Source: an uncultured Lachnospiraceae bacterium (GTDB lineage: Bacteria > Bacillota > Clostridia > Lachnospirales > Lachnospiraceae). From it: a stretch of 36,421 nt of DNA. The stretch is from positions 1 through 36,421 of the forward strand of contig CAJOID010000008.1 of assembly GCA_905234595.1 (NCBI GenBank), in the 5' to 3' direction. The stretch's first letter is position 1. Each line of letters opens with the position of its first letter. Positions 1 through 36,421 of this stretch are shown in pieces. The translations under genes were made by a program, and so were the position numbers. The notes beneath the pieces were generated by a model. That model had not been told where the DNA came from. It did no database searches and saw only the letters and a list, made by a program, of their open reading frames with translations.

Positions 1-1
1 T

Positions 2-955
2 GATGAACTTAAAGATACAACACGGCACAGACCTGACAGTATCGCCATGCGTAAGGCAGTTACGGACTGCATATATGAATCACGGGATACGCTGCTTCTG
101 GATGAATCTTATTACGATGATATCGCTTACACACCTGTTCAGCTTGTGACACTTAATGAATATGACAATGTCCGCAAAATGCTGGGTGCACATATCGCTT
201 ATCTGATGGGAGAGGAGCGTGTGGAACTGACGGACGATCTGCTGGTCGGATTTCTGCTCAGGGATGATAACGGTGAACTGGCTGTCAGAGAGGTGAGCGA
301 CGATACGGAGAGTGATGCACCTCCTTATATATGGAGTGCCGAGGCCATTGAAACATGGGTTGATGTTTTTGCGGATAAATATGACACTGTCGGAGCAACA
401 AGGAAGTTTCCGGCTACGGGCGGCGAGATGATCGAGATCTCGGGCGGGATCTATGGGAATAAGATTGATCGTGCCGCCGAAAAAGCGTATCTGAAAACCG
501 CCATATACGATAAGGTTACGGAAGAACATGAACCTGCATATACCCAGGAAGCTCTGTATAAGGGCCTTGATGATATAGGCCCCACATATATCGAGGTCAA
601 TATGACAGATCAGAAACTGTATTACTACGTCGATGGTGAACTTGTCATAGATACACCTGTCGTGACCGGAAATATGGGCAGACGCATGAATACCCCCAGC
701 GGTACGAATTATATATATTACAAACAGCGCAACCGTACACTGATCGGGCCGAATTACCAGACATTTGTCAATTACTGGATGGCGGTAAACGGACATATCG
801 GTATTCATGATGCCACATGGCGAAATGAATTCGGCGGTGACATATACCTGACCCAGGGTTCCCACGGCTGTATCAATACACCAATGGACGCCGTGAGTCA
901 GCTGTATGAGATGGCAGATGTCGGGACTCCTGTTATCATGTATTATACGGAGTGA
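2..955 (+). CDS. L,D-transpeptidase (YkuD domain), 5' end cut by window
   Basis: Peptidoglycan-modifying L,D-transpeptidase, which forms 3-3 cross-links or attaches molecules to the wall outside the membrane. The C-terminal YkuD domain carries the catalytic signature SHGCIN with the cysteine codon at 869-871, and a conserved upstream His in the stretch GHIGIH. The reading frame is open from base 2 and a Met codon at 47 lies inside it with no ribosome site, so the true start is upstream of the window. The visible N-terminal part probably belongs to the peptidoglycan-binding-like domain (PG_binding_4) that often precedes YkuD in Clostridia. Any signal or membrane anchor would be in the missing part. 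The family call is firm; the exact substrate is unknown. Confidence 0.9.
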   Translation, partial: DELKDTTRHRPDSIAMRKAVTDCIYESRDTLLLDESYYDDIAYTPVQLVTLNEYDNVRKMLGAHIAYLMGEERVELTDDLLVGFLLRDDNGELAVREVSDDTESDAPPYIWSAEAIETWVDVFADKYDTVGATRKFPATGGEMIEISGGIYGNKIDRAAEKAYLKTAIYDKVTEEHEPAYTQEALYKGLDDIGPTYIEVNMTDQKLYYYVDGELVIDTPVVTGNMGRRMNTPSGTNYIYYKQRNRTLIGPNYQTFVNYWMAVNGHIGIHDATWRNEFGGDIYLTQGSHGCINTPMDAVSQLYEMADVGTPVIMYYTE

Positions 956-974
956 TTATTCCGCAGTTTCTTAT

Positions 975-1003
975 TTACTATACAGATACTGATATGATAC
1001 AAT
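975..1003 (+). promoter_or_regulatory. Putative promoter of the Na+ decarboxylase operon
   Basis: An extended -10 element (TG at 995-996, TACAAT at 998-1003) lies in the AT-rich gap before the carboxyltransferase gene. The matching -35 (TTACTA, 975-980, 17-base spacer) is weak. Transcription would start near 1010, giving a leader of about 50 bases with GGAGGG at 1049-1054. Inferred from consensus only. Confidence 0.5.
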
Positions 1004-1063
1004 AATTCACAATGGTGTTTAATATCCAACACATTAATCATTTAAAATGGAGGGCTTAGATAA

Positions 1064-2434
1064 ATGAGTAGTACCACACAAGCAAGAGCCAGGATCGATT
1101 CCTTGCTCGATGCCAACAGTTTCGTTGAAATCGGTGCACGCATTAAGGCAAGATCTACCGATTTTAATCTGAAACAGACAGATACTCCCTCTGACGGTGT
1201 AGTTACCGGTTACGGAGTAGTGAACGGTAATCTTGTTTATGTATACGCACAGGACCCCGGTGTTCTGGGCGGCAGCATAGGTGAGATGCATGCCAAAAAG
1301 ATTGTGGGATTATATGACCTTGCACTTAAGACAGGTGCTCCGGTCATAGCTTTGATCGATTCCACCGGACTCAGACTTGAGGAGTCCACCGATGCGCTCA
1401 ATGCTTTCGGCGAGATCTATTTCAAGCAGGCACAGGCAAGTGGCGTTATACCGCAGATCACTGCCGTGTTCGGTAATTGCGGAGGGGGACTTGCAGTTGC
1501 AAGTGCCATGAGTGATTTTGTCTTTGTAGAATCATCCAGCGGTAAACTGTTCGTTAATTCTCCCAATGCGATAGAAGGGAACAACTCCGGTAAGTGTGAT
1601 ACTTCCGGTGCCGACTTCCAGAGTGAGGCCGGTAATGTGGATGTTTGTGCCGATGAGGCTGCGATCTACGCCGGAATACGTGATCTCGTAGATCTTCTTC
1701 CCTCCAATAATTCAGATATAGCTTACGCTGACTGCACTGATGATATGAACCGTGCAACTTCCGTTTCGGATGATGTTGCAGCCGTTGTAGCTTCTCTTGC
1801 CGACAACGGTTCGGTATTTGAAACACGCAGAGGATTCAGCGAAGACATGTATACTGCTCTGATCCGTCTCGGCGGAGCTACGGTCGGAGTTACAGCCAAT
1901 GTGCAGCAGAAGCTCACAGCTGACGGAGCTGCAAAAGCAGCCGCTTTCGTTGAGTTCTGTGATGCTTTTGATATCCCGGTACTGACACTTACCGATGTGA
2001 CCGGATTTAAAGCATGCAAGTGCTGCGAGAAGAGACTTGCTGTAAATACTGCCAAACTTGCATATGCATTTGCAAACGCAACCGTTCCCAAGGTTAACGT
2101 TTATACAGGTAAGGCATATGGCAGTGCCTATGCAGCCATGAATTCCAAGGCGAACGGTGCTGATATGTGCTTTGCATGGCCTGATGCCGAGATCGGATGC
2201 ATGGATGCCGATGCGGCAGCCAAGATCCTGGCAAATGACAAGTCTGCTGATGAGATATCCAAAACTGCTTCCGAGTATGCTGCATTACAGAACAATGTTG
2301 AATCTGCAGCAGCGCGCGGATATGTTGACACCATCATTGAGCCCGTTGACACCAGAAAGTATGTGATCGGTGCTTTTGAGATGCTGGCAGATAAGGCTGT
2401 AGAAGGCCCCGCAAAGAAGCACGGGACGGTTTAA
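1064..2434 (+). CDS. Acyl-CoA-type carboxyltransferase subunit (MmdA/PccB family, diverged)
   Basis: Crotonase-fold carboxyltransferase of the methylmalonyl-CoA decarboxylase alpha / propionyl-CoA carboxylase beta family. It would move CO2 between an acyl-CoA and biotin on the carrier encoded two genes downstream. Recognisable stretches are SDGVVTGYG (43-51), GGSIGEMHAKK (69-79), the first oxyanion loop NCGGG (138-142) and AWPDAEIGCM (371-380). At 456 residues it is about 50 shorter than usual: the N-terminal helix before the GKLTARER region is missing. Three family motifs are altered: GARIQEG reads GLRLEES (102-108), PGF..G..QE reads TGF then CKCC (313-321), and YGGAY reads YGSAY (352-356). 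The start has GGAGGG at 1049-1054. It is first in an operon with OadG-, carrier-, OadB- and OadA-type genes. The substrate cannot be assigned. Confidence 0.85.
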   Translation: MSSTTQARARIDSLLDANSFVEIGARIKARSTDFNLKQTDTPSDGVVTGYGVVNGNLVYVYAQDPGVLGGSIGEMHAKKIVGLYDLALKTGAPVIALIDSTGLRLEESTDALNAFGEIYFKQAQASGVIPQITAVFGNCGGGLAVASAMSDFVFVESSSGKLFVNSPNAIEGNNSGKCDTSGADFQSEAGNVDVCADEAAIYAGIRDLVDLLPSNNSDIAYADCTDDMNRATSVSDDVAAVVASLADNGSVFETRRGFSEDMYTALIRLGGATVGVTANVQQKLTADGAAKAAAFVEFCDAFDIPVLTLTDVTGFKACKCCEKRLAVNTAKLAYAFANATVPKVNVYTGKAYGSAYAAMNSKANGADMCFAWPDAEIGCMDADAAAKILANDKSADEISKTASEYAALQNNVESAAARGYVDTIIEPVDTRKYVIGAFEMLADKAVEGPAKKHGTV

Positions 2435-2450
2435 GGAAAGGATGAACACT

Positions 2451-3161
2451 ATGAAAAAGAGTCTGGCAATAATAGGTATGCTTGCCTGCATGTTCGGGCT
2501 GGTTGCCTGCGGCTCTGAGAGTACCGGTGTTGAGAAACCTCTGTGCACACCCGAAGAAGCTGCCAGTATCGGAATACAGACTGTCGATAATATCGATTTC
2601 ATCGTCAGATCCGATATGATCGAACAGTATGCTTCCGAAGAAGTCAGCTATAATGGACTTGTAAGCTGGAAAAATGCACTTGAGGATATGGGCGAATTCA
2701 CCGAAGTGAAGGACGTTCAGTCTGATATCGGTTCCGATCAGGTGGTCATCGATGTAACCGCCGGAGGAACTCTCAGAGATGCGATAGTAGAGATAATCGT
2801 CAATAAAGACGGCGCCGCCACCAGCATCAGCACGACCGTACAGTATTCGGTTGGCGAGATGATGAGCAAAGCTGGTCTGAACACATTGATCGGCATGGGT
2901 ACGGTATTTTGCGTACTGATCCTTATCTGTCTGATCATAAGCTGCTTTAAACTCATACCGAAGGTACAGGGCATGTTCTCCGGTAAGGATAAGAAAGCCG
3001 AGAAGACGGTAGCCGAGACGGCTGTCGACAATACGATAGCTCAGATCATCAAAAAAGAAGACGATCAGGAACTTATAGCGGTAATAGCAGCTGCGATCGC
3101 TGCAAGCGAAGGTGCTGCCAGCACCGACGGATATGTTGTGAGAAGCATACGCAGAAGATAA
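2451..3161 (+). CDS. OadG-like lipoprotein subunit of Na+-translocating decarboxylase
   Basis: Probable small membrane subunit (OadG/MmdD role) that helps assemble a Na+-pumping decarboxylase. It begins with a lipoprotein signal (MKKSLAIIGMLAC then lipobox LVAC, Cys20). An extracytoplasmic region of about 120 residues follows, then one membrane helix at about residues 145-167 (rich in I, L, V, C), a Lys-rich cytoplasmic stretch, and a C-terminal tail ending in YVVRSIRRR. Ala-rich tails of this kind are usual in clostridial OadG-like proteins. Classical OadG is about 80 residues with no signal peptide, so the outside domain is extra. An ATG at 2442 is also in frame, but AAGGAAAGG at 2434-2442 overlaps it and is well spaced for 2451. 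It starts 16 bases after the carboxyltransferase gene. Confidence 0.75.
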   Translation: MKKSLAIIGMLACMFGLVACGSESTGVEKPLCTPEEAASIGIQTVDNIDFIVRSDMIEQYASEEVSYNGLVSWKNALEDMGEFTEVKDVQSDIGSDQVVIDVTAGGTLRDAIVEIIVNKDGAATSISTTVQYSVGEMMSKAGLNTLIGMGTVFCVLILICLIISCFKLIPKVQGMFSGKDKKAEKTVAETAVDNTIAQIIKKEDDQELIAVIAAAIAASEGAASTDGYVVRSIRRR

Positions 3162-3197
3162 GCGTATCCAATGAATAAAGAAAGGCATGGTATTAAA

Positions 3198-3566
3198 ATG
3201 AAGAATTACACCATAACGGTAAACGGAAACGTATATGATGTCACAGTAGAGGAAGGTGCAGGCGGCGGAGCATCCGTAGCAGCACCCGCAGCACCCAAGG
3301 CAGCTGCAGCAGCTCCCGCTCCGGCACCCAAGCCGGCATCCACGGGCGCAGGCTCCATCAAGGTTGAGGCCGGTGCTGCAGGTAAAGTATTTAAGGTAGA
3401 GGCAAACGTAGGACAGAGTGTTAAGAAGGGTGATACAGTCGTAGTTGTTGAAGCTATGAAGATGGAGATCCCCGTTGTTGCTCCTGAAGACGGAACCGTA
3501 GCCAGCATTGATGTAGCTGTCGGAGACGCTGTAGAGGCAGGAACTGTACTCGCAACTCTCAACTGA
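3198..3566 (+). CDS. Biotin carrier protein of the decarboxylase (biotinyl domain)
   Basis: Carries CO2 as carboxybiotin between the carboxyltransferase subunits and the membrane pump subunit. The 122-residue protein has a short N-terminal beta region, an Ala/Pro-rich flexible linker (about residues 22-50) and a C-terminal biotinyl domain with the signature EAMKME. The biotinylated lysine is residue 88 (codon 3459-3461), 34 residues before the end as is usual. An in-frame ATG at 3171 has no ribosome site. ATG 3198 follows AAAGAAAGG at 3178-3186 and gives the usual [10 protein letters not shown]-type start. It lies 36 bases after the OadG-like gene. A free-standing carrier agrees with the OadA in this operon lacking its own biotinyl domain. 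Confidence 0.92.
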
Positions 3567-3597
3567 TCAGGAAACCCGTTATCACAGGAGGTACAAA

Positions 3598-4746
3598 ATG
3601 TCATATATAGCAAATACGCTTGACAATCTGGTACACCAGACAGCCTTCTTTAATCTGACTGTCGGTAATTACCTGATGATAGTCGTAGCGTTGGTGTTCT
3701 TATATCTGGCTATCGCAAAAGGGTTTGAACCTCTGCTGTTAGTTCCTATTGCTTTTGGTATGCTGCTCGTTAACATCTATCCGGATATCATGCATCCGGT
3801 ATCAGATGGAGGAGCAGGCGGCGGACTTCTGTATTATTTCTATCTGCTTGATGAATGGTCCATACTTCCGTCACTTATCTTCATGGGCGTAGGAGCTATG
3901 ACAGACTTTGGTCCGTTGATAGCCAATCCGACCAGCTTCTTGCTTGGCGCAGCTGCTCAGTTCGGTATATTTGCCGCATATTTCGGTGCGATCGGAATGG
4001 GCTTTAATGATAAAGCCGCAGCAGCCATCTCCATCATCGGAGGTGCTGACGGCCCTACATCCATATTCCTGGCCGGTAAGCTGGGACAGACGGCTTTGCT
4101 CGGCCCGATAGCAGTGGCAGCATATTCTTATATGTCACTCGTGCCGATCATTCAGCCGCCTATCATGAAACTGTTCACTACCGAGAAAGAGCGCAAGATC
4201 AAGATGGCTCAGCTTCGTCCCGTTACCAAGCTTGAGAAGATCCTGTTCCCTATCATCGTTACCATAGTAGTATGTCTTATCTTACCTACGACTGCTCCTC
4301 TGGTTGGTATGCTCATGCTCGGTAACCTTTTCAGAGAGTCCGGAGTTGTACGTCAGCTGCAGGAGACTGCATCCAATGCTCTGATGTATATCGTAGTTAT
4401 CGTACTCGGTACTTCGGTCGGTGCGACCACATCCGCTGAGGCATTCCTCAATCTGGATACGCTTAAGATCGTTGCACTCGGACTTATAGCATTTGCGTTC
4501 GGTACATTGGCCGGCGTTCTGTTCGGCAAGCTTATGTGCCTGATAACCAAAGGCAGAGTTAATCCTCTGATCGGTTCGGCGGGTGTTTCCGCTGTACCCA
4601 TGGCAGCCAGAGTATCACAGAAGGTCGGAGCGGAAGCAGATCCTACCAACTTCCTGCTGATGCATGCTATGGGACCTAACGTTGCCGGCGTTATCGGTAC
4701 TGCAGTAGCGGCCGGTACATTTATGGCCGTGTTTGGAGTCTTTTGA
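3598..4746 (+). CDS. oadB: Na+-translocating decarboxylase beta subunit (OadB/MmdB family)
   Basis: Integral membrane subunit that decarboxylates carboxybiotin and exports Na+. At 382 residues with about ten hydrophobic helices it matches the family. Diagnostic stretches are [13 protein letters not shown] (99-111), the Na+-site region [12 protein letters not shown] (146-157, Asp151), and the C-terminal [14 protein letters not shown] and [14 protein letters not shown] segments. An AGGAGG ribosome site lies 6-7 bases before the start. It is co-directional with the biotin carrier (31-base gap) and OadA (33-base gap). Sequence alone does not separate oxaloacetate, methylmalonyl-CoA and glutaconyl-CoA versions of this subunit; the neighbouring OadA favours an oxaloacetate-type donor. 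Confidence 0.93.
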
Positions 4747-4779
4747 TCAGATAAATAACATAGAAAGGAAATCAAACTT

Positions 4780-6216
4780 ATGTCAGAACAGGTTAAAAAA
4801 CCGGTCGGAATCATGGAAACAGTGCTGCGTGATGCTCATCAGTCCCTGATAGCAACCCGTATGCCTACCGAGGTTATGCTCCCGATCGTTGAAACTATGG
4901 ATAAAGTAGGATACGCTGCGGTAGAGTGCTGGGGCGGTGCTACATTTGATGCGTCACTCAGATTCCTCAAGGAGGATCCGTGGGACAGACTTCGTAAACT
5001 TCGTGACGGCTTCAAGAATACCAAACTGCAGATGCTTTTCCGCGGTCAGAATATTCTGGGTTACCGTCCTTACGCAGATGACGTTGTATATGCTTTTGTT
5101 GAGAGATCCATTGCAAACGGTATCGATGTCATCAGAATATTCGACTGCCTGAACGACCTGCGCAACCTGCAGGCAGCAGTAGATGCTACCAATAAGATCA
5201 AGAAGCAGGAGGGCAGAGGCGAATCACAGATCGCTCTGTCATATACACTCGGTGATGCATATACACTCGAGTATTGGGCAGATACAGCCAAGAAGATCGA
5301 GGAGATGGGTGCCGATTCCATCTGTATCAAGGATATGGCAGGTCTTCTCGTGCCTTACAGGGCTGCCGAACTTGTTAAGACTCTTAAAGAGAACACCAAG
5401 CTTCCCATCCAGCTTCATACTCACTATACATCCGGTGTAGCATCGATGACTTATCTGAAGGCAGTAGAGGCAGGTGTGGACATCATCGACTGCGCGATCT
5501 CACCTTTTGCACTCGGTACTTCACAGCCCGCTACAGAGGTTATGGTCGAGACATTCAAGGGTACCGAATACGATACCGGTTACGATCAGAAGATCCTGGC
5601 CGAGATCGCCGATTACTTCACGCCTTACAGAGAAGAGTGCTTAAAGAGCGGCCTGATGAGCACCAAGGTTCTCGGTGTGAATATCAAGACTCTTCTTTAT
5701 CAGGTTCCCGGCGGTATGCTCAGTAACATGGTCAGCCAGCTCAAAGAGCAGAATGCGGAAGACAAGTACAGAGAAGTTCTGGAGGAGATCCCGAGAGTCC
5801 GTAAGGATTGCGGTGAGCCTCCGCTGGTTACACCTTCATCTCAGATCGTCGGTACTCAGGCTATATTCAATGTCCTGATGGGCGAGAGATATAAGATGGC
5901 TACAGGTGAGTTTAAGGATCTGCTCCGCGGTAACTATGGTCAGACTATCAAGCCCATGAATCAGGAAGTTATCGATAAGGTTATTCCCGGCGAGCCTCGT
6001 TCGACAGCACGTTCTGCCGAAGCAACAGGCCGTACGGAGCCGGAGCTTGCTTCTCTTGAAGCCGAGATGAAGCAGTACAAGCAGCAGGAAGAGGATGTGC
6101 TGTCATATGCACTTTTCCCTCAGGTTGCCAAGGACTTCTTCGAGTATCGTGAAGCTCAGCAGACCGGTATTGACGGTGCTGCAGCCGATAAGGCAAACGG
6201 AGCTTATCCCGTTTAA
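4780..6216 (+). CDS. oadA: Oxaloacetate decarboxylase alpha subunit (carboxyltransferase, no biotin domain)
   Basis: TIM-barrel carboxyltransferase that moves CO2 between oxaloacetate/pyruvate and biotin. It shares the fold of the pyruvate carboxylase and transcarboxylase 5S domains. Visible active-site residues are Asp18 in LRDAHQS, the probably carboxylated Lys184 in CIKDMAG, and His213 and His215 in HTHYTSG, all metal-site positions of this family. CWGGATFD (50-57) and FRGQN (87-91) are also conserved. At 478 residues it stops where full-length OadA (about 590) continues into a biotinyl domain; that domain is supplied by the separate carrier gene. It is the last gene of the operon, followed after 16 bases by a terminator. 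Confidence 0.93.
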   Translation: MSEQVKKPVGIMETVLRDAHQSLIATRMPTEVMLPIVETMDKVGYAAVECWGGATFDASLRFLKEDPWDRLRKLRDGFKNTKLQMLFRGQNILGYRPYADDVVYAFVERSIANGIDVIRIFDCLNDLRNLQAAVDATNKIKKQEGRGESQIALSYTLGDAYTLEYWADTAKKIEEMGADSICIKDMAGLLVPYRAAELVKTLKENTKLPIQLHTHYTSGVASMTYLKAVEAGVDIIDCAISPFALGTSQPATEVMVETFKGTEYDTGYDQKILAEIADYFTPYREECLKSGLMSTKVLGVNIKTLLYQVPGGMLSNMVSQLKEQNAEDKYREVLEEIPRVRKDCGEPPLVTPSSQIVGTQAIFNVLMGERYKMATGEFKDLLRGNYGQTIKPMNQEVIDKVIPGEPRSTARSAEATGRTEPELASLEAEMKQYKQQEEDVLSYALFPQVAKDFFEYREAQQTGIDGAAADKANGAYPV

Positions 6217-6232
6217 TAATCAGGTATATTTT

Positions 6233-6270
6233 AAAACCCTCTGTCAGGACGACTTGACAGAGGGTTTTTT
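6233..6270 (+). terminator. Rho-independent terminator after the decarboxylase operon
   Basis: Arms 6233-6246 and 6255-6268 pair perfectly over 14 bases (core CCCTCTGTCA/TGACAGAGGG, flanked by A and T runs) around an 8-base loop. The T run reaches 6270. It begins 16 bases after the oadA stop and separates that operon from the TetR gene. Confidence 0.95.
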
Positions 6271-6280
6271 ATTGATTATA

Positions 6281-6294
6281 ATAACATACGTTAT
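6281..6294. promoter_or_regulatory. Small inverted repeat upstream of the TetR gene (candidate operator)
   Basis: ATAAC-ATAC-GTTAT is a perfect 5-base inverted repeat in the AT-rich gap between the terminator and the TetR gene, 41 bases before its start. TetR proteins often bind palindromes in their own promoters, so this is a candidate operator. It is short and lies in AT-rich DNA, so it could be chance. Confidence 0.3.
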
Positions 6295-6335
6295 AAGTTA
6301 ACATAATCTAAAGTTCCAAACGGGGGGATATAAGT

Positions 6336-6881
6336 ATGCCGAGAACTATTACCATTACCAGGGAGAATCTGATAGAAGCTGCCGTTTCACTGCTTAAGAG
6401 AGAAGGCATGAATGCGCTTACTGCACGTAAGCTTGCCAAAGAAGCAGGATGTTCCACGCAGCCCATATTCCGCGCATATCAGAATATGGAAGAACTCTAC
6501 GGAGATGTTTTCGGAGTGTGCGCAGATCTCTTTAACGAACACTGTGCTTCGTACAGCTCCGACAGTAATGTTCCTTTTGTTAATCTTGGACTCGCCTATA
6601 TCAGTTTTGCTCAGAATAATAAAGAGATCTTCAGGCTTCTTTTCCTGTCCGATAACAGATACGGCAGGAGTCTGGTGGAACTCTTAAACGGTGATACCGG
6701 CTTCCTGAAAGAACAGATCGCTTCGGCCAAGGCACAGGGCTCTGCTGATCCTCAGGGGCTGTTCATGAAGATGTGGATGCTCATCCACGGCAGTGCATGC
6801 ATGAGTCTGACCGATGATTACGATCTCGACATCAACGAGACACGTAAGCTGCTTGAAGATGCGGAGAAGGTATTTGCTTAA
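6336..6881 (+). CDS. TetR family transcriptional regulator
   Basis: One-component regulator of 181 residues. The N-terminal helix-turn-helix (about residues 7-52) is recognisable from LIEAAVSLLKREGMNALTAR followed by KLAKEAGCSTQPIFRAYQNM, with the usual Y-F-like contact region replaced by FRAYQN. The C-terminal ligand-binding half (TetR_C_WHG-like: FVNLGLAYISFAQNNKEIFR, then LFLSDNRYG) is typical of Firmicutes regulators of unknown ligand. A G-rich ribosome site (GGGGGG, 6322-6327) precedes the ATG. The stop codon directly abuts the ATG of the RpiR gene, so the two are probably translated together. The target genes are not evident. Confidence 0.88.
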   Translation: MPRTITITRENLIEAAVSLLKREGMNALTARKLAKEAGCSTQPIFRAYQNMEELYGDVFGVCADLFNEHCASYSSDSNVPFVNLGLAYISFAQNNKEIFRLLFLSDNRYGRSLVELLNGDTGFLKEQIASAKAQGSADPQGLFMKMWMLIHGSACMSLTDDYDLDINETRKLLEDAEKVFA

Positions 6882-7829
6882 ATGGATGGCAGGAAGGACT
6901 TCATTACCCGCATAAATGAGAATTTTGCGCGTATGAGCAAGGGCCAGAAGGCTATTGCGTCATACATATATGATAACTGTGAGCAGGCGGCTTTTATGAC
7001 TGCCGCGAAGATCGGTGAAGCAGTCCACGTATCGGAATCCACGGTTGTCAGATTTGCCACATTTCTGGGCTATGACGGGTATCCGGAATTTCAGCGTGAT
7101 CTGGTCGCATTTATCCAGGATAAACTGTCGGCTGTCTCCAAGATGGATGTGAGATACGGCAAGAGCAGCCAGTCCGATATACTGAATATGGTTCTCGGAT
7201 CCGATATCGAGAAGATACAGCATACGATCGAGAACCTTGATCCCGTGGCTTTCGAAACGGCAGTGGATTATATGCTGTCGTCCAAACATGTATATATCAT
7301 GGGCCTCAGAAGCTGCGAACCTCTGGCCAGATTTCTGCATTTTTATCTGAGTATGGTCCGTCCTGATGTCATACTGATCTCCACCACATCGGTGACCGAG
7401 ACTTTTGAACAGATGATACGTGTTTCGGATGAAGACTGCGTGGTAGGTATCAGTTTCCCGCGTTATTCCATGCGGACTCTCAAAGCGCTTGAATTTGCAA
7501 GTGACCGTAATGCCAAGGTCATAACCATAACAGATTCTGTATACAGTCCTCTTAATCTGTACAGTTCATGTAATCTGCTCGCCAGGAGCGATATGGTCTC
7601 CATCGTTGATTCGCTCGTGGCTCCTTTGAGTGTCATCAACGCCCTTGTCGTGGCGTTTGTGCTTAAATCACCCGATTCCACCAGAGAGAACCTCAAGAAT
7701 CTTGAGTTTGCCTGGAACAATTATCAGGTATACCTGAATGATGAGATCAATTTCATAGGTGATGAGCCGATGCTCAACGTTCCCTTATGGAAAAACAACA
7801 ATACCGATAACGAGAGTGATCAGTCCTGA
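6882..7829 (+). CDS. RpiR/MurR family transcriptional regulator (HTH + SIS)
   Basis: Regulator of 315 residues with an N-terminal HTH_6 domain (about 1-77) containing the typical HVSESTVVRFATFLGYDGYPE stretch (49-69; recognition helix around residues 50-62). A SIS phosphosugar-binding domain follows (about 125-260), including YIMGLRSCE and VVGISFPRYS. Family members usually sense a sugar phosphate and control sugar or amino-sugar genes, but no sugar gene lies nearby. There is no separate ribosome site; the ATG follows the TetR stop with zero gap. Its stop overlaps the next ATG by one base (TGATG), which suggests a coupled run of genes. The ligand is unknown. Confidence 0.9.
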   Translation: MDGRKDFITRINENFARMSKGQKAIASYIYDNCEQAAFMTAAKIGEAVHVSESTVVRFATFLGYDGYPEFQRDLVAFIQDKLSAVSKMDVRYGKSSQSDILNMVLGSDIEKIQHTIENLDPVAFETAVDYMLSSKHVYIMGLRSCEPLARFLHFYLSMVRPDVILISTTSVTETFEQMIRVSDEDCVVGISFPRYSMRTLKALEFASDRNAKVITITDSVYSPLNLYSSCNLLARSDMVSIVDSLVAPLSVINALVVAFVLKSPDSTRENLKNLEFAWNNYQVYLNDEINFIGDEPMLNVPLWKNNNTDNESDQS

Positions 7830-9043
7830 TGAAAACTGTGATCGTCGGCGGCGGTGCGGCCGGTATGATGGCTGCCATAGGAGCTTCCGAAAACGGTTCG
7901 GATACAGTGCTCCTCGAACGCAATGAAAAACTCGGCAAAAAGATATATATCACCGGCAAGGGCAGATGTAATCTGACCAATGACTGTCCGCGTGATGATC
8001 TTATGAAGCATGTGGTCAGAAACCCCAAGTTTCTGTACTCGGCTTTCAGCTCATATGATAATTCGGATATCATCGGGCTCATGCATGAGCAGGGTACCGA
8101 TACCAAGGTTGAAAGAGGCGGAAGGGTTTTCCCGGTATCCGACCATGCTTCCGATGTGATCAGGGCTCTTCACAGAAAGCTTGATTCATTGGGCGTTGAG
8201 ATCCGATTGAATACACGTGTAACTGAGCTTATGATCTCGGAGGGGCGATTATGCGGAGTCAGGACGGCTTCGGGGGAATCTGTTACGGCCGACCGGGTCA
8301 TAATCGCAAGCGGAGGTGCGAGTTATCCGACTACGGGCTCCGATGGGAGCATGTACGAACTTTTGAGTAAAGCCGGACACAGTATCCTGGAACCCAGACC
8401 TTCTCTGGTACCGTTCATATGCTCCGAAGAGTGGATTCCGTCTGTTCAGGGACTATCTCTTAGGAATGTGACTCTTACTCTGACAAGAAACGGCAAAAAG
8501 GTGTATGAAGAGCTCGGTGAAATGCTTTTTACCGGCAATGGGGTGAGCGGGCCCCTGGCTCTGTCGGCGAGTTCTTATTATGAGCCGGGGGATAAACTGG
8601 TCATCGATCTGAAGCCCGGGCTTGGCTCCGACAAGCTTGATGAAAGAATACTCAGAGACTTTAAGGAGAATAATAACCGTGATTTTTCGAATTCTCTGGA
8701 TGCACTGCTTCCCAGAAGCCTGATCCCGGTGATAGTGAAGCTGTCGGGCATAGAAGCAGGCAAGAAGGTGCATCAGATAACACAGGAAGAGAGAAAGGAT
8801 CTGTGCCGTCTCTTAAAGAATCTCGAGCTTACGCCTGAAGAAACCGGCGGGTTTAACGAAGCCATAGTCACCCGGGGCGGTGTAAATGTAAAAGAAATAG
8901 ACCCTTCGACCATGCAGTCACGCATTTTGCCGGGGCTGTCTCTGGCCGGTGAGGTGATAGATGTTGATGCTCTGACCGGAGGATTTAACCTTCAGATCGC
9001 CTGGTCTACCGGATATCTGGCAGGATCAAGAGCTTTTTGGTAA
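7829..9043 (+). CDS. HI0933/YhiN-family FAD-dependent oxidoreductase
   Basis: Flavoprotein of 404 residues. The N-terminal dinucleotide-binding motif VGGGAAGMMAA (6-16) and the family signature GKKIYITGKGRCNLTN (35-50) define the HI0933-like group, often named aminoacetone oxidase or YhiN. The C-terminal VTRGGVNVKEIDP and LAGEVIDVDALTGGFNLQIA stretches complete the FAD fold. The physiological substrate is unknown for most members. It is translationally linked to the RpiR gene by a one-base overlap and is followed 17 bases later by cmk. That order (flavoprotein, cmk, ispH, S1) is common in Lachnospiraceae. Confidence 0.9.
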   Translation: MKTVIVGGGAAGMMAAIGASENGSDTVLLERNEKLGKKIYITGKGRCNLTNDCPRDDLMKHVVRNPKFLYSAFSSYDNSDIIGLMHEQGTDTKVERGGRVFPVSDHASDVIRALHRKLDSLGVEIRLNTRVTELMISEGRLCGVRTASGESVTADRVIIASGGASYPTTGSDGSMYELLSKAGHSILEPRPSLVPFICSEEWIPSVQGLSLRNVTLTLTRNGKKVYEELGEMLFTGNGVSGPLALSASSYYEPGDKLVIDLKPGLGSDKLDERILRDFKENNNRDFSNSLDALLPRSLIPVIVKLSGIEAGKKVHQITQEERKDLCRLLKNLELTPEETGGFNEAIVTRGGVNVKEIDPSTMQSRILPGLSLAGEVIDVDALTGGFNLQIAWSTGYLAGSRAFW

Positions 9044-9049
9044 ATAAAC

Positions 9050-9054
9050 GGAGG
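9050..9054 (+). promoter_or_regulatory. Ribosome binding site that fixes the cmk start
   Basis: GGAGG lies 6 bases before ATG 9061. An in-frame ATG at 9037, inside the preceding gene, has no such site, so 9061 is preferred. Confidence 0.8.
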
Positions 9055-9060
9055 TGTGAA

Positions 9061-9729
9061 ATGAATATAGCCATAGACGGGCCGGCCGGCGCCGGTAAAA
9101 GCACGATAGCCAGAATTGTATCGGCCAGACTGGGATACATATATGTTGATACCGGTGCAATGTTCAGGGCAGTGGCTTATAACTGTACTCAGAACGGGAT
9201 AGATGCCCGTGATACGGAACGCATATCATCCCTGGCGTCTTCTGCCGACATTTCGATCAGGTATGTGGGTGATGTGCAGCGGGTTTTTTTAAATGATGCC
9301 GATGTTACGGATCATCTCCGTGATGAGGCTGTCGGTAATATGGCATCGGTAGTGGCTCAGATACCGGTGGTCAGAAGTGTGCTCCTCGATCTGCAGAGAA
9401 AACTCGCACGTGAGAATGACGTGGTCATGGACGGTAGGGATATAGGCACATGTGTGCTGCCAGATGCCGAACTTAAAGTATATCTGACAGCTTCGAGTGC
9501 AGTCAGAGCGAAACGTAGATATGATGAACTCGTTGCCAAAGGAGAAAATCCGGACATCACGGTCATCGAAAAGGACATTATAGAACGTGACGAGAGAGAC
9601 ATGAACAGGGAGATAGCTCCGCTTAAGCAGGCTGATGATGCCGTTCTGGTAGATTCATCATATATGACGATAGATGAAGTGACAGACAGGATCATATCGC
9701 TGGCCCGGGACGCAGGGGCAAAGGTCTGA
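9061..9729 (+). CDS. cmk: Cytidylate kinase
   Basis: Phosphorylates CMP and dCMP with ATP in the cytoplasm. The 222-residue protein starts MNIAIDGPAGAGKST, with the P-loop GPAGAGKS at 7-14. The family motifs YVDTGAMFRAVA and VVMDGRDIGTCVLPDAELKVYLTAS follow, then the RAKRRYDEL lid region. Length is normal for bacterial Cmk. The start at 9061 follows a strong GGAGG. It sits 8 bases before ispH, in a run that continues to the S1 protein. Confidence 0.96.
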   Translation: MNIAIDGPAGAGKSTIARIVSARLGYIYVDTGAMFRAVAYNCTQNGIDARDTERISSLASSADISIRYVGDVQRVFLNDADVTDHLRDEAVGNMASVVAQIPVVRSVLLDLQRKLARENDVVMDGRDIGTCVLPDAELKVYLTASSAVRAKRRYDELVAKGENPDITVIEKDIIERDERDMNREIAPLKQADDAVLVDSSYMTIDEVTDRIISLARDAGAKV

Positions 9730-9737
9730 ATATATTT

Positions 9738-10586
9738 ATGAAAGTAATTACAGCAAAATCGGCCGGATTCTGTTTCGGTGTAAGACGGGCGGTCGATACC
9801 GTTTACGAACTGAGCGAAGGCCCCAAAAAAATATATACATACGGTCCCATCATTCATAACGAGACAGTAGTGGATGATCTGGCCGCACGCGGCGTAGGTA
9901 TCGTGAACAGTTTGGATGAGATCGCTGCTCTGGATCCTGCTGACACAGTGATAGTCATCAGGTCTCACGGGGTCAGTGAAGCGGTATATGATTCGATCAC
10001 CGGCCTGGGATTTGAGATAGTCGATACCACGTGCCCTTTTGTGAAAAGGATACATGATGCGGTACGCGGAGCTTCCGAGAACGGAGAAGAGATACTGATA
10101 CTCGGCTCTCCGGATCATCCGGAAGTGGAGGGCATCATGGGGTGGTGTCACGGTCCCGTCCAGATCCTTGAAGATGTTGAGAGTGCAAAGGCTTATAAAC
10201 CGCTCAGTGACGGGCCTGTAACACTTGTTTCACAGACTACTTTCAATCACAAGAAATTTGAAGATATGGTTGAAATACTAACATCGGCAGAGTATAATGT
10301 TAATGTTATGAATACTATCTGTAATGCTACTCTCACGCGTCAGAACGAGGCTGAGGAACTCGCATCGAGAGCAGACGTTATGATAGTCATAGGTGGCAAG
10401 CATTCCTCAAACACGCGTAAGTTATATGATATCTGCGCTGCCAGATGTGAGCACACCTATTTCATAGAAACACTGGATGACTTGAATTTAGAAGTACCTA
10501 AATCTGTTCGACTGGTGGGTATTACAGCGGGGGCGTCTACTCCGCAAAATCTTATCGAGGAGGTTCAAAAAGAATGGAAGAATTAA
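9738..10586 (+). CDS. ispH: 4-hydroxy-3-methylbut-2-enyl diphosphate reductase
   Basis: Last enzyme of the MEP isoprenoid pathway, an iron-sulfur protein that makes IPP and DMAPP. The three cluster cysteines are Cys12 (AGFCFGVRRA), Cys99 (VDTTCPFV) and Cys195 (NTICNATL). Substrate-site residues are visible as His40 (IIHNE), His77 (RSHGV), His127 and Glu129 (DHPEVEG), and the SSNT stretch at 223-226. At 282 residues it is a complete stand-alone IspH. Many Clostridia have IspH fused to S1 domains; here the S1 gene starts 13 bases before this stop in another frame, so the two are separate but overlapping. Confidence 0.96.
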   Translation: MKVITAKSAGFCFGVRRAVDTVYELSEGPKKIYTYGPIIHNETVVDDLAARGVGIVNSLDEIAALDPADTVIVIRSHGVSEAVYDSITGLGFEIVDTTCPFVKRIHDAVRGASENGEEILILGSPDHPEVEGIMGWCHGPVQILEDVESAKAYKPLSDGPVTLVSQTTFNHKKFEDMVEILTSAEYNVNVMNTICNATLTRQNEAEELASRADVMIVIGGKHSSNTRKLYDICAARCEHTYFIETLDDLNLEVPKSVRLVGITAGASTPQNLIEEVQKEWKN

Positions 10587-11785
10587 CTTTTGAACAAATG
10601 TTAGACGAATCTTTTAAAACAATACACACAGGAGAGGTAGTTGAAGGTACTGTTATCGATGTTAAGCCTGAAGAAATGGTTCTCAACATAGGATACAAGT
10701 CTGACGGTATTCTTACACAGAACGAATACAGCAACGAACGTACTGATCTGACTACGGTCGCCAAAGTCGGTGACACGATGGAAGTTAAGATCATCAAGGT
10801 CAACGACGGCGAAGGTCAGGTGTTGCTTTCATACAAGAGACTTGCTGCCGACCGCGGTAACAAGCGTATCGAAGAAGCTTTCAATAATCAGGAAGTACTT
10901 ACCGCTACCGTTAACCAGGTTCTTGACGGCGGTCTGAGCGTAGTTGTTGATGAGGTTCGTATATTTATCCCTGCAAGTCTCGTATCCGATACATATGAGA
11001 GAGACTTAAGCAAGTACAAGGATCAGGAGATCCAGTTCGTCATCACCGAGTACAATCCCCGCAGACGCAGATATATCGGTGACCGCAGACAGCTTATCGC
11101 AGCCGAGAAGGCTGAGCTTCAGAAGAAGCTGTTCGAGACTTTGAGCGTCGGCGATATCATTGAAGGTACTGTCAAGAACGTTACCGATTTCGGCGCATTC
11201 GTAGATCTGGGCGGAGCAGACGGTCTGCTTCATATCTCGGAGATGAGCTGGGGCCGTATCGAGAATCCCAAGAAGGTATTCAAGTCCGGAGATAAGGTTA
11301 AAGTCCTTGTTAAAGAGATCAACGGCAGCAAGATCGCTCTGTCACGTAAGTTTGATGACGAGAATCCCTGGAAGGGTGCAGAAGAGAAGTATGCTATCGG
11401 TACTATCGTTACCGGTAAGGTTGCCCGCATGACCGAGTTCGGTGCATTTATCGAGCTTGAGAACGGCATTGATGCACTTCTTCATGTATCCCAGATCTCC
11501 AGAGACCGCGTAGAGAAGCCCAGTGATGTACTTAAGCTTGGCGAGGAGATCACAGCCAAGGTTGTGGATTTCAGTGCAGAATCACATAAGATCTCTCTCA
11601 GCGTAAGAGCTCTTACGGCTCCTCAGACTGCTGATGAAGAAGCGGAAGAAGAGAGCGATGCAGATGTTGTATCAGTTGATATAGATGCAGAGATTGCTAA
11701 GCAGGCAGAGGAAGAACCCGCTGCCGAAGAAGCAGAGGAAGCCCCTGCCGAAGAAGAAACTCCTGCGGAAGATACTGCTGAATGA
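10574..11785 (+). CDS. S1 RNA-binding domain protein (RpsA-like, four S1 repeats)
   Basis: Ribosomal protein S1-like RNA-binding protein of 403 residues. Four S1 repeats can be followed, at about 17-85 (HTGEVVEGTVIDV), 103-165 (EVLTATVNQV, degenerate), 190-260 (GDIIEGTVKNVTDFGAFVDL) and 275-345 (GTIVTGKVARMTEFGAFIEL). The last two carry the classic FGAF core. The C-terminus is an acidic Glu/Ala tail of about 55 residues. Clostridial S1 proteins have fewer repeats than the six of E. coli S1, and their role in translation initiation is less certain. Its ATG lies inside the end of ispH (13-base overlap), with GAGG upstream at about 10559-10562. Confidence 0.9.
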   Translation: MEELTFEQMLDESFKTIHTGEVVEGTVIDVKPEEMVLNIGYKSDGILTQNEYSNERTDLTTVAKVGDTMEVKIIKVNDGEGQVLLSYKRLAADRGNKRIEEAFNNQEVLTATVNQVLDGGLSVVVDEVRIFIPASLVSDTYERDLSKYKDQEIQFVITEYNPRRRRYIGDRRQLIAAEKAELQKKLFETLSVGDIIEGTVKNVTDFGAFVDLGGADGLLHISEMSWGRIENPKKVFKSGDKVKVLVKEINGSKIALSRKFDDENPWKGAEEKYAIGTIVTGKVARMTEFGAFIELENGIDALLHVSQISRDRVEKPSDVLKLGEEITAKVVDFSAESHKISLSVRALTAPQTADEEAEEESDADVVSVDIDAEIAKQAEEEPAAEEAEEAPAEEETPAEDTAE

Positions 11786-11818
11786 TCTGACTACATCTCA
11801 AAGGAGACGCTGAGAATT

Positions 11819-12604
11819 ATGCCTGCATTTGATTATGAATGGCTTAAAAAATCAGTATATGAACTGACCAAGATTGATCTGAACGCATATAAAGAGCGTC
11901 AGATGAAGCGTCGTATCGATACACTGATCGAGAGAAACGGGATCGTAGGATATGATAAATACATCCAGTTGCTCAAGACAAACAGAGAGAAGTTCGAGGA
12001 ATTCGTTAATTATCTGACCATCAATGTATCCGAGTTTTATCGTAATCCGGATCAGTGGAAGATTCTTGAGAATGAAGTATTTCCTCAGCTTATCGACAAG
12101 TTCGGCAAGAACTTAAAGATATGGAGCGCAGCCTGTTCAACGGGAGATGAACCATACTCTCTGGCTATGTGTCTGAGCAAGTTCATTCCGCTTAATCAGA
12201 TACGGATCACGGCCACTGATATCGATAAGCAGGTTATGGCCCAGGCCAAGACCGGTCTTTATGATGAGAAGAGTATTGCAGGTGTTCCTGCAGAGTATAA
12301 GAAGAAATACTTCACACAGATAGGAAAGTCATATCAGATATCGGATGAGATCAAGAGATGTGTTACTTTCCAGCAGCATAATCTCCTTAAAGACAAGTAT
12401 TTCGAGAATTATCATCTGATCGTATGCCGTAATGTGGTAATTTACTTTACGGAAGAAGCCAAGGCAGAGATTTATAAGAAGTTTGCAGGCTCTCTTGTAA
12501 AGGGCGGAATGCTTTTCATCGGTTCGACCGAACAGATAGTTCAATACAGGCAATGCGGTTTTGAAAGATTGAATTCATTCTTCTACAAGGTTCCGGAAGC
12601 ATAA
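11819..12604 (+). CDS. cheR: CheR-type chemoreceptor methyltransferase
   Basis: S-adenosylmethionine-dependent methyltransferase that would methylate glutamates of chemoreceptors. The 261-residue protein has the N-terminal CheR helical domain (about 1-70, with LTINVSEFYRNPDQW), then the SAM-binding domain with WSAACSTGDEPYSLAM (G-x-E-P-Y motif) and ITATDID. The late motif VCRNVVIYF and the FIGSTEQI end are also present. AAAGGAG precedes the start by about 15 bases. No other chemotaxis gene lies in the window, so it is an orphan copy behind an S1 gene. It closes its transcription unit at a terminator. Confidence 0.9.
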   Translation: MPAFDYEWLKKSVYELTKIDLNAYKERQMKRRIDTLIERNGIVGYDKYIQLLKTNREKFEEFVNYLTINVSEFYRNPDQWKILENEVFPQLIDKFGKNLKIWSAACSTGDEPYSLAMCLSKFIPLNQIRITATDIDKQVMAQAKTGLYDEKSIAGVPAEYKKKYFTQIGKSYQISDEIKRCVTFQQHNLLKDKYFENYHLIVCRNVVIYFTEEAKAEIYKKFAGSLVKGGMLFIGSTEQIVQYRQCGFERLNSFFYKVPEA

Positions 12605-12614
12605 GGAAATGATT

Positions 12615-12642
12615 AAAGGACTCCGTAAGGAGTCCTTTTTTT
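12615..12642 (+). terminator. Rho-independent terminator between cheR and the convergent RNase H-like gene
   Basis: AAAGGACTCC (12615-12624) pairs with GGAGTCCTTT (12629-12638) around the loop GTAA, and T residues run to 12642. The opposite strand also ends in a short T run, so it may serve both convergent genes. Confidence 0.93.
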
Positions 12643-12670
12643 ATTCTGATGTATGAGCAAACCTTCAGAA

Positions 12671-13774
12671 CTAGTTCAATGAACTTATGTAGCTGAGCAC
12701 GTGTGAAGCATAATCGGAGAAGAATGCGCGGTCCCGCTTGCGTTCGGGCGTGATCTCCAGATATATATCCTTGCTCTGATAATCCGACTTGAAGAAGGGA
12801 GTGAATCTTAAGTCCCATTCGGGGAGGAACAGAGATCTGACTCTTGTATAGCAGGTGGCTGCAGTTGCCTGTTTGCGGTGTTCTTTATCTACAAAACCGG
12901 CAACGGATTTGTGCATGGCTTCATCCTCGGCCGGCAGATAATAGTAATCACGGTAGTTGGCATAGAAGTACTTCAATTCACCTTCATATACAGGTACTTT
13001 CAGAAGACCTTCTTCTCCGGAACCCGTGAATACACAATCGCATGCTGAATGTGAGATGGGAGACGGAAAAGGAACGGGAAGCTTGATCTTCATTACAAGT
13101 TCGACCTTCTCCGAACCCTGCATATCGGTTACTCTGTCCATGCTTACCTTGCTGACGGTGAGTGTAGAGTTGAACAGCTCGGAGTAAGCAAGCACCGGAC
13201 ATATCTCTATCATGCCCTTAATATCATCTGAATTATGCAGAAGCAGCCTGGACAGGGCATCTACATCGAAGCGGCTCACATATTCCTGGTATACATTGAT
13301 CAGTTCACCGCCGCTCATGATATCCTTACGGTCTATCCCCAGGTACAGTTCGATCGTTTTTTGCTTGCAGTTGGGAATCTTCAGGAAGTTCTTGTAAGGA
13401 GCGATCCTCTTATACAGATCGATCCCGACCATTTTACTTAATGAACAGCTGATCCCGTAATGATCACATTTCTGTTCGATGTATGGTATATCGAAGTTAT
13501 TACCGTTAAAATGGATCAGGACTTTGTATTTACGTACGGAATTAAGAAATGTCTTGAGTATCTCGGGTTCCTCTTCGAGTTTTTCGGCGAAGAACTGCTT
13601 ACATGTAAATGTGGCACCGTCCCAGTATGCGCATCCGATCATGTAGAGGATGCTTGAAGCGGGAGAGAATCCGGTCGTTTCGATATCAATAAAAAGGATA
13701 TCTTCCAAAGGAGCTATCCGTGTAAAATCATATTTGATATTCAGATCAGTTAATTGGTTGGTTATTATGTTCAT
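12671..13774 (-). CDS. RNase H-like exonuclease-family protein (YprB-type)
   Basis: Predicted DEDD-type nuclease with a ribonuclease H-like domain (RNase_H_2/YprB family). Motif I is DILFIDIETTGFSP with the D-x-E pair. Motif II is LIHFNGNNFDIPYIE. The third acidic site is in LLLHNSDDIKGMIEI, which fits a 3'-5' exonuclease fold. The C-terminal 150 residues have no clear domain and may be lineage specific. The frame can be extended to a TTG at 13786, but the ATG at 13774 is taken as the start. No good ribosome site is visible for either. It is transcribed away from rnfC, with which it shares a gap of about 115 bases. The substrate is unknown. Confidence 0.75.
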   Translation of the reverse strand: MNIITNQLTDLNIKYDFTRIAPLEDILFIDIETTGFSPASSILYMIGCAYWDGATFTCKQFFAEKLEEEPEILKTFLNSVRKYKVLIHFNGNNFDIPYIEQKCDHYGISCSLSKMVGIDLYKRIAPYKNFLKIPNCKQKTIELYLGIDRKDIMSGGELINVYQEYVSRFDVDALSRLLLHNSDDIKGMIEICPVLAYSELFNSTLTVSKVSMDRVTDMQGSEKVELVMKIKLPVPFPSPISHSACDCVFTGSGEEGLLKVPVYEGELKYFYANYRDYYYLPAEDEAMHKSVAGFVDKEHRKQATAATCYTRVRSLFLPEWDLRFTPFFKSDYQSKDIYLEITPERKRDRAFFSDYASHVLSYISSLN

Positions 13775-13808
13775 ACTTACTAACAATATATCATAATATG
13801 CGGTTTTA

Positions 13809-13817
13809 TGGTAGAAT
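13809..13817 (+). promoter_or_regulatory. Putative extended -10 promoter of the rnf operon
   Basis: TGG followed by TAGAAT (13812-13817) is an extended -10 element with no clear -35. Transcription would start at about 13824, which places the 16-bp hairpin at 13827-13864 at the very 5' end of the rnf mRNA. Inferred from consensus. Confidence 0.5.
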
Positions 13818-13826
13818 GTTTAATGT

Positions 13827-13864
13827 CGTTACTGTTTGCGGATTCATGTCCGCAAGCGGTAACG
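13827..13864 (+). promoter_or_regulatory. Strong hairpin in the rnf leader
   Basis: Arms 13827-13842 and 13849-13864 pair over all 16 positions in RNA (14 Watson-Crick, 2 G-U) around the loop UUCAUG. No T run follows, so it is not an intrinsic terminator. The ribosome site AAAGGG (13874-13879) is 9 bases beyond the stem and stays free. It could protect the mRNA 5' end or bind a regulator. Confidence 0.7.
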
Positions 13865-13888
13865 AATGCTATGAAAGGGTATAAATAT

Positions 13889-15244
13889 ATGGCCAGATAT
13901 ACTTTTACGGGCGGAATTCACCCCAATGACGGCAAGGCTCTGTCCAAAGATAAACCCATACGGGATTATCTGCCGCAAGGTGATCTCGTCTATCCCTGCA
14001 GTCAGCATATAGGTGCTCCTGCCAAGCCTGTGGTAGCTAAGGGAGATCATGTTCTCAGAGGACAGATGATCGCAGAAGCCGGTGGCTTTGTCTCTGCTCC
14101 CGTCTTTTCTTCCGTATCCGGTACCGTCAAAGCGATAGAGCCCAGACGTGTGGTTACCGGAGACCTGATCCAGAGTATTATCATTGAGAATGATAATGAA
14201 TATACCGAGACAGAATATCCTGATCCGGTTCCTCTTGAAGAGATGACCAAACAGGAGATCATTGACTGTGTCCGTGATGCGGGTGTTGTCGGTATGGGCG
14301 GTGCAGGATTCCCCACCCACGTCAAACTGTCTCCTAAGGATCCCGAAAAGATCGATTACTGCATAGTCAACGGGGCGGAATGCGAGCCGTATCTGACCAG
14401 TGATTACAGACGTATGCTCGAAGAACCTGAGAAGGTTGTGAGCGGGCTTAAGGTCATGCTTGCCCTCTTTGATAATGCAAGGGGGATCATAGCGATCGAG
14501 GATAATAAGAAAGACTGCATCAATCTGATGAAGTCCATAGTCAAAGATGATCCAAGGATCTATGTGAAGGCTCTTAAGACCAAGTATCCGCAGGGTGCCG
14601 AGCGTCAGATGATATATGCCACGACCGGACGTGCCATCAATTCCTCCATGCTGCCTGCAGATGCCGGGTGCATAGTTGATAATGTTGATACAGTTGTTGC
14701 CATTCATAATGCTGTTGTAAACAGAAAGCCTCTGATGGAAAGGATCGTCACCGTGACAGGTGATGCCATAGCCGATCCCTGTAATTTCAGGGTCCATATC
14801 GGAACCAATTATCATGAACTTATAGAAGCAGCGGGAGGGTTTAAGGAAGATCCGGTTAAAATCATATCCGGCGGACCCATGATGGGATTCGGAATATTTG
14901 AACTGGATCTGCCCACGACTAAAACTGCCTCTGCTTTGTTATGCCTGACAAATGATGATGTTTCCACATTCAGGCCTTCGGCATGTATCAATTGCGGAAG
15001 ATGCGTTGAAGTGTGCCCGGGACGTGTAATGCCCAAGGTTCTCGCTGAATGTGCAGAACATTATGATAACGAGAAGTTCGTTGAACTCGGAGGAATGGAG
15101 TGCTGTGAATGCGGATGCTGCAGTTTCGTATGTCCTGCAAAGAGACCGCTGACGCAGTCCATTAAATCCATGCGTAAGATAGAAATGGCCGAGCAGAAGA
15201 AACGCGCCGCTGCGGCTGCTGCATCGGGGGAGGAGAAGAAATGA
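13889..15244 (+). CDS. rnfC: Rnf complex subunit RnfC (NADH- and FeS-binding)
   Basis: Peripheral cytoplasmic subunit of the Rnf ferredoxin:NAD+ oxidoreductase; it is the site of NAD(H) and FMN binding. The family start TFTGGIHPND is at residues 4-13. The glycine-rich GMGGAGFPTH (135-144) belongs to the NADH/FMN domain. Two 4Fe-4S motifs follow: Cys366/369/372/376 and Cys405/408/411/415. The C-terminus is a short Lys/Ala tail. In-frame ATGs at 13808 and 13871 were rejected: the first lies in the promoter and hairpin region, while ATG 13889 has AAAGGG 9 bases upstream. It is first in rnfCDGEAB and overlaps rnfD by four bases (ATGA). Confidence 0.95.
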   Translation: MARYTFTGGIHPNDGKALSKDKPIRDYLPQGDLVYPCSQHIGAPAKPVVAKGDHVLRGQMIAEAGGFVSAPVFSSVSGTVKAIEPRRVVTGDLIQSIIIENDNEYTETEYPDPVPLEEMTKQEIIDCVRDAGVVGMGGAGFPTHVKLSPKDPEKIDYCIVNGAECEPYLTSDYRRMLEEPEKVVSGLKVMLALFDNARGIIAIEDNKKDCINLMKSIVKDDPRIYVKALKTKYPQGAERQMIYATTGRAINSSMLPADAGCIVDNVDTVVAIHNAVVNRKPLMERIVTVTGDAIADPCNFRVHIGTNYHELIEAAGGFKEDPVKIISGGPMMGFGIFELDLPTTKTASALLCLTNDDVSTFRPSACINCGRCVEVCPGRVMPKVLAECAEHYDNEKFVELGGMECCECGCCSFVCPAKRPLTQSIKSMRKIEMAEQKKRAAAAAASGEEKK

Positions 15245-16182
15245 GTACTGAAAGACTGAAAGTATCATCGAATCCCCATGTCAGAAGTGCGGTTACGACC
15301 AGCCAGATCATGGCTGCGGTTGTCATAGCCCTTTTACCTGCGGCAGGATTCGGAATCTATAATTTCGGTATATGGGCGCTTATCCACATTCTGATATGCA
15401 TCGCTTCAACCGTTCTTACAGAGCTCTTATATGAACTGCTGCTTAAGAAACCCGTTACGATAGGTGATCTGTCAGCGGTTGTGACCGGGCTTCTGCTCGC
15501 TCTTAACCTGCCGGCTTCGGCACCCTGGTGGATAGGCGTGATAGGAGGCGTTTTCGCTATTCTTGTTGTGAAGATGCTTTTCGGAGGTATCGGTCAGAAC
15601 TTCATGAATCCGGCACTGGGAGCCAGATGTTTCCTGATCTTAAGTTTCACGCGTATCATGACGAATTTCCCTGATATCGGTGACGGGTTGTCGGGAGCCA
15701 CTCCTCTGGCTCAGATAAAAGCCGGCCTGCCCGTTAATGTCATGAATATGATAATAGGACGCACATCCGGTACTATAGGTGAGACCAGTATGATCGCTAT
15801 AGTTATAGGAGCCTGTTTCCTGATCCTGCTCGGTGTGATCGATATGAGGATCCCCGGCAGCTATATCGTTTCTTTTGTTGTATTCCTGCTGATCTTCAGC
15901 GGACATGGATTTGACGGAGCTTATATTTCAGCTCAGCTGGCCGGTGGCGGTCTGATGCTGGGAGCCTTCTTCATGGCTACCGATTACACTACACGGCCCA
16001 TAACCAAAAAAGGACAGTATCTGTTCGGTATATTCCTCGGGATAATGACCGGAATATTCAGATTGTTCGGTCCTTCGGCGGAGGGGGTAAGCTATGCTAT
16101 CATCCTGGGTAACCTGATTGTTCCCCTGATCGAGAAGATAACTTATCCCAAGGCATTCGGGAGAGGAGGCGAGCGAATATGA
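15241..16182 (+). CDS. rnfD: Rnf complex subunit RnfD
   Basis: Integral membrane subunit of Rnf related to NqrB, with about nine to ten hydrophobic helices in 313 residues. The flavin attachment motif SGAT is at 151-154, and Thr154 would carry FMN through a phosphodiester bond. MNPALGARCF (122-131) and the late MATDYTTRPITKKGQ are conserved in the family. Start and stop overlap the neighbours by ATGA on both sides, which implies tight translational coupling in the operon. The complex is expected to move Na+ or H+ with electron transfer; which ion is used cannot be decided from this sequence. Confidence 0.95.
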   Translation: MSTERLKVSSNPHVRSAVTTSQIMAAVVIALLPAAGFGIYNFGIWALIHILICIASTVLTELLYELLLKKPVTIGDLSAVVTGLLLALNLPASAPWWIGVIGGVFAILVVKMLFGGIGQNFMNPALGARCFLILSFTRIMTNFPDIGDGLSGATPLAQIKAGLPVNVMNMIIGRTSGTIGETSMIAIVIGACFLILLGVIDMRIPGSYIVSFVVFLLIFSGHGFDGAYISAQLAGGGLMLGAFFMATDYTTRPITKKGQYLFGIFLGIMTGIFRLFGPSAEGVSYAIILGNLIVPLIEKITYPKAFGRGGERI

Positions 16183-16790
16183 GATCGATGTTAAAAGATG
16201 CTCTGATCCTCTTTGCGATCACCGTGATCGCGGGGCTGCTGCTCGGAGCAGTGTATCAGATAACCAAGGATCCCATAGCTGCACAGGAAGCGTTGGCAGC
16301 ATCCAATGCATGCAGGGAAGTATTTGCCGATGCCGCCGGTTTTGAACAGGATGAGGCATTCGCCTCCGATGGTCCGACTTCGGTGTATAACATACAGTAT
16401 CCGAATGAATCGGTGGATGACTGCCTGAAGGCTGTGGATTCAAACGGGGAACTTCTCGGATATGTCCTCACAGTGACCACACACGAAGGATATGGCGGTG
16501 ATATACGTTTTATGATGGGTATACGAAATGACGGTACTTTAAACGGGATTTCACTGCTGTCCATTTCCGAGACGGCGGGGCTCGGCATGCAGGCCGAAGA
16601 TGTTCTCGTCCCTCAGTTTGCGGGCAAAAATGCCGTTGAGTTTAAATACACCAAGGACGGTGCAATGAATGATTCCGAGATAGATGCGATAAGCGGAGCG
16701 ACTATTACGACCAATGCGGTTACGAATGGTGTAAATGCCGGCCTGAGTTATTTTCACTCCGTGCTGAATCCGGAAGAGGGAGGTAATTGA
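16179..16790 (+). CDS. rnfG: Rnf complex subunit RnfG (covalent FMN)
   Basis: Membrane-anchored flavoprotein of Rnf related to NqrC. It has one N-terminal membrane helix (about residues 7-27, LILFAITVIAGLLLGAVY), then an extracytoplasmic FMN_bind domain. The flavinylation motif SGATIT lies at 172-177, with Thr175 the expected acceptor. At 203 residues it is normal for the family. Attachment of FMN here and in RnfD needs an ApbE flavin transferase, which is not encoded in this window. It overlaps rnfD by four bases; rnfE starts one base after its stop. Confidence 0.94.
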   Translation: MRSMLKDALILFAITVIAGLLLGAVYQITKDPIAAQEALAASNACREVFADAAGFEQDEAFASDGPTSVYNIQYPNESVDDCLKAVDSNGELLGYVLTVTTHEGYGGDIRFMMGIRNDGTLNGISLLSISETAGLGMQAEDVLVPQFAGKNAVEFKYTKDGAMNDSEIDAISGATITTNAVTNGVNAGLSYFHSVLNPEEGGN

Positions 16791-16791
16791 T

Positions 16792-17580
16792 ATGTCAGAG
16801 ATCAAAAACAGACTTGTAAACGGCATAGTCAAAGAAAATCCCACTTTCGTACTGGCTCTGGGAATGTGCCCGACTCTGGCCGTAACCACTTCAGCAATAA
16901 ACGGACTCGGAATGGGGCTCTCGACCATGGTTGTGCTGGCACTCAGTAACGCAATCATATCGGCGCTTCGAAAGATAATTCCCGACAGGGTCAGGATCCC
17001 CGCATTTATAGTGGTCATAGCGAGCTTCGTGACCATAATGCAGTTTGTTCTGCAGGGTTTTGTTCCTTCGTTATATTCGGCTTTGGGAATATATATTCCT
17101 TTGATAGTCGTTAACTGTATCATACTTGGACGTGCGGAGAGTTATGCTTCCAAGAATCCCGTTATTCCTTCGCTGTTTGACGGCATAGGAATGGGACTCG
17201 GATTTACCGTGGCGCTCACTGTCATAGGAGCTGTCAGGGAACTGCTGGGAGCCGGAGAGGTGTTTGCCGTACGTGTGATGCCGGCAAACTATGAGCCCGT
17301 ACGTATATTTATCATGGCTCCCGGAGCATTCTTTGTTCTGGCAGTGCTTACGGCAGGACAGAATAAGCTGAAAGCCGTACTTGGCGCAAAGGGCAGGGAT
17401 GTTTCAAAGATCGGTTCGGGATGCTCATCCGAAGTAGACTGTGCAAACTGTGCGGAAGCATCTACATGCGCGCATAAGTTCATAGATACCGATGCCGTGC
17501 CCGGCGAAAGCCTCGAAGAAGGGGCTAAACGCCGTGAGGAAGCATCTAAAATTCAGGAAACGGAAAAGGAGGGTGAATGA
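16792..17580 (+). CDS. rnfE: Rnf complex subunit RnfE with Cys-containing C-terminal tail
   Basis: Integral membrane subunit paired with RnfA. Family stretches are ENPTFVLALGMCPTLAVTTS (15-34), VVNCIILGRAE (106-116), and the late MAPGAFFVLA. Cys26 and Cys109 are the conserved intramembrane residues that share an iron-sulfur cluster with RnfA. The membrane part ends near residue 200. A tail of about 60 residues follows with Cys211, Cys217, Cys220 and Cys226 and a highly charged end, making 262 residues against about 200-230 usually. GGGAGG gives a strong ribosome site. The stop overlaps an ATG for rnfA (ATGA). Confidence 0.94.
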   Translation: MSEIKNRLVNGIVKENPTFVLALGMCPTLAVTTSAINGLGMGLSTMVVLALSNAIISALRKIIPDRVRIPAFIVVIASFVTIMQFVLQGFVPSLYSALGIYIPLIVVNCIILGRAESYASKNPVIPSLFDGIGMGLGFTVALTVIGAVRELLGAGEVFAVRVMPANYEPVRIFIMAPGAFFVLAVLTAGQNKLKAVLGAKGRDVSKIGSGCSSEVDCANCAEASTCAHKFIDTDAVPGESLEEGAKRREEASKIQETEKEGE

Positions 17581-17582
17581 TC

Positions 17583-18161
17583 ATGGTTAAAGAGTTACTC
17601 ATCCTTCTGATAGGATCATCTCTTGTAAGCAACGTCGTATTGAGTCAGTTCCTCGGACTGTGTCCTTTCCTGGGCGTTTCAAGGAACACTAAAACCGCAG
17701 CAGGTATGGGTGTGGCCGTAATCTTTGTCATTACGTTGGCTTCGCTCGTCGCAGGCGCTATATACACATATATACTGACGCCTCTTGATGTCACATATCT
17801 GCAGACCATTGTATTCATACTGGTAATAGCAGCTCTTGTACAGTTTGTTGAGATGGTGCTTAAGAAGTTTATTCCGTCCCTATATCAGGCTTTGGGAGTA
17901 TATCTGCCCCTGATCACTACCAACTGTGCGGTTCTCGGTGTGGCTCTTACCAATGTACAGAAGTCTTACGGCATCCTGACAGGCGTCGTTAACGGCTTTG
18001 CTACTGCGGTAGGTTTCACGATATCCATCGTTGTTCTGGCCGGTCTCAGAGAAAAGATGGAGTACAACGATATCCCCGAGTCATTTAAGGGAATGCCTAT
18101 CGTTTTACTGACTGCCGGACTTATGGCTATCGCATTCTGCGGTTTTTCAGGACTTCTTTAA
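17583..18161 (+). CDS. rnfA: Rnf complex subunit RnfA
   Basis: Integral membrane subunit of about six helices with inverted topology relative to RnfE. The family core is VLSQFLGLCPFLGVSR with Cys27, and ITTNCAVLGVAL with Cys115; these cysteines help hold the intramembrane iron-sulfur cluster. The start is either ATG 17577, overlapping the rnfE stop as ATGA, or ATG 17583. AAGGAGGG at 17566-17573 is close for the first and slightly far for the second. 17583 gives the MVKELLILL start that best fits homologues, with a difference of two residues. Length is normal. Confidence 0.94.
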   Translation: MVKELLILLIGSSLVSNVVLSQFLGLCPFLGVSRNTKTAAGMGVAVIFVITLASLVAGAIYTYILTPLDVTYLQTIVFILVIAALVQFVEMVLKKFIPSLYQALGVYLPLITTNCAVLGVALTNVQKSYGILTGVVNGFATAVGFTISIVVLAGLREKMEYNDIPESFKGMPIVLLTAGLMAIAFCGFSGLL

Positions 18162-18176
18162 AGGAGATTTTGGTTT

Positions 18177-18971
18177 ATGGTTACCGGAATATTAACTGCT
18201 GTTGTTCTTGTCGGTGTGACCGGCCTGATAATAGGATTATTGCTCGGAGTAGCTTCGATCAAATTCAAGGTTGAGGTTGATGAGAAAGAAGAAGCAGTAC
18301 TGGCTGCATTGCCCGGCAACAATTGTGGCGGATGCGGTTATCCCGGCTGCTCGGGACTGGCTCACGCTATTGCCTGCGGTGAGGCTAAGGTTAATCAGTG
18401 TCCTGTCGGCGGTGAAAGCGTGGGTGCTAAGATTGCTGGGATCATGGGCGTAGAAGCCGAAAGCTCCGACCGACAGGTTGCATTTGTGCGCTGCCAGGGT
18501 GACTGTGATAAGACCAGAACTGATTATGATTACAGCGGAGTAGAAGACTGCCGTATGCTTTCGTTTGTACCGAACGGAGGACCCAAGTCCTGCAATCACG
18601 GCTGTCTTGGTTTCGGGTCCTGCGCTGATGTATGCCCGTTTGATGCGATACATGTAGTTAACGGTGTCGCAGTGGTGGACAAGGAAAAATGTAAAGCCTG
18701 CGGAAAATGCGTGGATGTATGTCCCAAGCATCTGATAACACTCATCCCATATAACACTGAATATATGGTTTCATGTTCATCCAAAGATAAAGGCCCTGTA
18801 GTCATCAAAGCATGTGATGTAGGATGTGTGGGCTGTATGATGTGTATGAAGAACTGTCCGAGTGAAGCGATCACAATGGACGGTACTCTGGCAGTGATAG
18901 ATCCGCATAAATGCACCGGATGCGGAACCTGCATCGAAAAATGTCCTAAAAAGGCTATAGTAAAAGCCTGA
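18177..18971 (+). CDS. rnfB: Rnf complex subunit RnfB (multi-FeS ferredoxin-like)
   Basis: Membrane-anchored iron-sulfur subunit that takes electrons from ferredoxin. One N-terminal helix (about 3-27) precedes the Fes domain with Cys50, Cys53, Cys58 and Cys75 (CGGCGYPGC). Ferredoxin-like 4Fe-4S motifs follow at Cys139/143/149/153, 172/175/178/182, 217/220/223/227 and 246/249/252/256. This five-cluster layout, with rnfB last in the operon, is the clostridial and acetogen type; proteobacterial RnfB is shorter. AAAGGAG lies 9-10 bases before the start. No clear terminator follows before the tRNA. Confidence 0.95.
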   Translation: MVTGILTAVVLVGVTGLIIGLLLGVASIKFKVEVDEKEEAVLAALPGNNCGGCGYPGCSGLAHAIACGEAKVNQCPVGGESVGAKIAGIMGVEAESSDRQVAFVRCQGDCDKTRTDYDYSGVEDCRMLSFVPNGGPKSCNHGCLGFGSCADVCPFDAIHVVNGVAVVDKEKCKACGKCVDVCPKHLITLIPYNTEYMVSCSSKDKGPVVIKACDVGCVGCMMCMKNCPSEAITMDGTLAVIDPHKCTGCGTCIEKCPKKAIVKA

Positions 18972-18982
18972 TCCATATTACC

Positions 18983-19011
18983 TTGCGGACATCGTGAGTA
19001 AATGCTATGAT
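18983..19011 (+). promoter_or_regulatory. Putative promoter of tRNA-Leu
   Basis: TTGCGG (18983-18988) and TATGAT (19006-19011) are separated by exactly 17 bases, and a TG lies one base before the -10. Transcription would start about 15 bases before the tRNA. Inferred from consensus. Confidence 0.6.
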
Positions 19012-19034
19012 GTTCATTGTGTTTTAAGGCACAG

Positions 19035-19117
19035 GCCGGCGTGGCGGAATGGCAGACGCGGCAGACTCAAAATCTGTTATGGGCGACCATGTGCGGGTTC
19101 AAGTCCCGCCGCCGGCA
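19035..19117 (+). tRNA. tRNA-Leu (anticodon CAA)
   Basis: The cloverleaf is complete. The acceptor stem GCCGGCG pairs with CGCCGGC, with discriminator A at 19117. The anticodon stem is GCAGA/TCTGT with one G-U pair around loop CTCAAAA, giving anticodon CAA for UUG. A long class-II variable arm is present, and the T-arm is GCGGG-TTCAAGT-CCCGC. The 3' CCA is not encoded. The length of 83 bases fits leucine tRNA. Confidence 0.95.
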
Positions 19118-19182
19118 TTTAAAAATGTAAAACCCCGGTATGCGGGACTTGAACCGTAGTGCAAAGTCCCGCCGCCGGCATT
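19096..19182 (+). repeat. Direct and inverted copies of the tRNA-Leu 3' end
   Basis: The 19 bases at 19101-19119 (T-arm end, acceptor and ATT) recur exactly at 19164-19182. In addition, 14 bases at 19142-19155 are the exact reverse complement of tRNA bases 19096-19109. The inverted copy can form a 9-bp hairpin with the second direct copy (19142-19150 with 19164-19172). Direct repeats of a tRNA 3' end mark attachment sites, but only about 45 bases separate these, so a local duplication or an excision scar is more likely. Confidence 0.85.
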
Positions 19183-19203
19183 CCCGAGAGAAAGGATAAT
19201 AAT

Positions 19204-20217
19204 ATGATCTGTCCTAAATGTGGAGCGGAAGTAGCAGACGGTGTTAAATTCTGCGGCAACTGCGGCAATCCCATGTCAGAACCCGCACAACCCGTCACCG
19301 AAGCTTCAAATGTATATGTATCTCAACCGGATAATACAGCCTCTCAGACAGCTCCTCCGGCATACGCACAGGCTCCTTATACTCAGCCCGCTCAGCCGAA
19401 GAAGTCAAAGACCTGGCTGATAATCCTTGTCATCGTTCTTGCGGTAGTATTACTGATCGGCGGTGCCATAGCTTGGTTCGTTCATACGGTAAGAAAGGCG
19501 ACCAGCACATATCTTGAAGAGATCGAGGACAGTTACGAATCTCTAGATGATATCGATATCGACATCGAAGGACTCGATGACGCTGTCGAATCCATGGAAT
19601 CGCTTGATTTTACTGATTCTCTTGATGATATTGATTTATCTGTAGATACAGATGATCTCGGTACTGATACGGAATCTGATACCGGTGTCGGCAGTAATGC
19701 GGAAGAGTACGCATACAGTTATACCGATGTTACGATTGCCGGCAACGACATCACGATCATTCCGAACGGCAAACTGAATGGCTCCACCGTTTTATATGGC
19801 GGCAAGGATCTGGAAGGTTTTCTTGATTACGTAGATGATACGGTACTTATGGAAGGCAGATACATAAACAGGGAGTTCTTCTATGATCTGCTGTCGACCA
19901 TGCTCGTAGATGAGAGTATGTACCCCAACTTTGATGATATCGAGAGCAATATGATCATGTGTCTGGCCATGGCAGACAACTTCTATAGCATGGATGTACG
20001 TGTAAAAGAGGCAGATCTTGATGCAAATAATGCAGCCGAATATCATTATCAGGTCAAGGCTGAAAACAGGGATGATATCTGGATCGTGAACTACGGTGAG
20101 AGAACCGTGTACTTTAATGACGGCAAGACAGAGTATTCATCAGATATGTTTAAGGACGAATATCTGGCTATGTGGTGGATGGCCATTGATGACTACTATG
20201 GCCATGAGTCCTACTGA
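19204..20217 (+). CDS. Zinc-ribbon membrane protein of unknown function
   Basis: The 337-residue protein begins with a zinc ribbon (MICPKCGAEV, then FCGNCG; Cys3, Cys6, Cys17, Cys20). A Pro/Gln/Thr-rich linker leads to one membrane helix at about 77-98 (WLIILVIVLAVVLLIGGAIA). A strongly acidic segment rich in Asp-Ile-Asp repeats (about 110-160) and a C-terminal domain of about 170 residues follow, predicted to be outside the cell. Clostridia carry many zinc-ribbon-plus-helix proteins of this kind with no known role. The start follows AGAAAGGA at 19188-19195. An upstream in-frame ATG at 19159 lies within the tRNA-copy region and was rejected. Its stop overlaps the convergent gene by 7 bases. 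Confidence 0.8.
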   Translation: MICPKCGAEVADGVKFCGNCGNPMSEPAQPVTEASNVYVSQPDNTASQTAPPAYAQAPYTQPAQPKKSKTWLIILVIVLAVVLLIGGAIAWFVHTVRKATSTYLEEIEDSYESLDDIDIDIEGLDDAVESMESLDFTDSLDDIDLSVDTDDLGTDTESDTGVGSNAEEYAYSYTDVTIAGNDITIIPNGKLNGSTVLYGGKDLEGFLDYVDDTVLMEGRYINREFFYDLLSTMLVDESMYPNFDDIESNMIMCLAMADNFYSMDVRVKEADLDANNAAEYHYQVKAENRDDIWIVNYGERTVYFNDGKTEYSSDMFKDEYLAMWWMAIDDYYGHESY

Positions 20218-22742
20218 TCTTCATCGAGCTCGGATTCGGCACCGGCACTGACGGTTTCAATGATCTGTTCGGCCATTGTGCGCATTTCGGGTGACATATA
20301 TTCAATGAAAGGTACATCGCGCAGCTCCAGAATGTGATGCTCTTTCAGATAAATGATCTCTCTGCTGTGTTCAGCAATGAATGAGCGGGGTGCATGCTGT
20401 ATGAACAGTGCAGCGGCATCCTGCTCTTTGCATATCCAGTTCCAGTGACCTGATTCGCTGATGCTGTCATAGTATTTCATGGCCCGTCTGAACCAAAGAT
20501 CCGGATCGGGTTCATGGAAGCATCTGATATTGCTTCCGCGCGTGATCTTATCCAGGATGCTGATCACGTTATCATAGTAATATCCCTCGTAATTGGATAT
20601 CGAACCGGTTTCCGTATTATCCGAGAAATAATTCCTGGATATGTCTATGACTATGGGATCCGCATAGATGATGAACAGGTCTTCGAGCCATTCTATACGT
20701 TCATTCAGGCTCTTGAACACCTTCTTGACCTTGTTCACCTTGTTATCAACGGCTGATATGGATGGAATACGCGATCTTATAAGTATTATCTTGGTATGGT
20801 CATAGGCTTCCAGTATACCGTTGGCCAGCATCTCAATATAAGCCGTACATATATCGGTAGCATCGGGCTGATCGATCTCTTCGAAGTCATCCTTGTGATC
20901 CTTGTAGAAATCGGACAGGAAAAAGGCATCGTTGGCGGTGTAGTATGTTTCACCCAGCTTAAGAAGTTTAAGAGATGCAGCGGCATAGAAGTCGAGCAGA
21001 CAGTAGTCGTTCGGATTATGAGATCTCTTAAGCAGCGGTGACTTGGCAATATCGGCATTTACCCTTATGTATTTGGTGTTGGCATATTCCGGATGGGGCT
21101 CGCCCGATATAGATGCGGGAGAGATCAGTATGTGCTCCAGATCTACATCATAACGCTCAATACCTTCAAACAGAGCTCTTAATATAACCGAACCGAAGCA
21201 CTGTATATGAGGTTTGAGCATAGGGATGTTGATACTGCCCATTACGTAGTTGATACGGCTGTTGGCCTCGACTTCCTCATATGCGAGAGGATAATCGATG
21301 GGTTCGACCGATATGTCGTTTTTGAGTATTCTGGTGTAAAAGGGAATATATGAAACAGATGAAACGATCTCATCATCATCTCTCGTAAGATCGACAACAA
21401 GGGCTGCCGCATCCCTGCTTCCGGTCATTTCCTTCATGGTGGTCATGAAGTTGCCGAGTGAGTAAGCACACGGGACGCGCTTGCCGGTGATCGAGGTTAA
21501 GTATTCGGTCTTCTGGACCAGATGGGGATGGGTGCCCACTATCAGATCGGCACCGCAGTCTGCGATAAACTGAGCCGCTTTCTGCTGTGGTTCACTGACG
21601 GAATATGAATTCATATTGCCCCAGTGCATGTATACGGTTATGAACTCGGCGCCGCTGTCTTTGGCAGTCTTGATCAGGTTTTTGCAATTCTCCTTAGTAT
21701 AACGGCCGGTCGTGAGTCCTGTACCCGATTCATCGACCTCACCGTCAAGACCGTTACTGATCATCGTCAGAGCTATAACGGCGATCTTGATCCCGGCGGA
21801 ATAGATATATACGGGATTATCATAATAGGTTCCGCAATTGATCATGCCTTTGCGCTTGATCAGAGACACCGTCTCTTTTAAACCGGCAGCGCCGCAATCG
21901 CAGTTGTGGTTATTGGCAGTGATCAATACATCAAAGCCCGTGTTCCTGAGAGCATCCAGAAATGTTGAAGGGGAATTACAATTCGAGCCTCCCTTGGCGG
22001 TGCGCAGCTGTTCCCATTCATAAGGGGAATTGTCGTAAGTCACGGTCTCAAGATTGCCTATGACGTGATCGGCTCCGGCGAACCTTTCACCGGCTTTGGC
22101 CAGAGAGGGAGTGAAATCATAATCATACAGAGCGGCTTTACGCTGATGCCAGGCGGTACACATGAGATCGCCGGTAAAAATGATACGTCCCATACCCTGT
22201 ACGAATTTATTGTAATTTCTGTCAACAGATACGGATGTGACGGCTTCCGTACCATCAGGAAGGGTGATGATGATATCCGCCTCACCTGTCCCCATAGCAG
22301 TGATATCGCCGTTATCATTGACTTCGGCTACGGACGGATTGTTGGATTCAAAATGCGGATAGGTAAATGCGTTACCGTCTTTGTATTTATAATCGATATG
22401 ATATATTTCACCGGTCTTTAAGCATATCTTGGCAGGCACCTTAAGGCCTTCGCAGACAGGGGTAAACGAGATCCTGGGCGATTCCTCTCCGTAGAATTCA
22501 TCGCATTCCTCATCACGCCAGAATGCTGCTATGGATACATAGTATTCCACATCATTCTTGAAACCTCTGACGATCTTTCCCGTTTTTTCCGTCATGCGTA
22601 CGCGGAATGGGATGGCATCATCCGGACTCCTGAAAAACGACAGTCTGTAACCGGCAGCTCCTTTGACCGTATCAAAGAAGAATCTTGCATATTCGTCATA
22701 TGTTTCGGCGCGAAGATTGGTGGGTGCGATCAATTCATTCAT
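20211..22742 (-). CDS. CapA-family protein with Fn3-like, Big2-like and DUF6270-like domains
   Basis: Large protein of 843 residues. Residues 1-97 look like a fibronectin type III domain and 98-180 like a bacterial Ig-like (Big2) domain (SNNPSVAEVNDNGDITAMGTG). Residues 185-470 are a CapA/PGA_cap metallophosphatase-like domain with GD (191-192), NLE (230-232), NNHNCD (277-282), HWG (373-375), GTHPH (403-407) and SLGNF (428-432). The C-terminal part (about 505-735: CFGSVILRALF, LLDFYAAASLKLLKLGETYY, IDISRNYFSD) resembles the SGNH-like DUF6270 family of surface-polysaccharide loci. No signal peptide or membrane helix is visible, unlike classical CapA. The function is not established; a role in capsule or wall polymer handling is inferred from family only. 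Confidence 0.8.
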   Translation of the reverse strand: MNELIAPTNLRAETYDEYARFFFDTVKGAAGYRLSFFRSPDDAIPFRVRMTEKTGKIVRGFKNDVEYYVSIAAFWRDEECDEFYGEESPRISFTPVCEGLKVPAKICLKTGEIYHIDYKYKDGNAFTYPHFESNNPSVAEVNDNGDITAMGTGEADIIITLPDGTEAVTSVSVDRNYNKFVQGMGRIIFTGDLMCTAWHQRKAALYDYDFTPSLAKAGERFAGADHVIGNLETVTYDNSPYEWEQLRTAKGGSNCNSPSTFLDALRNTGFDVLITANNHNCDCGAAGLKETVSLIKRKGMINCGTYYDNPVYIYSAGIKIAVIALTMISNGLDGEVDESGTGLTTGRYTKENCKNLIKTAKDSGAEFITVYMHWGNMNSYSVSEPQQKAAQFIADCGADLIVGTHPHLVQKTEYLTSITGKRVPCAYSLGNFMTTMKEMTGSRDAAALVVDLTRDDDEIVSSVSYIPFYTRILKNDISVEPIDYPLAYEEVEANSRINYVMGSINIPMLKPHIQCFGSVILRALFEGIERYDVDLEHILISPASISGEPHPEYANTKYIRVNADIAKSPLLKRSHNPNDYCLLDFYAAASLKLLKLGETYYTANDAFFLSDFYKDHKDDFEEIDQPDATDICTAYIEMLANGILEAYDHTKIILIRSRIPSISAVDNKVNKVKKVFKSLNERIEWLEDLFIIYADPIVIDISRNYFSDNTETGSISNYEGYYYDNVISILDKITRGSNIRCFHEPDPDLWFRRAMKYYDSISESGHWNWICKEQDAAALFIQHAPRSFIAEHSREIIYLKEHHILELRDVPFIEYMSPEMRTMAEQIIETVSAGAESELDEDQ

Positions 22743-22832
22743 TTGGATACCCCATTATGATAAAATAGATATATCTAATATATCAAATTTATATATGCAT
22801 TGCCAAATACGCTTTATTTTGTGGTCTCTTTT

Positions 22833-22841
22833 TGATAGAAT
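22833..22841 (+). promoter_or_regulatory. Extended -10 promoter directly before the zinc-finger gene
   Basis: TGA followed by TAGAAT (22836-22841) is an extended -10 element only 8 bases before ATG 22850. Transcription would start at or within 1-2 bases of the start codon, and no Shine-Dalgarno sequence lies between. Inferred from consensus. Confidence 0.5.
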
Positions 22842-22849
22842 ACTAGATA

Positions 22850-23182
22850 ATGAATTGTAAGAAAGCCGTATCGATGATACCTGCATATCTGGAGGACGAT
22901 CTGAGTGCCAAGGATCTGCAGGCTTTTCTTGAACATATAGATAATTGTGCTGATTGCAGCGAGGAACTGTCCATACAGTTTCTTATCACTGAGGGTTTAA
23001 GTACCCTGAGTACCGGTGACAGTTACGATCTGCAGACAGCCATGACTGACAAAGTCAGAGAATCACACCGCGATATCACCGTACATAACAGACTTTTCCT
23101 GTTACGGAATATCGGTGTGATACTTGTGGTGTTAATGACGATAGCAGCGTTTGTCGCGATATACCTGGTCTTTTTCAGATAA
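22850..23182 (+). CDS. Anti-sigma-factor-like zinc-finger membrane protein (zf-HC2)
   Basis: Small membrane protein of 110 residues. The N-terminal zf-HC2 motif is complete: Cys3, then His29, Cys33 and Cys36 (H-x3-C-x2-C), with the typical IPAYLEDDLS stretch. One membrane helix lies near the C-terminus (about 86-108, IGVILVVLMTIAAFVAIYLV). Such proteins normally hold an ECF sigma factor at the membrane, but no sigma gene is adjacent. The start is secure because Cys3 must be in the fold. No ribosome site precedes it. It is two bases upstream of polA and probably co-transcribed with it. Confidence 0.8.
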   Translation: MNCKKAVSMIPAYLEDDLSAKDLQAFLEHIDNCADCSEELSIQFLITEGLSTLSTGDSYDLQTAMTDKVRESHRDITVHNRLFLLRNIGVILVVLMTIAAFVAIYLVFFR

Positions 23183-23184
23183 AG

Positions 23185-25866
23185 ATGAGCAAAATAGTTC
23201 TTATAGACGGTCACAGCATATTAAACAGAGCTTTTTTCGGCGTTCCGGATCTTACCAACTCCGAAGGGGTTCATGTTAATGCCATCTACGGGTTCCTGAA
23301 TATCATGTTTATGATCCTTGAGGAAGAGAAACCCGAGTATCTTACCGTTGCATTCGATGTTCATGCGCCTACTTTCAGGCATAAACTTTTCCCGGAATAC
23401 AAAGGCACAAGATCGCCTATGGCATCCGAATTACGTGAGCAGGTTCCGCTCATTCAGGATGTTCTCAGATCCATGAATATATGTGTTAAGACTCTGCCCG
23501 GATACGAAGCCGATGATGTGCTGGGGACCATAGCGAAGAGATGTCAGTCTCAGGGACTGGAAGTAAGCCTTGTGTCCGGAGACAGGGACCTGCTTCAGAT
23601 ATCCGATGAGCATATACGTATCAGGATCCCCAAGACACGTGGCGGCAAGACCACGATAGAGAACTATTACCCTGCAGACGTGGTGAATGAATACGGCGTT
23701 GATCCGCGCGTATTTATCGATATGAAGGCTCTTATGGGTGACACGTCGGATAATGTTCACGGCGTGACCGGTGTCGGGCCCAAATCGGCCGGTAATCTGC
23801 TTGTGCAATACGGTGATCTGGATGGGATCTATTCGCATATTGACGAGATGAAAGCTTCCGCCCAGAAGGAAAACCTGATCCGGGATAAGGAACAGGCTTA
23901 TCTGGCACGTACACTTGTTACCATAGATACCGCCGCACCGGTTACTTTCAGTCTGGATGAAGCGAAGATCGGAGATATGTTCAACCCTTCGTCCTATGAG
24001 TTTTTTAAGAAACTTGAATTCAGAAATTATCTGAACCGTTTTGATGCAGATGCTGCCTGCGATACGAGTGTGTCGGAGTCCGGATTTGTGACGATAAGCG
24101 ACCTGGCCGGAGCGGAAAACTTTTTTAACGGCTTAAGACAGGATATAGGATCTGCTTCCGAAGCAGGAAAGGAATTTCCGCTCGCTGTTTATATGCCTTT
24201 GGACAAGGATCCCGACAGCATCATGATGGTATCGGTATGTAAGCAGTCATCCGAGGTTACCACGATACTTTGCGGGGGCCTCATCACTCCGCAGGACATA
24301 TTGTTGCGTATCAGATCGATACTGTCTGTACCCGGAGTCACGTTTATTACTTATGATTCCAAGAATTGTTTCGAACTGCTCGATACTGATCTTCTCGAGG
24401 ACAGGACCTTTGATGTGACCATAGCATCTTATCTGCTGGATCCGTTAAGATCTCATTACGAACCCGAATATGTTGCATCCAGGTATCTGGGCAGAGTTAT
24501 CCCCGGTGCTGAACAGCTGCTCGGCAAATCTCATGATTACAGAGAAGCTTTTGAAAATGATAAAGACGGGCTTGTCAGATACAGTGCATATGCCGCGGGC
24601 AGTGCATTCGATGCTTTTCCTCTGCTTGTCGTCAGGCTGCGTGAAGAAGGTATGTACGATCTGTTCCGGGACATAGAGATGCCGCTCGCAAGAGTGCTTG
24701 CATCCATGGAGCATACCGGTGTACGGGTACGTCCGGCGACACTTAAGGAGTATTCCGAGACTCTGGGTAAGCGGATGTCCGAACTTGAGCATGATATATA
24801 TGCCAAGGCCGGAGAAGAGTTTAATATACTTTCGCCCAAGCAACTGGGGGTTATCCTTTTTGAGAAACTGAATCTGCCCGGTGGCAAAAAGACCAAAACG
24901 GGTTATTCGACCGCCGCCGATGTACTTGAGAAGATCTCTGACCAGCCTATAGTAGCAGATATCCTTGAGTACAGAGCCGTAAGTAAGCTTAAGAGCACCT
25001 ATGCCGACGGCCTGGCCGAGTATATCGGACCCGATGACAGGATCCGATCTACCTTCCATCAGACTATTACGGCTACGGGAAGGATATCCTCATCAGATCC
25101 GAATCTTCAGAATATCCCGACCAGGACCGAACTCGGACGGGGATTGCGCAAGGCTTTTATCCCGGGTGAAGGATGTGTATTTGCAGATGCCGATTACAGT
25201 CAGATAGAGCTCAGGATACTTGCTCATATGGCAGGTGATGCCGAACTTATTGCGGCGTACAGGGAAGGCGCAGATATTCACAGGATCACAGCATCCAAAG
25301 TGTTTGGGGTTCCCGCGGAGGAAGTTACGGATCTCTTAAGACGCCGTGCCAAAGCGGTCAACTTCGGTATTGTATACGGTATCTCATCATATGGATTGTC
25401 CGAAGATATAGGTGTTACACGCAAGGAAGCCGAAGAGTATATAAAGAATTACTTCGAGACTTTCCCCGGGATCAAAAGATATCTGGATGAATGCGTTAAG
25501 CGTGCCAAAAATGACGGGTATGTAACTACTCTGTACGGACGAAAGCGGCCAGTTCCCGAGCTTGCCTCATCCAATTTCATGCAGAGACAGTTCGGTGAAC
25601 GTGTTGCCATGAACTCCCCCATACAGGGCACGGCAGCCGATATAATGAAGATCGCAATGATCAGAGTCTGGAGACGCATGCGCAGGGAGGGATTAAGATC
25701 CCGTATCGTGTTACAGGTTCACGACGAGCTTCTCATCGATACATATCCGGACGAGACGGAACATATATCCGAACTGATGTTGGAAGAGATGAACCGGGCG
25801 GCGGATCTGAGCGTGGAACTGATCGCGGATCTGCACACCGGCAATGACTGGTATGAGGCCAAATGA
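23185..25866 (+). CDS. polA: DNA polymerase I
   Basis: Repair and Okazaki-fragment-processing polymerase of 893 residues. The 5' nuclease domain (about 1-285) has LIDGHSILNRAFFG, AFDVHAPTFRH, YEADDVLG, SGDRDLLQI and GDTSDNVHGV. The middle domain (about 300-480) lacks the proofreading exonuclease acidic residues: no D-x-E motif is found where DTET is expected. It is therefore probably inactive, as in many Firmicutes. The polymerase domain has motif A DYSQIELR (Asp670), motif B RRRAKAVNFGIVYG, and motif C QVHDELLI (Asp847). The start lies two bases after the zinc-finger gene; the stop overlaps coaE as ATGA. Confidence 0.97.
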   Translation: MSKIVLIDGHSILNRAFFGVPDLTNSEGVHVNAIYGFLNIMFMILEEEKPEYLTVAFDVHAPTFRHKLFPEYKGTRSPMASELREQVPLIQDVLRSMNICVKTLPGYEADDVLGTIAKRCQSQGLEVSLVSGDRDLLQISDEHIRIRIPKTRGGKTTIENYYPADVVNEYGVDPRVFIDMKALMGDTSDNVHGVTGVGPKSAGNLLVQYGDLDGIYSHIDEMKASAQKENLIRDKEQAYLARTLVTIDTAAPVTFSLDEAKIGDMFNPSSYEFFKKLEFRNYLNRFDADAACDTSVSESGFVTISDLAGAENFFNGLRQDIGSASEAGKEFPLAVYMPLDKDPDSIMMVSVCKQSSEVTTILCGGLITPQDILLRIRSILSVPGVTFITYDSKNCFELLDTDLLEDRTFDVTIASYLLDPLRSHYEPEYVASRYLGRVIPGAEQLLGKSHDYREAFENDKDGLVRYSAYAAGSAFDAFPLLVVRLREEGMYDLFRDIEMPLARVLASMEHTGVRVRPATLKEYSETLGKRMSELEHDIYAKAGEEFNILSPKQLGVILFEKLNLPGGKKTKTGYSTAADVLEKISDQPIVADILEYRAVSKLKSTYADGLAEYIGPDDRIRSTFHQTITATGRISSSDPNLQNIPTRTELGRGLRKAFIPGEGCVFADADYSQIELRILAHMAGDAELIAAYREGADIHRITASKVFGVPAEEVTDLLRRRAKAVNFGIVYGISSYGLSEDIGVTRKEAEEYIKNYFETFPGIKRYLDECVKRAKNDGYVTTLYGRKRPVPELASSNFMQRQFGERVAMNSPIQGTAADIMKIAMIRVWRRMRREGLRSRIVLQVHDELLIDTYPDETEHISELMLEEMNRAADLSVELIADLHTGNDWYEAK

Positions 25867-26459
25867 TGAGATCCATAGGTGTTACCGGCGGCGTGGGCTG
25901 CGGTAAATCGGTTATACTTAACTATATTTCCGAGCATTATGATGCCCGTATCATATATGCGGACAGACTGGCATATGAGCTGGAGAGTCCCGGGCATGAC
26001 TGCTATGACCGTATAGTATCCCTGCTCGGTGATGATATACTTGATCCCGAAGGATACATCGATAAGCATATCATGGCAGACAGGATATTTGGCGATCCCG
26101 TACTGCTCACGGAAGTTAACGGTATCATACATCCGGCTGTCAAAGAGTATATCTGTGCAGAGATCGAACGGCAAAGAGAAGCCGGTCATCCGGAGTTTTT
26201 CGTGCTGGAAGCGGCGCTTCTGATCGAAGAAAAGTACTATGACATACTCGATGAACTCTGGTATGTAAGGACCGATGCGGATATCCGGAGACAGAGGCTT
26301 AAAGCAAATCGCGGATATTCAGATGAAAAGACTGATTCGATCATGGCAGCGCAGCTGGATGATGCGACATATATGAAATATTGCAAATATGTGATAGATA
26401 ACAACGGCGATCCTGAAGCGGCTTTTTCTCAGGTGGATCTGATTTTAATGCGGAAATGA
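25863..26459 (+). CDS. coaE: Dephospho-CoA kinase
   Basis: Final step of coenzyme A synthesis, phosphorylating dephospho-CoA on the ribose 3' hydroxyl. The 198-residue protein carries the P-loop GVTGGVGCGKS (6-16) and an IYADRLAYEL stretch where the family has DADxxAR. LEAALLIEEKYYD and RRQRLKANRGYS follow in the lid and CoA-binding region. It may start at ATG 25863, overlapping the polA stop, or at the next codon 25866. The order polA-coaE is common in Firmicutes. The next gene begins 12 bases later. Confidence 0.94.
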   Translation: MMRSIGVTGGVGCGKSVILNYISEHYDARIIYADRLAYELESPGHDCYDRIVSLLGDDILDPEGYIDKHIMADRIFGDPVLLTEVNGIIHPAVKEYICAEIERQREAGHPEFFVLEAALLIEEKYYDILDELWYVRTDADIRRQRLKANRGYSDEKTDSIMAAQLDDATYMKYCKYVIDNNGDPEAAFSQVDLILMRK

Positions 26460-26471
26460 TGGGAGGCACAG

Positions 26472-28679
26472 ATGAATTATCCTGAATCACTGGTATTCGG
26501 ACTGGATATTGGAACCAGAAGCATAGTCGGAACGGTGGGATATAAGCAGGGAGATCTGTTCTATGTCGTGGCACAGCGCGCCAAGGAACATGAGACCAGA
26601 GCCATGCTGGACGGACAGATACATGATATAGCCAAGGTTGGAGAGACTATCCGTTATGTCAGGGAAGAACTCGAAGAGGCCATAGGTCAGAAACTGACGG
26701 ATGTATGTATAGCTGCCGCCGGCCGTGTCCTGCGTACCGTACAGGTACATGTTGAGGAAGAGTTCAGCACCGAGCGTTCCGTCACGGAAGAGGATATATT
26801 CTCACTGAACACGCAGGGTATCGAGTCTGCTTATAACGAGTTTAATGAGGATGCGGATGAAGCCACGGCGGAGATGAACTTCTACTGCGTGGGTTATTCC
26901 GTGGTCAGGTACTATTTAAACGGATATCAGATGGGTAATCTGGAAGGGCATAATGCCCGTAAGATCGGATGTGACCTGATAGCCACTTTTCTGCCGGATG
27001 ATGTTGTTGACGGCCTGTATAAGGCTGTTGCGATAGCAGATCTGAATGTAGCAAATATCACTCTGGAGCCTATCGCCGCTATATCTCTGGCGATCCCCGA
27101 GATGTACAGGATGCTGAATATCGCTTTGGTGGATGTCGGAGCCGGTACGAGCGATATATCTATCACCAAGGACGGAACCATTGTCGCCTTCGGCATGATC
27201 CCCAAAGCCGGTGATGCCATTACCGAAGCTGTATGCCAGCATTGTCTGGTGGATTTCAATACCGCAGATCAGATCAAAAAAGATGTGGAGAATGCAGATA
27301 AAGTTGTCTATAAGGATATCATCGGGCTGGATCAGAGTATAACTACCGATGAGCTTATCAAGGCTACCGAGCCCGTTATAAACGAAATGGCAGATCTTGT
27401 TGCTGCCAAGATCAAGGAACTGAACGGGGATAAATCCGTAAGTGCCGTATTTGTTGTCGGAGGCGGCGGACGTATGAAGGGATACACGGATGCTCTGGCC
27501 GAGAGGCTCGGTCTTTTACCCGAGCGTGTTGCCATTCGCGGACGCGAAGTCATGAGCAAGGTCATTTTCCAGCATGAGGATCTGACCATAGATTCCCTGC
27601 TTGTAACGCCTATAGGCATATGCTTAAGCTACTATGACCAGAGCAACAACTTCATCTATGTCAGCTTTAACGGCAGGAGCGTGAAACTCTATGATAACGG
27701 CAAGTCTACCGTTATCGATGCAGCCATGCAGGCACAGTTCTCGAATGAGGATCTTTTCCCCAAGAGGGGTACTCCATTACACTATTCGGTTAACGGAGTG
27801 GCCCGTATGCAGCGCGGCGAACCCGGTGAGAGTGCCCAGGTATTTGTCAACGGTGCGGCTGCGGATATTCACACGGAGATCAAGGATAAGGATCAGATCA
27901 AGGTCATAGAGTCGACAGCGGGAGATCCGGCACATCTTGAGATCGGTCAGATCCCCGAGTACGGTGCGACCATGGATATAGTCATCAACGGACAGACGAT
28001 CAGTCTTCCGAAATTTGCATCCGTAAACGGAGAACTTCAGTCCAAGTACTATGAGATAAAGACTGGTGATGACATTCATATGGTTGATTTCTATACGGTC
28101 GCTCAGGTCATCGAATTCATGGACGTTGTACTCAATCCTCAGATGAATGTCTATGTAAACAATAAAAAGGCGGATATGGATACGCCGATATATGCCAATT
28201 TCGATGTTGTATGGACGCTGGAGGAACTCAAACTTGATGATTACGAATCCGCCGGCGAATATGACAGCCTTCCGGACGGTGATGAGGATGTGGAATACAA
28301 ACGCCCTGAAGAAAGTGAAGCATATGAGACTACATATGCCGACAGGCATGAGAGTAATCCCTCTTATGAAGAGGGATCCGGGGAAGAAGGAACCGGAGAG
28401 GAAGCGGGAGATGAATCTTCAGAAGACGGATCTGCAGCATCATCAAAGAGTCTGGCTGATGCGGGTATAGTGCATGATATCACGGTGGAAGTAAACGGTG
28501 ATCAGGTTATTCTTTCAGGCAAGTCTGAATATGTATTTGTGGATGTATTTGCGTTTATAGATTTTGACCTCTCCAAACCTCAGGGCAGTGCCGTTGTGAC
28601 CACATTAAACGGTAAGGACGCTCAATATATGGAGAAGATCGATGAAGGTGATGCCATTGAAGTATACTGGCAGAAATAA
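26472..28679 (+). CDS. FtsA-like actin-fold protein with long C-terminal extension
   Basis: Actin-like ATPase of the FtsA/PilM/MreB superfamily. The phosphate-1 motif GLDIGTRSIVG is at 10-20, an SHS2-like insertion with VCIAAAGR and RTVQVHVE at about 78-95, phosphate-2 DVGAGTSD at 221-228, and the adenosine motif VVGGGGRM at 328-335. The actin-like core ends near residue 385. The remaining 350 residues have no helix typical of the FtsA membrane anchor; instead there are repeated beta-type segments containing VNG or ING, an acidic low-complexity stretch (about 595-660), and a final beta domain. Standard FtsA is about 420 residues. This longer clostridial relative next to coaE may act in cell division or envelope assembly, but its role is unproven. 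GGGAGG precedes the start. Confidence 0.8.
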   Translation: MNYPESLVFGLDIGTRSIVGTVGYKQGDLFYVVAQRAKEHETRAMLDGQIHDIAKVGETIRYVREELEEAIGQKLTDVCIAAAGRVLRTVQVHVEEEFSTERSVTEEDIFSLNTQGIESAYNEFNEDADEATAEMNFYCVGYSVVRYYLNGYQMGNLEGHNARKIGCDLIATFLPDDVVDGLYKAVAIADLNVANITLEPIAAISLAIPEMYRMLNIALVDVGAGTSDISITKDGTIVAFGMIPKAGDAITEAVCQHCLVDFNTADQIKKDVENADKVVYKDIIGLDQSITTDELIKATEPVINEMADLVAAKIKELNGDKSVSAVFVVGGGGRMKGYTDALAERLGLLPERVAIRGREVMSKVIFQHEDLTIDSLLVTPIGICLSYYDQSNNFIYVSFNGRSVKLYDNGKSTVIDAAMQAQFSNEDLFPKRGTPLHYSVNGVARMQRGEPGESAQVFVNGAAADIHTEIKDKDQIKVIESTAGDPAHLEIGQIPEYGATMDIVINGQTISLPKFASVNGELQSKYYEIKTGDDIHMVDFYTVAQVIEFMDVVLNPQMNVYVNNKKADMDTPIYANFDVVWTLEELKLDDYESAGEYDSLPDGDEDVEYKRPEESEAYETTYADRHESNPSYEEGSGEEGTGEEAGDESSEDGSAASSKSLADAGIVHDITVEVNGDQVILSGKSEYVFVDVFAFIDFDLSKPQGSAVVTTLNGKDAQYMEKIDEGDAIEVYWQK

Positions 28680-28691
28680 CGGTGATATGAG

Positions 28692-29489
28692 ATGAGAATC
28701 TGCCCCATAGCAAGCGGATCGAGCGGAAACTGCATATATGTGGGATCTGAGAGTACACACCTGATCGTGGACTGCGGACTGTCCGGCAAGAAGACTACGG
28801 CCGGTATAAATTCCCTCGACCTGTCAATGGATGATATATCTGCCATACTTATCACACATGAGCACAGTGATCATATAGGCGGGCTCGGTGTGCTTGCCAG
28901 AAAATACGGCATTCCGATATACACGACATCACTCACGGCGGATGCGATACTCAATTCTTCATGGGTAGGCAGGATCGATCATACCCTGTTTAATGATGTT
29001 TCACCAGATAAACCTTTTATGATAGGCGACATAGAGATCAATCCCATGAGGGTTTCTCATGATGCCATAGATCCTGTCGCATACCGATTCAGATGCGGAG
29101 ACAAGAGGAGTGCCATAGTCACTGACCTCGGGTTCTACAATGACTATATAGTTGAAGGGCTTAAGGGACTCGATGTTCTGATGATAGAGTCCAATCATGA
29201 TGTGAACATGCTTCAGGTCGGTCCGTATCCCTATCCCCTGAAACAGCGTATTCTGGGTGACAAAGGTCATCTGTCCAATGAGAATGCCGGCAAACTGTTA
29301 AGCCGCGTTCTGCATGACAATATGAAGCATATTATCCTCGGACATCTCAGTCATGAGAATAATATTCCGGAACTTGCCTTCGAATCCGTCAGAATGGAGA
29401 TCACAGCCAGTGATACTCCGTATAAGGGCGGTGATTTCCCGTTAACCGTTGCCAAAAGAAGTGAACCTACAGAGTGTGTTAACTTTTAG
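28692..29489 (+). CDS. MBL-fold metallo-hydrolase (YycJ/WalJ-like)
   Basis: Metallo-beta-lactamase-fold hydrolase of 265 residues. The N-terminal SGSSGNCIYVG stretch and the metal-binding THEHSDHIGG (H-x-H-x-D-H) are typical of the YycJ/WalJ group. Later metal ligands are in MRVSHDAIDPVAYRF, TDLGFY, SNHD and LGHLSHENN. Family members are thought to be 5'-3' exonucleases or phosphodiesterases, with WalJ linked to cell-wall and DNA replication control, but the substrate here is unknown. In other Firmicutes it follows walRK; here it follows the FtsA-like gene by 12 bases. GGTGA near 28681 is a weak ribosome site. Confidence 0.88.
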   Translation: MRICPIASGSSGNCIYVGSESTHLIVDCGLSGKKTTAGINSLDLSMDDISAILITHEHSDHIGGLGVLARKYGIPIYTTSLTADAILNSSWVGRIDHTLFNDVSPDKPFMIGDIEINPMRVSHDAIDPVAYRFRCGDKRSAIVTDLGFYNDYIVEGLKGLDVLMIESNHDVNMLQVGPYPYPLKQRILGDKGHLSNENAGKLLSRVLHDNMKHIILGHLSHENNIPELAFESVRMEITASDTPYKGGDFPLTVAKRSEPTECVNF

Positions 29490-29494
29490 ATCTT

Positions 29495-29500
29495 GGAGGA
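29495..29500 (+). promoter_or_regulatory. Ribosome binding site that fixes the lipoprotein start
   Basis: GGAGGA lies 5 bases before ATG 29506, which opens a clean lipoprotein signal. An in-frame ATG at 29449 lies inside the MBL gene and lacks a site. Confidence 0.8.
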
Positions 29501-29505
29501 GAATT

Positions 29506-30282
29506 ATGAAAAAGAGTATATCTGTCATTCTTGTAACGCTGCTTGCAGCCGTTTCGTTGTGTTCGTGCGGGGAAAAAACCGAGACGGAAAGTCCGGCGAC
29601 CGTGTCTGAAACAGTTGAAACCGTCGAAGAAACCGCAGACGAAACTGTCGAAGAAACCAAGGACGATGCTGCCGAAGAAACCGTAACCGCTACGACAGAA
29701 GAAACCAAGGACGAAACTGCCGAAGAAACCGCGGACGATACGGCACAGGTAGCCCTGCCTCCGTATGAATATCCCGGACCTGAACTGTTTTACAGCGTAT
29801 TGTATCAGTATCTGATCGATGAATATGCAGGTCAGTATGATAAAGTTGATGTCACCATCCCCTGTCCTTATATCATAGCAATGGAAGAGAGCGATAATAA
29901 GGATATTAAGGTGTGGGGAGATTTCTGGATCAACAACTATGACTTAAACGGCAATACCCTTGAGACCAGGTCCGGAGGGTCATATCCGGGATGTATTCAT
30001 ATGAGTATGTCGGATGAGGGAGGATATGAAGTGACCGGCATGGAAGTTGTCGCAGACGGTTCTGATTTTGAACCAACTGCAAAGAAGATATTCGGTGATC
30101 ACTATCAGGAGCTCATAGACAGTTCCGCGGATGAAAAGGGCCGGGAGGAGATCAGGGCTCAGATCATAGCCAACTATGTGGCAGCCAATAACCTCGATAT
30201 CACGGCTTATCAGGATTTCGGATGGGATCCGGTGAGTCTTCCCGAAGAGAATATTGACAGTTTCTACAGTGTTCTTGACTGA
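29506..30282 (+). CDS. Lipoprotein with Thr/Glu-rich tandem repeat, unknown function
   Basis: Secreted, lipid-anchored protein of 258 residues. The signal MKKSISVILVTLLAAVSLCS ends at the lipobox LCSC, with Cys21 the anchor. Residues 22-80 are acidic and Thr-rich and include five 8-residue repeats of the type EETxDxTx (41-80), probably a flexible spacer. The folded part (about 81-258) begins after PPYEYPGPELF and has no catalytic motif I recognise; many aromatic and acidic residues suggest a small ligand-binding or NTF2-like fold. The start is fixed by GGAGGA at 29495-29500. It lies 16 bases after the MBL gene. Confidence 0.8.
   Translation: MKKSISVILVTLLAAVSLCSCGEKTETESPATVSETVETVEETADETVEETKDDAAEETVTATTEETKDETAEETADDTAQVALPPYEYPGPELFYSVLYQYLIDEYAGQYDKVDVTIPCPYIIAMEESDNKDIKVWGDFWINNYDLNGNTLETRSGGSYPGCIHMSMSDEGGYEVTGMEVVADGSDFEPTAKKIFGDHYQELIDSSADEKGREEIRAQIIANYVAANNLDITAYQDFGWDPVSLPEENIDSFYSVLD
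29626..29745 (+). repeat. Five tandem 24-base repeats inside the lipoprotein gene
   Basis: Five head-to-tail units each begin GAAGAAACC. Units 1, 2, 4 and 5 share the pattern EET-x-D-D/E-x-A/V; unit 3 (EETVTATT) has diverged. The 24-base period keeps the reading frame, so copy number can change without a frameshift. Confidence 0.9.
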
Positions 30283-30288
30283 GTTTTA

Positions 30289-30294
30289 TATAAT
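30289..30294 (+). promoter_or_regulatory. Possible -10 element before the ACT-domain gene
   Basis: A perfect TATAAT lies in the 36-base gap between the lipoprotein stop and the ACT gene, with the ribosome site AAGGAG just after the expected start point. No -35 at the right spacing was found, so this is tentative. Confidence 0.35.
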
Positions 30295-30318
30295 TAGAAC
30301 ATAAAAGGAGTCTGATAC

Positions 30319-30591
30319 ATGGAAAAAGTAATAATCACGGTTGTAGGTAAAGATACTGTCGGGATCATCGCCAGAGTGTGTACATACCTGGCTGATAATC
30401 ATATTAATATCCTGGATATATCACAGACTATAGTTTCGGGTTATTTCAACATGATGATGGTCGTTGATATGGGAACGAGCGATAAGAAGTTCGTTGATCT
30501 GGCGGACAGTCTGGATGCTATAGGTCAGGAGATCGGTGTGGTAATACACGCACAGAAAGAAGAGATCTTCGATATGATGCATCGAATCTAG
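30319..30591 (+). CDS. ACT domain protein (UPF0237)
   Basis: Single ACT domain of 90 residues, a regulatory fold that usually binds amino acids. The start [20 protein letters not shown] and the following [12 protein letters not shown] are typical of the UPF0237 group related to the glycine cleavage regulator GcvR. AAGGAG precedes the start by about 7 bases. It is nearly always found directly before a UPF0210 gene, as here (37-base gap), so the two proteins probably work together, with the ACT domain sensing a ligand. Neither has a well-established reaction. Confidence 0.92.
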
Positions 30592-30628
30592 TTTACATAA
30601 CTCGATTTCCCAATATCCGGAGTGTATT

Positions 30629-31993
30629 ATGATCAATTTATTTGAAGTAAATGAAACCAACAATATGATAGAAAAGGATAATCTGGACGTGCGTACGATA
30701 ACCCTCGGATTATCCCTGCTGGACTGTGTGGACAGCGATATCGATAAAGTCTGTGATAAGGTTTATGAGAAGATCACCCGTAAAGCAGAACATCTCGTAG
30801 AAACGGGTGAAGAGATATCCAGAGAATACGGTATCCCGATAGTCAATAAACGTATCAGTGTGACTCCGGTCAGTCTTATAGGGGGTGCCGCAGCAAAGAA
30901 TTCCGACGACTTCGTTAAGATCGCCAAAACTCTTGATAAAGCTGCAAATACCGTAGGTGTAAATTTCCTGGGCGGATATTCGGCTCTCGTAAATCAGGGA
31001 ATGACTCCTGCTGATGAACTTCTGATAAGATCGATCCCCGATGCTCTGTCACAGACCGAACTTGTATGCAGTCTGGTCAATCTGGGATCCACTCGTGACG
31101 GTATCAATATGGATGCCGTACGACTGATGGGAGAGATCATACTTCAGACAGCCCGCAATACGTCTGACAGGGACTGTCTGGGATGTGCCAAACTTGTAGT
31201 ATTTACAAATGCTCCCGATAATAATCCTTTTATGGCGGGAGCTTTTCACGGAGTGACTCAGCCCGATGCCGTGATCAATGTCGGTGTAAGCGGCCCCGGT
31301 GTTGTTAAATACGCACTGTCCAAGGTCAGAGGTGCCGATTTCGAGACTCTGTGCGAAACCATCAAAAAGACTGCATTCAAGGTTACGCGTGTAGGACAGC
31401 TTGTAGCAAAGGAAGCTTCACGTATGCTGGATGTTCCTTTCGGTATAGTTGACCTGTCACTGGCTCCCACACCGGCGATCGGTGATTCGGTAGCCGATAT
31501 CCTGTGTGAGATGGGACTCGAATATGCCGGCGCTCCCGGTACGACCGCAGCTCTTGCAATGCTGAATGACCAGGTCAAGAAAGGCGGAGTAATGGCCAGT
31601 TCATATGTCGGCGGGCTTTCGGGAGCTTTCATTCCGGTATCCGAAGATCAGGGTATGATAGATGCGGTTGAAGCGGGTGCCCTCACGATCGAGAAACTGG
31701 AGGCCATGACCTGTGTATGTTCCGTGGGTCTCGATATGATAGCTATCCCCGGAGATACAAAGGCTTCTACGATATCCGGCATCATAGCCGACGAGATGGC
31801 GATAGGTATGATCAATCAGAAGACCACGGCCGTACGCGTTATTCCTGTAATAGGCAAAGGCGTGGGAGACAGGGTGGAATTCGGCGGATTGCTCGGTTAT
31901 GCCCCCATCATGCCTGTCAATCAGTTCTCCTGCGATGCTTTTATAAACAGAACGGGACGGATACCCGCCCCGGTTCACAGTTTCAAGAATTAA
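30629..31993 (+). CDS. PFL-like family protein (UPF0210/DUF711)
   Basis: Cytoplasmic protein of 454 residues whose sequence is distinctive for UPF0210: [16 protein letters not shown] near the start, then [34 protein letters not shown]-like [22 protein letters not shown] and [15 protein letters not shown]. The fold resembles pyruvate formate-lyase-type barrels, but the glycyl-radical end is not present, and the reaction is unknown. The start at 30629 matches homologues and has GGAG about 8 bases upstream. It is paired with the ACT gene before it. It ends 64 bases before the convergent aroA with no obvious terminator. Confidence 0.93.
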
Positions 31994-32057
31994 GTTTTAC
32001 CATTTGCCTATACTTTGGGGGCGGCTTCGGAAATCCTGATATATACTTTGAATCTGA

Positions 32058-33383
32058 TCATGTTATCTCTTTTATGAGGTCTTCGAGAACGCTGTAATAA
32101 TTCTCGAACGTTTTGGAACAGCATCCGGGGTTATCGATCGCTATACCGGGCGTTCTTAAGCCTGTCAGCGTGAAGCCCATGGCCATACGGTGATCGTCAT
32201 ATGTCTGTATGATCGCCGGTTTCGGGGTGGAGGGGTAGACGGTTATGGAATCATCGGTCATATCGGTGCGTATACCCATGCGTCCCAGTTCGGTTGCTAT
32301 ACCGCTCAGCCTGTCAGATTCCTGCTTGCGTATATGTCCGACACCTCTGATGGTAGTTGGTGAGTCGGCATAGACAGCGACACATGCAAGAGTGATCGCC
32401 TGATCCGAAAAGGCAGACATATCTATATCAATACCGTGGATTACGCCATCCGCGGGCGGCATAAGCAGCATTCCGGTTTCGGTTTCATGCTCTTTACATC
32501 CCATGGCGGTGAGAGCCCGGATAAATTCAAGATCCCCCTGTATGGAGTCGCTGTGAATGCCCCTGACACCTATACAGATGCCCAGTACCGGAGCCAGGGC
32601 ATAGAAATATGCGGCTGCGGAAGCATCGGGTTCAATGTCATAATCTCTGCCGGTATAATGCAGGCCTGAACCGGTAATGTATGAATGACCGGAAGTATGG
32701 ACCGGAACACCGAAGTCAGACATCATGGCACATGTCATATCCACATAAGACATTCCATGTGATCCTGTCACATCGATCTGCAGATCCCTGTCCGACAAAA
32801 CGCAGGAGATGAGTAATGCGCTCAGGAACTGTGAACTGTCGCTTATATCGATATTGATGCGGGTCTTGCCGAAACCATCGGATGAGAGAGTGAAAGGGAA
32901 ATGACCGGCCTCGTGATCAAAAGATATCCCGCATCCAAGTTCATTCAGGGCTGCGAGTAAAGGCACCATCGGACGTTTACGCATCTGGTCCGAAGAATCC
33001 ATATGATATGTTCCGTGTGATACGCCAAGTGCGGCAGTCAGGAATCTGGCTGCAGTGCCTGCACTTCCCACGTTCAGCTCTGCAGCGGAAGGGAAGAGAC
33101 CGCCGCATCCGTTCACGGTCAGGTCCACATTTCCCGACGGATGCCTGTCACCGTTTTCCTTTATATCTATTCCGAGGGTTCTCATGCATTCGATGAAAAC
33201 TCTGGAATCACCGGATAGCATGGCTCCTCTCAGAACCGATTCTCCTTCGGCGAGGGCTGCTATGAGCAAAGCCCGGTTGGTAATGCTCTTTGAACCCGGA
33301 ACAGAGACATAAACGGGCGATTCTGTCTTACCGGCTCGTATTGTATTGGCGATACATGGGACCTGATAGGTATTAGTTGTCAT
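32058..33383 (-). CDS. aroA: 3-phosphoshikimate 1-carboxyvinyltransferase (EPSP synthase)
   Basis: Sixth step of the shikimate pathway, joining shikimate 3-phosphate and PEP. The 441-residue protein has PGSKSITNRALL near the start (Lys32, Ser33, Arg38). The PEP-site loop reads GSAGTAARFL instead of the E. coli GNAGTAMRPL. MDSSDQMRKRPM, the catalytic SDQAITLACVAVYA region and YDDHRMAMGF near the end are also present. The loop change (Asn to Ser, Met-Arg-Pro to Ala-Arg-Phe) seems usual for Lachnospiraceae-type enzymes. The start overlaps the end of tyrA by 11 bases, so the two are translated from one message. Confidence 0.96.
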   Translation of the reverse strand: MTTNTYQVPCIANTIRAGKTESPVYVSVPGSKSITNRALLIAALAEGESVLRGAMLSGDSRVFIECMRTLGIDIKENGDRHPSGNVDLTVNGCGGLFPSAAELNVGSAGTAARFLTAALGVSHGTYHMDSSDQMRKRPMVPLLAALNELGCGISFDHEAGHFPFTLSSDGFGKTRINIDISDSSQFLSALLISCVLSDRDLQIDVTGSHGMSYVDMTCAMMSDFGVPVHTSGHSYITGSGLHYTGRDYDIEPDASAAAYFYALAPVLGICIGVRGIHSDSIQGDLEFIRALTAMGCKEHETETGMLLMPPADGVIHGIDIDMSAFSDQAITLACVAVYADSPTTIRGVGHIRKQESDRLSGIATELGRMGIRTDMTDDSITVYPSTPKPAIIQTYDDHRMAMGFTLTGLRTPGIAIDNPGCCSKTFENYYSVLEDLIKEIT

Positions 33384-34479
33384 CTTTGGAATGAATGGAA
33401 TAACCGTGATCTTTCATGATACGTATGGCGCTGTCTGTATGTTCTTTTTTATAGAATTCTATGCGAAGTGCGCCTTCCGCAAACTCACGGTTATGGTTGA
33501 TGCCTATGTTTTTGATATTGATATCATGCTCGCTGAGCAGGCCGGCAATTGAAGCGATCGAACCCGGTTCGTCGGCTATGTCAACGGTAATGACATACTG
33601 TGTCTTGATGGGGCCGGCATTGACATTGGTGAATGATTCACGATAATCACGGGCATGCTCAAAGAAGTCATGTATGACCGATTCTGAGCTGCTGTCTATG
33701 TCGTCCCGTATACTCTTCAATGACTCAATATAATGGTCGAGCAGGGTGACGATGTTGGCACGGTTGGTCATGCAAATCTGCTGCCAGATGTCAGGAGATG
33801 AAGAGGATATACGCGTGATATCCTTGAATCCGCCTGCGGCCACGGTCTTCATAATGGCATCGGGCCTGTCTTCATCGTGTACCAGATTTACTAAAGCTGC
33901 GCTTATGACATGAGGAAGATGGGAAATGGCACCTGTAACATAGTCATGAGACGCGGCGTCCAGGATCAGAGGAATGGCTCCTATTGCACCGACGATATCA
34001 TTCAGTTCGTTGACCCTGTCCTCGGGAACGGTATTTGTAGGTGTCAGGATATAGTATGCATTTTCAAGGATTGAAGGATCCGAGTTGGCATATCCGTAGC
34101 GTTCCGAGCCGGCCATGGGGTGTCCGCCTATAAAGTGGGATTCAAGACCTGAACGTACTACTTCGGATAAGATAGGGCTCTTGACACTGCCTACATCCGT
34201 AATGATGGTCTTTTCGCCGATGTAAGGTGCGATGTCGGACAGGAGCGCATTGTTGTTCTCGACCGGGGCACACAGGAATATATAATCGCATTCAGCCAGT
34301 CTGCTGTCATTTAAACTTATGGCGGCATCTGCCGTATGATCGCCTACAGCCGCATCTGACGTGGCACGGCTTCGAGTGTTGACGTATATCCTGGAGTCGG
34401 GGTAGACGGCACGGAGAGCTTTGGCGACGGAACCGCCTATAAGTCCCAGACCTATGAAACCAAAAGTGAACCCTGGCAT
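33373..34479 (-). CDS. tyrA: Prephenate dehydrogenase with C-terminal ACT domain
   Basis: Oxidises prephenate to 4-hydroxyphenylpyruvate for tyrosine synthesis. The Rossmann motif GFIGLGLIGGSVAKAL opens the protein. CAPVENN, TDVGSVKSPI and FIGGHPMAGSERYG are family motifs, with the GGHPMAGSE active-site stretch intact. The C-terminal 80 residues form an ACT domain (VDIADEPGSIASIAGLLSEH) likely to give tyrosine feedback. The frame opens at ATG 34524, but no ribosome site precedes it; ATG 34479 (MPGFTFGFIG) has GAGG about 10 bases upstream and is preferred. It is followed by aroA with an 11-base overlap. Confidence 0.94.
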   Translation of the reverse strand: MPGFTFGFIGLGLIGGSVAKALRAVYPDSRIYVNTRSRATSDAAVGDHTADAAISLNDSRLAECDYIFLCAPVENNNALLSDIAPYIGEKTIITDVGSVKSPILSEVVRSGLESHFIGGHPMAGSERYGYANSDPSILENAYYILTPTNTVPEDRVNELNDIVGAIGAIPLILDAASHDYVTGAISHLPHVISAALVNLVHDEDRPDAIMKTVAAGGFKDITRISSSSPDIWQQICMTNRANIVTLLDHYIESLKSIRDDIDSSSESVIHDFFEHARDYRESFTNVNAGPIKTQYVITVDIADEPGSIASIAGLLSEHDINIKNIGINHNREFAEGALRIEFYKKEHTDSAIRIMKDHGYSIHSKDDN

Positions 34480-34547
34480 GATTGTAAATACCTCATAAAC
34501 TATATATTGTATAGACCTTTTCATAATATCATATTTGCTTAAATAAC

Positions 34548-34576
34548 TTGTATAAGCAGTCTGATTTTAGTAAAAT
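34548..34576 (+). promoter_or_regulatory. Promoter of the EF-G-like gene
   Basis: TTGTAT (34548-34553) and TAAAAT (34571-34576) are separated by exactly 17 bases. Transcription would start near 34583, giving a leader of about 86 bases. It is divergent from tyrA. Confidence 0.65.
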
Positions 34577-34591
34577 ATATCCAATGGGGTT

Positions 34592-34611
34592 ATGATAAAT
34601 TATCATTTTTT
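34592..34611 (+). promoter_or_regulatory. Palindrome with T run in the EF-G-like leader
   Basis: ATGATAA (34592-34598) and TTATCAT (34600-34606) form a perfect 7-base palindrome around one A, followed by T residues to 34611. It lies just after the expected transcription start. It may be an operator; as an RNA hairpin it is weak. Confidence 0.35.
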
Positions 34612-34668
34612 AGATAATTTGACCACAAATCAAAAAAGGGTACACAGTGCCCGAGAACGGAGGGTTTC

Positions 34669-36421
34669 ATGAATATCTACACAACTGACAAGATTCGTAA
34701 TGTGGTTCTTTTGGGACATGGCGGATGCGGTAAGACTACACTTACCGAGGCTATGGCCTATCTTGCAGGTCTTACTTCCCGTATGGGCAAGGTTGAGGAT
34801 GGCAACACCATAAGTGATTACGGTAAGGAAGAGCAGAAGAGAGGCTTTTCGATCACAACATCCGTTGTTCCGATCGAGTGGCAGGATACGAAGATCAACA
34901 TTCTTGATACTCCCGGATTTTTTGATTTCGTCGGAGAAGTGGAAGAAGCGGTTTCTGCTGCGGACGCTGCCATCATAGTGGTATCCGGTAAGGCAGGTAT
35001 CGAAGTGGGTACGGAGAAGGCATGGGAACTCTGTGAGAAGTATAAGCTGCCCAGATTCGTATTTGTTACGGACATGGATATCGACAATGCATCATTTAAG
35101 GATGTTGTCGAGACACTTACAGCCAAATACGGCAAGAAGATCGCTCCTTTCCATCTGCCTGTCAGGGAAAACGAGAAATTCGTCGGTTACGTCAATGTCA
35201 TTGCTGAGCAGGCTTACAGATGGGAAGGTAAGGAAGTTGTTCCCTGCGATACTCCGGATTACAACAAGCCTTATCTTGAGGAATACAGAGAGACTCTTAT
35301 GGAGTCTGTTGCCGAGATCAGTGAAGATATGATGGAGCGTTATTTCGGCGGAGAGACCTTCTCCGAAGCAGAGATCAGATCAGCCCTCAGACAGAACGTA
35401 GGTGACTGCTCGATAGTACCCGTTTCAATGGGATCATCCATTCTGTGTCAGGGTATCTATACGCTGCTTGACGATATAGTTAAATATATGCCGAGTCCCG
35501 AAATGCATCCGCTTGCAGGCGTTAATCTGAAGACCAATGAAGTCTTCGAAGCAAATTATGATTTCTCCAAGCCCAAGAGCGCATATATCTTTAAGACGAT
35601 CGTGGATCCTTTCATCGGTAAGTATTCTCTTATCAAGGTATGCTCCGGTGTTATCAAGTCCGATGATACTTTGTACAACGACGATAAGGAAGTAGAGGAG
35701 AAGATCAACAAACTCTATATCCTCAGAGGTTCCAAGCCTGAAGAGATCTCCGAGCTCCATGCAGGTGATATAGGTGCCATTGCCAAGCTTACCGCCGCAC
35801 GTACCGGTGACACCCTTTCAACCAAGGCTACGACCATCAGATACGGTAAAGCTGAGATCTCCAAGCCTTATACCGTTAAGAGATATTTCGTTCCCAACAA
35901 GAACGATATCGATAAGGTTGCCCAGTCATTACAGAAGATGAGTCATGAAGACCAGACATTAAAGGTTGTATCCGATGCAGAGAACAGACAGACTCTGATC
36001 TATGGTATCGGCGATATGCAGCTCGATGTCATTTCTTCAAGACTTGCTAATGAATATAAGGTTCAGATCGAACTCATGGATCCCAAGATCGCATACAGGG
36101 AGACCATACGCAAGACCTCGGATGTCGAGTATAAGTATAAGAAACAGTCCGGCGGTCACGGCCAGTACGGACATGTAAAGATGAGATTTTCGCCTGCAGG
36201 CGATACCGAACAGCAGTATGAATTCGAACAGGAAGTTGTCGGCGGAGCAGTTCCGAAGAATTACTTCCCCGCTGTTGAAAAAGGTATTGCCGAAGGCGTG
36301 ACCAGAGGTCCTCTTGCAGCTTATCCGGTTGTGGGCGTTAAGGCCGTACTTTATGACGGATCATATCATCCGGTGGATTCGTCGGAAATGGCATTCAAGA
36401 CAGCTGCGCTTCAGGCATTCA
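34669..36421 (+). CDS. Elongation factor G-like GTPase (EF-G-2 family), 3' end cut by window
   Basis: Translational GTPase related to EF-G; 584 codons are visible and the frame is open to the last base. The P-loop GHGGCGKT is at 16-23, the switch I region RGFSITTS at 58-65 and G3 DTPGFFDF at 80-87. Canonical EF-G has DTPGHVDF, so the catalytic His is Phe84. G4 reads TDMD (134-137) in place of NKMD. Domain II and III regions follow, then the domain IV signature GGHGQYGHV. The lack of the His agrees with the EF-G-2 group (for example the Thermus paralogue), whose role is unclear; it is unlikely to be the main fusA, which normally sits beside rpsG. GGAGGG (34659-34664) gives a strong ribosome site. 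Confidence 0.9.
   Translation, partial: MNIYTTDKIRNVVLLGHGGCGKTTLTEAMAYLAGLTSRMGKVEDGNTISDYGKEEQKRGFSITTSVVPIEWQDTKINILDTPGFFDFVGEVEEAVSAADAAIIVVSGKAGIEVGTEKAWELCEKYKLPRFVFVTDMDIDNASFKDVVETLTAKYGKKIAPFHLPVRENEKFVGYVNVIAEQAYRWEGKEVVPCDTPDYNKPYLEEYRETLMESVAEISEDMMERYFGGETFSEAEIRSALRQNVGDCSIVPVSMGSSILCQGIYTLLDDIVKYMPSPEMHPLAGVNLKTNEVFEANYDFSKPKSAYIFKTIVDPFIGKYSLIKVCSGVIKSDDTLYNDDKEVEEKINKLYILRGSKPEEISELHAGDIGAIAKLTAARTGDTLSTKATTIRYGKAEISKPYTVKRYFVPNKNDIDKVAQSLQKMSHEDQTLKVVSDAENRQTLIYGIGDMQLDVISSRLANEYKVQIELMDPKIAYRETIRKTSDVEYKYKKQSGGHGQYGHVKMRFSPAGDTEQQYEFEQEVVGGAVPKNYFPAVEKGIAEGVTRGPLAAYPVVGVKAVLYDGSYHPVDSSEMAFKTAALQAF

Follow-up and report, generated by a model that had tools for sequence, protein, structure and literature searches.

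Gene locus and conservation

The window, the whole 36,421-nucleotide stretch of DNA that was analysed, carries an open reading frame of 843 residues on the minus strand, exactly where the initial annotation had placed it. The features are as follows.

20211..22742, minus strand: whole open reading frame, 843 residues, preceded by four open codons, none of them a start
22449..22742, minus strand: Fn3 domain (residues 1-98), from hhalign comparison with 16 Fn3 domains, Pfam being silent
22215..22448, minus strand: Big_2 domain (residues 99-176), with a borderline Pfam Big_2 match at residues 131-169 and matches to Ig-like repeats
21423..22193, minus strand: CapA/PGA_cap calcineurin-like domain (residues 184-440), Pfam E 5.8e-50
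21237..21422, minus strand: CapA tail or linker (residues 441-502), lying after the final CapA profile position and ahead of the DUF6270-like domain
20517..21236, minus strand: divergent DUF6270-like domain (residues 503-742), from hhalign and motif alignment
20250..20516, minus strand: C-terminal helical tail (residues 743-831), mostly helical in the AF2 model and conserved in the genus
20211..20217, no strand assigned: convergent 3' overlap of 7 nt with the gene of a zinc-ribbon protein (19159-20217, plus strand; zinc ribbon by Pfam)

An ortholog was found in all seven of the genus genomes that were searched; in G398 it shows up as a pair of matches lying in a single frame. At codon positions 1/2/3, divergence from the window gene was 0.20/0.15/0.55 in G400, 0.20/0.16/0.55 in G397, 0.32/0.23/0.59 in G399, 0.32/0.22/0.58 in G357, and 0.44/0.39/0.63 in G398; these are five of the six ortholog comparisons, G041 having been left out. 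Because of this codon-position divergence and the presence of the gene in all seven genomes, a chance open reading frame was ruled out. The frame is a real gene under purifying selection, and protein identity to the window protein falls to 41% among the seven genus members.

Domain composition and relatives

The initial annotation had proposed a fusion of Fn3, Big_2, CapA, and DUF6270, and all four assignments hold, although by different methods. The CapA domain is detected by Pfam: PGA_cap (PF09587) scores 170.6 bits over residues 187-434 (cut-off 27), and the match is above the cut-off in all seven orthologs. The eight CapA metal residues (D192, E232, N278, H279, D282, H373, H405, and H407) are invariant in the seven orthologs. 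A phmmer alignment to MslH, an enzyme of the PGA_cap fold with a solved structure, places E232, N278, H279, and D282 on Glu44, Asn87, His88, and Asp91, whereas H407 falls on His295 only in a second segment of 3 bits. According to PMC10406935, changing any of these five MslH residues abolished activity.

Up to E 10, with the HMMER filters on, Pfam fn3 did not match the window protein, but profile-profile comparison by hhalign matched residues 1-99 to 16 Fn3 domains of the same family at 94.6% (P 6.8e-8, a single-comparison value, as is that for DUF6270 below), while the reversed target scored 0.4% and 20 column shuffles at most 1.7%. The 16 domains remained from 30 loci after removal of L117, four cut by contig ends, and nine open on both strands. 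Big_2 at residues 131-169 lies around its cut-off of 22.8 bits, with 20.6 bits by hmmscan and 24.0 bits in a six-frame search. The Big_2 match is present in all seven orthologs, and the ortholog profile at residues 121-172 matches solved Ig-like repeats (a teneurin-like protein, E 4.7e-9). The AF2 model reaches a pLDDT of about 66-82 at residues 131-170 and is otherwise poor. Among three further Big_2 proteins of the same genome (L085, L088, and L090), at least L090 has a signal-like N-terminus.

DUF6270 (PF19786), a putative member of the SGNH clan, was also not matched by Pfam up to E 10 with the HMMER filters on, but residues 503-742 matched eight DUF6270 domains by profile-profile comparison (97.2%, E 3.6e-11, 215 columns), while the reversed target scored 0.4% and none of 20 shuffles exceeded 1.2%. 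Eleven DUF6270 loci had been fetched, of which eight formed the core profile, L080 was kept apart, and L079 and L081 were left out (a fragment and a broken frame). Against the PDB, the DUF6270 profile matched no SGNH structure, the best matches being unrelated with E 0.03 or worse. Motif alignment showed that the DUF6270 residues GS (517-518), D584, and N680 are kept. The conserved His near the C-terminus, present in eight of the 11 other DUF6270 domains, is found in none of the seven genus orthologs, which have Asn, Glu, or Asp instead. The proposal of two polymer-modifying activities in one protein is thus weakened on the DUF6270 side, whereas on the CapA side the metal residues are intact in all seven. 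One genus member, G398, has an extra domain above the DUF6270 cut-off after the DUF6270-like domain. The tail reaches pLDDT 72-86 at residues 771-830, although the full-length and C-terminal AF2 models are poor overall (mean pLDDT 41 each).

A distant homolog of 1226 residues, L129, was found in MT835777.1 (5314-8994). It carries two DUF6270-like domains and a weak match to the helical tail (hhalign, 82%), and has no signal. Only one of the eight CapA metal residues (D192) is left in it, so the family as a whole cannot depend on catalysis. MT835777.1 is labelled "UNVERIFIED: Bacteriophage sp."; a phage origin was rejected since the record reads by eye as a bacterial contig, with genes for ribosomal protein L13, uracil-DNA glycosylase, phosphofructokinase, xylulokinase, transaldolase, and GlyA. 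It was the best of 29 matching records in the phage collection and the only one with a query coverage of 80% or more. In viral_contigs, scanned by pattern, no relative was confirmed, and none of 47 matching plasmid records covered over 80% of the query. The DUF6270-like part was found in two of 394 non-genus genomes of the family sample, and in the overlapping 391-genome class sample only as the window's own copy. Among the CapA frames of 36 loci (L016-L042 and the hand-picked L133-L141, L138 repeating L030), none matched the Fn3-like N-terminus, and none the DUF6270-like part, above 12 bits; one (L134) matched the Big_2 part. No description of the Fn3-Big_2-CapA-DUF6270 architecture was found in the literature searched. 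The protein is made of known parts newly arranged, rather than being a new kind of system.

Missing export signal and genomic context

Fn3, Big_2, and CapA modules usually lie outside the cell. In agreement with the initial annotation, Kyte-Doolittle hydropathy showed neither a signal peptide nor an N-terminal membrane segment in the window gene, and the codons before it offer no usable start. The highest 19-residue mean is 0.39 within residues 1-60 and 0.91 over the whole part upstream of CapA, and the protein maximum (1.73, at residue 311) is within the CapA domain. An upstream start adding a signal peptide is out of the question here, since just four non-start codons (W-G-I-Q) precede the ATG. 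In the seven orthologs, with starts chosen by alignment, the hydropathy of the first 60 residues is 0.16-0.44. Four of the other six have no upstream start codon and G399 has a TTG six codons upstream. In G041 an in-frame ATG lies 52 codons upstream, with TTG and GTG nearer, and the added stretch reaches 1.55; the start used for G041 is the one that aligns with the other orthologs.

This lack of a signal is unexpected, given that the closest CapA relatives look like exported proteins. In the CapA-domain tree, in which the own-genome match L006 gave no row, the window CapA groups with the exported-type L016-L018 (support 97/87), whose domains come from proteins with an N-terminal hydrophobic segment upstream. 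Two other CapA proteins of the same genome also lack a signal; they fall apart from the window CapA, on long branches of unsure place.

Cysteine content was compared following the argument of cysteine exclusion, as given in PMC9974433 and PMC4628341, both citing Daniels 2010. The mean in the CapA domain is 2.76% in the genus, 2.98% in three other signal-less proteins, and 1.07% in 37 others, 36 of which have an upstream hydrophobic segment; the seven genus rows are related, so that a Mann-Whitney test on these contents is not independent. Whole proteins contain 13-23 cysteines in the genus and 30 in L129. The argument partly reflects ancestry, because three of the eight cysteines of the window CapA (195, 255, and 425) are common to L016-L018, which themselves have 6-7. 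The cysteine content and the existence of two further CapA proteins without a signal in this genome favour a cytoplasmic protein. Although its modules usually occur outside the cell, the protein has no export signal and so probably works inside, on the precursors of surface polymers.

The neighbours of the window gene are housekeeping genes (Rnf, zinc-ribbon, zf-HC2, polA, and coaE) with no glycan cluster. Hints of the substrate class come from elsewhere. Of eight DUF6270 proteins scanned, three are fused to a GT2 glycosyltransferase, and a fourth carries a polysaccharide pyruvyl transferase. Outside the genus, the closest match to the DUF6270-like part is in G078, within a surface-glycopolymer cluster of the polyol-phosphate type with Glyphos_transf, IspD-like, ADH, GT2, ABC-2 exporter, and Bac_transf genes, whereas another outside relative, G385, has housekeeping genes around it by eye. 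A CapA-FkbM fusion of the window's own genome adjoins Glyphos_transf and IspD-like genes. Between the two options of the initial annotation, action inside the cell on polysaccharide precursors is thus the better supported, because of the signal-less CapA proteins, the DUF6270 fusions to GT2 and pyruvyl transferase, the G078 cluster, and the cysteine content.

Interpretation and comparison with known systems

We tentatively favour, at somewhat less than even chances, a soluble cytoplasmic CapA-family metalloprotein acting on the precursors of a surface glycopolymer that contains phosphate. Its CapA domain has a complete metal site and would most likely be the catalytic one, carrying out a metal-dependent reaction on the precursor, either phosphoester cleavage or something related. 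In the DUF6270-like domain a His kept by most of the family members examined is gone; this domain and the Fn3/Big_2 pair would most likely serve in binding or placing the substrate or partner proteins. Against this reading stand the housekeeping neighbourhoods of the window gene and of G385, the grouping of its CapA domain with exported-type proteins, the partly ancestral cysteines, the upstream ATG of G041, the metal residues lost in L129, and the poor AF2 models.

It is possible, though rather unlikely, that the protein is mainly a scaffold or sensor and not an enzyme, whose modules bind the polymer precursor and partners while catalytic residues are lost piecemeal across the family. The absence of the DUF6270 His throughout the genus, the domain order of L129 kept despite the loss of seven of eight metal residues, and a second DUF6270 or DUF6270-like domain in two members are consistent with this. 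The invariance of the eight metal residues at identities down to 41%, however, suggests selection for a working site. Export without a classical signal, by lysis or another route, followed by action at the surface as in Fn3, Big_2, and CapA relatives, is improbable. The hydrophobic segments upstream of the nearest CapA domains and the signal-like N-terminus of L090 would fit it, but a signal is missing from the window gene, the six other orthologs (aligned starts), and L129, the proteins are rich in cysteine, and half of the eight DUF6270 proteins scanned are fused to GT2 or pyruvyl transferase. We found no positive evidence for the unusual export route that had been suggested.

One may speculate, with considerable doubt, that a soluble CapA-DUF6270 family occurs in apparently more than one bacterial group, that modules once outside were moved inside, and that its members switched off different catalytic centres (DUF6270 in the genus, CapA in the gut homolog) to become cytoplasmic scaffolds or checkpoints of surface-glycopolymer assembly. 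Such a role is described for no CapA protein in the literature searched.

CapA proteins, of which there are many, are as a rule regarded as components of membrane-bound or exported complexes, and to our knowledge the chemistry of most of them is unsettled. A soluble, signal-less, conserved CapA fusion could allow the domain to be purified and assayed without membranes, with L129 as a built-in comparison, a natural variant with a lost metal site. DUF6270, a name not found in the literature searched, would also be placed beside glycopolymer assembly.

With CapA/PgsA of poly-gamma-glutamate synthases, the window protein has the full-length PGA_cap domain and the metal-site motifs in common. According to PMC5751247, PgsA binds the membrane through a hydrophobic segment and has partners encoded in its operon. 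In contrast, the window protein has no membrane segment, no capB or capC was found among the eight neighbouring genes scanned, and Fn3, Big_2, and DUF6270-like parts are fused to it. MslH, a lasso-peptide epimerase (PDB 8gq9 and relatives), is the sole source of PDB matches to the CapA region, and five residues essential in it align with the window CapA, one of them in a weak segment, but the fused domains differ. By this analogy the protein could be an epimerase or could tailor a ribosomal peptide in some other way, which is very improbable: the NCBIfam MslH model (NF038314) does match with E 8.7e-13, but with 47.4 bits against a cut-off of 700, the window protein has an HxH pair (H405 and H407) whose first His is opposite a Gly of MslH in the weak second segment, and the eight neighbours scanned include no peptide biosynthesis gene.

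With DUF6270, the window domain is colinear over the 215 columns and keeps the GS, an Asp, and an Asn, but it lies below Pfam detection and its C-terminal His is replaced in all seven orthologs. In the same genome, the CapA-FkbM fusion at L071 5857-8376 is likewise a fused CapA without a membrane segment, beside glycopolymer genes; it differs in its tree branch, which is long, in having an FkbM methyltransferase in place of DUF6270, and in the lack of Fn3 or Big_2 by Pfam. In L129 the place of Big_2 is taken by a second, weak Fn3-like stretch, and there is an extra DUF6270-like domain, but its order of Fn3-like, beta, CapA, DUF6270-like, and helical parts is that of the window protein, and both are signal-less.

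Domain architecture of the 843-residue protein

The 843 residues encoded by the minus-strand ORF 20211-22742 are arranged as follows.

aa 1-99: Fn3-like domain (profile-profile match, 94.6%)
aa 131-169: Big_2 domain (Pfam, borderline)
aa 187-434: CapA domain (Pfam PGA_cap, E 5.8e-50)
aa 503-742: DUF6270-like domain (profile-profile match, 97.2% over 215 columns)
aa 743-831: helical stretch

The residues around Big_2 (aa 121-172 of the ortholog profile) were also matched by solved Ig-like repeats. Pfam gave no match for fn3 or DUF6270 with E up to 10. For these two, sub-alignments of the seven orthologs were set as profiles against 16 Fn3 domains, all taken from genomes within the family, and against eight DUF6270 domains whose genomes belong to the family or to the same phylum. 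The controls stayed low: reversed targets gave 0.4% for both, 20 column shuffles at most 1.7% (Fn3) and 1.2% (DUF6270), and mismatched domain pairs at most 0.6%, or 0.8% with reversed targets. The four domain calls of the initial annotation are therefore right, and two of the domains, Fn3 and DUF6270, are ones that Pfam cannot reach. The protein is thus a real and correctly read new combination of known domains, and the architecture was not described in any paper found in the literature searched.

Conservation and a distant homolog

The fusion is conserved in one genus and has at least one distant relative. The gene is present in all seven genomes searched in the genus, and in six of them a zinc-ribbon gene and polA lie near it. 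In the remaining genome (G398) it adjoins an HMGL-like gene instead; this copy has 1095 aa, and an additional domain at its C-terminus scores 35.5 bits, which exceeds the DUF6270 cut-off. In a family search of 397 genomes, near-full-length matches were confined to the genus among the matches listed, and at least 289 genomes had a match with E 1e-10 or better.

The gene and its convergent zinc-ribbon neighbour share 7 nt at their 3' ends (20211-20217), and a comparable overlap of 16 nt is seen in another genus member (G400). Directly upstream of the zinc-ribbon gene is an Rfam tRNA match (19035-19117, plus strand, 59.7 bits).

A tblastn search of a phage collection matched MT835777.1 with 95% query coverage and 22% identity. 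This record (L129 1-18358) is filed as 'UNVERIFIED: Bacteriophage sp.'; core bacterial genes were present by eye, and no phage gene was recognised by eye among ORFs of at least 120 aa. It appears to be misclassified as phage. MT836570.1 (L130) also reads as bacterial. The 1226-aa homolog in MT835777.1 aligns to aa 21-810 of our protein (136 bits in a single comparison), and profiles detected an Fn3-like domain (43%), a weak second Fn3-like stretch (14%), CapA (99.3%), a DUF6270-like domain (97.9% against the genus domain) and a helical stretch (82%). A second DUF6270-like domain scored 94.4% against a set including the G398 copy and that of G078, a genome outside the genus, but only 7.9% against the genus's own domain. 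Shuffles in these comparisons reached at most 4.1%. The homolog has 30 cysteines, and one of the eight CapA metal residues, the first Asp, is left. It begins 17 bases after the gene of a 598-aa protein (L129 3500-5296), a possible functional partner that weakly resembles C5-epimerase and other families, with every score below cut-off.

Staphylococcus phage records H5-H10 (e.g. OR354847.1 10959-11807) carry CapA-like 'hypothetical protein' genes, whose products show ~28% identity to aa 207-483, and PHROGs phrog_23677, a family of unknown function, matches aa 250-461 (E 3.5e-19).

Location relative to the membrane

The initial annotation had noted the lack of a secretion signal and proposed either unusual export or action inside the cell. 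Among 48 CapA proteins compared, 36 had a 19-residue segment with mean hydropathy of at least 1.6 upstream of the CapA domain. The 12 below this value were the seven genus members, two further proteins of the same genome (L071 and L073), the MT835777.1 homolog (no segment above 1.32), L038 (1.51) and the L072 protein of the same genome (1.14), which is ambiguous. For the genus proteins, the start codons used were those that agreed in the alignment; G041 is the only member in which an ATG further upstream would bring in a stretch with hydropathy up to 1.55.

The cysteine content of the CapA domain averaged 2.76% in the genus and 2.98% in three other signal-less proteins, 1.07% in the remaining 37 proteins, none of which reached the value of our protein, and was 0.75% in L072. 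Cysteine exclusion in Gram-positives is described in PMC9974433 and PMC4628341. On this indirect evidence, a cytoplasmic location is the simpler reading, and the protein most likely works there. Pointing the other way, the nearest CapA domains in the tree (L016-L018) are of the exported type and grouped with the genus at 97/87 support; they have 6-7 cysteines, and three of the eight in our protein are common to them. Thus, the CapA module was most likely derived from an exported branch and now resides in a protein without a signal. L071, L073, L129 and the L070 protein lay on long branches with unsure placement (program warning).

The two further signal-less CapA proteins of this genome are:

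L071 5857-8376: CapA fused to an FkbM methyltransferase domain
L073 7936-9144: 402 aa; a flagellin-like gene, identified by eye, adjoins it on the other strand

Possible substrate and active sites

The neighbours of the gene are housekeeping genes and therefore give no substrate hint. Of eight core-profile DUF6270 proteins, three carry a GT2 glycosyltransferase domain, one FrhB with polysaccharide pyruvyl transferase and one FrhB alone; no second Pfam domain was found in the other three. Outside the genus, the DUF6270-like part has its best relative in G078, where the surrounding genes are Glyphos_transf, IspD-like, ADH, GT2, ABC-2 exporter and Bac_transf; together they resemble a gene set for making a polyol-phosphate glycopolymer. 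Glyphos_transf and IspD-like genes are also found beside the CapA-FkbM fusion. By eye, the second relative from outside the genus (G385) has housekeeping neighbours. Because of the DUF6270 fusions, the G078 cluster and the CapA-FkbM neighbourhood, we favour, from these associations, a phosphate-containing glycopolymer precursor as the substrate.

The proposal of two polymer-modifying activities is half supported. All seven orthologs have the same eight CapA metal residues. The DUF6270-like domain keeps its Gly-Ser (7/7), but a histidine near the C-terminus, found in eight of 11 other DUF6270 domains, is replaced by Asn, Glu or Asp in all seven; by analogy with SGNH enzymes, this histidine would be catalytic. 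Since two of these 11 domains also lack the Ser, the family tolerates residue loss. A search of solved structures with the DUF6270 profile gave no SGNH match.

Four of the CapA metal residues align in the main segment with residues of MslH, a lasso-peptide epimerase of the PGA_cap fold, and H407 aligns with MslH His295 in a second segment of just 3 bits. These five MslH residues are needed there, as mutation showed (PMC10406935). The H405 position is Gly in MslH in the same weak segment, and our protein therefore keeps an HxH pair, which would fit a two-metal arrangement as judged from the comparison with YmdB in PMC10406935.
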